Below, one piece after another: positions 1 to 56,759 of a stretch of DNA of 56,759 nt; positions within the stretch are counted from its first letter, which is position 1, and every line of letters begins with the position of its first letter. Location: positions 1 to 56,759 of the forward strand of contig BATO01000034.1 in the NCBI GenBank assembly GCA_000474255.1, read 5' to 3'. This DNA is from Aquipseudomonas alcaligenes MRY13-0052. Its GTDB lineage: Bacteria > Pseudomonadota > Gammaproteobacteria > Pseudomonadales > Pseudomonadaceae. Under the pieces are notes generated by a model. It worked only from the letters and a program-made list of their open reading frames with translations. It searched no databases and was not told the DNA's origin. A program made the position numbers and the translations under genes.

Positions 1-1
1 G

Positions 2-145
2 GGCGAGCCTTTCTTCATCGACCCGGACCAGCATCCCGGCTATCTGCGTCTTAACTTCAGCCATGTGGCACCCGAGCGCCTGGGCGAAGGTCTGCAGCGC
101 CTCGCCGGGGTCATCCGTCACGCACTGGCCGCCGAGGCCGCCTGA
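2..145 (+). CDS. PLP-dependent aminotransferase, C-terminal end (partial)
   Basis: The window opens inside this gene; only the last 47 codons are present, ending in TGA at 143-145. The visible tail contains the stretch YLRLNFSHV followed by a helical end rich in Leu and Ala. This resembles the C-terminus of MocR-like or 2-aminoadipate-type fold-I aminotransferases, where an R-L-x-F-S segment ends the small domain. Substrate cannot be told from this fragment. The next gene starts 14 bases downstream, so the two may be cotranscribed. The family assignment rests on a short piece and is moderate. Confidence 0.55.
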   Translation, partial: GEPFFIDPDQHPGYLRLNFSHVAPERLGEGLQRLAGVIRHALAAEAA

Positions 146-159
146 TCGAGGAGTACGAC

Positions 160-762
160 ATGTACAAGGTTCACGGCGATTACATCTCCGGCAATTGCTA
201 CAAGGTCAAACTGATCCTCACCCTGCTCGGCAAGCCCTACCAGTGGGTGCCGGTGGACATCCTCAAGGGCGAGACCCAGAGCGAGGCCTTCTTGGCGCTG
301 AACCCCAACGGCAAGATCCCGGTGCTGGAACTGGAAGACGGCACCACGCTCTGGGAGTCCAACGCCATCCTCAACTTCCTCGCCGAGGGCAGCGACCTGC
401 TGCCCAGCGAGCCGCGCCTGCGCACCCAGGTGCTGCAGTGGCAGTTCTTCGAGCAGTACAGCCACGAGCCCTATGTGGCGGTGGCGCGCTTCATCAAGCT
501 CTACCAGGGCATGCCCGCCGAGCGCGAAGAGGAATACCGCACCTGCCTGGTGCGGGGCTACAAGGCGCTCAAGGTGATGGAACAGCAGCTCTCGCGCACG
601 CCGTACCTGGTGGGCGAGCAGTACTCCATCGCCGACATCGCCCTCTATGCCTACACCCATGTGGCGGAAGAGGGCGGTTTCGACCTCTCGCGCTTCCCGG
701 CCGTACTGGCCTGGATGGACCGCGTGGCCAGCCACCCGAAACACGTGGGCATGCTGGGCTGA
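160..762 (+). CDS. Glutathione S-transferase family protein
   Basis: This is a 200-residue cytosolic protein with the two-domain GST layout. Residues 1-77 look like the thioredoxin-fold glutathione-binding domain: an N-terminal SGNCYKV segment, the cis-proline motif NGKIPVLEL near residue 49, and the WESNAI segment that contacts the gamma-glutamyl group. The helical C-terminal domain carries the conserved SIADIALYAY box near residue 152. The Ser/Asn/Cys cluster near residues 11-13 is the probable catalytic region. A GAGGAG-type site precedes the ATG. The substrate is unknown; the family handles conjugation, reduction or isomerisation. The following GNAT gene begins about 30 bases downstream. 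Confidence 0.9.
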   Translation: MYKVHGDYISGNCYKVKLILTLLGKPYQWVPVDILKGETQSEAFLALNPNGKIPVLELEDGTTLWESNAILNFLAEGSDLLPSEPRLRTQVLQWQFFEQYSHEPYVAVARFIKLYQGMPAEREEEYRTCLVRGYKALKVMEQQLSRTPYLVGEQYSIADIALYAYTHVAEEGGFDLSRFPAVLAWMDRVASHPKHVGMLG

Positions 763-780
763 CGACACACCACGAGGCAG

Positions 781-795
781 GGAGGCCCGCAGATA
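781..795 (+). promoter_or_regulatory. Shine-Dalgarno GGAGG and ATA initiator of the GNAT gene
   Basis: GGAGG at 781-785 is followed by a 7-base spacer and then ATA, ACG, ACG, CCA. The spacing is ideal and no other start codon in this frame has a ribosome site, so this decides the start of the acetyltransferase. Confidence 0.6.
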
Positions 796-1341
796 ACGAC
801 GCCATCGCTCAATGGCCCGCGCGTCGGGCTGCGCCCCTTCAGGGCCGACGACGCGCCCGAGGTCCAGCGCCTGGCCGGTGACCCGGCCATCGCGGCGACC
901 ACCGCGACCATTCCCCATCCCTATCCCCTGGAACTGGCCCAGGGCTGGATCGCCAGCCTGGAGCCTGGCTACCCGCAGCGCCCGCGCATCACCTGGGCCA
1001 TCGTCCGGCGCGAGGACGATGCGCTGCTCGGCTGCATCAGCCTGATGGGGCTGCGAGCTGGCGCCGAATCCGGCGAGCTGGCCTACTGGATCGGCAAGCC
1101 TTACTGGGGCCAGGGCTACATGCAGGAGGCCGCACGCCTGGTGCTGGCCCACGCCTTCGAGGTGCTCGGCCTGGCCTGGGTGGAGGGTTACTGCCTGGCG
1201 CACAACCCGGCCTCGGCGCGGGTTATGACCGGCATCGGCCTGCAGCCCCTGGGGCAGCGCTTCCCCCGCGAGTTCCGTGGGCGCGAGGAGACGCTGCTGG
1301 GCTTCCGCCTGGACATGGCGCACTGGGCGACCCTGGTCTAA
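793..1341 (+). CDS. GNAT family N-acetyltransferase with apparent ATA start
   Basis: The reading frame encodes a complete RimJ/RimL-type GNAT domain of about 182 residues. An N-terminal LRPFRADDA strand-turn is followed by the acceptor-binding region, then GELAYWIGKPYWGQGYMQEA, which holds the acetyl-CoA pyrophosphate loop, and HNPASARVM near the C-terminus. No ATG, GTG or TTG lies in frame upstream of 1045, and starting there would delete about half of the domain. A strong GGAGG at 781-785 sits seven bases before ATA at 793-795, exactly where a start codon belongs. I therefore place the start at ATA. It may be a rare AUA initiator or a mutated ATG that lowers or abolishes expression. Substrate unknown. 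Confidence 0.75.
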   Translation: MTTPSLNGPRVGLRPFRADDAPEVQRLAGDPAIAATTATIPHPYPLELAQGWIASLEPGYPQRPRITWAIVRREDDALLGCISLMGLRAGAESGELAYWIGKPYWGQGYMQEAARLVLAHAFEVLGLAWVEGYCLAHNPASARVMTGIGLQPLGQRFPREFRGREETLLGFRLDMAHWATLV

Positions 1342-1384
1342 CGTGGCGACATCGGCCTGCGACGGGCCAGGCAGGGAGAGACCC

Positions 1385-1735
1385 ATGAAATACACAGGCG
1401 GCTGCCATTGCGGCCGGATAGCGTTCGAGGTGGATGGCAGCCCGCTCGCCGAAGTGATGGAGTGCAACTGCTCGCTGTGCAGCAAGCGCGGCTACCTGCT
1501 GTGGTTCGTGCCACGGGCGCAACTGACGCTGTCGACCCCGGACACGGACCTGTCCACCTACCGCTTCAACCGCATGCACATCGCCCATCACTTCTGTGCC
1601 AACTGCGGCTGCGCGCCCTTCGGCGAGGCGGCCGATCCCCAGGGTAATGCCATGGCGGCGGTGAACGTGCGCTGCCTGGAGGGCGTCGACCCCGGCACCC
1701 TGAAGGTGGTGAAGGTGGATGGGCGGAGCTTCTAG
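1385..1735 (+). CDS. GFA family zinc-binding protein
   Basis: This 116-residue protein has the glutathione-dependent formaldehyde-activating (GFA/CENP-V) fold signature. GGCHCG near residues 5-10, CNCSLC near residues 29-34 and a second CANCGC near residue 70 together supply Cys ligands for zinc. The ATG at 1385 follows a GGGAGAG site, and the protein begins MKYTGGCHC as is usual in the family. An in-frame upstream ATG overlaps the GNAT gene and adds an unrelated sequence, so it is not used. Family members include Gfa, which binds the glutathione-formaldehyde adduct, but most are uncharacterised. The substrate is not predictable here. Confidence 0.88.
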   Translation: MKYTGGCHCGRIAFEVDGSPLAEVMECNCSLCSKRGYLLWFVPRAQLTLSTPDTDLSTYRFNRMHIAHHFCANCGCAPFGEAADPQGNAMAAVNVRCLEGVDPGTLKVVKVDGRSF

Positions 1736-1895
1736 CCCGTTTGGTTCAGGCAAGGCGAAGTGCTGCACCCGGCTCCGCCGGACTTGTGTGCGAATTCATT
1801 TGAACGTGGGAAACCACGTCCTTGGGGCGTGGTCATGAGTCATCGGCTCTGCCTGTGACGATTTGAATTGAGAGCCCTACAGGATGAACGCGTGT

Positions 1896-1966
1896 CGTAG
1901 GGTGTGCCGTGTGCACCTCCGCGCGGTGCTTCCGGCGAGTCAGAGGTGCGCGCAGCACACCCTACG
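1896..1966. repeat. Inverted repeat, REP-like (CGTAGGGTGTGC arms)
   Basis: The arm CGTAGGGTGTGC at 1896-1907 is matched by its exact reverse complement GCACACCCTACG at 1955-1966. Inner bases GCACCT and AGGTGC can extend the stem. Extragenic palindromes of this style are common in Pseudomonas. Confidence 0.7.
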
Positions 1967-2105
1967 TCCGGAGTGAGCGGCGGCTGCAGGTTCCGAGGTC
2001 TGATTGCGCCCCTTTCTAGGGAGCCAAAAAGCAAAGCCACGTTCTAAGAACCTGGGCTTTTACTCGCGAGAAGAGCCCACCTCGAATGCTGAAGCCCGAT
2101 AAACG

Positions 2106-2131
2106 AAAAAACCGGCCGAGGCCGGTTTTTT
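2106..2131 (-). terminator. Intrinsic terminator of folE
   Basis: A perfect stem pairs AAAAAACCGGCC (2106-2117) with GGCCGGTTTTTT (2120-2131) around a two-base loop. It lies 14 bases past the folE stop codon. The A/T ends make it work in both directions. Confidence 0.9.
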
Positions 2132-2145
2132 CATGGGCGCGCGAA

Positions 2146-2706
2146 TCAGCGGATCAGGCTGAGGAACTCGCTGCGGGTCGCGGCGTTCTGGCGGAACTCG
2201 CCGAGCATCACCGAGGTGACCATGGAGGAGTTCTGCTTCTCCACGCCGCGCATCATCATGCACATGTGCTGGGCTTCGATGACCACGGCGACACCGGCGG
2301 CGCCGGTGACTTGCTGCACGGCCTCGGCGATCTGGCGGCTGAGGTTTTCCTGGATCTGCAGGCGGCGGGCGAACATGTCGACGATGCGCGCGACCTTGGA
2401 CAGGCCCAGCACCTTGCCGCTCGGCAGGTAGGCGACGTGGGCCTTGCCGATGAAGGGCAGCAGGTGGTGTTCGCACAGGGAGTACAGCTCGATGTCCTTC
2501 ACCAGCACCATTTCGCTGTTGTCGGAGCTGAACAGCGCACCGTTGGTGACTTCCTCCAGCGTCTGCTCGTAGCCGCGGCAGAGGTACTGCATGGCCTTGG
2601 CGGCACGCTTGGGGGTGTCCAGCAGGCCTTCGCGGGAGACGTCCTCGCCGAGCTGGCCGAGGATCGCGGTGTAGTGTTGCTCGAGTTTCTGATTGCTAGA
2701 TTCCAT
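2146..2706 (-). CDS. folE: GTP cyclohydrolase I
   Basis: The protein makes 7,8-dihydroneopterin triphosphate from GTP, the first step of folate biosynthesis, in the cytoplasm. It has 186 residues, the usual length for a bacterial type I enzyme. The zinc-binding motif LCEHHLLPF supplies Cys78 and His81, and the second cysteine lies in MCMMMRGV near residue 149. The substrate-pocket segment [10 protein letters not shown] is also present. The ATG at 2706 follows GGAAG; an upstream in-frame extension has no family similarity and was rejected. A strong terminator follows. Position next to the prmB/aroC region matches what I recall of the P. aeruginosa folE2 locus. Confidence 0.95.
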
Positions 2707-2942
2707 GGGGCTTCCAGGGGCTAGTGGAATATCAGCGTGCCCTTCGTGGGCCTCCCTTCCGGGGGCCGCACCGCTTGCCCATCGTTGGTGGGCTCGGGAC
2801 AGCTTTTGCACGCTATGGCCGGATCGAGTGGCGATAGAGGCGGGCATCATACCCGCCATGACGCTTCGGGTCGCGTCGGTGAAGCGGCCATTGTACTGCG
2901 GGCGCCGTTGCGCCCGGGTATCCGTATGCGCCATGCAAGGGC

Positions 2943-3605
2943 TCAGGCGGCGACGGCGCCTCGGCTGAAGTGCAGGTAGGAGCCCTTGAAGCGCTCGCCA
3001 TTGGCCAGCATGCAGTCGGCGTGGCTAATGTCCATGCCGTAGCCGAGCTCGGCCATCTCGTCATGGAAGACCTGCTGGCCCTGGCGATCCGGGTCGACCA
3101 GCAGCACTTCCACGGAACTCGCGGAGTGGCGGTCGATGAAGTCGGCCAGGTCGGCCTGGTTGTCATGGTCATAGAGCAGGTCGCTGCCGATGATCAGGTC
3201 GAACTCGCCGAACGCTTCGGTGCCGCCCCAGTCGCAGGTTTCGTAGCGCATCGGTGGCAGGCCGTTGAGGCGGGCGTTCTCGGCGAGGAAGGTGGGGATC
3301 AGCGGGTGGATGTCGCTGGCGGTCATGTCACCGCCGCGCTGGTGGCCCACCAGGCTGGCCAGGCAGAGCCCGGCGCCGACTTCCAGCACGCGCAAGCCGG
3401 TGAGGTCGCGGGTCGCCATCGTCTGGGCCAGCGCTTCGCCTGCCGGCCACACCTGGCCGAACAGCGCCCAGGTATCGGCGGTGATGCCCAGGTCGGCAGC
3501 CTCGCCCAGCGGGTCGTGGAACTGCTCGGCATCCAGCAGCGATTGCATGTGGAAGTCCCTGCCGCCCACCCGGAAGGTACTGGTCTTGATCAGATAGCCT
3601 GGCAT
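2943..3605 (-). CDS. Class I SAM-dependent methyltransferase
   Basis: A 220-residue Rossmann-fold methyltransferase. Motif I is [15 protein letters not shown] near residue 78, the acidic motif II follows at TASDIHP, and motif IV is [10 protein letters not shown]. The N-terminal part ([20 protein letters not shown]) and the SDLLYD box resemble the METTL/Methyltransf_16 group that includes protein-lysine methyltransferases. The ATG at 3605 follows GGAG; an earlier in-frame ATG adds an unlikely leader. It lies between folE and the cold-shock gene on the same strand, but the terminator at 3641-3668 separates it from the latter. Substrate unknown. Confidence 0.8.
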
Positions 3606-3640
3606 GTCGCTCCGCTGCGCTGAAAAAAGAGAAGGCAAAA

Positions 3641-3668
3641 AAAAGCCCCGGAAACCCGGGGCTTCTTT
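3641..3668 (-). terminator. Intrinsic terminator of the cold-shock gene
   Basis: On the minus strand, AAGCCCCGGG pairs with the following CCGGGGCTT and is followed by a run of eight T. It lies about ten bases past the cold-shock stop codon. Confidence 0.9.
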
Positions 3669-3679
3669 CGAGGCGGGGG

Positions 3680-3889
3680 TTAGACCACCTGAACTTGCTC
3701 GGCTTGCAGGCCTTTCGGGCCTTTGGCGACGAGGTAGCTCACCTGCTGGCCTTCAGCCAGGGATTTGAAGCCGGCGCTTTCGATGGAGCGGTAGTGAACG
3801 AAGAGGTCCGGGCCTTCCTGGGGGGTGATGAAGCCGAAGCCTTTTTCATCGTTGAACCATTTGACGGTGCCGGATTGACGAGTGGACAT
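3680..3889 (-). CDS. CspA-family cold-shock protein
   Basis: This is a 69-residue single cold-shock domain (OB fold) that binds single-stranded RNA and DNA. RNP1 is seen as KGFGFITP near residues 16-23 and RNP2 as DLFVHYRSI near residues 28-36, where Tyr replaces the commoner Phe. It begins with GTVKWFN, typical of the family. The ATG follows GGAGAT. Upstream is a gene-free stretch of about 170 bases to the nearest palindrome, consistent with the long 5' leader usual for cold-shock mRNAs, though no promoter was confidently located. A strong terminator follows directly, so it is probably monocistronic. Confidence 0.95.
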
Positions 3890-4239
3890 GATGTATCTCC
3901 AGGGAAATGTAATGGCATCGACGCCGGGACATCCGGGTCGAGACTGAGGGCGAAAGCGAAAGAAGCCGAGGAGATGAAAGATTGAAATCGTTACATCAGG
4001 TCAGAAATCGCAATGACACGTTGCATCCAGTGCGCCCACCATACTCCTCTTGCCGGAATAACCCAGATTTATTTTTATCGGTGCGCTGTCAGGGGCGTTC
4101 GGGAGGGAAGAAAAGGCCGCCATCAGTTGAATTTGGGGGGACCGATGGCGGCCCTACAGCAAGCCCTCAGCAGGGCTTCCAGAGGATAGTGAGGCTCCTG
4201 CCTAGCGCCATCGCCGCCCGTCGCCGGGCATGGGCAGCG
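3890..4239. other. Intergenic region: cold-shock leader and a palindrome
   Basis: No gene is supported in these 350 bases. The part nearest 3890 should be the 5' leader and promoter of the cold-shock gene. The distal part contains the inverted repeat at 4115-4153, beyond the end of the HxlR gene. Confidence 0.55.
4115..4153. repeat. Inverted repeat, possible terminator of the HxlR gene
   Basis: GGCCGCCATC (4115-4124) is perfectly complementary to GATGGCGGCC (4144-4153), with a 19-base loop. On the minus strand it follows the HxlR gene by about 90 bases and is followed by TTTTCTTCC, so weak termination is possible. Confidence 0.6.
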
Positions 4240-4581
4240 TCATTCGGCTGAGGGTGGCGGCAGGCGTTCGGCCCAGGTTTCAGCCCACTCGGCGAGGGGC
4301 AGGCAGCGCTGGATCAACTCGTCGCCATTCTCGCTGAGCCGATAGCCGGCATCCCCCAGGTCGACCAGCAGCGCCTGGCGCAACTCGCCCATGCGGGTAT
4401 TGAGCACGGAGGGCGAGAGGCCTTCGCAGCGTGCCTGGAGCTCACGGAAGGTGGCCGGGCCCTGGTGCAGTTCCCAGAGGATGCGCAGGCTCCAGCGACG
4501 GCCGAGGAGGTCCAGCAGGGCCATGATCGGGCGGCCGCTGGTGGAGCCGCGGACCGGTTTGCCGGGGAGGGGAAGGGTCAT
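4240..4581 (-). CDS. HxlR family transcriptional regulator
   Basis: A 113-residue winged helix-turn-helix regulator. The conserved HxlR core is visible: ALLDLLGRRWSLRILWEL at about 21-38, the recognition region FRELQARCEGLSPSVLNTRMGEL at about 45-67, and the wing DAGYRLSENGDELI. There is no extra ligand domain. It is transcribed divergently from the carboxymuconolactone-decarboxylase-family gene at 4672. The 90-base space between them holds two near-identical 17-bp inverted repeats, so it probably represses itself and that neighbour. The inducing signal is unknown. Confidence 0.92.
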   Translation of the reverse strand: MTLPLPGKPVRGSTSGRPIMALLDLLGRRWSLRILWELHQGPATFRELQARCEGLSPSVLNTRMGELRQALLVDLGDAGYRLSENGDELIQRCLPLAEWAETWAERLPPPSAE

Positions 4582-4594
4582 GATCGGATTCCTT

Positions 4595-4611
4595 GCTACT
4601 TTTTTAGTAGC
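4595..4611. promoter_or_regulatory. Predicted HxlR operator 1
   Basis: GCTACT-TTTTT-AGTAGC is a perfect inverted repeat with 6-bp arms and a 5-bp spacer, located 14 bases upstream of the HxlR start codon. It has the same arm and spacer design as operator 2. Confidence 0.75.
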
Positions 4612-4628
4612 AGGCGAAACGCTTTGCT

Positions 4629-4645
4629 GCTACGTTTTGCGTAGC
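4629..4645. promoter_or_regulatory. Predicted HxlR operator 2
   Basis: GCTACG-TTTTG-CGTAGC is a perfect inverted repeat with 6-bp arms and a 5-bp spacer. Its centre is 34 bp from that of operator 1, about three helical turns. It lies 26 bases before the start of the decarboxylase-family gene. Confidence 0.75.
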
Positions 4646-4671
4646 GTAACAGCCCGACAGGAGATCCGGCC

Positions 4672-5220
4672 ATGAGCACTGCGCGTATCCAACCCCTCGA
4701 TGCCCCCTATGACCCGGCCGTGCAGGCCGCCTTCGATAAGGTCATGCCGCCCGGCGTGCCGCCGCTCAAGCTGTTCCGCAGCATGGCGCGCAACCCCCGC
4801 GTCCTGCAGCGGCTGATCGCCGGCGGCCTGCTGGACCCCGGCAGCATCACCCTGCGCGAGCGCGAGGTGCTGATCCTACGCACCACCGCCCGCTGCCGGG
4901 CCGAGTACGAATGGGGCGTGCACGTGGCCTTCTTCGCCGCGCGTGCAGGGTTCAGTGCGGAACAGGTGGCCGACAGTTGCAGCGAACGGCCTGACCCGGC
5001 GCTCTGGAGCGCGGCCGAACTGGCGCTGATGGAGCTGGCCGATGGGTTGAACCGTTCGGCGCAGGTGGAGGAGGGGCTGTGGCAGCGGCTGGCCTCGCAC
5101 TTCGGCGAGGAGCAGTTGATCGAGTGCCTGATGCTGGTCGGCTTCTACCACGCGGTGTCGTTCGTGGTGAACGGCACCGGTGTGGAGCGGGAAGCGGGCG
5201 TGCCGCGATTTCCGCGCTGA
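4672..5220 (+). CDS. Carboxymuconolactone decarboxylase family protein
   Basis: A 182-residue all-helical protein of the AhpD/CMD superfamily. The core TLREREVLILRTTARCRAEYEW at about residues 61-82, followed by GVHVAFFAARAGFS, matches the conserved CMD helix-turn-helix region with its E-W-x-x-H block. The CxxC pair of AhpD-type peroxidase partners is missing, so it is closer to the gamma-CMD-like group of unknown substrate. SD-like AGGAGAT precedes the ATG. Control is probably by the divergent HxlR regulator through the two palindromes. Its TGA is immediately followed by the convergent stop codon of the Smr gene, leaving no intergenic base. Confidence 0.88.
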   Translation: MSTARIQPLDAPYDPAVQAAFDKVMPPGVPPLKLFRSMARNPRVLQRLIAGGLLDPGSITLREREVLILRTTARCRAEYEWGVHVAFFAARAGFSAEQVADSCSERPDPALWSAAELALMELADGLNRSAQVEEGLWQRLASHFGEEQLIECLMLVGFYHAVSFVVNGTGVEREAGVPRFPR

Positions 5221-5778
5221 CTACTCGTCGCGGCCTTCGAGCATGGTGCGGCGCAGCATCACATAGACTGCGCCGGTGCCGCCGTGGCGCGGCAGGCACG
5301 AGGTGAAGCCCAGCACCTGCGGGTGCTGGCGCAGCCAGGTGTTGACGTGGCTCTTGATCAGCGGGCGCTTGCCATCCAGGCGTGCGGCCTTGCCGTGGGT
5401 AATGCGCACGCAGCGGATTTCGAATTTCGCCGCTTCGGCGAAAAAGTCCCACAGGGTTTCGCGGGCTTTTTCCACGCTCATGCCGTGCAGGTCGAGGCTG
5501 CCTTCGAAGCCGATCTGGCCCAGCTTGAGCTTGCGCATCTGGCCTTCCTGGACGCCGTCGCGGGCCCAGTGCAGTTCGTCCTCGGCGCCGACATCGATGA
5601 CGAACAGGTCGGAGAGGCCGTCCACCTTGGTCGATTCGGTTATCTGGGTCGCATTCTGGCGCAGGCTGGCGACCTGCTTGCGGTCGGCCTTCGGCTTGCC
5701 GGTGTCGGCACGGTCGTGCTGGATGCGCTTCACGCCACGCATCTGCTCGTTGAACAGGGAAAAGTCGTCGTCTTGCAT
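5221..5778 (-). CDS. Smr domain protein (SmrA-like)
   Basis: A 185-residue protein with a charged N-terminal half and a C-terminal Smr (small MutS-related) domain from about residue 92. The conserved motifs are SLDLHGMSVEKA, the RITHGKA segment and the PRHGGTGAVYVMLRR end. Stand-alone Smr proteins such as E. coli SmrA/YdaL have nicking or ribosome-associated nuclease activity; the exact role here is not known. The ATG at 5778 is unusual because its GGAGG ribosome site lies inside a perfect 8-bp hairpin (5780-5800). It converges with the decarboxylase-family gene with zero spacing. Confidence 0.9.
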   Translation of the reverse strand: MQDDDFSLFNEQMRGVKRIQHDRADTGKPKADRKQVASLRQNATQITESTKVDGLSDLFVIDVGAEDELHWARDGVQEGQMRKLKLGQIGFEGSLDLHGMSVEKARETLWDFFAEAAKFEIRCVRITHGKAARLDGKRPLIKSHVNTWLRQHPQVLGFTSCLPRHGGTGAVYVMLRRTMLEGRDE

Positions 5779-5779
5779 A

Positions 5780-5800
5780 AGGCCTCCACGAAGGAGGCCT
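5780..5800 (-). promoter_or_regulatory. Hairpin covering the Shine-Dalgarno of the Smr gene
   Basis: On the minus strand, AGGCCTCC-TTCGT-GGAGGCCT forms a perfect 8-bp stem with a 5-base loop. The downstream arm contains GGAGG, four bases before the ATG at 5778. There is no T run after it, so translational control is more likely than termination. Confidence 0.6.
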
Positions 5801-5821
5801 AGTTTACCCAGCGCCTGGGCG

Positions 5822-6142
5822 TCAGTCGCGTTTCTTCATCAGCCCGGGAGACAGGCTCAGGTCGTTGCGGCGGCGCGAACGGCGGCGAGCGATGCGCCAG
5901 CCGGCGACGCCGAACCAGAGGCACAGCAGGCCGATCACCAGCAGGGTCACGGCGGAACCCGTGCTGTCATTCAACGTACCCAGCGCCGGCGGGCGGCCGA
6001 GCAGGGTGGCGGCGCCGGCCATGGCGAGCAGGATGCCGAAACCGGCGACCAGCGCAGCGAAGGCCGCGGCGATACGCCAGCGCCAGCTGCCCGGCCCACG
6101 TGGACGCAGGCGGCGGGCATCGAAACCATCGGATAACTTCAT
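5822..6142 (-). CDS. Small membrane protein, two predicted TM helices
   Basis: I do not recognise a named family. The 106-residue product has a basic N-terminus (about residues 9-22), a hydrophobic helix at about 25-47, a short linker with GTLNDSTGS, a second hydrophobic helix at about 63-83, and a very basic tail with RIARRRSRRRND. This suggests an inner-membrane protein with both ends in the cytoplasm. A GAGGA site precedes the ATG. It lies upstream of the Smr gene on the same strand, 43 bases away, so the two may be cotranscribed. Confidence 0.65.
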   Translation of the reverse strand: MKLSDGFDARRLRPRGPGSWRWRIAAAFAALVAGFGILLAMAGAATLLGRPPALGTLNDSTGSAVTLLVIGLLCLWFGVAGWRIARRRSRRRNDLSLSPGLMKKRD

Positions 6143-6242
6143 CCGGACGTCCTCATTGGCAATCGGGCGTATGACCGGCGCCTGTCAGCGGGGTTCCGGT
6201 CGTTCGCCCGATTGGATGTCGCGAGATGTGTAGCGCTCAGGC

Positions 6243-6839
6243 TCAGGCCAGGGCGCGGGCGTGGGGCACGACGCTGGCGAAGTTATCGGCGAGGGCGATG
6301 ACTTCGACGCGGTGCATCTCGTCGGCGCTGATCACGCCGCCATCGAGCGTGGGCAGGTCGCGGGTGGCGCAGGCGGCGCTGACCAGGGTGCAGCGGTAGC
6401 CGTAGTCCTTGGCGGCACGCACGGTGGTGCTGACGCTGGAATGGGTCATGAAGCCGCAGACCACCAGGTCCAGGTGGCCGATGTCCTGCAGGCGGTCATG
6501 CAGCTCGGTGCCGGCGAAGGCGTTGGGCAGGCGCTTCTCGACCACGATCTCGCCCGGCAGCGGGGCGACTTCGGGGAGGTGCTGGCCACGTTCGCCCTGG
6601 GGGTCGAGCAGGCCGCCGGGAACGCCCAGGTGCTTGACGTGGACCACGGCGCTGCCGATGGCGCGGGCGGCTGCCAGCAGGGTGGCGATCTCCTCCAGCG
6701 CAGCATCCAGGCCGGGCAGGGCAAGAACGCCGCTGCGGTACTCCTCCTGCGCGTCGATGATCACCAGGGTGGCGTTGTTCAGGCTGGCAGGCGGGTAGCC
6801 GCGGCCACTCAGTTGGAACATGGATTTGGGGGCGGACAT
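6243..6839 (-). CDS. Isochorismatase-fold cysteine hydrolase homologue with Cys-to-Ser change
   Basis: A 198-residue protein with the isochorismatase-like hydrolase fold. The catalytic Asp29 is in LVIIDAQEEY and Lys102 in VVEKRLPNAF. The cis-peptide and nucleophile segment reads CGFMTHSSVSTTVRAA. In amidohydrolases of this family the residue at Ser135 is normally the nucleophilic Cys (T-H/N-x-C-V), so this copy has Ser there. Isochorismatases proper lack the Cys too, so a hydrolase with another mechanism is possible. The ATG at 6839 follows GGAGA. It stands alone next to the small ORF and prmB. Substrate unknown. Confidence 0.85.
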   Translation of the reverse strand: MSAPKSMFQLSGRGYPPASLNNATLVIIDAQEEYRSGVLALPGLDAALEEIATLLAAARAIGSAVVHVKHLGVPGGLLDPQGERGQHLPEVAPLPGEIVVEKRLPNAFAGTELHDRLQDIGHLDLVVCGFMTHSSVSTTVRAAKDYGYRCTLVSAACATRDLPTLDGGVISADEMHRVEVIALADNFASVVPHARALA

Positions 6840-6989
6840 GCGAATCTCCGGTACGGCTTTGTCGGCCATTGTCCGCCGAGCGGAGCGATAAGTGAACCAT
6901 GTCGCGCAACTGACTTGTCGATCGCCGGGCGGCCGTGCACTATCGGTGTGTTTCGCAGGACGCGAAGCCCCCCGCAGAAGGAGCTGCCC

Positions 6990-7121
6990 ATGCCCGATTT
7001 CTCTGAGGTCCCCGCTTATTTCTGGTTGCTCTTCGCCTTGGCCGTGTCCATCGCGGTGATGCGCGAGTTGCGTCGCGAGCGCGAGGAAGAGCCCGGCCCG
7101 CCAACGCGTCGCAAGCCCTGA
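6990..7121 (+). CDS. Small single-TM protein upstream of prmB
   Basis: This 43-residue product has one hydrophobic segment (YFWLLFALAVSIAVM, about residues 10-24) followed by a charged tail RELRREREEEPGPP. The N-in, C-in or C-out orientation is not certain. An AAGGAG site lies 6-7 bases before the ATG, which makes translation likely. It precedes prmB by 47 bases on the same strand. No family was recognised. Confidence 0.6.
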   Translation: MPDFSEVPAYFWLLFALAVSIAVMRELRREREEEPGPPTRRKP

Positions 7122-7168
7122 GCCGACGGGTGTAGAATCATCCACCCGAGTTTTCTGAGGTCGTCTTC

Positions 7169-8083
7169 GTGTCCGAGTCCCGTTTGCGCACCCTGCGTGA
7201 TCACATCCGCTGGGCGGTCAGCCGTTTCCATGCGGAAAACCTGTTCTTCGGTCATGGCACCGACAACGCCTGGGACGAAGCGCGCCAACTGGTGCTGGGC
7301 GCGCTGCACCTGCCCTATGAAGTGGCCGACAGCTACCTCGATTGCCGCCTGGAAGACGACGAGCGCGCCCACGTCCAGGCGCTGCTGCGCCGCCGCATTC
7401 TCGAGCGCGTGCCGGTGGCCTATCTGCTGGGCGAGGCCTGGTTCTGCGGCATGCCCTTCGTGGTGGACGAGCGCGTGCTGGTGCCGCGTTCCCCCATCGC
7501 CGAGCTGATCCAGCAGAGCTTCGAACCCTGGCTGGCCGCCGAGCCCGCGCGCATCCTCGACCTGTGCACCGGTTCCGGCTGCATCGGTATCGCCGCGGCC
7601 CATGCCTTCCCCAATGCCGAAGTGGTGCTGGCCGACCTGTCCTTCGATGCGCTGGAAGTCGCCAACCTGAACATCGAGCGGCATGACCTGGAAGACCGCG
7701 TCTTCACCGTCCAGGGCGACGGTTTCGAGGGGCTGCCGAACCAGCGTTTCGACCTGATCCTGTCCAACCCGCCCTATGTGGACGCCGAAGACTTCGCCGA
7801 CATGCCCGAGGAGTTCCAGCACGAGCCGGCCATGGGCCTGGCCTGCGGCGACGACGGGCTGGATCTGGTGCGCCGGATGCTGGCCGAGGCCGCCGACCAC
7901 CTCACCGAGCGCGGCACGCTGATCATCGAAGTGGGCAACAGCCAGGTACACGTCGAGGCGCTGTACCCGGAAGTGGACTTCACCTGGCTGGAGTTCGCCC
8001 ATGGCGGCCACGGCGTGTTCCTGCTCAGTGCCAGCCAGTGCCGCGAGCACCAGGCACTGTTCCGCTCGCGCCTGAACGGCTGA
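7169..8083 (+). CDS. prmB: 50S ribosomal protein L3 glutamine methyltransferase
   Basis: PrmB N5-methylates a glutamine of ribosomal protein L3 using S-adenosylmethionine. The 304-residue product has an N-terminal helical domain (about 1-115) and a Rossmann domain with motif [16 protein letters not shown] near residue 130. The diagnostic NPPYVD motif of glutamine/adenine methyltransferases is near residue 194. The substrate-domain sequence [30 protein letters not shown] distinguishes PrmB from PrmC, which has R-E-F-[WY] in place of E-A-W-F. It starts with GTG at 7169 after TGAGGT. A terminator follows at 8099-8130. Confidence 0.93.
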
Positions 8084-8098
8084 GCCACGGCAAGTCCG

Positions 8099-8130
8099 AA
8101 AGCCCGTCCCCGCCAGGCGACGGGCTTTTT
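8099..8130 (+). terminator. Intrinsic terminator of prmB
   Basis: AAAGCCCGTC (8099-8108) pairs with GACGGGCTTT (8119-8128) and is followed by further T residues. Confidence 0.88.
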
Positions 8131-8153
8131 CATGCCTGGGCATTTGGGGGGAC

Positions 8154-8194
8154 GTAGGGCGGGTGAAACCCGCGTGTCGGGTTGCACCCGACCT
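8154..8194. repeat. GTAGGGCGGGTGAAACCCGC-type extragenic repeat
   Basis: GGCGGGTGAAACCCGC and TCGGGTTGCACCCGA are two consecutive short palindromes. The same pair occurs near 19153-19210 and 28007-28063, so this is one member of a dispersed family. Confidence 0.75.
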
Positions 8195-8236
8195 TCAGGC
8201 CCTGCCTCGCATTGCGTGCGTGGGTAACGCGCAGGC

Positions 8237-9016
8237 TCAGTGGGTGGCGATCCAGATCAGCAGCCCGGCCTGGAACACCGCGAACACCACCAGGCAGGCG
8301 ATGGTGAAGCGCAGGCCGCTGTCCTCGCGCTGGAAGGCGTTGACCCGATCCTGCAGCTTGCGGATCTCGATCTCCTGCTGGTGCAGGTTGTGGTCGGCCT
8401 GCTGGAGCATGGCGGCGGCGTCGAGCATGTCGACGACCTGCACCTTTTCCTTGTTCCAGTCCTCGTGCAGCTCGCTGACGCGCCCGGCACGGTATTCGGC
8501 CTTGAGCTGCAGGGCGTCGAGGTAGGTGACCTCGAACCCCTGGGCCTTGAGGAAGTGATCGCGGCGCAGGCGGAATTCTTCGGCCACCGCGTCCTTGGCC
8601 GCCAGGGCGCCGCCTTCGACCTTGTAGTGCGGCCAGTGGCGCCGGGCCCAGCCGATGCCGCGTGCCAGCAGGAAGCGGCCCAGGCCACGGTTCTGCGGCT
8701 CCAGTTGCAGGCCGCTGTCGGCGCCGAAGCGCACCTCCTTGCTGCGGTGGTCGGCCCAGACCTCGAACAGGTTCTGCTCCTTGCGCACCCGCTGGCCGGG
8801 CAGGTGCAGGCTCAGGTGCAGCACGCTCTGGTCGGCGCTGTGGCGTTCCACCTCGCCGAACTGGACGAAGCGCAACGGCCGCGCGCCGGTCTGCCTGTCG
8901 GTGGGCAGCGGGGCCAGGCGCAGCAGCTGGAAACGCTCCGGCTCCAGGTCCGTCCACGGGTGTGGCTGGGCTATGGGTTCGGTGGTTTCCGTCTGTTCGG
9001 TTTCGTCTTCGGTCAT
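8237..9016 (-). CDS. Conserved hypothetical protein with C-terminal TM anchor
   Basis: I cannot name a family. The 259-residue product begins with an acidic, Thr/Glu-rich segment, followed by a mixed globular part with GLGRFLLARGIGWARRHWP near residue 115. A long predicted coiled coil then runs from about residue 160 to 235, and the single hydrophobic helix FTIACLVVFAVFQAGLLIWIA sits at the extreme C-terminus. This is the layout of a tail-anchored inner-membrane protein with a cytoplasmic coiled coil. The ATG at 9016 is preceded by AGGA; a longer in-frame extension upstream looks non-coding. It lies between prmB and the alpha/beta hydrolase. Confidence 0.75.
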   Translation of the reverse strand: MTEDETEQTETTEPIAQPHPWTDLEPERFQLLRLAPLPTDRQTGARPLRFVQFGEVERHSADQSVLHLSLHLPGQRVRKEQNLFEVWADHRSKEVRFGADSGLQLEPQNRGLGRFLLARGIGWARRHWPHYKVEGGALAAKDAVAEEFRLRRDHFLKAQGFEVTYLDALQLKAEYRAGRVSELHEDWNKEKVQVVDMLDAAAMLQQADHNLHQQEIEIRKLQDRVNAFQREDSGLRFTIACLVVFAVFQAGLLIWIATH

Positions 9017-9074
9017 CGAGCGCAATCCTGTGGCTGGGCGCAGCGGGCCCCATGGCGGCGCGCTGACCTGTCCC

Positions 9075-10061
9075 TTATCGGCTGCTTTTGCCGTCGCTGG
9101 AGGGCAGGCGCTCGATGAAGGCGACCAGGCGCTCACCGAGCTCGCGGGCCAGGGGCAGGCCCGGGGAATTATAGGTGGCGAGCGGGTCGCGGGCATCCGC
9201 CGGGGTGATGCGCAGGATGTGGTTCATGCCAGGGATGATCGCCAGCTCGGCATCCGGGCGGATCGCCTGCAGGGCACGGGCGTCGCCCACGCTCACCTGG
9301 ATGTCGTGGCTGCCCTGGACGATCAGCGCCGGCACCTTTACGGCGGTGAAGGCGGCGGCCGGGTCCTTGGCGAACAGCGAGATGAGGTAGGGCTGCACGC
9401 TCGGGCGATAGAGCACCAGCAGTGGCTTGGGCACGCGCAGCACCTGATGCCCGGCCTTGAGGCTGGCGAGGATTTCGTCGCTGCGGGCCATCAGCGGCGG
9501 TGGCAAACGCTGTTGCAGCTGTTCACGCAGCAACTGGTCGATGGGGCGGGCGCTGCCGGCGATGGACACCAGCGCGTCGGCCCCGGCACCCGGCGCGGCC
9601 AGGCTGGCGATCAAGGCGCCCTCGCTGTGGCCGATCAGCACCAGGCGCGAGAAGCGTGGGTCGGCCTTCAGCTTGTGACCCCAGGCCACCGCATCGGCCA
9701 CATAAAGGTCGACGCTCAGTTGCCGCTCGTCGGGGCCGGCGGCCTGGCTCGCGGCGATACCGCGCTTGTCGTAGCGCACGCTGGCAATGCCGTTGCGCGC
9801 CAGCAGCTCGGCGAGCTTCTTCAGGCTGTCGTTGCGCCCGCCCATGGGGTTGTTGCCGTTGCGGTCGGTGGGGCCGGAGCCGGCCAGCAGCAGCGCCACC
9901 GGCACAGGCGCGTCGGTCTTGGGCCGCAGCAGGGTGCCGTGCAGGGTGCCGGAGGCGGTCTCCAGCTCGATGGGGCGCTGCAGGATGGTCCAGGGTGCGG
10001 CCAGGGCGGTGCCGGTGAGGGTCAGGAAGAGGAGGGCGAGCAGGGGGCGGAGGCGTGGCAT
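9075..10061 (-). CDS. Secreted alpha/beta hydrolase
   Basis: A 328-residue serine hydrolase with a clear signal peptide ([19 protein letters not shown], cleavage near residue 22). The nucleophile elbow is IGHSEGA near residue 148, the oxyanion region is [13 protein letters not shown], and the catalytic His is in GMNHIL near residue 283. The acid is probably Asp in GSHDIQV. The layout resembles esterases of the YqiA/BAAT-like and Peptidase_S9 groups seen next to aroC in Pseudomonas. It is divergent from aroC with a 130-base space. Substrate unknown; location should be periplasmic. Confidence 0.85.
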
Positions 10062-10191
10062 GAAGGGTTCCAGGTACGGCGATGTGGCTTGGACGCCGGC
10101 GCCGGCGCAAGGTTCGTGGGTGAACTGGCCGGGCGCCGCAGGTATACTCCTCGGCCTTTCTTCGAGGCCCAATTTCAGCGGAGCACTGTGC

Positions 10192-11283
10192 ATGTCCGGC
10201 AACACCTACGGCAAGCTGTTCACCGTCACCACGGCTGGCGAAAGCCACGGCCCGGCGCTGGTCGCCATCGTCGACGGCTGCCCGCCGGGGCTGGAGCTTT
10301 CCCTGGACGACCTGCAACGTGACCTCGATCGCCGCAAGCCGGGCACCAGCCGCCACACCACCCAGCGCCAGGAAGCCGACGAGGTGGAAATCCTCTCCGG
10401 CGTCTTCGAGGGGCGCACCACCGGCTGCTCCATCGGCCTGCTGATCCGCAACACCGACCAGAAGTCCAAGGACTACTCGGCGATCAAGGACCTGTTCCGC
10501 CCGGCCCACGCCGACTACACCTACCACCACAAGTACGGTGTCCGCGACTACCGCGGCGGCGGCCGTTCCTCGGCGCGCGAGACCGCGATGCGCGTCGCCG
10601 CCGGCGCCATCGCCAAGAAGTACCTGGCCACCCTGGGCATCAGCGTGCGCGGCTACATGAGCCAGCTCGGCCCGATCGAGATCCCCTTCAAGACCTGGGA
10701 TTCGGTGGAGCAGAACGCCTTCTTCAGCCCCGACCCGGACAAGGTGCCGGAGCTGGAGGCCTACATGGACCAGCTGCGCCGTGACCAGGATTCCGTCGGC
10801 GCCAAGATCACCGTGGTCGCCGAAGGCGTGATGCCGGGCCTGGGCGAGCCGATCTTCGACCGCCTGGACGCCGAGCTGGCCCATGCGCTGATGAGCATCA
10901 ACGCGGTGAAGGGCGTGGAGATCGGCGCCGGTTTCGCCAGCGTCGCCCAGCGCGGCACCGAGCACCGCGACGAGCTGACCCCGGAAGGCTTCCTCAGCAA
11001 CAACGCCGGCGGCATCCTCGGCGGCATTTCCTCGGGCCAGCCGATCGTCGCCCACCTGGCGCTCAAGCCCACCTCCAGCATCACCACCCCGGGCCGCTCC
11101 ATCGATGTCGACGGCAACCCGGTGGACGTGATCACCAAGGGCCGCCACGACCCCTGCGTCGGCATCCGCGCCACGCCCATCGCCGAAGCCATGATGGCCA
11201 TCGTGCTGATGGACCACCTGCTGCGCCATCGCGGCCAGAACGCCGGCGTGCAGGTCGCCACCCCGGTGCTCGGCCAGCTGTGA
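10192..11283 (+). CDS. aroC: Chorismate synthase
   Basis: The enzyme converts 5-enolpyruvylshikimate-3-phosphate to chorismate with reduced FMN, the last step of the shikimate pathway. The 363-residue product has the three signatures: [18 protein letters not shown] near residue 16, the [24 protein letters not shown] block near residue 118, and the C-terminal SSGQP and [17 protein letters not shown] region. The ATG follows CGGAG. Its TGA overlaps the GTG of the MFS gene by four bases (GTGA), showing cotranscription. A TATACT at 10143 could be the -10 element, but no good -35 was found. Confidence 0.97.
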
Positions 11284-12434
11284 CGGGCAGCGCGCTGCCT
11301 TATTGGCGGCTGTCCGGTTTCTACCTGTTCTACTTCGCCCTGCTGGGCGCCACGGCGCCCTTCCTCGGGCTGTACTTCGCCCACCTGGGCTTCTCCCCGG
11401 CGCGCATCGGCGAGCTGGTGGCTATCCCCATGCTGATGCGCTGCGTGGCTCCCAACCTCTGGGGCTGGCTGGGTGATCGCAGCGGTCGGCGCCTGGCCAT
11501 CGTGCGCTTCGGCGCGCTCTGCACCCTGTGCACCTTCGCCCTGATCTTCGTCGACAAGAGCTACGCCTGGCTGGCGATGATCATGGCCCTGCACGCCTTC
11601 TTCTGGCACGCGGTGCTGCCGCAGTTCGAGGTGATCACCCTGGCGCACCTCAAGGAGCAGGCGGCGCGCTACAGCCAGATCCGCCTGTGGGGCTCCATCG
11701 GTTTCATCCTCACCGTGGTCGGCCTGGGCAAAGCCTTCGAGGTGTTCAGCCTGGACGTCTACCCGCTGGCGCTGGTGATCATCATGGCCGGCATCGTCGC
11801 CAGCAGCTGGTGGGTGCCCAACGCCACGCCGCTGGCCCGCGACAACGGCCTGGAGCAGGGCGGCTTCATCGCCCAGCTGCGCCAGCCGGGTGTGCTGGCG
11901 TTCTACCTGTGCGTGGGGCTGATGCAGCTGTCCCACGGGCCCTACTACACCTTCCAGACCATCTACCTGGAAGCCCTCGGCTACCCGCGCGGCTTCATCG
12001 GCCAGCTCTGGGCGCTGGGCGTGGTGGCCGAGGTCTTGATGTTCCTGGTGATGGCGCGCATCCTCGCGCGGTTCTCGGTGCGCCAGGTGCTGGCTGCGAG
12101 CTTCCTGCTCGCGGCGTTGCGCTGGCTGCTGCTGGGCCATTTCGCCGACAACCTCGCGGTGCTGCTGTTCGCCCAAGTGCTCCATGCGGCGACCTTCGGC
12201 AGCTTCCATGCGGCGGCCATCCATTTCGTGCAACGCCAGTTCGGCCCGCAGCAGCAAGGCCAGGGCCAGGCGCTCTACGCGGCACTCGCCGGCACCGGCG
12301 GCGCGCTCGGAGCCCTGTACTCGGGCTACAGCTGGACCAGCCTGGGCGCCTCCTGGACCTTCGTCATCGCCAGCCTGGCAGCCATGGCCGCTGCCGTTAT
12401 CATTGCCACTCAATTGAAAGAGGAGCGGGCATGA
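11280..12434 (+). CDS. MFS transporter, PPP/HcaT-like group
   Basis: A 384-residue 12-helix carrier. Its start ([26 protein letters not shown]) and the motif-A-like loop [15 protein letters not shown] near residue 62 match the 3-phenylpropionate transporter/nucleoside symporter branch. The GTG start overlaps the aroC stop, and its own TGA overlaps the mtnB ATG (ATGA). It is therefore the middle gene of an aroC-MFS-mtnB chain. The substrate is unknown; the neighbours suggest a methylthio-sugar, nucleoside or aromatic compound, which is inference only. Confidence 0.88.
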
Positions 12435-13045
12435 ACCGCCAACAACTCGCCCAGCAGATCATCGATGCCGGCCGCTTCCTGTATGGCCGCGGCTGGTCGC
12501 CGGCCACCAGCAGCAACTACTCCACGCGGCTGTCCGCCGACCAGGCGTTGCTGACCGTTTCCGGCAAGCACAAGGGCGAACTGGGCCTGGACGACGTCCT
12601 CGCCACCGACCTCGACGGCAACAGCCTGGAGCCGGGCAAGAAGCCCTCCGCCGAAACCCTGCTGCACACCCAGCTGTACCGCTGGAAGCCGGAGATCGGC
12701 GCCGTGCTGCACACCCACTCGGTGAACGCCACCGTGCTCTCGCGCATGACCCTGGCCGACTCCCTGGTGTTCGCCGACTACGAGCTGCAGAAGGCCTTCA
12801 GCGGCATCGCCACCCACGAATCCCAGGTGCTGGTGCCGATCTTCGACAACGACCAGGACATCGCCCGCCTCGCCGCCAAGGTGCAGCCCTGGCTGGACGA
12901 GCACCCCGATTGCGTGGGCTACCTGATCCGTGGCCACGGCCTCTATACCTGGGGCCCGCGCATGAGCGATGCGCTGCGCCAGGTGGAAGCCTTCGAGTTT
13001 CTTTTCGAGTGCGAGCTGAAGGTTCGCGCCATTACCCGAGCCTGA
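12431..13045 (+). CDS. mtnB: Methylthioribulose-1-phosphate dehydratase
   Basis: A 204-residue class II aldolase/adducin-fold enzyme of the methionine salvage pathway. It dehydrates methylthioribulose-1-phosphate to diketo-methylthiopentyl-1-phosphate. Zinc ligands are visible in VLHTHSVNATV near residue 97 and in RGHGLYTWG near residue 171. The N-terminal NYSTRLS and SGKHKGEL segments are typical of MtnB. The ATG overlaps the preceding MFS gene by four bases. It is followed 85 bases later by mtnD, the acireductone dioxygenase, in the correct pathway context. Confidence 0.95.
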   Translation: MNRQQLAQQIIDAGRFLYGRGWSPATSSNYSTRLSADQALLTVSGKHKGELGLDDVLATDLDGNSLEPGKKPSAETLLHTQLYRWKPEIGAVLHTHSVNATVLSRMTLADSLVFADYELQKAFSGIATHESQVLVPIFDNDQDIARLAAKVQPWLDEHPDCVGYLIRGHGLYTWGPRMSDALRQVEAFEFLFECELKVRAITRA

Positions 13046-13130
13046 CGCTTCCTTCCGCCGAAGGTGCATGACCGATAGTGCGTTCGCCCGACCCGCCCCA
13101 GAGCGGGAGTGCGGCGCCAGGAGTAGCCAG

Positions 13131-13676
13131 ATGAGCAGCCTTACCGTCTACCACGAGACCAGCCCCGACGTACCGAACAAGGTACTCACCCATGTCGACG
13201 ACATCGCCAGCACCCTCGCCGATGTCGGTGTGCGCTTCGAGCGCTGGCAGGCCAGCGCGCCGATCACCGCCGGTGCCACGCAGGAGGAGGTGATCGCCGC
13301 CTACCGTCCGCAGATCGACGCGCTGATGAAGGAGCGCGGCTACGTCACCGTCGACGTGGTCAGCCTCGACCGCAGCCACCCGCAGAAGGCCGAGCTGCGC
13401 GCCAAGTTCCTCGACGAGCACCGCCATGCGGAGGACGAAGTGCGTTTCTTCGTCGCCGGGCGCGGCCTGTTCACCCTGCACATCGACGACTACGTCTATG
13501 CCGTGCTCTGCGAGAAGAACGACCTGATCTCGGTGCCCGCCGGTACCCGCCATTGGTTCGACATGGGCGAGGAGCCGCACTTCGTCGCCATCCGCCTGTT
13601 CAACAACCCCGAGGGCTGGGTGGCGCAGTTCACCGGCGAGGAGATCGCCAGCCGGTTCCCGCGGTTGGAGGATTGA
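13131..13676 (+). CDS. mtnD: Acireductone dioxygenase
   Basis: The 181-residue cupin uses Fe(II) or Ni(II) to cleave acireductone. With iron it gives the methionine precursor 2-keto-4-methylthiobutyrate plus formate. All four metal ligands are present at the canonical spacing: His97, His99, Glu103 in DEHRHAEDEV and His141 in GTRHWFD. The ATG follows AGGAG. It lies between mtnB and mtnC, so three consecutive salvage steps are clustered; mtnA and the kinase or phosphorylase steps are not in this window. Confidence 0.97.
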   Translation: MSSLTVYHETSPDVPNKVLTHVDDIASTLADVGVRFERWQASAPITAGATQEEVIAAYRPQIDALMKERGYVTVDVVSLDRSHPQKAELRAKFLDEHRHAEDEVRFFVAGRGLFTLHIDDYVYAVLCEKNDLISVPAGTRHWFDMGEEPHFVAIRLFNNPEGWVAQFTGEEIASRFPRLED

Positions 13677-13692
13677 GCGTGCAAACCCTATC

Positions 13693-13710
13693 GGTGGGCT
13701 GAAGCCCACC
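13693..13710. repeat. Palindrome GGTGGGCT-GA-AGCCCACC
   Basis: This 18-base perfect inverted repeat lies between mtnD and mtnC, followed by two copies of CCACCCTACG. A related GGTGGGCTGAAGCCCAC occurs near 27959, so it belongs to a dispersed family. Confidence 0.7.
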
Positions 13711-13822
13711 CTACGCCCACCCTACGTTCCCCCGACGCATAGAGCCGCGACCTGATCGCCTTTGTTCTGCGGGGGCACTTGAAAGGGTGGGGTCCACTGA
13801 ACATCGGAACACCGGAGCCTGC

Positions 13823-14506
13823 ATGCCCATCAAAGCCATTCTCACCGATATCGAAGGCACCACCAGCGCCGTCAGCTTCGTCTTCGACGTGCTCTTCCCC
13901 TATGCCGCCCGCCACCTGCCGGAGTTCGTGTTGGCCCACGCGGAACGGGCGGATGTCGCCGAGCAGCTGCAGGCGGTGCGTGCGGAGAGCGGCGAGGCGG
14001 ACGCCGATGTGCAACGGGTGGTGGAGATCCTCCTCGGCTGGATCGCCGAAGACCGCAAGGCCACGCCGCTCAAGGCGCTGCAAGGCATGGTCTGGGAGCA
14101 GGGCTACGCTGCCGGCCAGCTCAAGGGCCACGTCTACCCGGATGCAGTGGAGGCGCTGAAGCGCTGGAAGCAGGACGGCTACGCGCTGTACGTCTATTCC
14201 TCCGGTTCGATCCAGGCGCAGAAGCTGATCTTCGGCTGCTCCGAGGCGGGCGACCTGACGCCGCTGTTCTCCGGCTACTTCGACACCACCTCCGGGCCCA
14301 AGCGCGAGGCGGCGTCCTATGGGCGCATCGCCGACGCCATCGGCTTGCCCGCCGGCGACATCCTCTTCCTCTCCGATGTGGTGCAGGAACTGGACGCCGC
14401 CCAGCAGGCCGGCATGCCCACCATCGGCCTGGCCCGCGAGGGCGGCGAGCTGGGCAGCCACCCCACCGTGGCCAGCTTCGCGGTGATCGACCCGGCGCGC
14501 GCCTGA
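13823..14506 (+). CDS. mtnC: Enolase-phosphatase E1
   Basis: MtnC is a bifunctional HAD-superfamily enzyme that enolises and then dephosphorylates diketo-methylthiopentyl-1-phosphate to acireductone. The 227-residue product has HAD motif I as LTDIEGTTS near residues 7-15, in which the second Asp is replaced by Glu as in all enolase-phosphatases. Motif II is VYSSGSI near residue 124, the lysine lies in TTSGPKRE, and the acidic motif III is [12 protein letters not shown]. The ATG follows CGGAG. A 146-base gap with a palindrome separates it from mtnD. Confidence 0.95.
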
Positions 14507-14519
14507 GCCCTGCCGGGCC

Positions 14520-15404
14520 TTACTGGTCCAGCCACACCGCGCGGTGATCCGAGCCGCGCCAGGGCAGGGTGCCCACCGCGCGCACCGGCCGTTCGCCGCG
14601 TACCAGGATGTGATCCAGCCCGAGCATGCCCGGCCACCAGGTGGGGCGGATGCGCGGGCTGGTCAGGCGCAGCCCGGCGTTGTCGAGAAAGTCCCGCAGG
14701 CGCGGTGAATAGGCCGTGACATTGAGGTCCCCCAGCACCACCACCTCCGGCCCTTCGGCGGCGATGCGCTCCGCCAGCTGCCGCAGTGATTCGTCACGGG
14801 CCAGCGCCAGTTGCGTACCCAGCGGCGGCGGTGGATGCAGGCCGAAGACCACCGTGCCGTCTTCCAGCTCGGCACGCAGGTAGGGGTAGCCGGCGGCAGG
14901 GCCGCTGAGTTCCAGCACCTGGCAGCGCTTCAGCGGCAGGCGCGAGAACAGCGCCAGGCCGAAGGGCGAATCGCTGTAGCGGGCGCAGGCCTCGAAGGGG
15001 CGCAGCGCGGCCAGTTGCTCCGACCAGGCGGGCGTGGCCTCGCTGACGAAGATCAGGTCCGCCTTCTGTTCCGCCAGCCAGCGGGCATCGGCGGTGGCAT
15101 CCCCGTTGTCCAGCTTCAGGTTGAAGGCGAGGAAGCGCCGCGTGGGCGCATCGGTCGCCAGGGGCTCGGTGGGCAGCGGCGTCAGCGACCAGGCCAGGGC
15201 ACCCAGCCCGCACAGGGCGAACAGCAGCGAGGAGGCATTGCGCGGTTGCACGGCAGCGCCGACCAGCATCACCAGGGCCTGGATCGGCATGAAGTGACTG
15301 AGCAGCTCCAGGCCCCAGTGCAGGCGGCCGAACTGGCCAAGCACCAGGGTGACCAGGGCCAGCCAGGCGAGCTGGTTGAGGTGAAAGCGCAAGGCCTTGA
15401 GCAC
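14520..15404 (-). CDS. Membrane-anchored endonuclease/exonuclease/phosphatase family protein
   Basis: A 294-residue protein with two or three N-terminal hydrophobic helices (about residues 10-70) and a C-terminal EEP (DNase I-like) domain from about residue 85. Catalytic motifs are FNLKLDNG, GDLNVTAYS, LDHILV and the terminal GSDHRAVWLD. It starts with GTG at 15404 after AGGA, because no ATG lies in frame near the beginning of the hydrophobic segment. The catalytic domain should face the periplasm. Family members hydrolyse nucleic acids or phosphoesters; this one's substrate is not known. It converges with mtnC, 13 bases apart. Confidence 0.85.
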   Translation of the reverse strand: MLKALRFHLNQLAWLALVTLVLGQFGRLHWGLELLSHFMPIQALVMLVGAAVQPRNASSLLFALCGLGALAWSLTPLPTEPLATDAPTRRFLAFNLKLDNGDATADARWLAEQKADLIFVSEATPAWSEQLAALRPFEACARYSDSPFGLALFSRLPLKRCQVLELSGPAAGYPYLRAELEDGTVVFGLHPPPPLGTQLALARDESLRQLAERIAAEGPEVVVLGDLNVTAYSPRLRDFLDNAGLRLTSPRIRPTWWPGMLGLDHILVRGERPVRAVGTLPWRGSDHRAVWLDQ

Positions 15405-15542
15405 GCGTGCATCCTGGGTGGGGGAGAAAGGCGCGATTGTAGGGCCATCCGACGCGACGTGGGAGCCTTGATAACGGTGCCGGGAACACCCTGGCCGGCG
15501 CCCGTGTCCTAACACTGGATAGCCACCCTGCAGGAGCCCGCC

Positions 15543-15740
15543 ATGAGCCAACACGCGATGACCCTGTACGCCGTGCTGGGCACGCTGTACCTGCTGCTCA
15601 CCGCCTGGGCGCTGTTCAACGTGCTGGGCAGCGGTGTGCGGCGCGAGCAGAAGGTCCTCTGGACCGCGCTGTTGCTGCTGTTCCCGTTGCTCGGGCTGTT
15701 CAACTGGGCCTGGATGGGGCCGCGTCGCCTGCACCGTTGA
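15543..15740 (+). CDS. Small PLDc_N-type membrane protein
   Basis: A 65-residue product with two hydrophobic helices: TLYAVLGTLYLLLTAWALFNVLG near residues 7-29, and VLWTALLLLFPLLGLFNWAWMGPRR near residues 39-63. The KVLW-(hydrophobic)-P-L-G-W-x-GPRR pattern is that of the phospholipase D nuclease N-terminal domain found in cardiolipin synthases and as stand-alone peptides. No catalytic HKD motif is present. CAGGAG precedes the ATG. The next gene encodes a related protein, so the pair looks like a duplication. Confidence 0.75.
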   Translation: MSQHAMTLYAVLGTLYLLLTAWALFNVLGSGVRREQKVLWTALLLLFPLLGLFNWAWMGPRRLHR

Positions 15741-15790
15741 TCCAGGCTCACCTATCCTGCACTCATAACCCCGCAATAAGGAGCATCGCC

Positions 15791-15982
15791 ATGGGTTCGA
15801 TCCTCAACAGCCTCGCCGGGCTGATCATCCTCGCCCTGGATATCTGGGCCATCCTCAACGTCATCAAAAGCAATGTCGAAATCGGCATGAAGGTGTTGTG
15901 GATCCTGCTGATCGTGCTGCTGCCAGTGATCGGCCTGATCATCTGGGCCATCGCCGGGCCCCGTGGCAATGTGAGGATATGA
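15791..15982 (+). CDS. Small PLDc_N-type membrane protein, second copy
   Basis: This 63-residue protein has two hydrophobic helices, the second being VLWILLIVLLPVIGLIIWAIAGPRG, which aligns closely with the C-terminal half of the preceding gene's product. The strong AAGGAG site supports the ATG at 15791. Its TGA overlaps the ATG of the histidine phosphatase gene (ATGA), so those two are translationally coupled. Role unknown; the family domain is associated with inner-membrane lipid enzymes. Confidence 0.78.
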   Translation: MGSILNSLAGLIILALDIWAILNVIKSNVEIGMKVLWILLIVLLPVIGLIIWAIAGPRGNVRI

Positions 15983-16533
15983 GCCGGCGCCGCGGCGCCT
16001 GGCTGCTGCTCTGCGCCTGCCTGGCGCTGCCCGTTCACGCCTCTGAAGACGCCGCCTGGGCTGCCTTGCGCAGTGGCCAGGCGGTGTTTCTCATGCATCA
16101 CGCCAGCGCACCGGGCGCGGGCGACCCGGACAGCTTCCGTCTCGGCGATTGCACCACCCAGCGCAACCTCGACGGTGGCGGGCGCTACCAGGCCCAGCAA
16201 TGGGGCCAGTTGCTGCGCAGCCACTGGATCGAGGCACCGCGCCTCTTCACCGGGCGCTGGTGCCGCACCCAGGACACCGCCCTAGAACTGCACATGGGCG
16301 CGTCACAACCCATGGCCGAGCTGGATTACTTCGAGGGTGATACCGCCGCCATCCAGCGCATGCGTCAGGCCATCAACGCACTGCCGCGCGGCCTGCCGCT
16401 GGTGCTGGTGACCCACGGGGTGAACATGGCGGCGTTGACGGGAACGGCGGCGGCGCCGGATGAAGCCCTGATCGTCGCGCTGCCCCTCACCGAGCCGGCC
16501 CGGGTCCTGGCGCGCATCCCCGCACCGCACTAG
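15979..16533 (+). CDS. Periplasmic histidine phosphatase-like protein with altered RHG motif
   Basis: A 184-residue protein with a signal peptide (RGAWLLLCACLALPVHA, cleavage near residue 21) and a histidine phosphatase fold. The second catalytic His is in VTHGVNM at His146, and the WCRTQDTALEL segment supplies a phosphate-binding Arg. The hallmark R-H-G/A motif, however, reads His40-His41-Ala42 in FLMHHASAPG, so the phosphate-binding Arg is replaced by His. Activity may be weakened or the ligand altered. The start codon overlaps the stop of the preceding small gene. Substrate unknown. Confidence 0.82.
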   Translation: MSRRRGAWLLLCACLALPVHASEDAAWAALRSGQAVFLMHHASAPGAGDPDSFRLGDCTTQRNLDGGGRYQAQQWGQLLRSHWIEAPRLFTGRWCRTQDTALELHMGASQPMAELDYFEGDTAAIQRMRQAINALPRGLPLVLVTHGVNMAALTGTAAAPDEALIVALPLTEPARVLARIPAPH

Positions 16534-16538
16534 CCGCG

Positions 16539-17039
16539 CTAGATCAGCTGCAGCTGGTCCTGCACCGGCTGTACCGCCGCGCCTTCCAGGCGCAACAGGA
16601 TGGCCTTGCGCTCCAGCCCGCCACCGAAGCCGGTGAGGCTGCCGTCGCGGCCGATGACCCGGTGGCAGGGGATGATCACCGCGATGGGGTTGGCGCCGTT
16701 GGCCAGGCCGATGGCGCGCACCGCCTTGGGCCGGCCGATGCGCTGGGCCTGGGTGGCGTAGCTGATGGTCTGGCCGTAGGGGATCTCCAGCAGCGCCTGC
16801 CAGGCGGCCCGCTGGAATTCGGTGCCCTGGGGCGCCAGCTGCAGGTCGAAGCGTTTGCGCTTGCCGGCGAAGTACTCGTCCAACTGGCGGCAGGCCTTGT
16901 CCAACTGGCGGGTGGCGGGCTGCCAGAGCGCATCCAGCACCGTGGACTGTTCGGTCTCCATGTGCAGCAGGCGCAGCCCGGCCTCGTCGCCGGCCAGCAG
17001 CAGCGGGCCTAGGGGGCTGTCCTGATAGCGGAAGTACAT
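16539..17039 (-). CDS. ogt: Methylated-DNA-protein-cysteine methyltransferase
   Basis: The protein repairs O6-alkylguanine by transferring the alkyl group to its own cysteine. It has 166 residues; the acceptor Cys125 is in the invariant PCHRV motif, preceded by the helix-turn-helix IPYGQTISYATQAQRIGRPKAVRAIGLANGANP. There is no Ada-type N-terminal regulatory domain, so it is the stand-alone Ogt form. It follows alkA by three bases on the same strand, forming a small alkylation-repair operon. The following gene, the histidine phosphatase, converges on it with five bases between the stops. Confidence 0.95.
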   Translation of the reverse strand: MYFRYQDSPLGPLLLAGDEAGLRLLHMETEQSTVLDALWQPATRQLDKACRQLDEYFAGKRKRFDLQLAPQGTEFQRAAWQALLEIPYGQTISYATQAQRIGRPKAVRAIGLANGANPIAVIIPCHRVIGRDGSLTGFGGGLERKAILLRLEGAAVQPVQDQLQLI

Positions 17040-17042
17040 GGA

Positions 17043-17933
17043 TCAATTCTCCGATGCGTAGCTGTGCCAGAGGTAGACGGCGGCGTAGGCGCGCCAGGGT
17101 CGCCAGTGCTCGGCGCGGCTGGCCAGGGCCTTGGCGCTGATGCCGGTTTCCCCCCAGAAGGGTGACTTGAGCAGGCCCAGGTCGGCGGTGGGGAAGGCAT
17201 CCGGCTGGCCGAAGGCACGCAGGGCGATGTATTCGGCGGTCCAGGGACCGATGCCGGGCAGGGCGCAGAGCCGTGCGATGAGGGCTTCGACGCCCTCGGC
17301 CACCGAGAGTTCCAGGGCGCCGGAGGCCACCGCGTCGGCGAAGCGGCGCAGGGTTTCCACGCGTTTGCCGGGCATGCCGATACCCGGCAACGGGTCATCG
17401 GCGATGGCGCGGGCGGTGGGGAACAGGCGCAGCGGGCCGTCATCGGGGGAGTCCGCCAGGGGCTCGCCGAGGCGTTCCACCAGGCGCCCGGCGATGGTCA
17501 CCGCCGCCTTCACCGTCACCTGCTGGCCGATGATGGTGCGCACGCCCTGCTCGAAGGGGTCGAAGGCCACCGGCAGGCGCAGGCCCGGGTAGCGCTCCAG
17601 CAGGGGTTGCAGCTGCGGGTCGCCGCGCAGGTGCCGGGCGATGGCCAGGGGGTCGCTGTCGAGGTCGAACATCTGCCGCACCCGCGCCACCAGTTCCGCC
17701 TCGCGGCCGATGCACGAGGGGCTCAGTTCCAGGGCGAGGTGCCCGGCGCCGGGGCGCACGCGGAACCAGCCGTGCAGCTCGCCGAGGCGGAAGCTGCGGC
17801 AGTAGCTGGCGGCGTCGATGCGTTCGACGCCGGGCAGGCGGCGCAGGGCGAAGTGGCGCAGGAACTGCTCCCAGCTCCAGGGTTCGATGTAGGGCAGGTG
17901 CAGGCCGGTGGCGGCGGGGAGGGATGCGTTCAT
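17043..17933 (-). CDS. alkA: DNA-3-methyladenine glycosylase II
   Basis: A 296-residue base-excision glycosylase of the HhH-GPD superfamily. It has an N-terminal AlkA beta domain (about 1-110) and the helical core with IIGQQVTVKAAVTIAGRLVE near residue 140. The hairpin LPGIGPWTAEYIALRAFG is near residue 225 and is followed by FPTADLGLLKS with the catalytic Asp251. The Cys cluster of Ada fusions is absent. The ATG is at 17933. It is the first gene of the alkA-ogt operon and is divergent from speE, an arrangement I recall from P. aeruginosa. Confidence 0.93.
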   Translation of the reverse strand: MNASLPAATGLHLPYIEPWSWEQFLRHFALRRLPGVERIDAASYCRSFRLGELHGWFRVRPGAGHLALELSPSCIGREAELVARVRQMFDLDSDPLAIARHLRGDPQLQPLLERYPGLRLPVAFDPFEQGVRTIIGQQVTVKAAVTIAGRLVERLGEPLADSPDDGPLRLFPTARAIADDPLPGIGMPGKRVETLRRFADAVASGALELSVAEGVEALIARLCALPGIGPWTAEYIALRAFGQPDAFPTADLGLLKSPFWGETGISAKALASRAEHWRPWRAYAAVYLWHSYASEN

Positions 17934-18102
17934 GGCGCGACGATACCGCCGGTCGTGACGGCTGTCTCTCGGAAACTGACCATCGAATTCCTGGCCTTCA
18001 CGGTTCGACCTGTAACCCGGGCCATCGTAGAATGCGCGCCTTTTCTTCGGGACGGACCCGGCTCGCCGCCCGCCCACCTGCAGCCATCACGGGAGACCCC
18101 TC

Positions 18103-18963
18103 ATGAGCGACTACCAGGAAACTCTCTACGAAGGCTACGGCCAGCGTTTTCGCATGGACAAGCTGCTCCACGAAGTGCGCACCGAGCACCAGCACCTGGT
18201 GATCTTCGAGAACCCGCGCATGGGCCGCGTCATGGCCCTGGACGGCGTGATCCAGACCACCGAGGCGGATGAATTCATCTACCACGAGATGCTCACCCAC
18301 GTACCCATCCTCGCCCAGGGCGCCGCGCGCCGCGTGCTGATCATCGGCGGTGGCGACGGCGGCATGCTGCGCGAAGTGCGCAAGCACAAGGGCGTCGAGA
18401 GCATCACCATGGTGGAGATCGACGGCACGGTGGTGGAGATGTGCAAGGAGTTCCTGCCCAACCACTCCAAGGGCGCCTATGAAGACCCGCGGCTGAACCT
18501 GGTGATCGACGACGGCATGCGCTTCGTCGCCAGCACCGAGGAGAAGTTCGACGTGATCATCTCCGACTCCACCGACCCGATCGGGCCGGGCGAGGTGCTG
18601 TTCTCCGAGAACTTCTACCAGGCCTGCCGCCGCTGCCTGAACGACGGCGGCATCCTGGTCACCCAGAACGGCACGCCCTTCATGCAACTGGGCGAGGTGC
18701 AGACCACCGCCGGCCGCATGAACGGCCTGTTCGCCGACTGGCACTTCTACCAGGCGGCCGTGCCCACCTACATCGGTGGCTCCATGACCTTCGCTTGGGG
18801 CGCCACCAACCCCGCGTCGCGCAAGGTCTCCCTGGACACCCTGCGCCAGCGCTTCGCCGGCAGCGGCATCGTCACCCGCTACTACAACCCCGAGATCCAC
18901 CTCGGCGCCTTCGCCCTGCCGCAATACGTGCTGCAGGCCATCGGCAAGCCGAGCAACGACTGA
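18103..18963 (+). CDS. speE: Spermidine synthase
   Basis: The enzyme transfers the aminopropyl group of decarboxylated SAM to putrescine, giving spermidine and methylthioadenosine. The 286-residue length is standard. The nucleotide-binding motif [15 protein letters not shown] is near residue 78, the acidic VEIDGTVVE follows, and the catalytic-site [13 protein letters not shown] is near residue 150. The ATG follows CGGGAGA. A strong terminator follows. By-product methylthioadenosine is what the mtn genes 5-6 kb upstream recycle, a sensible metabolic neighbourhood. Confidence 0.97.
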
Positions 18964-18977
18964 GCCGAGTGCCATGC

Positions 18978-19005
18978 AAAAGGCCCCGTAAGGGGCCTTT
19001 TTTTT
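18978..19005 (+). terminator. Intrinsic terminator of speE
   Basis: AAAAGGCCCC (18978-18987), loop GTAA, then GGGGCCTTTT and a further T run. It lies 14 bases past the stop codon. Confidence 0.93.
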
Positions 19006-19306
19006 GTGCCCGCCCGATGGGCCAGAAGACCATTCCTGTGGGAGCGGTTTCAACCGCGAAATGAGCTCGCGAAGGACGCCGTTGCAGCACACAACCTGTA
19101 GGGGCGAATTCATTCGCGCACGAGCAACGGCGTTGCCCTGATGTGGGCAGTCGTAGGGCGGGTGAAACCCGCGATCCAGGTGCACGGACAATGTCGGGTT
19201 GCACCCGACCTACGGGCTGGGGGCTTCTTCCGTGGGAGCGGTTTCAACCGCGAAGGCCGTGGCAGGGTGCCCATTCGCGAATGAATTCGCTTCCACGATG
19301 GGGCCC
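19006..19306. repeat. Cluster of extragenic palindromes downstream of speE
   Basis: Between the speE terminator and the MHS transporter lie at least five short palindromes. They include two GGGAGCGGTTTCAACCGCGAA copies (from about 19040 and 19233), a GGGGCGAATTCATTCGC copy near 19100, the GTAGGGCGGGTGAAACCCGC/TCGGGTTGCACCCGACC pair at about 19153-19212, and a GCGAATGAATTCGC copy near 19276. No gene is supported here. Confidence 0.75.
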
Positions 19307-20623
19307 CTACAGATCGTGATGCAGGTAGCTCGCCTGCTTCGGCAGCCGCAGGCTGAAGAGGAAGGCCACCACCATCATCGCCGAGACGTACCAGTAGAAG
19401 GTCTCCTCCATGCTGATGGATTTCAGTCCCAGGGCCGCGTATTCCGCCGAGCCGCCGAAGATGGCGTTAGCCACCGCGTAGGCCAGGCCAACGCCCAGGG
19501 CGCGGACTTCCGGCGGGAACATCTCGGCCTTCACCAGCCCGCTGATGGAGGTGTAGAGGCTGACGATGGCCAAGGCGAGGATGATCAGCGCGAAGGCGAT
19601 GTAGGGGCTCTGCACGCCCTTGAGTGCGGTGAGGATGGGCCAGGTGCACAGCGCACCGAGGGCGCCGAACCAGAGCATCGAGGTGCGCCGGCCGATGCGG
19701 TCGGAGAGGGCGCCGAACAGCGGTTGCATGAGCATGTAGACGAACAGCGCGCAGGTCATCACGGCACTGGCGGTCTTGGTGGTCATGCCGGCGCTGTTGA
19801 CCAGGTATTTCTGCATGTAGGTGGTGAAGGTGTAGAAGATCAGCGAGCCGCCGGCGGTGTAGCCGAGCACGGTGATGAAGGCGCGCTTGTGGTGGCGGAA
19901 CAGGTGGCCCAGGCTGCCGGATTCCTCGTTGTGCAGCTGGTCCTCGCGGGCGGTTTCGTTCAGCGAGCGACGCAGGTAGAAGGCGATCACCGCCGTCGCC
20001 GCGCCGATCACGAAGGGAATGCGCCAGCCCCAGGCGCGCAGCTCGTCCTCGCTCAGCAACTGCTGCAGGATCACCACCACCAGCACCGCCAGCAGCTGGC
20101 CGCCGATCAGGGTCACGTACTGGAAGGAGGCGAAGAAGCCGCGCTGGCCCTTCAGCGCCACCTCGCTCATGTAGGTGGCCGTGGTGCCGTACTCGCCACC
20201 CACCGACAGCCCCTGGAACAAGCGCGCCACCAGCAGCAGCGCCGGGGCCAGGGCGCCGATGCTGGCGTAGGTGGGCATGAAGGCGATGGCCAGGGAGCCG
20301 GCGCACATCATCAGCACCGAGATCATCATCGAGACCTTGCGCCCGTACTTGTCGGCCACGCGGCCGAACAGCCAGCCGCCGATGGGGCGCATGAGGAAGC
20401 CGGCGGCGAACACGCCGGCGGTGTTCAGCAACTGCACGGTCGGGTCGTCGGAGGGGAAGAAGGCCGGGGCGAAATAGATGGAGCAGAAGGCGTAGACGTA
20501 GAAGTCGAACCATTCCACCAGGTTGCCGGAAGAGGCGCCGACTATGGCGAACACGCGTTTGCGGCGTTCTTCGAAGCTGTAGTGCGGATGGGGGCTCTCG
20601 AGGTGTTCGGTCGTACTGCTCAT
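19307..20623 (-). CDS. MHS-family MFS transporter, KgtP-like
   Basis: A 438-residue, 12-helix metabolite:H+ symporter. The family block [24 protein letters not shown] near residue 30 and [20 protein letters not shown] near residue 75 (motif A) are strongly conserved in alpha-ketoglutarate permease KgtP and related dicarboxylate carriers. The second motif-A copy is [10 protein letters not shown] near residue 300. The ATG at 20623 has only a weak ribosome site; an in-frame GTG at 20635 is an alternative. It is isolated, flanked on both sides by repeat-rich DNA. The substrate is probably a small carboxylate, by family resemblance. Confidence 0.88.
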
Positions 20624-20635
20624 GGGGCGTGGCAC

Positions 20636-20819
20636 TCGTTCTGGAATGAGTTCCGGCCCGCGTCCTCGAGCGGAAGCGGGCCGGGCCTGTCCATTGGATT
20701 GACTGCCGATGTCACAAAATGTTGCGGCGTCCTGATATCAGCCAAGCCCCGCTCGGGCGGAAACGCAATGACCGCAGGGCGGGTCGTGGGAGGGGGCTCC
20801 CGGACTGTACCGGTGGCGC
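20636..20819. other. Upstream region of the MHS transporter
   Basis: This is the first part of a 493-base gene-free gap. It should carry the transporter promoter. The only pattern I see is the 10-base palindrome CTGATATCAG at 20732-20741. The rest of the gap is the tandem repeat described next. Confidence 0.5.
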
Positions 20820-21126
20820 TGGTGTGGGCTTGGGCCTTGGATCGATGGGTTTCACTGCGCTCTACGCCATCCTGCGGACGGGCGTGGCGTGCGGGATACG
20901 TAGGATGGGTAGAGCTTGGCGAAACCCATGCTGTGGTGGCTGATGACTTGGGTGTGGGATAGGGCTGGGAACGATGGGTTTCGCTGCGCTGTACGCCATC
21001 CTGCGGGTGGGCGTGGTGTTCGGGGTACGTAGGATGGGTAGAGCTTGGCGAAACCCATGCTGGGGGGCTGATGACGTGGGTGTGGGGTAGGGCTGGGACC
21101 GATGGGTTTCGCTGCGCTCTACACCA
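20820..21126. repeat. Tandem repeat of about 129 bp, 2.3 copies
   Basis: Copies begin with GATGGGTTTC at 20844, 20973 and 21101, giving periods of 129 and 128 bases; the third copy is cut off by the GNAT gene end. Each unit contains GATGGGTTTCGCTGCGCTCT and, inverted, GGTAGAGCTTGGCGAAACCC, so each can fold on itself. The GGGTGTGGG-type lead-in before each copy is repeated too. Confidence 0.85.
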
Positions 21127-21128
21127 TC

Positions 21129-21668
21129 CTACGGGGCGGGGATCACCGGGCCGAGGCGCAGTTGCATGGCCACCCGGTCGGCCAGGCCGAAAGCCTGTTC
21201 TTCCCTGAGACGGCGGATCAGCTCGTCATGCAGCTCGTCCTCCTCCAATGGGCGGAAGCCGAGGCGGGCGTAGTAGGGGGCGTTCCAGGGGATGTCGGCG
21301 AAGGTGGTCAGGTACAGCGCTTCGTGGCCGCGTGCCTCGGCCCAGTCGCGGGCGGCGGCGATCAGGCGGCGGCCGATGCCACGGCGGCCCAGGGCGGGCA
21401 GCACGTCCAGCTCCGCCAGCAGTGCGATGCCGCCGAGCACCTCCACCAGGGCGAAGCCCACGGCGATGCCGCCTTCGTCCTGGGCCACCCACAGGCGGCC
21501 CTCGGCCTGGCCCTGGGCCAGCAGCGCCTGGGGCACGGTCTGTTCGCGCAGCAGCGCGGGGATGGCCTGTTCGGGGAACAGGCTGGCGGCGGCGCGTTCG
21601 ATCTCGGCCAGGGCTGCCAGGTGGCGCGGCTCGGCGGGTACCACGGCGTAGTCGTCGGCCTGGCCCAT
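21129..21668 (-). CDS. GNAT family N-acetyltransferase
   Basis: A 179-residue single GNAT domain. The acetyl-CoA binding core reads LLAELDVLPALGRRGIGRRLIAAARDWAEARG at about 87-118, with the Q/R-x-x-G-x-G/A loop as RRGIGRR. It is followed by LYLTTFADIPWNAPYYARLGFRPL, typical of the C-terminal motif B. Its ATG overlaps the TGA of the preceding secreted-protein gene by one base (TGATG), so it is the third gene of an AraC-secreted protein-GNAT chain. The acceptor substrate is unknown. Confidence 0.9.
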   Translation of the reverse strand: MGQADDYAVVPAEPRHLAALAEIERAAASLFPEQAIPALLREQTVPQALLAQGQAEGRLWVAQDEGGIAVGFALVEVLGGIALLAELDVLPALGRRGIGRRLIAAARDWAEARGHEALYLTTFADIPWNAPYYARLGFRPLEEDELHDELIRRLREEQAFGLADRVAMQLRLGPVIPAP

Positions 21669-22012
21669 CAACGCCACTCCCCTTGCTGGTCCACCAGGGT
21701 GCGCTCGCCCCGGGTCACGCTCAGGTGGCCGTCCTCGCCGACGAAGTAGCGGGTATCGCCGTTGTTGAACTCGTAGCCCAGGGAGTGGCAGGGGGTGACG
21801 CCGTCGGCGCACAGGCGCATCAACTGGCGGCCCTTGAGTTCCAGGGTGTTGCCGCTCTTCTTGCTGGTGCCGCGATAGAGCATGTTGTCGCAGCCGACCG
21901 TGCCTTCCTCGCACTGGTCGATGATCTCGATGCGGTAGCCGGGGGTTTCCAGGGTCTGGGCCAGCAGCGGGCCGGCGGCGAGCAGCAGGGGCAGGGCGAG
22001 GGCGTATCTCAT
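21668..22012 (-). CDS. Small secreted protein with two Cys pairs
   Basis: A 114-residue product I cannot assign to a named family. A clear signal peptide (ALALPLLLAAGPLLAQ, cleavage near residue 18) precedes a mature domain of about 96 residues. Four cysteines, in DQCEEGTVGCDN and LMRLCADGVTPCHS, could form two disulfides. The remaining sequence is mixed beta with YRGTSKKSGNTLELKG and YEFNNGDTRYFVG. It overlaps the AraC gene by four bases (ATGA) and the GNAT gene by one, so it is inside an operon. Confidence 0.72.
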   Translation of the reverse strand: MRYALALPLLLAAGPLLAQTLETPGYRIEIIDQCEEGTVGCDNMLYRGTSKKSGNTLELKGRQLMRLCADGVTPCHSLGYEFNNGDTRYFVGEDGHLSVTRGERTLVDQQGEWR

Positions 22013-23049
22013 GAAAGGGCGTTCCGGGGCTGGAGTTGGCTGCGGTACTGGCCGGGCGTGATGCCCTTCCAGCGCTTGAAAGCATGGATGAAGTTGGACA
22101 GCTCGCCATAGCCGAGGCGTTCGGCGATCTCTTCCAGTCGGATGCCATCGGCGGCCAGCAGTTCCTCGGCCAGGGCATTGCGCACCTCTTCCTGCAGCTG
22201 GCGGAAGGAGGTGCCCTCGGCGTCCAGGCGGCGGCGCAGGGTGCGCGAGGTCATGTGCAGTTCGGTGGCGATGCGCTCCATGTCCGGCACCTGGCCGGGC
22301 TGTGACAGCAGGCGATCGCGGATGCGCCCGGCGAGCCCGGCACGCACCCGGCGGCGGGCCAGCAGTGCCTTGCACTGGGCCTCGCACTGCTGCGCCACCT
22401 GGGGGTTGGCGCCAGGCAGCGGCAGGTCGAGCAGGGCGCGGGCGAAGACCATGCGGTTCTCCGCTGCGGCGAAGCTCGGCGTCACCCCCAGCAGCTCGCG
22501 GTAGGGCGTGGGGTCGGCCGGCTCGGGCAGGGCCAGGCTGACGCGGGTCAGCGGCAGGTCGGCGTTGTTCAGGTCGCGCTGCACGCTGAGGGCGCCGGAG
22601 ATGTCGCGCTCCAGCAGGAAGCCGCGCAGGTCCTCGGGCAGGCCGCGCCCTTCGAGCACCAGGTGCGCTTCATCGTTGTGTTCTTCCAGGCGCATGCTGT
22701 GAAAGGCATAGGTCAGGTCCAGGTAGCGCAGGCCCAGTTCGGCGGCGCTGCGGTAGGTGGGGCTGCTGAGCAGGGCGAAGCCCCAGATGCCATAGGTGCT
22801 GAGGTGGTAGCGGCGGCCGGCCTTGAGGCCGATGCCGGGGATGTGCCCCAGCGCCTGGACGATGTTGCGCACCAGGGCCAGCTCCTGGTCGGCGTTGACC
22901 TCGGCGCCGGGGTCGGCCAGGGCGTTCCAGTCCAGGCCGGTGCCGGCCAGGCAGCGTTCCACGGACAGGCCGTGGTCGAGGCCGAACTGGGTGAGCAACT
23001 GCACGCTGATGGCGCTGCGGCGGGGTGGCCAGTGGGCGGTGTGGTGCAT
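22009..23049 (-). CDS. AraC family transcriptional regulator
   Basis: A 346-residue regulator. The N-terminal 200 residues match the arabinose-binding-like domain of the OruR/ArgR type (ISVQLLTQFGLDHGLSVERCLAGTGLD, then TYGIWGFALLSSPT). The C-terminal double HTH shows ERIATELHMTSRTLRRRLDAEGTSF near residue 265 and LEEIAERLGYGELSNFIHAFKRWKGITPGQYR near residue 308. It is divergent from the flavin monooxygenase operon with a 164-base space, so it probably activates that operon. Its stop overlaps the next gene. The effector is unknown. Confidence 0.92.
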   Translation of the reverse strand: MHHTAHWPPRRSAISVQLLTQFGLDHGLSVERCLAGTGLDWNALADPGAEVNADQELALVRNIVQALGHIPGIGLKAGRRYHLSTYGIWGFALLSSPTYRSAAELGLRYLDLTYAFHSMRLEEHNDEAHLVLEGRGLPEDLRGFLLERDISGALSVQRDLNNADLPLTRVSLALPEPADPTPYRELLGVTPSFAAAENRMVFARALLDLPLPGANPQVAQQCEAQCKALLARRRVRAGLAGRIRDRLLSQPGQVPDMERIATELHMTSRTLRRRLDAEGTSFRQLQEEVRNALAEELLAADGIRLEEIAERLGYGELSNFIHAFKRWKGITPGQYRSQLQPRNALS

Positions 23050-23213
23050 GGTGGTCGCGGTCCTGGGCGGTTGAACGGGGGCTTCTGTCCGAAAAGCACA
23101 ATTCGCTGTCCGATGATGCCATAAACAGCGTGCGCCGCCGCGCATTAGCATCCGTTCATCCGCACGCTGGCTGGCCTGGTCCCCGGCGGTTGCGGCGAAC
23201 ATGGGAGATAACA

Positions 23214-24689
23214 ATGAACAACAATCCCCAGCACCCGGCGCCTCTGCGCGTGCTGATCATCGGGGCAGGTTTCGGCGGCCTCGGCCTGGCCATCCGCCTG
23301 CAGCAATGCGGCATCGAGGATTTCCTCATCCTCGAAAAGGCCGACGACCTGGGCGGTACCTGGCGCGACAACACCTACCCCGGCGCGGCCTGCGACGTGC
23401 CTTCGCACCTCTACTCCTTCTCCTTCGAGCCCAAGCTCGACTGGTCGCGCAAGTTCGCGCCCCAGGCGGAGATCCACGCCTACCAGCAGCAGTGCGCCGA
23501 GCGCCACGGCCTGCGCCGGCGCATCCGCTTCGGCACCGAAGTGGCCGGGGCGCGTTTCGATGAGGCGGCCGCGCTGTGGCGGGTGGAGACCACGGCGGGC
23601 GAGCACTTCAGCGCCCAGGCCCTGGTCAGTGCCTGCGGCCAGCTGAACCGACCGGCGGTACCGCGCCTGCCCGGCATCGAGAACTTCACCGGCGAGGTGT
23701 TTCACTCGGCGCGCTGGAACCATGACTACGACCTGGCCGGCAAGCGCGTGGCGGTGATCGGCACCGGTGCCAGCGCCATCCAGTTCGTGCCGCAGATCGC
23801 CCGCAAGGTGGCGCAGCTGCACCTGTTCCAGCGCTCGGCCGCCTATGTGATCGCCAAGCCCGACCGCGCCTACCGCCCCTGGGAGCTGGCGCTGATGAAG
23901 CGCCTGCCGGCGCTGCAGAAGCTCGACCGCCTGCTCAAGTACGTGCAGCACGAGGCGCGTGCCCTGGCCTTCACCGTGTTCCCGCCGCTGATGAAGGTGA
24001 TGCGCCTGAGCTTCCACCTGCATCTGGCACGGGGCATCCGCGACCCCGAGCTGCGCCGGCGCCTGCAGCCGGACTACCCGCTGGGTTGCAAGCGCATCCT
24101 CATCTCCAATGACTTCTACCCGGCCCTGGCCCAGGACAACGTCGAGGTGGTGGACCAGGCCATCGCCGGCATCAGCGAGCGCGGCGTGCTCACCGCCGAT
24201 GGCCGCGAGCGCGAAGTCGACGCGATCATCTACGGCACCGGTTTCGCCGCCACCGACTTCCTCGCCCCCATGAGCATTCGCGGGCGTGGCGGGCGCGACC
24301 TCAACGAGGCCTGGCGCGAGGGTGCCGAAGCCTACCTGGGCATCAGCGTCAGCGGCTTCCCCAACCTGTTCATCCTCTATGGGCCGAACACCAACCTGGG
24401 GCACAACTCCATCCTCTACATGCTGGAGAGCCAGTTCGCCTACGTGCTCGGCTGCCTGCGCGCACTGAAACGCGACGGCCTGCGCTACATGGACCTCAAG
24501 CCCGAGGTGCAGCGCCGCTTCAACGACAAGCTGCAGCACGCCGTGCGCCATACCGTGTGGGAGCGCGGCTGCAACAGCTGGTACAAGACCGCCGATGGCC
24601 GCAACACCAACAACTGGCCCGGCTTCACCCTGACCTACCGCCAACAGACCCGCCAACCGGAGCTCGACCACTATGAATGCGTCCGTTGA
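23214..24689 (+). CDS. Flavin-containing (Baeyer-Villiger type) monooxygenase
   Basis: A 491-residue FAD- and NADPH-dependent monooxygenase. The first Rossmann motif is IIGAGFGGLGLA at residues 15-26 and the second is VIGTGASAIQ near residue 180. The Baeyer-Villiger fingerprint F-x-G-x3-H-x3-W is intact at Phe158, Gly160, His164 and Trp168, followed by Asn-His. GGAGATAACA precedes the ATG. The gene overlaps the downstream hydrolase by 17 bases. A monooxygenase making esters next to an esterase-like hydrolase and an alcohol-oxidising SDR suggests ketone or lipid oxidation, which is inference. Confidence 0.92.
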   Translation: MNNNPQHPAPLRVLIIGAGFGGLGLAIRLQQCGIEDFLILEKADDLGGTWRDNTYPGAACDVPSHLYSFSFEPKLDWSRKFAPQAEIHAYQQQCAERHGLRRRIRFGTEVAGARFDEAAALWRVETTAGEHFSAQALVSACGQLNRPAVPRLPGIENFTGEVFHSARWNHDYDLAGKRVAVIGTGASAIQFVPQIARKVAQLHLFQRSAAYVIAKPDRAYRPWELALMKRLPALQKLDRLLKYVQHEARALAFTVFPPLMKVMRLSFHLHLARGIRDPELRRRLQPDYPLGCKRILISNDFYPALAQDNVEVVDQAIAGISERGVLTADGREREVDAIIYGTGFAATDFLAPMSIRGRGGRDLNEAWREGAEAYLGISVSGFPNLFILYGPNTNLGHNSILYMLESQFAYVLGCLRALKRDGLRYMDLKPEVQRRFNDKLQHAVRHTVWERGCNSWYKTADGRNTNNWPGFTLTYRQQTRQPELDHYECVR

Positions 24690-25611
24690 CTTCACCGCCC
24701 CCGATGCCGGCCAGCCGCTGCTGCGTGCGGTGCTGCGCGGGGGCTTGCGGGTGCTGTTCCGGGGCCTGGTGCGCCCGCCGATGCCCATCGCCGGGCAGCG
24801 GGCGGTGATCCGCGCGCTCACGGCCACGCCCGTGTCGATGCGCGGTGTCACCCGCAGCCGCGACAGCCTCGGCGGCGTGCACTGCGAATGGCACCGCCCG
24901 GCGCAGGACAACGGCAGCGTGCTGCTCTACCTGCACGGCGGCGCCTTCTTGATTGGCGCCGCCTCCACTCATCGCGCCATCACCGCCACCCTGGCGCGGC
25001 GGGGCGGGTTGGCCGTCTGCGCGCTGGACTATCGCCTGGCGCCCGAGCACCCGTTCCCCGCCGCCCGCCAGGATGCCGTGGCCGCCTACCGTGCGCTGCT
25101 GGCCCAGGGCTACGCCAGCGAGCGCATCTTCATCGGCGGCGACTCCGCCGGTGGCAACCTCAGCCTGATCACCGCCCTGGAGCTGGCGCGCCAGGGGCTG
25201 CCACAGCCGGCAGGGCTGGTGCTGTTGTCGCCGGTCACCGACTTCAGCGGCGAGCAGATGCACCAGCCGCCGGCGGGCGATCCGCTGCTCAACCCGCTGT
25301 GGATGGAGCAGGCCATCAGCCTCTACGCCCCGGCGGGGCTGGACCGCCGCGACCCCGGCCTGTCACCGATCTACGCCGACCTGGCCGGCCTGCCGCCGAT
25401 CCTGGTGCAGGTGGGCGAGGACGAATTGCTGCTCAACGACAGCCTGCGCCTGGCGGAGGCGGCGAGGGCCGCCGGGGTGCCGGTGCGCCTGGAGCGCTAC
25501 CCCGGCCTGTGGCACGTGTTCCAGGCCCACGCCGGCATGCTGCGGGCCGCCGACCAGGCGCTGGCCAGCATCCTCGCCTTCATCCGTGCCCGCAGCGGCG
25601 AGGGGGTCTGA
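24673..25611 (+). CDS. Alpha/beta hydrolase, hormone-sensitive-lipase family
   Basis: A 312-residue esterase. The oxyanion motif HGGAF is near residue 89, YRLAPEHPFPAA near 120, and the nucleophile elbow GGDSAGGN near 156 holds Ser158. The acid lies in QVGEDELLLND and the His in GLWHVFQA. These are the HSL-type motifs. The ATG lies 17 bases inside the monooxygenase gene, and the SDR gene begins two bases after its stop, so the three are an operon. It could cleave esters made by the monooxygenase; the natural substrate is unknown. Confidence 0.92.
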   Translation: MNASVDFTAPDAGQPLLRAVLRGGLRVLFRGLVRPPMPIAGQRAVIRALTATPVSMRGVTRSRDSLGGVHCEWHRPAQDNGSVLLYLHGGAFLIGAASTHRAITATLARRGGLAVCALDYRLAPEHPFPAARQDAVAAYRALLAQGYASERIFIGGDSAGGNLSLITALELARQGLPQPAGLVLLSPVTDFSGEQMHQPPAGDPLLNPLWMEQAISLYAPAGLDRRDPGLSPIYADLAGLPPILVQVGEDELLLNDSLRLAEAARAAGVPVRLERYPGLWHVFQAHAGMLRAADQALASILAFIRARSGEGV

Positions 25612-25612
25612 A

Positions 25613-26374
25613 ATGCACAACATCCTCATCACCGGGGCCGCCTCCGGCATCGGCCGGGCCACCGCGCGGCTGTTCCACGAGAAGGGCTGGACGGTGGGCC
25701 TGCTGGACATCGCCCCGCAGCCCCTGGAGGAACTCTCCGCCGAGCTGGGCGGGCTCTGGTACCAGGCCCTGGACGTCACCGACCTGGCCGCCGTCGAAGG
25801 CGCCCTGGCGGACTTCTGCGGGCGCCACGACGGCCAGCTGCGGTTGCTGTTCAACTGCGCGGGGTTGCTGCGTTTCGGCCACTTCGAGGCGATCGACATG
25901 GCCGAGCACGCGCGCATCCTCGCGGTGAACGTGCTGGGCCTGGTGCAGATGACCCACGCGGCCTTTCCCTACCTCAAGGCCACCGCCGACGCCCAGGTCA
26001 TCAACATGGGCTCGGCATCGGGGCTCTACGGCACGCCGCACATGGCCAGCTACTCCTCCTCCAAGTTCGCCGTGCGCGGTTTCACCGAGGGCCTGGAGCT
26101 GGAGTGGCGCCGCCATGGCATCCGTGTCGGCGACCTGATGCCGCCCTTCGTGCGCACGCCCATGGTCGAGAGCCAGCGCTTCGAGCCGCCGACCCTGCGC
26201 CGCCTGGGGGTCAACCTCAAGGCCGAGGACATCGCCGCAGCGGCCTGGCAGCAGGCCCACGGCGCCGCCGTGCACCGGCCCATCAGTGCGCTGTTCAAGC
26301 TGATGTACTGGTCTGGGCAGGTGTCGCCGCCCTGGATCAGCCGGCTGATCATGGGCTGGTTGAGCCGGGAGTAG
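25613..26374 (+). CDS. Short-chain dehydrogenase/reductase
   Basis: A 253-residue classical SDR. The cofactor motif TGAASGIGRA is at residues 7-16, FNCAGLL replaces NNAG near residue 83, and the catalytic Ser and YSSSK are near 136-154. The acidic residue at LLDIAP after beta-2 suggests NAD(H) preference. The ATG at 25613 follows GAGGGGG. As the third gene of the operon it could oxidise an alcohol released by the hydrolase, or supply the ketone used by the monooxygenase. Confidence 0.92.
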   Translation: MHNILITGAASGIGRATARLFHEKGWTVGLLDIAPQPLEELSAELGGLWYQALDVTDLAAVEGALADFCGRHDGQLRLLFNCAGLLRFGHFEAIDMAEHARILAVNVLGLVQMTHAAFPYLKATADAQVINMGSASGLYGTPHMASYSSSKFAVRGFTEGLELEWRRHGIRVGDLMPPFVRTPMVESQRFEPPTLRRLGVNLKAEDIAAAAWQQAHGAAVHRPISALFKLMYWSGQVSPPWISRLIMGWLSRE

Positions 26375-26727
26375 GGGGCGCTGAGGCCCTGCACGCCGGG
26401 TTGGCGATAAGCCCGGCGAATGGGCGCGGGGTGAGGTTCTATGGCGCGCTCGCCCGGCGCCATTCCCGTGCCGCCCGTCGTGCCGGTGGCGGGAAAATTC
26501 GCCCTTCGGCGGGCAGACCGGCCGAGCTGACGCTACCCTGCATTCTGATGCAGTAGATCGTTGTGCGTGAGCTGAAGCAGCGGCCGGTCCCGCTTTCGCG
26601 GGCCTGGCCAGGGCCTGTCCCATGTCCGTGGGGCAGCCCCGTGGCGGCGCCGCCGGGCGTCGCGAGGCCGAATCCTTCGGCCGTCTACAAGCGAAACTCA
26701 TCAATCGCCAGAGAGGAGGTCGTAACC
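26375..26727. other. Intergenic region upstream of rraB-like gene
   Basis: No gene is supported in these 353 bases. There is a small hairpin CTGCAT-TCTG-ATGCAG at 26538-26553 and a GGCGGCGCCGCC palindrome near 26642. The promoter of the RraB-like gene should be here, but I could not pick it. Confidence 0.5.
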
Positions 26728-27069
26728 ATGAGCACAACCTTCCACGATGACGTCAGCAGCAATGTTCTGCGCCGCATGAAAGAGGGCGGTTTCGATTTTG
26801 CCCGTGTGCACCCCATCGAGTTCTACGCCATCTTCCCCGACGAGGACCGGGCCCGGATGGCGGCGCGAAAATTCAGTGGCGAGTGGTTGAATGCCCAGGT
26901 TTCCCCCCGTGACGACGGGGCCTGGCACCTGCAGGTGAGCAAGGTCATGTATGCCACCCATTCCGGTATCGGTGATTTCGAGCACGACCTGGAGGAGCTG
27001 GTCGTACCACTGGGCGGAACCCTGGATGGATGGGGCGTGACCCAGGAATTGGCGGCGCCCGCGCGCTGA
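26728..27069 (+). CDS. RraB-family ribonuclease E inhibitor-like protein
   Basis: A 113-residue acidic cytoplasmic protein. The segment FDFARVHPIEFYAIFPDEDRARMAARKF near residues 22-49, and the end THSGIGDFEHDLEELVVPLGGTLDGWG, match the RraB/DUF695-like fold that binds and inhibits RNase E in E. coli. GAGGAGG nine bases before the ATG is a very strong ribosome site. A terminator-like hairpin follows. Whether it regulates RNase E in this species is not shown. Confidence 0.82.
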   Translation: MSTTFHDDVSSNVLRRMKEGGFDFARVHPIEFYAIFPDEDRARMAARKFSGEWLNAQVSPRDDGAWHLQVSKVMYATHSGIGDFEHDLEELVVPLGGTLDGWGVTQELAAPAR

Positions 27070-27091
27070 ATTCCCGTTCCCTTGCGCAATC

Positions 27092-27116
27092 ACCGGCCAG
27101 CCTCGTGCTGGCCGGT
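27092..27116 (+). terminator. Probable terminator of the RraB-like gene
   Basis: ACCGGCCAGC (27092-27101) and GCTGGCCGGT (27107-27116) form a perfect 10-bp stem with a five-base loop. The T tract after it is short, so termination efficiency is uncertain. Confidence 0.6.
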
Positions 27117-27118
27117 GT

Positions 27119-27192
27119 CGTTTCCGCAGTCGGAAAACTTACATTTTCCTGACTCGACCTCGGCACGGGCTTTGCCTCAGACTGCGGAAACG
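27119..27192 (+). promoter_or_regulatory. Nested inverted repeats before the amidotransferase gene
   Basis: CGTTTCCGCAGTC at 27119-27131 is perfectly complementary to GACTGCGGAAACG at 27180-27192. Immediately inside lies a second palindrome, GGAAAA-CTTACA-TTTTCC (27132-27149). The outer right arm is 10 bases upstream of the start codon and next to the GGAGGG ribosome site. Confidence 0.65.
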
Positions 27193-27202
27193 GAGGGTTC
27201 AC

Positions 27203-27946
27203 ATGACCGATATCCTGATTCTTACCCACGCGGATTTCTGCCCGCCCGGCCACCTTGCGAGCCTGCTGGACGCGGAGCAGCGGGCCTTCACGGTGCTGCG
27301 CGTGGACCAGGGCGAGTTGCAGGGCTATGACCTCGACCGCCCGAAAGCGGTAGCAGTGATGGGCGGGCCGATGAGCGTGAACGACCCACTGCCCTGGATC
27401 GAGGCAGAAATCGAAGCGCTGCGGCATTTCATCGCGCGGGACATCCCCATCATCGGCCACTGCCTCGGCGGCCAGTTGCTGGCGCGGGCGCTGGGGGCGG
27501 CGGTGCATCGCATGCCCTACACCGAGATCGGCTGGCAGCCCCTGGAGAAACGCGCACTGGCGGTGGGCAACCCCTGGGTGGCGCACCTGCCCATGCAGTT
27601 CCCGGTCTACCAGTGGCACAGCGACACCTTCGACCTGCCCAGCGGCGCCCAATGGCTGTTCGACAGCCCCTGGTGCCCGAACCAGGGCTTCGCCTGGGGC
27701 GACAAGGTGCTGGCCCTGCAAGGCCACCCGGAAATGACCGAAGAGCTGGTGCAGCTGTGGCTGACCGACTGGGCCCACCTGCTCGACGAGACCCAGCCCA
27801 GCCAGCAGGCCAAGGGCCGCATGCTCACCGACCTGCCGGCCAAGGTGGAGGCGCTGCACGGGGTAGCGGAGGGGTTCTACCGCCGCTGGCTGGACCTGGC
27901 CTTCCAGGATCAGCCCCTGCGCATGGCCCCCGCGCTGAGCGCCTAG
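27203..27946 (+). CDS. Class I glutamine amidotransferase family protein
   Basis: A 247-residue stand-alone class I glutaminase-fold protein. The nucleophile elbow GHCLGGQLLARALG puts Cys near residue 95, and the catalytic His-Glu pair is in QGHPEMT near residue 180. VMGGPMSVND near residue 53 is the usual oxyanion strand. Relatives are annotated as GMP synthase-like amidotransferases or gamma-glutamyl hydrolases such as PuuD. No ammonia-accepting partner is adjacent, so the acceptor is unknown. GGAGGG precedes the ATG, and two nested inverted repeats sit just upstream. Confidence 0.88.
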   Translation: MTDILILTHADFCPPGHLASLLDAEQRAFTVLRVDQGELQGYDLDRPKAVAVMGGPMSVNDPLPWIEAEIEALRHFIARDIPIIGHCLGGQLLARALGAAVHRMPYTEIGWQPLEKRALAVGNPWVAHLPMQFPVYQWHSDTFDLPSGAQWLFDSPWCPNQGFAWGDKVLALQGHPEMTEELVQLWLTDWAHLLDETQPSQQAKGRMLTDLPAKVEALHGVAEGFYRRWLDLAFQDQPLRMAPALSA

Positions 27947-27956
27947 CGTTGGGTTC

Positions 27957-28126
27957 CGGTGGGCTGAAGCCCACGACAGGGCGTCGAGTGCTTCGCGCTC
28001 CAGTGCGTAGGGCGGGTGAAACCCGCGGCGTCACGCACCATTGTCGGGTTGCACCCGACCTACATCAGGCGCAGACCCTGTAGGGGCGAATTCATTCGCC
28101 AAGCGGTGCGCAGCGCCGCCGCTCTT
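27957..28126. repeat. Cluster of extragenic palindromes
   Basis: The cluster contains GGTGGGCTGAAGCCCAC at about 27959, the GTAGGGCGGGTGAAACCCGC/TCGGGTTGCACCCGACC pair at about 28007-28061, and a GGGGCGAATTCATTCGCC copy near 28083. All three types recur elsewhere in the window. Confidence 0.75.
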
Positions 28127-28139
28127 GTGGGCGTGAACG

Positions 28140-29297
28140 CTAGCGCCCACCCATGATCGCGATGTAGTCCTGGGTCCAGCGGCTGTAGGGCACGCACTGC
28201 CCGTCGCCGCACTTGGCCTGGGGCGTTTTCCAGAAGGCGATCTTGTCGAACTGGTCGTAGCCGTTGGTGGCACAGCCGCCGGCGCCGAGCAGTTCGCTGC
28301 CGCTGCAGCCCTTGGGCACCGCCGGCACCGAGCCGAACCAGGCGGCCACATCGCCCTGTACCTTGGGCTCCAGGGACCAGTTCATCCACTTGTAGGCGCA
28401 GTTGGGGTGCTTGGCTTCGGCGTGCAACATGGTGGTGTCGGCCCAGCCGGTGGAGCCCTCCACGGGAATGGTGGAGGCGATGGGTTGCTTGTCGCCGCGC
28501 AGGGCGTTGACCTGGTAGGGCCAGGAGCCCGAGGCGACCACGCCTTCGTTCTTGAAGTCGCTCATCTGCACCGTCGCGTCGTGCCAGTAGCGGTGGATCA
28601 GCGGCTGCTGGCCGCGCAGCAGGGCGATCACGGCGGCGTACTGCTCTTCGTTCAGCGCATAGGGGTCGCCGATGCCCAGTTCGGGCCGGGTGGTGCGCAG
28701 GTAAAGGGCGGCGTCGGCGATGTAGATGGGGCCGTCATAGGCCTGCACGCGGCCCTTGTTGCTCTTGCCGTCGGGCAGGGTGGTTTCCTCGAACACCACC
28801 TTCCAGCTGGTCGGCGCCTTGGGGAACACCTGGGTGTTGTACATCAGCACGTTCGGCCCCCACTGGTAGGGCGTGCCGAAGTGCTGCCCGGCCACGCTGT
28901 GCCAGGGGGCGTCCTTGAGCCGGTCGTCGAGGTTCTTCCAGTTGGGGATCAGCGCGACGTTGATCGGCTGCACGCGCTTGCCCGCCACCAGGCGCAGGGA
29001 GGCATCGCCCGAGGCGGTGACCAGGTCGTAGCCGCCCTTGGCCATCAGGCTGACCATCTCGTCGGAGGTGGCGGCGGTCTTCACGTTGACCTTGCAGCCG
29101 CTGTCCTTCTCGAAGGCGGTGACCCAGTCGTAGGCCTTGTCGGTTTCGCCGCGCTCGATGTAGCCGGGCCAGGCAATGATGTCGAGCGCACCTTCGCCCT
29201 CGCCGAGTTGCTTCAGGGGTTCGGCGGCCTGCAGCGCGCCGCTGAGCAACAGGCTGGCGCAGGCGAAGGCCGGGAGGGTGGTCCGGATGAAAGGCAT
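28140..29297 (-). CDS. Periplasmic polyamine-type ABC substrate-binding protein (YdcS-like), orphan
   Basis: A 385-residue protein with a signal peptide (FACASLLLSGALQAAEP, cleavage near residue 25) and a type II periplasmic binding fold of the PotD/YdcS group. Family segments include LDIIAWPGYIERG, GYDLVTASGDASLRL, YQWGPNVLMYN and STIPVEGSTGWADT. At least six cysteines lie in the mature part, four of them in the last 70 residues, more than usual. No permease or ATPase gene is adjacent, so it is an orphan or works with a transporter elsewhere. Polyamine or opine-like ligands are possible. Confidence 0.88.
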   Translation of the reverse strand: MPFIRTTLPAFACASLLLSGALQAAEPLKQLGEGEGALDIIAWPGYIERGETDKAYDWVTAFEKDSGCKVNVKTAATSDEMVSLMAKGGYDLVTASGDASLRLVAGKRVQPINVALIPNWKNLDDRLKDAPWHSVAGQHFGTPYQWGPNVLMYNTQVFPKAPTSWKVVFEETTLPDGKSNKGRVQAYDGPIYIADAALYLRTTRPELGIGDPYALNEEQYAAVIALLRGQQPLIHRYWHDATVQMSDFKNEGVVASGSWPYQVNALRGDKQPIASTIPVEGSTGWADTTMLHAEAKHPNCAYKWMNWSLEPKVQGDVAAWFGSVPAVPKGCSGSELLGAGGCATNGYDQFDKIAFWKTPQAKCGDGQCVPYSRWTQDYIAIMGGR

Positions 29298-29692
29298 GGT
29301 CGACTCCTGTTGCGGCTGCGGGCGGAGCCTGGGCGGCGGACGCCGGAGGGGCGGGCCTTGAGGCGGGAGGTGCTCAAGGCAGCGTAGTTCGGGGCCTGTG
29401 GCCTGACAAGGACGGTTACCGATGGCGCCGGGCAGGCTGGCGGACGTGTCCTAGACTGCTTGCGTGGGCGCATTCGCGATAAGCGAAGAAATAGGGAACA
29501 AGTACGCGCAGGCCCCCGTCCTAATTCGTATCGCCGCCAAACGGGGCGGTAGCCACCGTTCCGCTCTCCCGCCTGCACCAAGGCAGTGCGCGGTGGCGAG
29601 TGGCTGATTGCAAGTCATTGATACGTATAGGGTTGAGTCGCTGGCACGAGGCTTGCGACTGCAAGATGGTCGGTGGTGACAAGGAGTCCGGC
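29298..29692. other. Intergenic region before the Anbu operon
   Basis: This 395-base space between divergent genes carries no supported gene. I see the palindrome ATACGTAT at 29622-29629 and a small hairpin CTTGC-GACT-GCAAG at 29652-29665 just before the AAGGAG ribosome site of the ATP-grasp gene. Promoters for both directions should lie here. Confidence 0.5.
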
Positions 29693-31102
29693 ATGGCCCG
29701 CACCTTTTTTGACGAAATGTATGACGCGAACGGCGACTGCCGTCCGCATTACCGGGAATTCGCCCGCTGGTTGGCCGATACCCCCGAGGAACTGCTTGCC
29801 CAGAGGCGGCGCGAAGCCGACCTGCTGTTCCATAGGGCAGGCATCACCTTCACCCTCTACGGGGACGAGCAGGGCACCGAGCGCCTGATCCCCTTCGACA
29901 CCATTCCCCGCTCCATCCCCATGAGCGAGTGGCGCGTCGTCGAACGCGGCTGCATCCAGCGCGTCAAGGCGCTGAACATGTTCCTCGCCGACCTCTACCA
30001 CGGCCAGCGCATCATCAAGGCGGGCATCGTCCCGGCCGAGCAGGTGCTGGCCAACGAGGGCTACCAGATCGCCATGCAGGGCCTGGACCTGCACCGCGAC
30101 ATCTACGCCCATATCGCCGGCGTGGACCTGGTGCGCGACGGCGACGGCACCTACTACGTGCTCGAAGACAACCTGCGGACTCCCAGCGGCGTCAGCTACA
30201 TGCTGGAAGACCGCAAGATGATGATGCGCCTGTTCCCCGAGCTGTTCTCGGCCCAGCGCGTAGCCCCCATCGACCACTACCCGAACCTGCTGCTGGAGAC
30301 CCTCAAGAGCTCCAGCCCGCTGGATAACCCCAGCGTCGTGGTGCTCACCCCGGGGCGCTTCAACAGCGCCTACTTCGAGCACGCCTTCCTTGCCCGCGAG
30401 ATGGGCGTGGAACTGGTGGAGGGCGCCGACCTGTTCGTCCGCGACGACCGCGTCTACATGCGTACCACCTCCGGCCCGCAGCCGGTGGACGTAATCTACC
30501 GCCGCCTCGACGATGCCTTCCTTGACCCGCTGGCTTTCAACCCGGACTCCATGCTCGGCGTGCCCGGCCTGCTGGCGGCCTACCGCTCCGGCAACGTAGT
30601 GCTGGCCAACGCCATCGGCACCGGGGTGGCGGACGACAAGTCGATCTACCCCTATGTCGGCGACATGATCCGCTTCTACCTGGACGAGGAACCCATCCTC
30701 GCCAACGTGCCCACCTGGCAGTGCCGCAAGCCCGAGGAGCTGTCCCATGTGCTGGCCAACCTGCCGGAACTGGTGGTGAAGGAAACCCAGGGCTCCGGCG
30801 GCTACGGCATGCTGGTCGGCCCGGCCGCCACCAAGGCCGAGATCGAAGCCTTCCGCGAACGCCTCAAGGCGCGCCCGGAGGCCTACATCGCCCAGCCCAC
30901 GCTGAGCCTCTCCACCTGCCCGACCTTCGTCGAGAAGGGCATCGCCCCGCGGCATATCGACCTGCGCCCGTTCGTCCTCTCCGGCCGCGAAACGCGCCTG
31001 GTGCCCGGCGGCCTGACGCGCGTCGCGCTACGCGAAGGCTCGCTGGTGGTCAACTCGTCGCAGGGCGGCGGTACCAAAGACACCTGGATCGTGGAGGACT
31101 GA
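29693..31102 (+). CDS. Circularly permuted ATP-grasp type 2 protein (Anbu operon)
   Basis: A 469-residue protein of the CP_ATPgrasp/DUF404-407 family, predicted to form amide or peptide bonds using ATP. Recognisable blocks are [16 protein letters not shown] near residue 163, [17 protein letters not shown] near residue 360, and [24 protein letters not shown] near residue 423, which holds metal- and ATP-binding residues. AAGGAG precedes the ATG. It is the first gene of a four-gene set with alpha-E, transglutaminase and Anbu, separated from the second by three bases. The family is described bioinformatically as an amidoligase; its substrate is unknown. Confidence 0.92.
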
Positions 31103-31105
31103 CCC

Positions 31106-32056
31106 GTGCTGAGCCGTACTGCCTCCGATCTGTACTGGATGTCGCGCTACCTGGAACGCGCCGAGAACCTCGCGCGCATGCTCGATGTGAGCTACTCGCT
31201 GTCGCTGATGCCCCAGGACGGCCGTGGCGATGGCCTGGAAGAGCTGGCCATGCCGCTGCTGATCACCGGCACCCTGGACGCCTACCTGACCCGCCACGGC
31301 CAGCTGCACGCCGAGCGCATGCTGCACTTCTTTGCCCTCGATGCGGAGAACCCGGCGAGCATCTACAGCTGCCTGGGTGCCGCCCGTACCAACGCCCATG
31401 CCGTGCGCGGCCGCATCACAGCCGACATGTGGGAGAACATCAACGCCACCTGGCTGGAGATGCGCGGCATCGCCGGCGAGGGCCTGGGGCGCTATGGCAT
31501 CAAGCGCTTCTGCGAGTGGGTCAAGGAGCGTTCGCACCTGTTCCGCGGCGCCACCTTCGGCACCATCATGCGCCACGACCCCTACCGCTTCATCCGTCTC
31601 GGAACCTTCATAGAACGGGCGGACAATACGCTGCGCCTGCTCGATGCACGCTACGAGATGCTCGGCGAGGAGGCGGAGGAGGTCAGCGATACGTCCGCAC
31701 GTGGCTACTACCAGTGGAGCGCCTTGCTCCGCGCGCTGTCGTCCTTCGAGGCGTACACGGAAGTCTTCCGTGGCTCGCCCGGTGCGCGCCAGGTGTCCGA
31801 GCTGCTGTTGCTGCGCCCCGATGTGCCGCGCTCCCTGCGGGCCTGCATGGAGGAGCTCAACCTGATCCTCTCCAGCCTGCCCGGCGAGAACGGCCGGCCG
31901 GCCCAGCGCCTGGCCGCCGAGCTGGATGCACGCCTGCGCTACACGAGCATCGACGAGATCCTCGGTGAGGGCCTGCACGGCTGGCTCACCGACTTCATTC
32001 TGCTGGTTCGCCAATTGGCCAGAGCGATCCACAGCTCTTATCTGGAGGCCGTATGA
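31106..32056 (+). CDS. Alpha-E domain protein (Anbu operon)
   Basis: A 316-residue, nearly all-helical protein of the alpha-E (DUF403) family. It begins LSRTASDLYWMSRYLERAENLARML, the family hallmark, and contains FIRLGTFIERADNTLRLLDARYE near residue 166. Alpha-E proteins are always found with circularly permuted ATP-grasp partners, sometimes fused to them, and are thought to support the same ligation reaction. It starts with GTG three bases after the ATP-grasp stop and overlaps the transglutaminase gene by four bases (ATGA). Its biochemical role is not established. Confidence 0.92.
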   Translation: MLSRTASDLYWMSRYLERAENLARMLDVSYSLSLMPQDGRGDGLEELAMPLLITGTLDAYLTRHGQLHAERMLHFFALDAENPASIYSCLGAARTNAHAVRGRITADMWENINATWLEMRGIAGEGLGRYGIKRFCEWVKERSHLFRGATFGTIMRHDPYRFIRLGTFIERADNTLRLLDARYEMLGEEAEEVSDTSARGYYQWSALLRALSSFEAYTEVFRGSPGARQVSELLLLRPDVPRSLRACMEELNLILSSLPGENGRPAQRLAAELDARLRYTSIDEILGEGLHGWLTDFILLVRQLARAIHSSYLEAV

Positions 32057-32856
32057 AACTGTCCATCCGCCACGAAACCACCTATCGCTACGACGACCAG
32101 GTTCGCGCGAGCATCCAGTACCTGCGCCTGACGCCCCACGACAGCGAGCGCCAGCACATCCTCAGCTGGCAGCTCGACCTGCCACGCCCGGTGCGCGCGC
32201 AGATCGACCCCTACGGCAACATCCTCCACGTGCTGACCCTGGATGAACCCCACGAGGCCATCGTCATCGGCGCCCGTGGCCAGGTGGAGATCGACGAGCA
32301 CAGCGAGGCCGAGCACGACAAGCTCTCGGCGCTGCCCTTCCTGCGCTCCACCCGCCTGACTGCGGCGGACGAGGCATTGCGTGCCTTCGCCCACAACCAC
32401 TGCCAGCTGCGGCCAGAGCGCAGCGGCCTGATCACCCTGATGGACGCGCTGCACGAGCACATCGACTACCAGACCGGCGTCACCGCCGTGGACAGCACCG
32501 CCGCCGAGGCCTTCGCCGGTCGCGCGGGGGTTTGCCAGGACCATACCCACGCCTTCCTCGCCTGCGCCCGCACCCTCGGCGTGCCGGCGCGCTTCGTCTC
32601 CGGCTACCTGTACAAGGAGAACAACGCCCACCTGGTCAGCCACGCCTGGGCGGAGGCCTGGCTGGGCGATGCCTGGTACAGCTTCGACGTCACCAACCGT
32701 CTGTCCCGCCCGGAGCGCCACCTCAAGCTCGCCGTCGGCCTGGACTACCTGGACGCCTGCCCGGTGCGCGGCATGCGCCGTGGCGGCGGCGAGCAGATGC
32801 ACGCACGTGCGGATGTCGCCGTACCGCCGTTGCTGATGGTCCAGGAACAGCAGTAA
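32053..32856 (+). CDS. Transglutaminase-like cysteine protease (Anbu operon)
   Basis: A 267-residue protein with an N-terminal beta domain (Bact_transglu_N, about 1-85, beginning MKLSIRHETTYRYDDQVRAS) and a transglutaminase-like papain-fold core. The catalytic Cys is in GVCQDHTHAFL near residue 160, His in SHAWAEAWL near 197, and Asp in FDVTNRL near 213. Bacterial members of this operon are predicted peptidases or amidases rather than crosslinkers. Its ATG overlaps alpha-E. A 131-base gap containing a large hairpin follows before the Anbu gene. Confidence 0.92.
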   Translation: MKLSIRHETTYRYDDQVRASIQYLRLTPHDSERQHILSWQLDLPRPVRAQIDPYGNILHVLTLDEPHEAIVIGARGQVEIDEHSEAEHDKLSALPFLRSTRLTAADEALRAFAHNHCQLRPERSGLITLMDALHEHIDYQTGVTAVDSTAAEAFAGRAGVCQDHTHAFLACARTLGVPARFVSGYLYKENNAHLVSHAWAEAWLGDAWYSFDVTNRLSRPERHLKLAVGLDYLDACPVRGMRRGGGEQMHARADVAVPPLLMVQEQQ

Positions 32857-32879
32857 CACGCGTCACAGGACTTCTCGCC

Positions 32880-32937
32880 GCATCACCGGTCATTCGACTG
32901 CCCGCCTGCCATCCCGGCAGGCACGGGCCGGTGATGC
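32880..32937 (+). promoter_or_regulatory. Large stem-loop between transglutaminase and Anbu genes
   Basis: GCATCACCGG (32880-32889) pairs perfectly with CCGGTGATGC (32928-32937). Inside it GCCTGCC (32904-32910) pairs with GGCAGGC (32916-32922). There is no T run, so it is more likely an mRNA stability, attenuation or partial-termination element than a full terminator. Confidence 0.65.
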
Positions 32938-32987
32938 CGAAGCGCAAGGCGCGGGGGAGGCGGGGGGCATAAAAACGGGAGAGAACC

Positions 32988-33719
32988 ATGACCTACTGCG
33001 TCGCCATGCACCTTGCCGATGGCCTGGTGTTCGTTTCCGATTCGCGCACCAACGCGGGCATCGACCACATCGCCACCTTCCGCAAGCTCTTCACCTTCGG
33101 CACGCCGGGCGAACGCCTGATCGTGCTGCAGACGGCGGGCAACCTGGCCACCTCGCAATCGGTGGTCAACCTGCTCAAGCAGCGCCTGGGCAGTACCCTG
33201 GTGAACCTCGACAGCGTGCCCACGCTCTACGACGCCACCGCCCTGGTCGCCGAGACCATCCGCGAGGTGGTCGCCCGCGACGGCGCGCCGCTGGCGGGCA
33301 ACACCGACCTGACCTGCTCCTTCCTGGTCGGCGGGCAGATCGCCGGCCAGCCGCCCGCGCTGTACAGCATCTACCCCCAGGGCAACTTCATCCAGGCCAC
33401 CGAGGACACTCCCTTCCTGCAATTGGGGGAGAGCAAGTACGGCAAGCCGATCCTCGATCGCAACCTCAAGCACGACACCAGTCTGGAGGAGGCACTGCGC
33501 TGCGCGCTGGTCTCCTTCGACTCCACCATCCGCAGTAACCTCTCGGTGGGCATGCCGCTGGACCTACTGGTCTACCACACCGACAGCCTGATCCTCCCCG
33601 CCGGCTACCGCGTCACCGAAGACGACGAGTACTACGAAGGCGTGCGCCGCCAATGGGCCGCCGGCCTGCACGAGGTGCTGGAGAAGCTACCGGCGCCGCC
33701 GGCGGCGTACAACGTCTGA
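32988..33719 (+). CDS. Anbu, proteasome-type peptidase homologue
   Basis: A 243-residue Ntn-hydrolase of the Anbu (ancestral beta-subunit, bacterial proteasome homologue) family. After Met removal Thr2 would be the N-terminal nucleophile; the supporting residues are Asp18 in VSDSRTN and Lys33 in FRKLF, as in proteasome beta subunits. No propeptide is present. A GGGAGAG site precedes the ATG. It closes the four-gene operon with ATP-grasp, alpha-E and transglutaminase proteins. Anbu structures are known, but its natural substrate and physiological role are unclear. It lacks an HslU- or Mpa-like ATPase neighbour here. Confidence 0.93.
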   Translation: MTYCVAMHLADGLVFVSDSRTNAGIDHIATFRKLFTFGTPGERLIVLQTAGNLATSQSVVNLLKQRLGSTLVNLDSVPTLYDATALVAETIREVVARDGAPLAGNTDLTCSFLVGGQIAGQPPALYSIYPQGNFIQATEDTPFLQLGESKYGKPILDRNLKHDTSLEEALRCALVSFDSTIRSNLSVGMPLDLLVYHTDSLILPAGYRVTEDDEYYEGVRRQWAAGLHEVLEKLPAPPAAYNV

Positions 33720-33739
33720 CGGCGAGGTCACGGGCGGCG

Positions 33740-33915
33740 CGAAAGAGCGGGCGAATGAATTCGCCCCTACAGGGTTGCCAGGCTGGGCATCGCTGCGTTG
33801 GGCCTCGCTGCGCTCGGCGCCAACCTACGGCACCGGCTGTGGGAGCGGCTTCAGCCGCGAAAGGGGCGGGCAGGGTGCCGGCTTTATCGCGAATGAATTC
33901 GCTCCCACGGGTTGG
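33740..33915. repeat. Cluster of extragenic palindromes after the Anbu operon
   Basis: A GGGCGAATGAATTCGCCC copy lies near 33752, a GGGAGCGGCTTCAGCCGC copy near 33840 and a GCGAATGAATTCGC copy near 33889. Bases 33796-33831 (a TTGGGCC...GCGCCAA palindrome) are identical over 36 bases to 56651-56686. The cluster separates two convergent operons and may help end both transcripts. Confidence 0.75.
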
Positions 33916-33924
33916 GCCTATCCC

Positions 33925-36765
33925 TCACGCCGGCACCTCGCTACGGCGGATCTGTTCGAGGATGCTCGGGTCGTCGATCGCCCCGTCGTCCAGCAGCAGG
34001 AACAGCTTGCTGATGATCTCGCTGGTGCGTGCGTCGCTGTCGGCGAAGGGCAGGTAGAGGTCATCCGCTGGTTTGCCGGCGGGGACGATGCACAGGTAGT
34101 TGCCCGGCTCGATGTGGATGACCCCGCTGCCCAGGTGCAGCCGGTAGCGTGCGCGGCTGCCGGTGATGTGGGCGTGGTGGCCTTCGCAGCGCACGTTGGC
34201 CAGCCCCAGGTCGGCCACCAGCGCCTGCACCAGTTCGGCGCGGCGCTGGATGGTCTCGGCGCTGCCGGCGTGGCTGGCGGTCTCGCCGGTGAAGGCCACC
34301 GAGACGATCAGGTCGGCGTCGCGCAGGGTTTCGGAGAACAGCAGCGGCGGCACCTCCTCCAGCGGCAGGGCGGCGCGGTCGTGGACGAACTCCACCTCCC
34401 GCAGGGTGATGGCCTCGGTCAGGGGCAGGTAGCGCTGCGCATCGGGGAAGTTGAGGAAGGCGTACAGGCCCTGGCCCCAGTTGCGGAACACTTCCTCGCC
34501 ATCGTGGGTGGTCCAGCCCCGGGCCCGCAGCAGGCGCGCGGCCACGGCGCTGCGCAGCACATGGCCGGCGAAGCGCAGGGACTTCAGGCCGTTCTCCCGC
34601 TCGGCCGGGGTCAGCAGGTACAGCTCGCGGAACACCTGCTTGAACGGCTGCACCCGGCGCTGGGCCACCAGGGCCTGCTGCCAGGCGGAGAGCGCCCCGG
34701 CTTCGAACAGGTGCAGGGGGTGGGCGATCAGCAGCGGGCCGTCGATGGCACGGGCCGGTCCCACCAGGGGGCAGAGGGTGAAGGCGTCGCCGTCCAGCCA
34801 GCCCAGTTGGCCGTCACCGTCGCGCAGCACCAGGTGGTCCAGCAGCAGGCGCGCCGCCGGCATGCGCAGCAGCTGGCGCAGCTGCGTCAGCTCCAGGGCC
34901 TCGCCCCGCGCCATCATGGCTTCCAGGGTCAGGCGGAAGCGGCGGATCTGGTCCTTCATCCGGGCCTGCAGGGTCTTCAGCTCGGCCAGGCCTTCGTGCT
35001 TGCGCAGGGCGGCGGGTACCGACTTCAGGCGCTTGCCGCCCTTGCTGGCAACCATGACCGGGTTGAGGCCCTGCAACTCCAGCCACAGGTCGTAGCCGTC
35101 CAGGTGCAGGCGGTCCGGGGTCTGCTCGGCGATCTCCGCTTCCATCGCCCACTCCAGCCGGGTGGCGTCACCATAGCCGGCGGTGCGGGCGAGGTTCTCC
35201 AGGCCGGCCTGGATGGCGGCCTGGGAGTTGGCCTGGCGCTCGGCGCCGTAGCGTTCCACTTCGCGGTGATAACGCTTCAGGGCCAGGTAGCGCTCGCGGG
35301 TTTCGTCCGCGCCGCTGATGGGCAGCAGGCCGTAGGCGCGCAGGGCGGCCTGGGCGTGGCGCTGCAGCTTCTTCTCCAGGGCCTTGCGCTCCAGGCCACG
35401 GAAGGCGTCCAGCAGCAGGCGGGTGTTGGGGAAGGCCCAGGGCGTGCCGTCGAGGCTGGCCAGGTAGTCGGCCAGGTGCTCGGCGTCGGCCTGGTCCAGG
35501 GCGGCTTGCAGGGCGTCGCGGTCCACCACGCCCAGCTCCGGGTCGTCGCTGCTCTGCAGGTCTTCCACCAGTCGCCCGCTGTGGTCGACGGCCAGCGCCA
35601 GGTCGAGGTAGAGGCGTTGCAGGGGCTTCAGGTCGCTCCAGCCGAGGGCGTCCAGCACCGCTTCACTGGCCGCACCGCTGAAGGGCAGGGCGGTGAGCAG
35701 GCTGGCGCGGGGGAAGCCGGCAAGCTGCTTGGCCAGTTCGGCCTCGTCGTCCTTTTCCAGGTGACCGACGTCGAGCAGGGCGGTCAGTACCCGGCCCAGG
35801 TGGTTTTCGTAGTGTCTTTCGAGGGCGTCCGGCGCCAGGTCGAGGCGCGACAGTTCGCGCACGCCGGCCAGCAGCCAGTGTGCAGTGGAGGTTCCGGGCT
35901 CATCGATCAGGCTTCGCAACAGCGTGGCGCTGTCCGGCAGTTGGGCCAGCGCGTGATCGACGAACTCGGCGTTGAGCGCGTCGAGCCGTTGCTCGCCCGT
36001 GCTGTCGCCTTGGACGAGGGGCGGCAGCGTGCACAGGCTCTCGGCCCAGGTGTGCACCGCTCGCTCGTGCAGGGTCGCCTCCAGGCGGCCGGCCTCGGCC
36101 AGGCCCACGGCGAAGCGCCGGATGGCCTCCGTCGCCTTGCCTTGGTAGACCTCGGCGAGGCGCGGGTAGTCAGCGTTCTCGGCGGGGCTGGGGCGGTCCC
36201 ACCCGCCGCCGAGCAGCCACTGGGCGAAGTCCAGCCAGGCACCGTCGACGGGGTGCCCGGCGAGCAGCGCCAGGCAGTCTTCCAGGTTGGGCGTGACCCA
36301 GGCGCCGGTGGGGTAGTGCCAGTGGGCCTGGGCCTTGAAGCCGGGTTGCAGGGCGTAGTCGCTGTCTTCGAAGGCCTGGGTCAGCATGTGCCGCACACGC
36401 CGTTCCAGGGCCTGGAAGCCATAGGCGCCGGGGTGCGCCGTGACGCCCGCATGGCTGGCGATCTGGGCCAGGCGCTGGCGGGTGTAGAGGTGCTCGGTCT
36501 CGTCGTGGCCCCAGATGCGCGGGAAGACCAGGGCATCCACCAGGGCGGGCTGGCCGTCGGGGCCGGCTTCGGCGAGGAAGGCGTCGGCCAGGGCGAGGCC
36601 GTCGACCTCGTCCCAGAACGGGTGCTGGTAGCCGTCTTCGGCCAGCAGGGCGTCGCGCTCGGGCAGGGCATCCAGGGTGCGGTCGAGGAAGGCATCGAGC
36701 AGGGCGATGCGGGCCTGCTGGCGGGTGTCGGCTTGGTAATGCTGCATGGGGAGTCCGTTCGTCAT
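33925..36765 (-). CDS. DUF4132-type large protein
   Basis: A 946-residue protein, largely helical, whose C-terminal third matches the DUF4132/MolR-YehI group. Key segments are LRRFRLTLEAMMARGEAL-like and LPLTEAITLREVEFVHD, and the end with YRLHLGSGVIHIEPGNYLCIVP followed by LYLPFADSDARTSEIISKLFLLLDD. There is no signal peptide, TM helix or WGR domain. The ATG at 36765 is four bases after the stop of the diglycine protein gene; ATG 36747 is an alternative. Tight coupling implies joint function. The family has no firmly known biochemical activity, and no catalytic motif is evident to me. Confidence 0.8.
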   Translation of the reverse strand: MTNGLPMQHYQADTRQQARIALLDAFLDRTLDALPERDALLAEDGYQHPFWDEVDGLALADAFLAEAGPDGQPALVDALVFPRIWGHDETEHLYTRQRLAQIASHAGVTAHPGAYGFQALERRVRHMLTQAFEDSDYALQPGFKAQAHWHYPTGAWVTPNLEDCLALLAGHPVDGAWLDFAQWLLGGGWDRPSPAENADYPRLAEVYQGKATEAIRRFAVGLAEAGRLEATLHERAVHTWAESLCTLPPLVQGDSTGEQRLDALNAEFVDHALAQLPDSATLLRSLIDEPGTSTAHWLLAGVRELSRLDLAPDALERHYENHLGRVLTALLDVGHLEKDDEAELAKQLAGFPRASLLTALPFSGAASEAVLDALGWSDLKPLQRLYLDLALAVDHSGRLVEDLQSSDDPELGVVDRDALQAALDQADAEHLADYLASLDGTPWAFPNTRLLLDAFRGLERKALEKKLQRHAQAALRAYGLLPISGADETRERYLALKRYHREVERYGAERQANSQAAIQAGLENLARTAGYGDATRLEWAMEAEIAEQTPDRLHLDGYDLWLELQGLNPVMVASKGGKRLKSVPAALRKHEGLAELKTLQARMKDQIRRFRLTLEAMMARGEALELTQLRQLLRMPAARLLLDHLVLRDGDGQLGWLDGDAFTLCPLVGPARAIDGPLLIAHPLHLFEAGALSAWQQALVAQRRVQPFKQVFRELYLLTPAERENGLKSLRFAGHVLRSAVAARLLRARGWTTHDGEEVFRNWGQGLYAFLNFPDAQRYLPLTEAITLREVEFVHDRAALPLEEVPPLLFSETLRDADLIVSVAFTGETASHAGSAETIQRRAELVQALVADLGLANVRCEGHHAHITGSRARYRLHLGSGVIHIEPGNYLCIVPAGKPADDLYLPFADSDARTSEIISKLFLLLDDGAIDDPSILEQIRRSEVPA

Positions 36766-36769
36766 GGGC

Positions 36770-37213
36770 TTAACCACCCACCAGGGGGACCAGGCGCAGG
36801 AAGGTGAGCCGGGCCTGGGCGGGCAGGTCGAGGGAGTGGTCGAGGTCGTGGAGCATCTGGCCGTCGAGGAGGACGCGGTAGCGGCGCTGGCGGAAGCCGT
36901 CCAGGGCGCGCTGCACCTCGGCTTCGGCGTCGATCCGTGGGGCGCCGGGCACCTGGGTGCGCAGCTTGATGGCGCCCCGGGCGGACTGGTGGCGGATGTC
37001 TTCTTCGCTGAGGTAGCCGGGGCCGCTGCTGGCCTGCAGGCGGTCCAGCCAGCGCTCGGTGGTCTGTTCGGCCACGACATGCAGCACCACCCGGCGGATC
37101 AGCTCGCCCAGGGTGAGCCGGGAAGCGTCCAGGTGCAGGTTCAGGTCCGGGGTGAGGGCCTCATTGCGGGCCCCGCGCAGGACCAGGCTTTCGACGTGGA
37201 GCTCGGTGCTCAT
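36770..37213 (-). CDS. Candidate ubiquitin-like beta-grasp protein with C-terminal Gly-Gly
   Basis: A 147-residue protein I do not recognise as a named family. Its N-terminus reads as beta hairpin (about 4-13 and 24-30) then helix (TLGELIRRVVLHVVAEQ, 34-50). Its C-terminus reads as strand (YRVLLDG, 112-118), a turn region, strand (LTFLRLV, 136-142) and the exact terminus Val-Gly-Gly. Residues 118-147 align without gaps to the last 30 residues of ubiquitin with 9 identities by eye, including both glycines. About 60 residues are inserted between helix and strand. GGGAG precedes the ATG. The DUF4132 gene follows after four bases. No E1, E2 or JAB-type gene is nearby, so conjugation is unproven. 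Confidence 0.68.
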   Translation of the reverse strand: MSTELHVESLVLRGARNEALTPDLNLHLDASRLTLGELIRRVVLHVVAEQTTERWLDRLQASSGPGYLSEEDIRHQSARGAIKLRTQVPGAPRIDAEAEVQRALDGFRQRRYRVLLDGQMLHDLDHSLDLPAQARLTFLRLVPLVGG

Positions 37214-37303
37214 GCTGGCTCTCCCGGCCGGCGGTTCAGGTGGGAGAGCGTAGCGCCGGCGCGGTTGGCGGAGAAGCCCGGCCGCCACCGTCCGTGAGGG
37301 CCG

Positions 37304-38098
37304 TCACGGCGTCTTGCGGCCGCTCATGTGGCGCAGGTAGGCGACCAGCTGTTCCAGCTGCGCGTCGTCGATCACCGCGGCGGGGAAGGCGGGCATGCGC
37401 CCTTGCGGCCAGCGACGCATGGCCTGCGGGTCGCGGATGTAGCGCTGGAGGAAGCCTTCGGCGAAGTATTCGGTGGGGTTGTAGGGCAGGTTGAGGTCGG
37501 GGCCGAACTGGGCGTCGCCGGCACCGTTGAGGCGGTGGCAGGCCAGGCAGTTCTTCTGGAACTGGGCGAAGCCGGCCTGGATGTCGGCGCTTGCATCGCT
37601 CGCCGGCAGCAGCGCGGGGAAGCGCTCGACGACCGCAGCCAGGTAGCGCAACTTCGCCACCTGGAAGGGCCACTGTTCCGGGCCTATGCCGCCAGCCTGC
37701 GGGTCCGTCCACACCAGGTAGAAGGGCCCGGCGCTGGGCTTGCCCTTGGCCAGTGGCGGCCAGGGCTTGCCCGGGTCTTCTACCGCCAGCCAGGCCCGGG
37801 CGCCCTCCTTGGCGAGCAGGGGCGTGGCGGGCAATTCGGCGGCGAACCCGTCCAGCGCCACGGCCTGCAGGTGCTGGCCGGGTTCGACCCCATCCAGCAA
37901 CGCTGCCAGGGGCAGGGCGCGGTAATGCATGGTGCGCTTGTAGGCGACGTCGGCGGGTACCTCGATATCCCGCGCCTGGGGGTGGGCCAGCAGCCTGGCG
38001 CTGTCCCAGCGCTGCGTGCCGCCGGGCAATTCGAGCAGCAGCTCGGCGGCGTGCAGGGTAGGGGTCAGCAACAGCAGGCAGAACAGCAGGTGGCGCAT
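37304..38098 (-). CDS. Periplasmic cytochrome c with N-terminal molybdopterin-like domain
   Basis: A 264-residue secreted protein. The signal peptide is LLFCLLLLTPTLHAAE (cleavage near residue 18). Residues 20-160 resemble the cofactor-less oxidoreductase molybdopterin-binding-like fold (RWDSARLLAHPQA, then YRALPLAALLDGVEPG). Residues 175-264 form a class I cytochrome c domain with haem motif CLACH and the distal Met in GRMPAFPAAVIDD. The ATG overlaps the rhodanese stop by four bases. An electron-transfer role linked to sulfur metabolism is plausible from the pairing, but is inference. Confidence 0.85.
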   Translation of the reverse strand: MRHLLFCLLLLTPTLHAAELLLELPGGTQRWDSARLLAHPQARDIEVPADVAYKRTMHYRALPLAALLDGVEPGQHLQAVALDGFAAELPATPLLAKEGARAWLAVEDPGKPWPPLAKGKPSAGPFYLVWTDPQAGGIGPEQWPFQVAKLRYLAAVVERFPALLPASDASADIQAGFAQFQKNCLACHRLNGAGDAQFGPDLNLPYNPTEYFAEGFLQRYIRDPQAMRRWPQGRMPAFPAAVIDDAQLEQLVAYLRHMSGRKTP

Positions 38099-38454
38099 CA
38101 GGGTGTGTCCAGAATCGGCTTGAGGGTGGTGTAGCCGCCGGCATTCTGCACATTGGTGTAGCCCCTGGCACGCAGATCGTCCTGGGCGATGCCGGAGCGG
38201 CGACCGCTTCGACAGTAGAGGACGATAGGGGTGTGTTTGTCCGGTGCCAGTTCCGCGATTTTCGTACCAATGTCTTCGAAGCCGATGTAACGGGCACCGG
38301 GCAAGGCTCCTGCCTCGATTTCTTCCGGCGTACGCACGTCGATCAGCACAGCGCCCGGTTGCTTCAGTGCTTCCAGCGCCGCTGCCTGGTCGACATCGGC
38401 GGCGAGTGCGGGAAGGCTGAGGGAAAGGGCCAGTGTGGCGAGCATCTTGCGCAT
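38098..38454 (-). CDS. Periplasmic rhodanese-like protein
   Basis: A 118-residue single rhodanese domain with a signal peptide (LATLALSLSLPALAAD, cleavage near residue 19). The active-site loop is VLYCRSGRRS with Cys near residue 79, the six-residue loop size of sulfurtransferases rather than Cdc25-like phosphatases. CH2A-like VLIDVRTPEE is near residue 36. An AGGGAG site seven bases before the ATG fixes the start. It is the first gene of a pair with the cytochrome c gene, suggesting periplasmic sulfur transfer coupled to electron transport. Confidence 0.9.
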   Translation of the reverse strand: MRKMLATLALSLSLPALAADVDQAAALEALKQPGAVLIDVRTPEEIEAGALPGARYIGFEDIGTKIAELAPDKHTPIVLYCRSGRRSGIAQDDLRARGYTNVQNAGGYTTLKPILDTP

Positions 38455-38574
38455 GGTGTAACTCCCTGAAAAACAAGAACCCTTGGACCCTAGCACAATT
38501 GCCGGAGGTCATCGCCAGCCGTTAGGATCGGGCCTTTCCGTCATTCCACGCCCCTCCGGGCTAAGGAGCGGGCC

Positions 38575-39462
38575 ATGCTGGCCGCGCTGTTCGCCGTCAT
38601 GGCGCCGATCCTCATCACTGCTGGCATCGGCTATGCCTGGGCACGCTCCGGGCAGAATTACCCAACAGACTTTATCGCTCGTCTGGTTCTTAACGTGGGC
38701 ACGCCGAGCCTGGTGCTTTCCACCCTCAGCCAGGCGGAAATCGACAAGCACGCCTTCGGCCAGATCGCCATCGCCTGCCTGCTCACCACCCTGGTGATGG
38801 GTGTGATCGGTCTGGGCCTGAGCCGGGCCATGAAACAGGACTGGCGCGTGCTGGTGCCGGCCTTCCTGTTCCCCAATTCCGGGAACATGGGCCTGCCGGT
38901 GGCGCTCTACGCGTTCGGCGAGCCGGGCCTGGCCCTGGCGGTGGGCTTCTTCCTGGCCCTGGCGGTGGTGCAGTTCAGCCTGGGGCTGCTGCTCTCGGGC
39001 AGCGAGCGTTCGGTGAAGAAGCTGTTCATCAACCCCATCGTCATCAGCCTGGCCCTGGCCATTCCGCTGATCCTCTTCGACCTGACACTGCCGCGCTGGC
39101 TGGCCAACACCATTGAGCTGCTGGGCGGCATGACCATCCCGCTGATGCTGCTGACCCTGGGCGTGTCCCTCGCCAGCATCCGCGTCGGCCACCTGGGCAG
39201 CGGCTTGCTGCAGGGGGCGTTGCGCATCCTCTTCGGTGCGGGCGTGGGCTGGGGAGTGGGCCTGGCACTGCAGCTGGAGCCGCTGACCCTGGGCGTGCTG
39301 GTGATGCAGTCGGCGATGCCGGTGGCGGTGTTCAACTACCTGCTGGCGGTGCGCGCCGGGCGTTCGCCGGAGCAGGTGGCGAGCCTGGTGATGTGTTCGA
39401 CGCTGTTGTCGTTCGTGACCATTCCGCTGCTGCTGGCCTGGTGGCTACCTGCGCTGCGTTGA
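38575..39462 (+). CDS. AEC family transporter
   Basis: A 295-residue auxin-efflux-carrier superfamily protein with about ten hydrophobic helices in two inverted repeats. The family block FPNSGNMGLPVALYAFGEPGL near residue 101 and the second-half MTIPLMLLTLGVSLASI near residue 184 are well conserved. An AAGGAG site precedes the ATG. Bacterial AEC proteins export or import malate, malonate and similar acids; the substrate here is unknown. It is divergent from the rhodanese-cytochrome pair and appears monocistronic. Confidence 0.9.
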   Translation: MLAALFAVMAPILITAGIGYAWARSGQNYPTDFIARLVLNVGTPSLVLSTLSQAEIDKHAFGQIAIACLLTTLVMGVIGLGLSRAMKQDWRVLVPAFLFPNSGNMGLPVALYAFGEPGLALAVGFFLALAVVQFSLGLLLSGSERSVKKLFINPIVISLALAIPLILFDLTLPRWLANTIELLGGMTIPLMLLTLGVSLASIRVGHLGSGLLQGALRILFGAGVGWGVGLALQLEPLTLGVLVMQSAMPVAVFNYLLAVRAGRSPEQVASLVMCSTLLSFVTIPLLLAWWLPALR

Positions 39463-40008
39463 CCGCAGGGCGCGGTGCGCAGCACAGGACGATGCCCGCG
39501 TTGTCAGCTGACCAGCCGGGTCAGGTTGGGGAGGATGAGGATGACGGTGGTGGCGAAGACGATGAGGCTCGCTTGCCGCATTTTCGGCTGTTTGAACATA
39601 GCCTTGTGCCTTTGTTTTTGTTGGAGGCGCCATGCGTCGGGCGTGAACGGCCTGCCGGTCGGCGTGGCCGCCTCCTTGGCGGTGGGTGGAAAAAGCCGCC
39701 CCGGCAAAACCCGGCAGCGACCTCTGACAACCTCAACTCTAGGGGCCGGTTCCCCGGCCCTTTAGAACGCTTGGGATCAACAGCCCGCTGCTTAGAACGT
39801 CGTTCGCAGGTCGCCCCGGGCCTGTGGATGGCAACCCTTGAGCCAGACACATCGCGTTGACCTGGGAGTCAGGTGACCGTTCGTCTGAGCGCAGAAGTCA
39901 ATGGCGCTGAGCAGTTCGGTCATTGAGTGCGGCCCGCGTGCCGCTAAGGTAAGCCCACAGCGGTCGGCCCCTGGCTGGCCCCTCTGCCTAACGACAAGAG
40001 AGAACCCC
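39463..40008. other. Intergenic region upstream of the beta-oxidation operon
   Basis: In 546 bases the only possible gene is the 31-codon ORF at 39504-39599. A small palindrome GAACG-T-CGTTC lies at 39795-39805. The promoter of the thiolase gene should be in the last 200 bases, but I could not assign it with confidence. Confidence 0.5.
39504..39599 (-). CDS. Possible 31-residue membrane peptide
   Basis: The ORF runs from ATG at 39599 to TGA. The product has a basic start (MFKQPKMRQ) and one hydrophobic helix (ASLIVFATTVILILPNL) before TRLVS, the pattern of real single-pass small proteins. The ribosome site is weak (an AAGG just upstream). It is antisense to nothing and lies in an otherwise gene-free stretch. 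Family unknown; it is reported because its amino-acid composition is not that of random high-GC reading frames. Confidence 0.4.
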   Translation of the reverse strand: MFKQPKMRQASLIVFATTVILILPNLTRLVS

Positions 40009-41214
40009 ATGACCGAAGCATATATCTACGACGCGGTGCGCACGCCCCGCGGCAAGGGCAAGAAGGACGGCGCGCTGCACAGCGTCAAGCCGGTCAACCT
40101 GATCGCCGGCCTGCTCAAGGCCCTGGAAGCGCGCAACAAGCTGGATACCAGCCAGGTCGACGATATCGTGCTCGGTTGCGTGACCCCGGTGGGCGACCAG
40201 GGCGCCGACATCGCCAAGACCGCCGCGCTGGTGGCCGACTGGGACGAGACCGTCTCCGGCCAGCAGATCAACCGCTTCTGCGCCTCGGGCCTGGAAGCCA
40301 TCAACCTCGCCGCGATGAAGGTGCGCTCCGGCTTCGAAGACCTGGTGGTGGCCGGTGGCGTGGAATCCATGTCGCGCATCCCCATGGGCTCCGACGGCGG
40401 TGCCTGGGCCATGGACCCGGAAACCAACCTGCACACCAACTTCGTGCCCCAGGGCATCGGTGCCGACCTGATCGCCACCCTCGAAGGCTTCAGCCGCCAG
40501 GACGTCGACGCCTTCGCCCTGCGCTCCCAGCAGAAGGCCGCCCGCGCCAGCGCCGACGGCTCGTTCAAGAAATCCCTGGTGCCGGTCACCGACCAGAACG
40601 GCATCGTGCTGCTGGACCATGACGAGTTCATCCGTGGCGAATCCACCCTCGAAGGCCTCGGCGCGCTGAAGCCGAGCTTCGAGATGATGGGCCAGATGGG
40701 CTTCGACGCCACCGCCCTGCGCAAGTACAGCCATGTCGAGCGCATCGAGCACGTGCACACCCCGGGCAACAGCTCCGGCATCGTCGACGGCGCCGCCGCC
40801 ATGCTCATCGGCTCCGCTGCCAAGGGCAAGGAGCTGGGCCTCAAGCCCCGCGCGCGCATCGTCGCCACCGCGGTGACCAGCACCGACCCGACCATCATGC
40901 TCACCGGCCCGGCGCCGGCCACCCGCAAGGCCCTGGCCAAGGCCGGCCTGGCGGTGGGCGACATCGACCTGTTCGAAGTCAACGAAGCCTTCGCCTCGGT
41001 GGTGATGAAGTTCATGAAGGACATGGGCGTGCCGGAGGAGAAGGTCAACGTCAATGGCGGCTCCATCGCCATGGGCCACCCCCTGGGCGCCACCGGTTGC
41101 GCCATCCTCGGCACCCTGCTCGACGAGCTGGAGAAGCGTCAGCTGCGCTATGGCCTGGCCACCCTCTGCGTGGGCGGCGGTATGGGTATTGCCACGATCA
41201 TTGAGCGCGTTTGA
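40009..41214 (+). CDS. Acetyl-CoA C-acyltransferase (FadA-type thiolase)
   Basis: A 401-residue thiolase for the last step of fatty-acid beta-oxidation, cleaving 3-ketoacyl-CoA. The nucleophile is in [14 protein letters not shown] near residue 90. [23 protein letters not shown] and CVGGGMG supply the Asn-His and second Cys of the active site. The ATG follows AAGAGAG. The 3-hydroxyacyl-CoA dehydrogenase gene starts 15 bases later, so they form a two-gene operon in FadA-then-FadB/J order, as I recall for PA1736-PA1737. Confidence 0.93.
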
Positions 41215-41229
41215 GGCCGGAGAATAAAA

Positions 41230-43374
41230 ATGACTGACGCCATCCGTTACGAAAAAGGCCAGGACAATATCGTCGTCCTGACCATCGACATGCCCGGCCA
41301 GAGCGCCAACACCATGAACGCGGTGTACCGCGAGGCCATGGGCGCTACCGTGGACCGCCTGGAGGCCGAGAAGGATTCCATCGCCGGGGTCATCGTCACC
41401 TCCGCCAAGAAGACCTTCTTCGCCGGCGGCGACCTCAATGAGCTGATCAAGGTCACCAAGGCCGATGCCAACGGCTTCTACCAGATGATCCTCAAGATCA
41501 AGGGCCAGCTGCGCCGCCTGGAAAGCCTCGGCAAGCCCGTGGTCGCCGCCATCAATGGCGCGGCCCTGGGCGGCGGCTGGGAAATCTGCCTGGCCTGCCA
41601 CCACCGCATCGCCGTGGACGAGAGCCACGTCCAGCTCGGCCTGCCGGAAGTCACCCTGGGCCTGCTTCCCGGTGGCGGCGGCGTGGTGCGCATGGTGCGC
41701 CTGCTGGGTATCGAGAAGGCGCTGCCGTACCTCGCCGAAGGCAAGAAGGTGCGCCCGGACCAGGCCCTCAAGGCCGGCCTGATCCACGACATCGCCAAGG
41801 ACCGCGACGAGCTGCTGGCCAAGGCCCGCGCCTTCATCGCCGCCAACCCCAGCGCCGTTCAGCCCTGGGACGTGAAGGGCTACAAGATCCCCGGCGGCAC
41901 CCCGTCGACCCCCGCCGTGGCCCAGATGCTGGCCATCGCCCCGAGCGTGTTGCGCGACAAGACCAAGGGCTGCTTCCCGGCGCCGGAGAAGATCATGTGC
42001 GCTGCCGTCGAAGGCGCCCAGGTGGACTTCGACACCGCCCAACTGATCGAGGCGCGCTACTTCACCGAGCTGACCACCGGCCAGGTGGCGAAGAACATGA
42101 TCGGCACCTTCTGGTTCCAGCTGAACGAGATCAACGCCGGCAGTTCCCGTCCCAAGGGCCCGGCCCGCTATGAAACCAAGAAGGTCGGCGTGCTCGGCGC
42201 CGGCATGATGGGCGCGGGCATCGCCTACGTCTCCGCTGCCGCCGGCATCGAGGTGGTGCTCAAGGACGTCTCCATCGAAGCCGCCGAGAAGGGCAAGGCG
42301 TACTCCGCCGGCCTGCTGGACAAGAAGGTCTCTCGCGGCCACCTGAGCGCCGAGAAGCGCGACGCCTTCCTCGCCCGCATCAAGCCGACCGTGGATGACG
42401 CCGACTTTGAAGGCTGCGACCTGATCATCGAAGCCGTGTTCGAGAACCGCGAACTCAAGGGCAAGGTCACCGCTGCCGCGGAAACCCATGCGCTGGCCGA
42501 TGCGGTGATCGCCTCCAACACCTCCACGCTGCCGATCACCGGCCTGGCCGCTGCCGTGGCCAAGCCGGAGAAGTTCATCGGCCTGCACTTCTTCAGCCCG
42601 GTCGACAAGATGCCCCTGGTGGAAATCATCCGTGGCGAGAAGACCACGGACGAGACCCTGGCCCGTGGCTTCGACTACGTGCTGCAGATCAAGAAGACCC
42701 CGATCGTGGTCAACGACAGCCGTGGCTTCTTCACCTCGCGGGTGTTCGGCACCTTCACCAACGAAGGCATCGCCATGCTCGGCGAAGGCGTATCGGCGGC
42801 GATGATCGAGAACGAGACCCGCCAGGCCGGCATGCCCGTGGGCCCGCTGGCGATCTCCGACGAGGTCTCCATGAGCCTGATGACCCACATCCGCAACCAG
42901 ACCGCCGCCGACCTCAAGGCCGAAGGCAAGGCGCTGCCGCAGCACCCGGCCTTCGCCGTGATCGACCTGATGGTCAACGAGTACAAGCGCCCCGGCAAAG
43001 CCGCCGGCGGTGGTTTCTACGAGTACCCGGCCAGCGGCAAGAAGCGCCTGTGGCCGGAGCTGAAAGCGCGCTTCGAGAAGGCCGACAAGCAGATCCCGGC
43101 GGAAGACGTGCGTGACCGCATCCTCTTCATCCAGGCCATCGAGACCGTGCGCTGCGTGGAGGAGGGCGTGCTGCACTCCACCGCCGACGCCAACATCGGT
43201 TCGATCTTCGGCATCGGTTTCGCCGCCTGGAGCGGTGGCGCCCTGCAGTTCATCAACCAGTACGGCGTGCAGGACTTCGTCGCCCGCGCCAAGTACCTGG
43301 CCGAGCAGTACGGCGAACGCTTCGAGCCGCCGGCCCTGCTGCTGGAGAAGGCCGCCAAGGGAGAGGGTTTCTGA
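41230..43374 (+). CDS. Bifunctional enoyl-CoA hydratase/3-hydroxyacyl-CoA dehydrogenase (FadB/FadJ-like)
   Basis: A 714-residue multifunctional beta-oxidation protein. Residues 1-190 form a crotonase domain with oxyanion loop AAINGAALGGGWEICLACHHR and catalytic Glu in GLPEVTLGLLPGGGG. A 3-hydroxyacyl-CoA dehydrogenase Rossmann domain begins at VGVLGAGMMGAGIAYV near residue 319, with HFFSPVDKMPLVEII near 456 and the C-terminal domains after it. The GGAG site precedes the ATG. It partners the thiolase upstream, so the operon encodes a hydration-oxidation-thiolysis module. A terminator follows. Confidence 0.94.
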   Translation: MTDAIRYEKGQDNIVVLTIDMPGQSANTMNAVYREAMGATVDRLEAEKDSIAGVIVTSAKKTFFAGGDLNELIKVTKADANGFYQMILKIKGQLRRLESLGKPVVAAINGAALGGGWEICLACHHRIAVDESHVQLGLPEVTLGLLPGGGGVVRMVRLLGIEKALPYLAEGKKVRPDQALKAGLIHDIAKDRDELLAKARAFIAANPSAVQPWDVKGYKIPGGTPSTPAVAQMLAIAPSVLRDKTKGCFPAPEKIMCAAVEGAQVDFDTAQLIEARYFTELTTGQVAKNMIGTFWFQLNEINAGSSRPKGPARYETKKVGVLGAGMMGAGIAYVSAAAGIEVVLKDVSIEAAEKGKAYSAGLLDKKVSRGHLSAEKRDAFLARIKPTVDDADFEGCDLIIEAVFENRELKGKVTAAAETHALADAVIASNTSTLPITGLAAAVAKPEKFIGLHFFSPVDKMPLVEIIRGEKTTDETLARGFDYVLQIKKTPIVVNDSRGFFTSRVFGTFTNEGIAMLGEGVSAAMIENETRQAGMPVGPLAISDEVSMSLMTHIRNQTAADLKAEGKALPQHPAFAVIDLMVNEYKRPGKAAGGGFYEYPASGKKRLWPELKARFEKADKQIPAEDVRDRILFIQAIETVRCVEEGVLHSTADANIGSIFGIGFAAWSGGALQFINQYGVQDFVARAKYLAEQYGERFEPPALLLEKAAKGEGF

Positions 43375-43392
43375 TTCCCTGATGGCGTAAAC

Positions 43393-43420
43393 ACAAAGCC
43401 GGCCCCTGGGCCGGCTTTGT
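43393..43420 (+). terminator. Terminator of the beta-oxidation operon
   Basis: ACAAAGCCGGCCC (43393-43405) and GGGCCGGCTTTGT (43408-43420) make a perfect 13-bp stem with a two-base loop. It is placed between convergent genes and can serve both strands. Confidence 0.88.
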
Positions 43421-43431
43421 CGTTTCTGGGC

Positions 43432-45693
43432 TCAGCCCGGCTCCACCTGCCACCAGGTGGGCAGCAGGCGGCGGATCTCGGGTTGGGCGAAGCGCTCGTC
43501 CATCAGGTGCACCACGCCCCGGTCGCCCTGGGTGCGGATCACCCGGCCGGCGGCCTGCACCACCTTCTGCAGGCCGGGGTAGAGGTAGGTGTAGTCGTAG
43601 CCGGCCTGGAAGATCGCACCCATGCGCTGCTTCAACTGCTCGTTCACCGGGTTGACCTGGGGCAGGCCGAGGGTGGCGATGAAGGCGCCGATCAGGCGTT
43701 CGCCGGGCAGGTCGATGCCTTCGCCGAAAGCCCCGCCAAGCACCGCGAAGCCGATGCCGCGCCCGCCCTCGGCGAAGCGTTCGAGAAAGGCCGTGCGCGC
43801 GCCTTCGTCCATGCTCCGTGACTGGCTCCAGGCGGGAATGAAGGGGTGGCGCTCGGCGAACAGCGCGGCCACCTGCTCCAGGTACTGGTAGCTGCTGAAG
43901 AAGGCCAGGTAGTTGCCCGGGCGCTCGTGGTACTGGTCGGCCATCAGCTCGACGATGGGCGCCAGCGACTGCGCCCGGTGCTGGTAGCGGGTGGACAGGC
44001 GCCGCGCCACGCGGACCTGCAATTGCTCGGCGGCGAAGGGCGATTGCACCTCCAGCCAGGGCGTGTTGGCCGGTACCCCCAGCAGGTCGGCGTAGTAGCG
44101 ACGCGGGTTGAGGGTGGCGGAGAACAGCACCGTGGAACGGCTGCCGGCCAGGCGCGGGCCGAGGAAGGGCGCCGGCACCAGGTTGCGCAGGCACAGGGTG
44201 GAGCGGCTGCTCTTGCCCGCCTGGTATTTGCTCAGGTCGAACAGCGAATGGTGGTCGAACAGCTCGGCCATGCGGCCGAAATGCATGGCGTCGAAATAGA
44301 ACGCCATCAGCTCGGGGTCCAGCGGTGCGCCGGGCTGTTCGGCGAGGTGGTCGGTGATGGCGGTGACTGCGCTCTGCAGGGCGCCGAGCAGCTTCTGCGG
44401 CGGCTCGTCGTAGGCCTGGTAATCCACCACCTGGGCCTTGTTCAGCTCGTTCCAGCTGCGCTGCACCCGCTCCAGGGGCTTCTTCAGCGGTGCCGGCACG
44501 CTCTTGCACAGGGCCTTCAGCGCGCCTTGGCGCAGCTCGGCGGAGTACATGGCGCGGGCCCGCTCCACCAGGTTGTGGGCTTCGTCCACCAGCACGCCGA
44601 CGCGCCACTGGTTGGCCTGGGTGAGGCCGAAGAGCAGGGCGCCGAGGTCGAAGTAGTAGTTGTAGTCGCCCACCACCAGGTCGCTCCAGCGCGCCATCTC
44701 CTGGCCCAGGTAGTAGGGGCAGACGTCATGGGCCAGGGCCACCTCGCGCAGGGCCGCGCGATCCAGCCAGCGACGCTCGGCGGCGGCCGCGCGGGCGGCG
44801 GGCAGGCGGTCGTAGAAGCCCCGCGCCAGCGGGCAGGCCTCGCCGTGGCAGGCGCTGCCGGGGTGCTCGCAGGCCTTGTCGCGGGCGGTGAGCTCCAGCA
44901 CCCGCAGGGGCAGTTCATCGACGCTGTCGCGCAGGGTCGCCAGGCTGTGCAGGGCCAGTTGGCGCCCCGGTGTCTTGGCGGCGAGGAAGAAGATGCGCTC
45001 CAGGCGCTCGCCGCCCAGGGCCTTGAGCTGGGGGAACAGGGTGGCCAGGGTCTTGCCGATGCCGGTGGGTGCCTGGGCCAGCAGGCAGCAACCGGTGCTG
45101 GCGGCCTTGTACACCGCCTCGGCCAGTTCCCGCTGGCCGCTGCGGAACGCCGCGTGGGGGAAGCGCAACGCCTGCAGTGCCGTGTTGCGCACGCCCTGGT
45201 GGGCCAACTCCTGCTCGGCCCAGGCGATGAAGGCCAGGCACTGGGCCTCGAAGAAGGCGCGCAGCTCGGCGGCGCTGACGCGCTCGGTGAACAGGGTTTC
45301 CTTCTGGCTGGCGACATCGAAATACACCAGGGCCAGTTCCACCTCGTCCAGGCCACGCTCCTGGCACAGCAGCCAGCCGTAGACGCGCACCTGGGCCCAG
45401 TGCAGCTGGCGGTGGTTGGCCGGCTGGCGGGCCAGGTCGCCGCGGTGGGTCTTCACTTCTTCCAGGCGGTTGCGCGCGGGGTCGTAGCCATCGGCGCGGC
45501 CGCGCACCTTGAGGTTTCGGAACTCGCCGGCCAGGGCTACTTCGCTCTGGTAGCCCTCGCCACGGCGCGCGGCCACCAGGGCGTGGCCGGCCATGCCTTC
45601 GAGGGCGGTGGGGGCGGGGGTGAAGCGCAGGTCCAGGTCGCCGCACTTGGCGGTGAATTCGCAGAGCGCGCGCACCGCCACCTGGTAGCTCAC
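43432..45693 (-). CDS. XPD/DinG-type Fe-S DNA helicase with N-terminal nuclease-like domain
   Basis: A 753-residue superfamily 2 helicase. The N-terminal 190 residues have a PD-(D/E)XK-like core (VRGRADGYDPARNRLEEVKTHRG). The helicase has Walker A APTGIGKT near residue 253, a four-cysteine iron-sulfur region (CEHPGSACHGEACPL and CPYY), the DEAH box VDEAHN, and motif VI QAAGRVIR. It starts with GTG at 45693, overlapping the FAN1 stop by four bases (GTGA), so the two proteins are made together. This supports a joint role in crosslink or branched-DNA repair. The polarity would be 5'-3' by family. Confidence 0.9.
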   Translation of the reverse strand: MSYQVAVRALCEFTAKCGDLDLRFTPAPTALEGMAGHALVAARRGEGYQSEVALAGEFRNLKVRGRADGYDPARNRLEEVKTHRGDLARQPANHRQLHWAQVRVYGWLLCQERGLDEVELALVYFDVASQKETLFTERVSAAELRAFFEAQCLAFIAWAEQELAHQGVRNTALQALRFPHAAFRSGQRELAEAVYKAASTGCCLLAQAPTGIGKTLATLFPQLKALGGERLERIFFLAAKTPGRQLALHSLATLRDSVDELPLRVLELTARDKACEHPGSACHGEACPLARGFYDRLPAARAAAAERRWLDRAALREVALAHDVCPYYLGQEMARWSDLVVGDYNYYFDLGALLFGLTQANQWRVGVLVDEAHNLVERARAMYSAELRQGALKALCKSVPAPLKKPLERVQRSWNELNKAQVVDYQAYDEPPQKLLGALQSAVTAITDHLAEQPGAPLDPELMAFYFDAMHFGRMAELFDHHSLFDLSKYQAGKSSRSTLCLRNLVPAPFLGPRLAGSRSTVLFSATLNPRRYYADLLGVPANTPWLEVQSPFAAEQLQVRVARRLSTRYQHRAQSLAPIVELMADQYHERPGNYLAFFSSYQYLEQVAALFAERHPFIPAWSQSRSMDEGARTAFLERFAEGGRGIGFAVLGGAFGEGIDLPGERLIGAFIATLGLPQVNPVNEQLKQRMGAIFQAGYDYTYLYPGLQKVVQAAGRVIRTQGDRGVVHLMDERFAQPEIRRLLPTWWQVEPG

Positions 45694-47345
45694 GCCAGGG
45701 CGGCCTCGGTTTCGGCCCATTGCACGTAGCAGACGGTGACCGGCATCTGGTGCTCGGCGCAGAAGTCCAGCCAGCGCAGCTGGTTGTCCTGCAGGCGGTC
45801 GCCGGGGCCCTTCACCTCGATCATCTGGTAGCGCCGCTCCCCGGGCCAGAAGCGGATCAGGTCCGGCAGCCCGGCGCGGTTGGTCTTGATATCCAGCAGC
45901 AGGCGCTGGAACCACAGCTTCAGGTGCGCGGCGGGCAGGCACAGCAGGGCCTGTTCCAGCAGGGTTTCATCGAGCACGCCCCAATAGACGAAGGGCGACT
46001 GCAGGCCGTACTTGGCCGCGTGGTTGCGGCGGATGGTGGCCTGCCAGGCGTCGCCATCCAGCTGCGCCAGGCAGGCGGCGAAGGCCTCGGCGCGGCGGGC
46101 GTGGAAGTCCGCCGCCAGCAGGTCCGCCGGTGCGGCGTGGAAGGGGTGGAAGAAGGCGCCCGGCAGCGGCAGGAAGATCGCCTCCCAGCACAGCAGGCCG
46201 AACAGCGAGTTGATCAGGGTGTTCTCGACGTAATGCACCGGGCCCGGCTCGTCCGCCAGGTGCCGGGCGACGCAGTGCTCCACCGAGACGAAGTCCTCGC
46301 CCCGGGGCAGCTGCAGGTCCAGCCGCAGCACCGGCGCCGGCTTGCGGGCCGCCGCCTTGGGCAGGCCCAGCTTGCGCTGCAGGCGCGGCAGGATGCGCGC
46401 CAGGTGCTGGCGTTCTTCCTCACTGTGGGCGCCGGCGGCCAGGTCCAGGGCGAGGCGGTGAGCCTCGTCGAATTCGGCGGTCTTCTCCAGCACGCGGATA
46501 CGGCGGATGCGCGCACCGGGGTAGCTGCACCCGGCGTAGATCTCCAGGGCCAGCGCCCATTCGCCCAGGCGTTCGCAGTGCTGGCCGAGCTGGAACAACA
46601 GGCGCGCGCGGCGGCTCTGCAGCCAGGGGTTGTCGTGGGCTGGGGGAATGTCGGCGAGCACCTCGGCGGGCGCCTGGCCGGCCTCGAAGCGTTCGCGGCA
46701 CTGGTAGAGGTGCAGGTAGAAATCGATATCGGCGCGCTGGCGGAAGCCCCGGGAGGCGGCGTCCAGCTCGACCTTTTCGTACTGGTAGATGCCCAGGTCG
46801 GCGAGGACGAACTCGGACCAGTCCTGGGCCAGGTTGCCGAAGAACATCAGCCGCAGGCGGTCGCACAGGGCCATGAGCTGCAGGGCATAAATGCGCTCGT
46901 CCAGCGTCGGGTACCAGGCCTCCAGGGGCTGCGCCTCGGGGTATAGGGGTTGCAGCAGGGCGAGCTGGTCGGCCTTGCGCAGGGTCGCGCGGCCCAGTTG
47001 CGTGCCGAAGCAGGCGGCGATCTCCGGCTTGCGCAGCAGGGCGAAGAGCTGCGCGAGCTCCAGACTGGGCGCCGCATCCACCCAGCCTTGTGCCACCAGC
47101 GGCAGCATGGCGTCGCGGGTGGGGCCGATCTCGGCGTACGCCAGCTTGCTCTCGCGGAATAGCGTGCCCTTGCGCATCACCATGCGCACCAGCAGCGCCC
47201 GGGACGCCTTGGGCAGGCCGGCGAAGGCGGCGATGAAGCCGCGTTCCTCGTCGTCCAGCAGGTCGTCATAGCGGGCGCCGATCCAGTCGAGCACGGCCTG
47301 GAAGTTGTTCAGGTAGTAGAAGGGATCGTCGAGGGCGCTGGGCAT
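45690..47345 (-). CDS. FAN1-type VRR-NUC nuclease
   Basis: A 551-residue structure-specific nuclease like the crystallised P. aeruginosa FAN1. The C-terminal VRR-NUC domain has Asp495 in GLPDLIRFW and the E-x-K pair Glu510/Lys512 in MIEVKGPGDRLQDNQLRWLDF. The earlier part includes the helical, TPR-like middle and an SAP-like segment typical of FAN1. It cleaves 5' flaps and can unhook interstrand crosslinks. The ribosome site before the ATG is weak. It is followed, with a four-base overlap, by the Fe-S helicase gene. Confidence 0.93.
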   Translation of the reverse strand: MPSALDDPFYYLNNFQAVLDWIGARYDDLLDDEERGFIAAFAGLPKASRALLVRMVMRKGTLFRESKLAYAEIGPTRDAMLPLVAQGWVDAAPSLELAQLFALLRKPEIAACFGTQLGRATLRKADQLALLQPLYPEAQPLEAWYPTLDERIYALQLMALCDRLRLMFFGNLAQDWSEFVLADLGIYQYEKVELDAASRGFRQRADIDFYLHLYQCRERFEAGQAPAEVLADIPPAHDNPWLQSRRARLLFQLGQHCERLGEWALALEIYAGCSYPGARIRRIRVLEKTAEFDEAHRLALDLAAGAHSEEERQHLARILPRLQRKLGLPKAAARKPAPVLRLDLQLPRGEDFVSVEHCVARHLADEPGPVHYVENTLINSLFGLLCWEAIFLPLPGAFFHPFHAAPADLLAADFHARRAEAFAACLAQLDGDAWQATIRRNHAAKYGLQSPFVYWGVLDETLLEQALLCLPAAHLKLWFQRLLLDIKTNRAGLPDLIRFWPGERRYQMIEVKGPGDRLQDNQLRWLDFCAEHQMPVTVCYVQWAETEAALA

Positions 47346-47452
47346 GGCGGAACGGCTTGGGTAAATGGCTGGCTATTTATACAGCTATCGACCCCTGCCG
47401 CCCAAGGGGATTTCGATCAGTGGGATGGCATCGGGCGCCACCCCACTTGGCT

Positions 47453-48415
47453 TCAGTAGAAGGCCACGGCTTTCAGCCGGTCCATCGAGTCGCCGAAGTG
47501 GTAGCTGAAAGGACGACCCAGGGCGCCGGCCAGATGTTCACATTTCGATGCCAGGTCCATGTGGGTGTTGACGCCGACCTTGGCGTTCTCGTGTTCGACG
47601 CCCCCGACGGGGCCGATGACGAACTCGAACTGGTTCAGTTCGCGCTTGTTGCGAAGGGGAGTCGATCGGTCGGTCACGGCAGAGGTGACCAGGATCGTCT
47701 CCTGGCTCACCAGGGCCTCCATGGCCGGGTCTGCGAAGCGAATCTCCACCGGGATCTCGTCGTAGGAGTAAGGGGTGGAAAGGTTCAGCAGCATCATGTG
47801 GCGATAGGGGCTCCCTTCCTGCTCCGGTGCTTTCAAACCGATGAAGGGCAGGGCGGGCTCGAAGTGCGCCGTCACATTGCAAACCGCCTCGCTCTGCATG
47901 CTCTGCGAGCCCTTGAGGGCCATGCCGACCAGGTCGGTCAGGCCGTAGGCCACGCTCAGGGATACGTGGTCGAGGCTGAAGTGAGCGTCGTACTCGCGAG
48001 GCAGTTCGAGGGCCTCGGCGCGAGCTTTGGCCTCGGTGGGATCCATGGCGTCGGGGTGAATGGCCAGGTGCATGTCCAGCGAGGCGTTGCGGCCCTCGAC
48101 GATGGCCTTGAGGGCGGCTTGCAGGGCCGTCTTCTGTGCCGGTTCCAGACCACCGAACAGCGGCTCGCTGAGCACCAGTTCCTGACTCAGGCTGCCGGCG
48201 ACCCGAAAGGTGACCTTCTCCGGATCGATGCCCTGTGCATGAATCAGCGCTGACAATTGTTCGTGGTAGATCGGCAGGAGTTCGTCACCGAAAGTGGTAT
48301 CCAGTACCGAGCGCTCGAAGGTGAGCGTGGCGAAATCACTGTCGCATCCACCGAGCAGGAGCGCGGCGGCAAGCAGTGACAGGGAGCGGGTGGTTCGGGG
48401 TGTGCTGGAGGTCAT
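47453..48415 (-). CDS. Hypothetical lipoprotein
   Basis: I do not recognise a family. The 320-residue product has a lipoprotein signal (LSLLAAALLLGGC, lipobox LGGC with Cys near residue 24) followed by Asp at position +2 (CDSD), the inner-membrane retention signal by E. coli rules. The mature protein is soluble, mixed alpha/beta, with repeated beta-rich segments (HFSLDHVSLSVAYG and CNVTAHFEPALPF). It lies between FAN1 and the ABC permease gene with no overlap to either. Base usage looks slightly less GC-rich than its neighbours, so it may be acquired. Confidence 0.72.
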   Translation of the reverse strand: MTSSTPRTTRSLSLLAAALLLGGCDSDFATLTFERSVLDTTFGDELLPIYHEQLSALIHAQGIDPEKVTFRVAGSLSQELVLSEPLFGGLEPAQKTALQAALKAIVEGRNASLDMHLAIHPDAMDPTEAKARAEALELPREYDAHFSLDHVSLSVAYGLTDLVGMALKGSQSMQSEAVCNVTAHFEPALPFIGLKAPEQEGSPYRHMMLLNLSTPYSYDEIPVEIRFADPAMEALVSQETILVTSAVTDRSTPLRNKRELNQFEFVIGPVGGVEHENAKVGVNTHMDLASKCEHLAGALGRPFSYHFGDSMDRLKAVAFY

Positions 48416-48499
48416 CGTGCGTCCTTGTTGATGGGCGGCGGTATTTCACCACAGGCCCTGCCCTGCGTGCATCGCTGCGTCCCGTCCTGCTGCCGGCGG

Positions 48500-49522
48500 T
48501 CAACGCCGACGCAGCAGGCCAATGAAGAACAGCCCGCCGATGGCTGCGGTGGCGATGCCGATGGGCAGGTCCTCGGGGGCGACCAGGGTGCGGGCGGCGA
48601 CGTCGACCCAGACCAGGAACAGCGCGCCGAGCAGGGCGGCGACCGGCAGCAGGCGGCGGTGCTCGGCGCCCACCAGGCGCCGGGCCAGGTGCGGCAGCAT
48701 CAGGCCGACGAAGCCGATGGCGCCGCTGAGGGCCACCAGCACCCCGGTGAGCAGCGAGGCGCAGACGAACACCTGCAGGCGCACCCGCCGGGCGCTGAAG
48801 CCCAGGCTGACGGCGGTCTGCTCGCCGGCCATCAGGGCGTTGAGCCCGCGCGCCTGGGCGAGCAGCACGAGCAGCCCCAGGGCCAGGCACAGCGCCGGCG
48901 GCCAGAGCAGCTCCCAGCGCGCGGCGCCGAGGCCGCCGAGCATCCAGAACACCACCGAGCTGGCGGCGTGGTGGTCACCGAGGAACAGCAGCAGGTTGAC
49001 CAGCGCCATGCACAGGAAGGACACGGCGACGCCCGCCAGCAGCAGGCGGTCGCTCTCCAGGCGGCCGTGGCGGCTGGCGATGGCCAGCACCAGCAGGGTG
49101 CTGCCCAGGGCGCCGACGAAGGCGGCCAGGGGCAGGCTGAGCACGCCGATGAACTCGCCCAGGTAGAGCAGCACCAGCACCGCGCCCAGGGCCGCGCCGG
49201 AGCTGACCCCCAGCAGGTGCGGGTCGGCCAGCGGGTTGCGCGTGGCTGCCTGCAACGCGCCGCCCACCAGGGCCAGGCCGGCGCCCACCAGCGCACCGAG
49301 CAGCACCCGGGGCGCGCGGATCAGCCAGACGATGTGTTCCTGGCCACGGCTCCAGTCGCCCGCAGCGCTCATGCCCAGGCGCTCGGCGAGGATGCCCCAG
49401 ACGTGGGCCTGGGGTACCGCGGCCGGGCCGAAGCCCAGGGCGACGATGCAGGAGAGCGCCAGCGCCACGGCCAGGCCGAGCAGCAGCAGGCGGTAGGCGC
49501 CGGGCGTGCGCACCGGGCTCAT
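48500..49522 (-). CDS. FecCD/BtuC-type ABC permease
   Basis: A 340-residue integral membrane protein with about ten helices, typical for iron-siderophore and vitamin B12 importers. Conserved blocks include RAPRVLLGALVGAGLALVGGALQAATRNPLADPHLLGVSSGAALGA (split here only by my reading) and GFVGLMLPHLARRLVGAEHRRLLP with the EAA-like coupling loop. It is the last gene of a four-gene operon (TonB receptor, ATPase, binding protein, permease). The ATG overlaps the binding-protein stop by four bases. The cobalamin riboswitch upstream of the operon points to a corrinoid substrate. Confidence 0.92.
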   Translation of the reverse strand: MSPVRTPGAYRLLLLGLAVALALSCIVALGFGPAAVPQAHVWGILAERLGMSAAGDWSRGQEHIVWLIRAPRVLLGALVGAGLALVGGALQAATRNPLADPHLLGVSSGAALGAVLVLLYLGEFIGVLSLPLAAFVGALGSTLLVLAIASRHGRLESDRLLLAGVAVSFLCMALVNLLLFLGDHHAASSVVFWMLGGLGAARWELLWPPALCLALGLLVLLAQARGLNALMAGEQTAVSLGFSARRVRLQVFVCASLLTGVLVALSGAIGFVGLMLPHLARRLVGAEHRRLLPVAALLGALFLVWVDVAARTLVAPEDLPIGIATAAIGGLFFIGLLRRR

Positions 49523-50480
49523 GGCGTCTTCCCGGCGAAGCGTTCGGGGTGCAGGCCGGCGGCCAGGGTCTCGATGGCCTCGATGTTCTCCACCGAGGGG
49601 GTGACGGCGAGGTAGGGCAGGACCAGGAAGCGCTGCTCGCGGATCGCCTCGACCGATTGCAGGGCCGGGTGGGCCAGGAGGAAGTCGCGCTTCTGCTGCC
49701 AGCTGCGTTCGCCGTAGTCGACGATGAGGATCACCTGCGGGTCGCGCTCGACCACGGTTTCCCAGTTGACCTGGGTCCAGCTGGCGGCGAGGTCGTCCAT
49801 CAGGTTGTGGCCGCCGGCGGCGTCGATGATCGCTTGCGGCATGCCCAGGCGGCCGGAGGTGAAGGGGCGGTCCTCGCCGCTGTCGTAGAGGAACACCCGG
49901 GGGGCCTCGCCGCCGTTCTCCAGTCGCCTGGCCACCTCGGCCTGGCGCGTGCGCAGGCCGGCGACCAGGGCGTTGGCGCGGGCCTCGACGTCGAAGATGC
50001 GGCCGAGGTTGTCGAGGTCGCGGTAGAGGTCCTCAAGGCTGGCAGCCTCGCGCGGCATCACGTGGGCGCAGGATTCGCTCAGCTCGTACACCGGGATGCC
50101 CAGGGGCGCGAGGGTGGCCGGGGTGACCTCGCCGCCCACGCGCATGCCGTAGTTCCAGCCGGCGAAGAAGAAGTCGGCGTCGACGTTGAGCAGCGTTTCG
50201 ATGGAGGGGTATTTGCGCGCCAGCTCCGGCAGGTCGCCCAGGGCGGCCATCAGCCGGGCGTCGGGGGTCTTCCAGCCGCTGATGCCGCTGTAGCCGACCA
50301 TGCGCGATTGCAGGCCGAGGGCGACCATCATTCCGGTGAGGTTGATGTCCTGGCTCACCGCCCGCTGCGGTGCGCGTTCGAACACCACCTGGCGGTCGCA
50401 GCTGGTGACGCTCAGCGGGTAGTCGGTGGCCTGGGCGAGGGGCGCCAGGAGCAGGGCGAGCAGGGCGATAGGCGAAGGCT

Positions 50481-50484
<4 letters not shown>
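49519..50484 (-). CDS. BtuF/FhuD-type ABC substrate-binding protein
   Basis: A 321-residue periplasmic protein with a signal peptide (SPIALLALLLAPLAQA, cleavage near residue 19) and the class III binding fold. The markers are RAVSQDINLTGMMVALGL near residue 41, FAGWNYGMR, YELSESCAHVMPR and the C-terminal VETV-like strand. It overlaps the ATPase gene by four bases upstream and the permease downstream. It should deliver the ligand to the permease. By position and the riboswitch, cobalamin or a related corrinoid is the likely ligand, though the fold also suits siderophores. Confidence 0.9.
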
Positions 50485-51254
<770 letters not shown>

Positions 51255-51277
51255 GCCGGGCACTCCCTTCCGCCGGA

Positions 51278-53416
51278 TCAGAAGCTGTAGTCGGCGGTGA
51301 CGAAGAACGACCGCGGCTGGCCCAGCAGCCATTGCTGGCCACCGTTCTGCTGGGTGACGGCGTAGCGGCGGTCCAGCAGGTTGTTCAGCTCCAGGCCCAG
51401 GCGCGTGTTGGGCAGCACCTGCCAGCCGAGGTTGGCGTCGAGCACGGTGTAGCCCGGCACCTTCACGGTGTTGGCCGCGTCGGCGTAACGGGCGTCGACG
51501 TAGCGCGCGCCGAGGCCGGCGTCCAGGTCACGGCCCAGCTGCTTGCTCAGCCACAGGTTGGCGGTGCGTCGCGGCACGTCGGTGGGGCGGTTGCCGGAAC
51601 GGGAGATCAGCTGGCCACCGGCGGACTCGTTGAAGTCGTCGTACTCGGCGCGCACCACGGCGGCGTTGGCCGAAACGTGCCAGCCCTGCTCCAGCGCCAG
51701 CTCCAGGGTGGCTTCCAGGCCATCGGAGGATTGCTGGCCGATCTGCTGGGTGGGCCGGGTCACCGACTCGCGGGAGAGCAGCTTCTTCTTGACGATGTGG
51801 TAGGCGGCCAGGGTCCATTCGCCGCGGCCGTCCCAGAATTGCTGCTTGAGGCCGAACTCGGTCTGCTTCGACTCGGTGAGGTCCATCTTCTGCTGGGTGG
51901 GGCTGAGGGTGATGAGGTTGCTCACCCCGTCCTCGCTGGTGGAGTACTGGCCATAGAAGGACAGCTGCGGCGTGGCGGCGAACACCAGGCCGGCGCGCCA
52001 GTTGCCGCCGGAGAGGCTGCGGTCGCTGCGGGTGTTGGCGCGCAGGTCGTCGCGGTCGATGTGGTTCTGGTCGCGGCGGATGCCGGTGACCAGGGACCAG
52101 CGCTCGTCGAACTGGGTGCGGTTCTCGGCGAACAGGGCGACGGTGCGGGTTTCGCTGCGCGAGTGCGGGCCGTAGGCCGAGGCGCTCTGGTAGTAGCCGG
52201 GCGTGGGGTTCCACGGGTCGACGTAGTCGCCGCCCACATCGATGTAGGGCGAGTTGTTCAGCAGGTTGAAGCGGATGCGGTTGAACTCGGCGCCCACCAG
52301 GGTGCGGCTGCTGAGGCCGAACAGCGAGTGGTCGAAGGTGAAGGTCTGGCGGTCGCCGATCTGCTCCTGCTCGTGCTTGATGCGCAGGTTCTCGGCGCGC
52401 TCCAGCTGGCCCAGGCCGGCGTCCCAGTTATAGGCCTCGGCGTTGCGCCAGTAGCGGCGGCTCTTGATGTGGTAGAGCTGGTTGCTGGCGCTGATGCCCT
52501 CGGCCAGGGTCCAGTCGGTGACGAGCCGGGTCCACTGGTCGTTGTAGTGCTGCTCGGCGTTGTGCAGGTTGTAGTTCTTCTCTTTCAGGCTGTGGCGCAG
52601 GTGGCCGTCGATCAGCGGCGTGCCGAAGTCGTTCATCGGCGTGAGGTCGCCCTGGTCATGGGCCAGGGTGAAGGCCAGGTCGTCGCGGGCCTGCCAGCGC
52701 AGGGCGGCGCTGAGGCCGAGGTTCTTCGAGTCGCCACGGTCGATCCAGCCATGGCTGGTTTCGCGGTTGAGGTTGAGGCGGTAGCTGAGGGTGTCGGTGA
52801 GCGAGCCTCCGCTGTCCAGGGCCATCTGCTGGCGGTCGTCGGAGCCGTAGCCCAGGCGCAGGCGGTTGCGGATCTCGCCCTCGAAGGGCTTCTTCGGCAC
52901 CACGTTGATCACCGCGCCGGTGGCGCCTTCGCCGTAGAGCACCGAGGCCGGGCCACGGATCACGTCGATGCGTTCGACCATCCACGGGTCGGTGGGGAAG
53001 GTGACGGTGCCCATGCCGGTGTAGAAGCGCGTGCCGTCGTACAGCTGCATGACCGAGGCGTGGCCGGTGAAGCCCCGGGCCGAGAGCGCGGTGCCGCCGT
53101 TGCCGGGGGTGCCGATGTTGCTGATGCCGGGGGAGCGGGTCACGGCGTCCTGTACGGTGGCGTTGTTGCGCCCGCGCACCTCTTCGCCGCTGATGCTGCT
53201 GGTGCTGGCCGGGGTCTCCAGGGCGGAGAGGCCCAGGCGCGAGCCGGCGGGCAGCGGCGTGTCGAGGCTGATGGGGGCGTCGTCCGCCTGGCCGGTGACG
53301 GCGGTGGCGGGCAGGGCCAGGGCGCCGTCTTCGGCGTGCAGGGCGAGGGAGATAGAGAGCGCGAGCAGGCCGAGGGCGGCGCTTGCCGGAGCGTTGGAGC
53401 TGAAGGTGCGGGACAT
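51278..53416 (-). CDS. TonB-dependent receptor, siderophore-receptor type
   Basis: A 712-residue outer-membrane receptor with signal peptide (LGLLALSISLALHAE, cleavage near residue 28). The TonB-box-like LPATAVTG follows. A plug domain (about 60-180) contains VQDAVTRSPGISNIG and IDVIRGPASVLYGEGATGAVINVVPKKP, and a 22-strand barrel ends in the canonical terminal Phe (VTADYSF). The sequence is FpvA/FhuA-like and longer than classical BtuB. The cobalamin riboswitch in its leader indicates that B12 represses it, so the ligand may be cobalamin, a cobalamin precursor or a metal chelate. It leads the importer operon. Confidence 0.92.
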   Translation of the reverse strand: MSRTFSSNAPASAALGLLALSISLALHAEDGALALPATAVTGQADDAPISLDTPLPAGSRLGLSALETPASTSSISGEEVRGRNNATVQDAVTRSPGISNIGTPGNGGTALSARGFTGHASVMQLYDGTRFYTGMGTVTFPTDPWMVERIDVIRGPASVLYGEGATGAVINVVPKKPFEGEIRNRLRLGYGSDDRQQMALDSGGSLTDTLSYRLNLNRETSHGWIDRGDSKNLGLSAALRWQARDDLAFTLAHDQGDLTPMNDFGTPLIDGHLRHSLKEKNYNLHNAEQHYNDQWTRLVTDWTLAEGISASNQLYHIKSRRYWRNAEAYNWDAGLGQLERAENLRIKHEQEQIGDRQTFTFDHSLFGLSSRTLVGAEFNRIRFNLLNNSPYIDVGGDYVDPWNPTPGYYQSASAYGPHSRSETRTVALFAENRTQFDERWSLVTGIRRDQNHIDRDDLRANTRSDRSLSGGNWRAGLVFAATPQLSFYGQYSTSEDGVSNLITLSPTQQKMDLTESKQTEFGLKQQFWDGRGEWTLAAYHIVKKKLLSRESVTRPTQQIGQQSSDGLEATLELALEQGWHVSANAAVVRAEYDDFNESAGGQLISRSGNRPTDVPRRTANLWLSKQLGRDLDAGLGARYVDARYADAANTVKVPGYTVLDANLGWQVLPNTRLGLELNNLLDRRYAVTQQNGGQQWLLGQPRSFFVTADYSF

Positions 53417-53540
53417 GTCGTTCCTATCACGTCAGGAATGAATGGAGCCCGGAGGGAATGCAAAGGCGTGCGCAGGCGCGAGCGCCCAAGCGAAAACCGG
53501 CCCGTGCCCGCCCACCGCGGGTTTGCCTATCGATGCTCCA

Positions 53541-53712
53541 GGCCGGTCTCCGGGCTTGCGAGGATCACGCGGCATTCGCCTTCCCATGCAGGTGCACAGT
53601 GGCGTTTCGAATGCAGCGCTCGCTTACCGTTGCGGGGGCAGCGCCGGACTGGTCCTGAGGACGCACCGGCTTCCCGTTTCACCCCACGCACGACGGCGTG
53701 GGACACCTGGAA
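53541..53712 (-). ncRNA. Cobalamin (B12) riboswitch
   Basis: On the minus strand the order of elements is that of the AdoCbl family. GGTGAAACGGGAAGCCGGTG comes first (53651-53682), then CCCCGCAACGGTAAGCG, then the B12 box with GCCACTGTGC (53594-53606), GGGAAGGCG, and a closing CCCGGAGACCGG. The leader continues about 125 bases to the receptor ATG. Ligand binding normally stops expression of uptake genes. The elements are clear; the exact ends are estimates. Confidence 0.92.
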
Positions 53713-53803
53713 CGGCGCGCATATGACCATCCACACGTCCGGTCGTCAACGCCAGTGTGTTGCGGCAGATGGCGGAAAAGCCCGTTCCAGAGCCCTGTCG
53801 ACC

Positions 53804-53832
53804 TTGCCGGAATGCCTTCTTTTTTGTCATAT
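53804..53832 (+). promoter_or_regulatory. Predicted sigma-70 promoter of the thioesterase-dehydrogenase genes
   Basis: TTGCCG (53804-53809) and TCATAT (53827-53832) are separated by exactly 17 bases. The -10 element runs into the palindrome at 53831-53845. Confidence 0.6.
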
Positions 53833-53845
53833 CAACAATGTTGAT
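53831..53845. promoter_or_regulatory. Palindromic operator ATCAACA-A-TGTTGAT
   Basis: This is a perfect 7+1+7 inverted repeat overlapping the predicted -10 element, an ideal place for repression. The form suits a MarR-family dimer; a MarR gene lies at 55453-55920 at the other end of the same block. Confidence 0.65.
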
Positions 53846-53976
53846 TTGAGAGTTGGCGCTCACGTATCGTCCGTCCACGGGCTGCAGGGCGATTCCCTCG
53901 CGCTGGCCCTGTGGAGGGCTGCCGGCCCTCCATCCCGCAATCGCTCGCCGACCCCGGCAGAGCCAGGAGCCCTGTG

Positions 53977-54420
53977 ATGACCGATACCCCCAACAGAACC
54001 CTGCCTTCGGGCCTGCAACTCCTCCAGGCGGTGATCGCCGGCAAGCTGCCCGCACCCGCCATCGGCGACACCATGGCGATGAAGGCGGTGGGCGTGGAGC
54101 CCGGACGCGTCTTCATCGAGGCGCGGCCGGATGCCCGCCACCTCAACCCGGCCAACGCGGTGCACGGCGGTTTCGCCGCCACCTGCCTGGATGGCGCGGC
54201 GGCCCTGGCGCTGTTCTCCACTCTGGCTGCCGACACGCCCTATTCGACGGTGGACCTGGGCGTGAAGTACCTGCGCCCGCTCAAGGTCGGCGAGCTGTAC
54301 AGCGTCGAGGGCTGGCTGGTGGAGCGCACCCGCAGCCTGGCGGTGTGCGACGCCCATATCCGCGACGCAGCCGGCAAGCTCTGCGCCCGCGCCACCACCA
54401 CCTTCAACGTGCGGGACTGA
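53977..54420 (+). CDS. PaaI-type hotdog thioesterase
   Basis: A 147-residue single hotdog-fold protein. The catalytic segment HLNPANAVHGGFAATCLDGAAALAL near residue 48 is the PaaI/4HBT motif (N-x-x-G/A-x-x-HGG), followed by YSTVDLGVKYLRPLKVGELY. It should hydrolyse acyl-CoA thioesters, possibly aromatic ones. AGGAG precedes the ATG; GTG one codon earlier is possible. The dehydrogenase gene starts three bases after its stop, and both are probably under the promoter-operator at 53804-53845. Confidence 0.9.
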   Translation: MTDTPNRTLPSGLQLLQAVIAGKLPAPAIGDTMAMKAVGVEPGRVFIEARPDARHLNPANAVHGGFAATCLDGAAALALFSTLAADTPYSTVDLGVKYLRPLKVGELYSVEGWLVERTRSLAVCDAHIRDAAGKLCARATTTFNVRD

Positions 54421-54423
54421 GCC

Positions 54424-55452
54424 ATGCGCGAACTCATCGTCAAGGGCGCGGGGCGCCTGGCCTGGGAGGAGGCACCGTCACCGGTGCTGGATTCGCCGCT
54501 GGCGGCGCTGGTACGGCCCATCGCCTCGGCCTCCTGCGACCTCGATCGGCGCCTGGTGGCCGGGCTGACGCCGTTCAAGCCGCCCTTCGCCCTGGGCCAC
54601 GAGTGCGTGGCCGAGGTGTTGGAAGTGGGCGCACAGGTGACCACGGTGAAGCGTGGCGACCTGGTCTCGGTGCCCTGGAAGATCGCCTGCGGCACCTGCC
54701 GCCAGTGCCTGGCCGGGCGCAGCACGGCCTGCACCGGCGTCGCCCGCCACGCGGCCTATGGCGTGCCGGCCGGCGGCCATTGGGGCGGGTTGTTCTCCGA
54801 AGTGGTGCGGGTGCCCTTCGCCGACGCCATGCTGGTGGTGCTGCCGCCGGGGCTGGACCCGGTGGCCGTGGCCAGCGCCAGCGACAACCTCACCGATGCC
54901 TGGGTGGCCACCAGCCGCCCGCTGGCGACGCGGGAGGAGGCGAAGGTGCTGGTGGTGGGCGGCACCGAGAGCCTGGGCATTCTCGCGGTGCAGATGGCCC
55001 GCGCCGCCGGGGCGGCCGAGGTGGATTACCTGGATGGCGACGGCTACCGCGACGACCTCGCCGTGCGCAGCGGCGCCACCTTGCGCAACGGCGCCGACGG
55101 CGCGCTGAACGAGCGCTATGACCTGGTGGTGTCCGCCACCCGCGACCCGCAGGCCCTGCGCACCGGCCTGCTGGCGCTGGCGCCGGGCGGGCACTGCTCG
55201 TGCATCGGCATCATCTTCGAGGACCCGGTCATCCCGCTGTTCGGCATGTACATGCGCGACGTCACCCTCTCGGTGGGCGCCTGCAGCGTGCGCCCGCACA
55301 TCCCCAGGGTGCTGGAGCTGGTGGAGCAGGGGCATTGCGACCCGCTGCTGGTGAGCCCCAGCGTGGTGCCCTGGGAGGAAGCGACCGAGGCATTGATCCA
55401 GCCGCTGGCCAAGTGCATCGTGGTGCGCGAGCGCATCACCTCGGCGGGCTGA
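54424..55452 (+). CDS. Zinc-dependent alcohol dehydrogenase family protein
   Basis: A 342-residue medium-chain dehydrogenase. The catalytic-zinc region GHECVAEVLEVG is near residue 59 and the structural zinc site has four cysteines in ACGTCRQCLAGRSTACTG near residues 89-106. The cofactor motif VLVVGGTESLGILAVQMA is near residue 175. The usual catalytic Cys near residue 38 is present in ASCDLDR. The substrate is unknown. It follows the thioesterase by three bases. Its TGA is directly abutted by the stop codon of the convergent MarR gene. Confidence 0.88.
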   Translation: MRELIVKGAGRLAWEEAPSPVLDSPLAALVRPIASASCDLDRRLVAGLTPFKPPFALGHECVAEVLEVGAQVTTVKRGDLVSVPWKIACGTCRQCLAGRSTACTGVARHAAYGVPAGGHWGGLFSEVVRVPFADAMLVVLPPGLDPVAVASASDNLTDAWVATSRPLATREEAKVLVVGGTESLGILAVQMARAAGAAEVDYLDGDGYRDDLAVRSGATLRNGADGALNERYDLVVSATRDPQALRTGLLALAPGGHCSCIGIIFEDPVIPLFGMYMRDVTLSVGACSVRPHIPRVLELVEQGHCDPLLVSPSVVPWEEATEALIQPLAKCIVVRERITSAG

Positions 55453-55920
55453 TCAGTCGAGGCGGGCGGCCAGGGATTGCATGACCGAGTGCCAGGCGAT
55501 CCGGCCGTCCGTGTCGGTGGTGTCCAGTGCGGCGCGGATGACCCGGCGCTCCAGGTCGGTGGCGCGGTGCTCCACGTCATGGCCTTCCGTGCTGAGGGAG
55601 AGGCGCTTGTAGCGGTGCTGTTCCGGGTCGCGCTGCTGGGTCACCAGGGCGCGTTCGAAGAGGTGGGTCAGCGGGCGGTGCAGCGCCTGCTTGCTGACGC
55701 CGAGCAGAGCGGCCAGTTCGCCGACGTTGATGCCGTCGACGCGCCGGATGGCGTAGAGGATGCGATGGTGCACACGCGACAGGCCGAGGGTTTCCAGGTA
55801 GGCGTCGGCGTCCACGGTGAGGCCGCGGAAGCCGAAGTGCAGTAACTCCAGCGCGACATCCAGATCGTCCAGGCGTCTGATGTCGGCGGAGTCCAGTTTG
55901 ATTTTCCTGTCGATGACCAT
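55453..55920 (-). CDS. MarR family transcriptional regulator
   Basis: A 155-residue winged-helix regulator. Helices 1-2 (DLDVALELLHFGFRGLTVDADAYLETLGLSRVHHRILYAIRRVDG) lead to the recognition helix INVGELAALLGVSKQALHRPLTHLFERALV near residue 72, then a wing with DPEQHRYKRLSLSTEG. GGGAG precedes the ATG. It is divergent from the GST gene with a 116-base space and convergent with the dehydrogenase. Likely targets are the GST promoter and the palindrome upstream of the thioesterase. Confidence 0.92.
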   Translation of the reverse strand: MVIDRKIKLDSADIRRLDDLDVALELLHFGFRGLTVDADAYLETLGLSRVHHRILYAIRRVDGINVGELAALLGVSKQALHRPLTHLFERALVTQQRDPEQHRYKRLSLSTEGHDVEHRATDLERRVIRAALDTTDTDGRIAWHSVMQSLAARLD

Positions 55921-55977
55921 GGGCAGCTCCCGGGCGCGATGGGCGGGGATGCTACCGGCGCCGTCGGTGGTGGTCCA

Positions 55978-55985
55978 GTTGCAAC
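55978..55985. promoter_or_regulatory. Palindrome GTTGCAAC between marR and GST genes
   Basis: The 8-base palindrome lies midway between the divergent start codons and is flanked by GTGGT and ACCAC, which are also inverted. It could be the MarR operator here, but it differs from the 53831 site. Confidence 0.4.
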
Positions 55986-56036
55986 CACAGCGGATGCCGG
56001 CAACCGAGCCGGCCCGCACACAGGAGGAACTGCGTG

Positions 56037-56642
56037 ATGAAACTGATCTATGCCGGAGCGTCGCCTTTCGCCCGCAAGGTCCGGGTGCTGGCCCTGGAGG
56101 CCGGGCTCGCTGCGGGCATCGAGATGCTCGACACCGCCGTACTGCCGATCAAGGAAAACGCCGAGGTCAACCGCGCCAACCCGCTGGGCAAGATCCCGGT
56201 GCTGATCACCGCCGAGGGCGAGGCGCTGTTCGACAGCCGCGTCATCTGCGAATACCTCGATGCCCTGCAGAGCGGCGACGCCTTCTTCCCCCATGGCAGC
56301 GAACGCTGGACCTGCCTGACCCGCGCTGCCCTGGCCGACGGCCTGATGGATGCGGCGCTGCTGGTGCGCTACGAGGGCGCCATCCGCCCCGAGGCGTTGC
56401 AGTGGCAGGAATGGAAGGACGGCCAACTGGGCAAGATCCACCGCGCGCTGGACGCCCTGGAAGCCATCGCCGGGCAGCTCCAGGGCCCGGTGGACATCGC
56501 CCAGATCGCCGTGGGCTGCGCCCTCGGCTACCTCGACTTCCGCTTCGCCGACCTGGGCTGGCGCAATGGCCACCCGGGGCTGGAACGCTTCTTCGCCGCC
56601 TTCTCCGAGCGTGAGTCGATGAAGGCGACGGTGCCGGCCTGA
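56037..56642 (+). CDS. Glutathione S-transferase family protein
   Basis: A 201-residue GST. The N-terminal thioredoxin fold begins MKLIYAGASPFARKVRVLA with the catalytic Ser/Pro-Phe region typical of beta/zeta-like bacterial GSTs. NPLGKIPVLI near residue 48 is the cis-Pro motif, and DSRVICEYLDA is the glutathione-gamma-Glu contact. The C-terminal domain has VDIAQIAVGCALGYLDFRF. AGGAGG lies 9 bases before this ATG and 6 before a GTG one codon upstream. It is divergent from the MarR gene and probably induced through it. Substrate unknown. Confidence 0.9.
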   Translation: MKLIYAGASPFARKVRVLALEAGLAAGIEMLDTAVLPIKENAEVNRANPLGKIPVLITAEGEALFDSRVICEYLDALQSGDAFFPHGSERWTCLTRAALADGLMDAALLVRYEGAIRPEALQWQEWKDGQLGKIHRALDALEAIAGQLQGPVDIAQIAVGCALGYLDFRFADLGWRNGHPGLERFFAAFSERESMKATVPA

Positions 56643-56650
56643 CACCGTCG

Positions 56651-56750
56651 CGTTGGGCCTCGCTGCGCTCGGCGCCAACCTACGGCGCGGCCCCAACCCC
56701 GCGCCGGGGCTGACCGCTGTGTCGGGTGGATGGCGCTTCATCATCCACCA
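56651..56750. repeat. Extragenic repeats at the window end
   Basis: Bases 56651-56686 repeat 33796-33831 exactly. A second palindrome, GGGTGGATG-GCGCTTCAT-CATCCACC, follows near 56723-56748. No gene is supported to the end of the window. Confidence 0.7.
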
Positions 56751-56759
56751 GCGGAATCG

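Follow-up and report, generated by a model that had tools for sequence, protein, structure and literature searches.

We have identified a family of small bacterial proteins that end in Gly-Gly and form a two-gene module with DUF4132-DUF7737 proteins; both the family and the module are new. The recurrence of the gene pair, and the retention of the Gly-Gly tail in 18 of the 19 copies that lie beside a partner gene, are direct observations. A previously unclassified family with a predicted ubiquitin fold is now tied to DUF4132-DUF7737 proteins and to the Deinococcus stress genes drA0165-drA0166. The pairing suggests a ubiquitin-like subunit that docks on DUF4132-DUF7737 proteins, and it points to a bacterial ubiquitin-like module without an adjoining E1 gene. 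Our best explanation, to which we give a probability of about one half, is that the small protein is a GG-tailed, MoaD-like beta-grasp subunit of the DUF4132-DUF7737 protein and serves in a stress or damage response.

The first member, P0002, is encoded in a 56,759-nt stretch of Aquipseudomonas alcaligenes MRY13-0052 (hereafter the window; Table 1). The original prediction named no strand for its 147-residue reading frame, which lies on the minus strand; the plus strand over the same positions carries an unrelated, GC-rich shadow frame. The product does end exactly in Gly-Gly, as had been claimed, with the terminal sequence FLRLVPLVGG. The stop codon adjoins the second glycine, so that the diglycine is exposed without processing. 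Sequence comparison identifies P0002 as a true gene and not a chance reading frame, on the evidence of orthologues, a paralogue and codon changes. Orthologues with 82% identity occur in two congeners, one of them P. otitidis, and a distant paralogue (34% identity, ending in FLRLLPLVGG) lies on another contig of the same genome, where it is likewise followed by a DUF4132-DUF7737 gene.

Table 1. Features of the gene pair in the window
Feature	Positions	Strand	Basis or remark
GG-ending ubiquitin-like ORF P0002, 147 aa	36770..37213	-	translation; homologues
C-terminal strand and tail FLRLVPLVGG, residues 138-147	36773..36802	-	well conserved across the family
Fast-changing insert, residues 51-93, between helix 1 and the C-terminal half	36935..37063	-	codon changes relative to P. 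otitidis; model
Partner gene P0003, 946 aa	33925..36765	-	starts 4 nt past the small-ORF stop
DUF4132 domain of partner	34513..35037	-	PF13569, E 3.9e-36
DUF7737 domain of partner, with YRLHLGS motif	33949..34248	-	PF24879, E 3.2e-31
C-terminal end of DUF5724, partial match in partner	35143..35355	-	PF18991, E 2.1e-16

Between the window and P. otitidis, 16 synonymous and 8 non-synonymous codon changes fall outside the insert, and 5 synonymous and 18 non-synonymous changes fall within it. Over the whole ORF, dN and dS were 0.112 and 0.266 for window and P. otitidis (ratio ~0.42), 0.106 and 0.149 for window and the congeneric genome G004 (~0.71), and 0.030 and 0.155 for P. otitidis and G004 (~0.19). 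These values indicate that the insert changes fast while both halves of the core are held. The mostly non-synonymous change in the insert is as under relaxed or diversifying selection.

The original prediction held that the last 30 residues align without gaps to the last 30 of ubiquitin, and the alignment returned exactly the nine identities that had been listed. When this segment was shuffled with the final GG fixed, nine identities were reached in 0.67% of 20,000 shuffles (mean 4.6), a figure uncorrected for the choice of register; the match may be called suggestive. A low-confidence AlphaFold model of the small protein aligns to MoaD, ubiquitin and SAMP1; among the structures that it matched, MoaD/MOCS2A rank near the top, and SAMP1 (3po0, 4hro) and BubA (9ea8) are included. 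For DR_A0165 of Deinococcus radiodurans, a published prediction names the same folds, with similarity to MOCS2 and SAMP1 (PMC9650054). Together, the model alignment and the published prediction lend support to a predicted beta-grasp fold of P0002. Membership of the ThiS/MoaD family (PF02597) by sequence was rejected: the hhalign probability was 1%, none of P0002 and nine relatives reached the cut-off of any Pfam family, and P0002 was not among the matches of a PF02597 profile search of seven genomes. NCBIfam likewise gave no match for P0002. A sequence search of the PDB returned nothing for P0002 and one chance-level row for the family profile (A6).

With the small protein as query, the gene pair turned up in two genomes of the window's class (G195, G356), one of its phylum (G602), Nonomuraea (Actinomycetota) and Novosphingobium. 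Starting instead from the DUF side, we recovered it in G945, four Deinococcus genomes, Bacteroides finegoldii, G1136 and G1151 (another genus of the window's class) and one more genome of the species to which the window belongs. Members of the family are found in Pseudomonadota, Actinomycetota, Deinococcota and Bacteroidota. A further match (E 4.8e-4) lies inside a 742-aa frame of G582.

By profile search, 19 of the 23 intact DUF7737 loci have the small ORF immediately upstream; each model was built without the row under test, or without its close group, from an alignment made with all rows. Because some loci had been found via the small ORF itself, the count over loci first reached from the DUF side is the fairer one: 10 of 14, or 8 of 12 minus the two of the window's own species. 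Among intact loci, it was missing from that of Acetobacter oryzifermentans, from the second copy in Nonomuraea and from the two copies in G1128. It was found at none of three broken or fragmentary DUF7737 loci (L038, L053, L054), and at none of three YehI-type DUF4132 loci without DUF7737 (L035, L036, L037). Two of the four places matched in Nonomuraea by the DUF-side search entered the locus set; Acetobacter matches H8 and H9, equal to H7 in identity and bits, were left out, as were H15-H26 and H28-H34, whose alignments stop short of the query's DUF7737 region. In 10 of the 11 lineage representatives the two genes are spaced by -4 to 54 nt; the eleventh gives -31 nt by an uncorrected ORF start. 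The distances of the two proteins correlate across the 11 lineages (Mantel r 0.80, p 0.0002; the L085 sequence entered one residue short, its actual end being LVGG), a correlation that shared ancestry alone could explain, as it was computed without a control gene. The searched literature, which mostly lacks subscription papers and preprints, holds no description of the pairing as a ubiquitin-like module.

The DUF5724 piece of the partner is also present in the Deinococcus and Bacteroides partners. Pattern matching covered the partner proteins of all intact loci except L087 and L088, 21 in total, and found an FSE..RD.D-type pattern in 15 of them and a Y.[ILV]H[LFI]GS pattern in 19. Of the three YehI-type DUF4132 controls, the scan covered L036 and L037 and found neither pattern there; nor did it find the patterns in the partners at L085 and L086, though the small ORF is present at these loci. 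Polar residues that are invariant among 12 partner proteins lie in the C-terminal part (for example H682, R713, E722, R731, D816, H877, S880, D911 and D932), as would be expected of an active or binding site. The searched literature that names DUF4132, so far as its text was available, reports no tested biochemical function for that domain, and DUF5724 and DUF7737 are not mentioned in the searched literature. DUF7737 is rare: it occurs in 4 of 299 genomes of a phylum sample, in 3 of 190 of the class of G602, in 4 of 198 of the window's family (all four in one genus), and in 4 of 79, 1 of 24 and 1 of 7 genomes of the orders of G195, G356 and G945, respectively, counts that include the centre genome each time and come from partly overlapping samples. 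A YehI-type DUF4132 gene in the window's own genome (L035, G000 C218) precedes an AAA-like gene and further genes and has no small ORF beside it. Near the paralogue module, L006:1360-6162 encodes a tandem-AAA protein, a WYL regulator and a 260-aa protein without a Pfam match.

Conservation of the terminal Gly-Gly, on which the original prediction depended, holds for the copies beside a partner gene (18 of 19, in 10 of 11 lineages and three of four phyla) and fails in Bacteroides, the only exception among the 19, which ends in SGRLW, and in three of four relatives without an adjoining partner gene. Chance was rejected as the source of the diglycine: about 2.2% of ORFs of at least 100 aa end in GG (23 of 1026 at 12 loci, the family itself included), as against 18 of 19 partner-adjacent copies. 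The four partnerless relatives are full-length homologues (hhalign 99.6%) with the ends VGG, VAG, IAG and ADS. They form a side branch (L030-L033; G108, G157, G089, G373) with no DUF4132 beside them. At the side-branch loci L012 and L013 a membrane-like 227-aa protein is encoded adjacent, the copy at L031 has no Pfam match, and a similar 219-aa membrane-like protein lies by eye ~3 kb away at L030.

The varying tails of the side branch, and the Bacteroides copy that lacks GG and retains its partner, are consistent with a ubiquitin-fold protein that serves the DUF4132-DUF7737 protein non-covalently, as adaptor or regulator, and whose GG is a binding tail without chemistry. Hub1 and YukD/EsaB are models for such adaptors. 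We regard this as possible, though at clearly lower odds than one in two. It is also favoured by the E1 search: a PF00899 profile found no E1-like gene near the module in any of seven genomes, its matches lying on other contigs or, on the single contig of G004, at least 0.66 Mb away. In the available text of the DR_A0165 study, the co-immunoprecipitation contacts need no free C-terminus (PMC9650054). The retention of GG in 10 of 11 lineages and three of four phyla argues against an adaptor of this kind, as it exceeds what a generic binding tail needs.

The Deinococcus members connect the module to damage regulation. We equate the D. radiodurans pair M7777_RS14365/14370 with drA0165-drA0166 because trxC lies upstream, a DUF4132 gene lies downstream and an exact copy of the published operator is present. 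DR_A0165 (SEP068184) belongs to the same family as P0002 (E 3e-25 with Deinococcus rows removed from the model); the two are homologous, and each lies upstream of a DUF5724-DUF4132-DUF7737 gene and ends in GG. The published DdrO operator is found upstream of the D. radiodurans ORF with 20 of 20 bases, and operator-like sites lie upstream in all three other Deinococcus loci, with 2 mismatches to the consensus and with 1 and 3 to the D. radiodurans site. According to the available text of one study, the drA0165-drA0166 operon is strongly upregulated upon DdrO depletion, and DRA0166-V5 is raised by mitomycin C in the wild type and not in an irrE mutant (PMC8533742). The available text of another reports that DR_A0165 is induced by irradiation and H2O2, that its deletion gives better H2O2 survival, and that the protein binds Trx1 and falls in a STRING cluster with Rsr and DR_1261 (PMC9650054). 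The same text describes DR_A0165 as confined to Deinococcus and as lacking an RDRM/DdrO operator; the relatives found here across four phyla extend the first statement, and the operator found upstream contradicts the second. Ubiquitin is never mentioned in its main text. A role in stress or damage responses is thus published for Deinococcus, and elsewhere the module may well serve the same end. The Deinococcus sp. D7000 homologue (L056:1571-1873) is annotated as 100 aa only, starting inside the homologue; its conserved frame has an upstream ATG at 1469 and the annotated start looks too late. The published D. radiodurans constructs may also have been short.

In G195 the pair is flanked on one side by Band_7-RtcB-RtcA-RlaP-HD genes and on the other by genes for a kinase/HD protein, an RNA ligase and a proteasome-fold protein. 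This one locus, with the published Rsr link, hints at RNA or general damage repair. The proteasome-fold protein (L028:13099-13686) lies ~3.4 kb from the module and recalls the one near the module in the window, which may be coincidence.

It was originally read as a true modifier: the C-terminal glycine would be activated in trans and conjugated to lysines, with the DUF4132-DUF7737 protein as ligase or principal substrate. We consider this unlikely. The glycines are exposed without processing, the fold matches include SAMP1 and ubiquitin, and 157 proteins were shared in co-immunoprecipitation with DR_A0165 (PMC9650054); against this, the search with the E1 profile PF00899 found no E1 nearby, the available text of that study mentions no conjugate, and its largest clusters are translation proteins and chaperones that were also recovered with C-terminally tagged forms. 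Sulfur carriage for molybdopterin or a similar cofactor, with the DUF4132-DUF7737 protein acting like MoaE or ThiG, appears quite improbable. MoaD/MOCS2A stand among the top fold matches, modA and thi genes lie a few kb from the D. radiodurans pair, and DUF4132 of DRA0166 has been suggested to have a possible role in molybdopterin biosynthesis (PMC8533742, available text). Standard ThiS/MoaD genes are already present in all seven genomes searched with PF02597, however, the annotated neighbourhoods in D. ficus, D. sp. D7000 and D. psychrotolerans include neither modA nor thi genes, and moeA and moeB were unchanged in the available text of the same study (PMC8533742).

For the MoaD-like subunit that we prefer, the GG tail would dock in a partner pocket that the conserved FSE-x-x-RD-x-D and Y-x-IHLGS motifs probably form. 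The docking is proposed by analogy with the tails of MoaD and ThiS, which dock into MoaE and ThiG. We infer that the tail enters this conserved polar site and that any activation would take place in trans, because no E1 is encoded nearby: if the tail carries chemistry, it could form an adenylate, a thiocarboxylate or a conjugate, and the activator would be a housekeeping MoeB/ThiF-type E1. GG-dependent chemistry is opposed by the Bacteroides C-terminus, which lacks GG, and by the co-immunoprecipitation with C-terminal tags (PMC9650054, available text), and the missing motif patterns at L085 and L086, despite the small ORF, are neutral to unfavourable for it. A new ubiquitin-like pathway, in which the DUF4132-DUF7737 protein alone or with a borrowed E1 activates the GG tail and transfers it to lysines or a small molecule in a DNA/RNA-damage response across at least four phyla, is a doubtful proposition.

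Other genes of the window were considered as partners. A plus-strand set at 29600-33719 encodes circularly permuted ATP-grasp, alpha-E, transglutaminase-like and proteasome-fold proteins, the last of which we take to be Anbu, and ends ~200 bp from the partner gene. In both the window and G004 it adjoins the module, but beside the module of P. otitidis it is absent. The Anbu protein matched only G004 among 12 loci, of which two cover one P. otitidis region, and an Anbu/proteasome link was rejected. So was sulfur transfer by a rhodanese encoded at 38098-38496 on the minus strand, beside a cytochrome c gene and with a signal-peptide-like start by inspection: among the 12 loci, matches were confined to the window's genus. 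Allele exchange at 33925-38496 is possible: the window's rhodanese and cytochrome c genes have their nearest counterparts in G004 (92-94% DNA identity), but the G004 small ORF and the C-terminal part of its partner have theirs in P. otitidis (94-97%). Phage records gave no match and three scans of viral contigs confirmed no relative, and a phage origin was rejected; so was a defence system, after PADLOC models gave, for seven proteins, only a weak match (Cmr3, E 0.034).

P0002 resembles MoaD/ThiS (PF02597) in predicted fold, in a hydrophobic C-terminal strand followed by x-GG and in a partner encoded adjacent; it differs in having no significant sequence match, ~60 extra residues after helix 1 and no adjoining E1. 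With SAMP1 and the archaeal ubiquitin-like modifiers it shares fold matches (3po0, 4hro) and the GG end, whereas it has no linked E1 and its conjugation is putative. Bub/Bil-type and other bacterial ubiquitin-like operons also encode a bacterial ubiquitin-fold protein, and BubA (9ea8) is among the fold matches; these operons have E1, E2 and JAB (PMC1779556, available text), unlike the module, which has no adjoining E1. None of the operon types in the available text of that description (Iyer 2006, PMC1779556) has two genes arranged as in the DUF4132-DUF7737 module. YehI/MolR-type proteins have DUF4132 in common with the partner, but their genes are clustered with AAA (MoxR-like) and DUF5682 genes, and their loci lack DUF7737 and the small ORF. 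VWA and SWIM genes also occur in these DUF4132 clusters. In its partner-adjacent copies, the family has the conserved native C-terminal Gly-Gly of GG-tailed ubiquitin-like carriers and modifiers.
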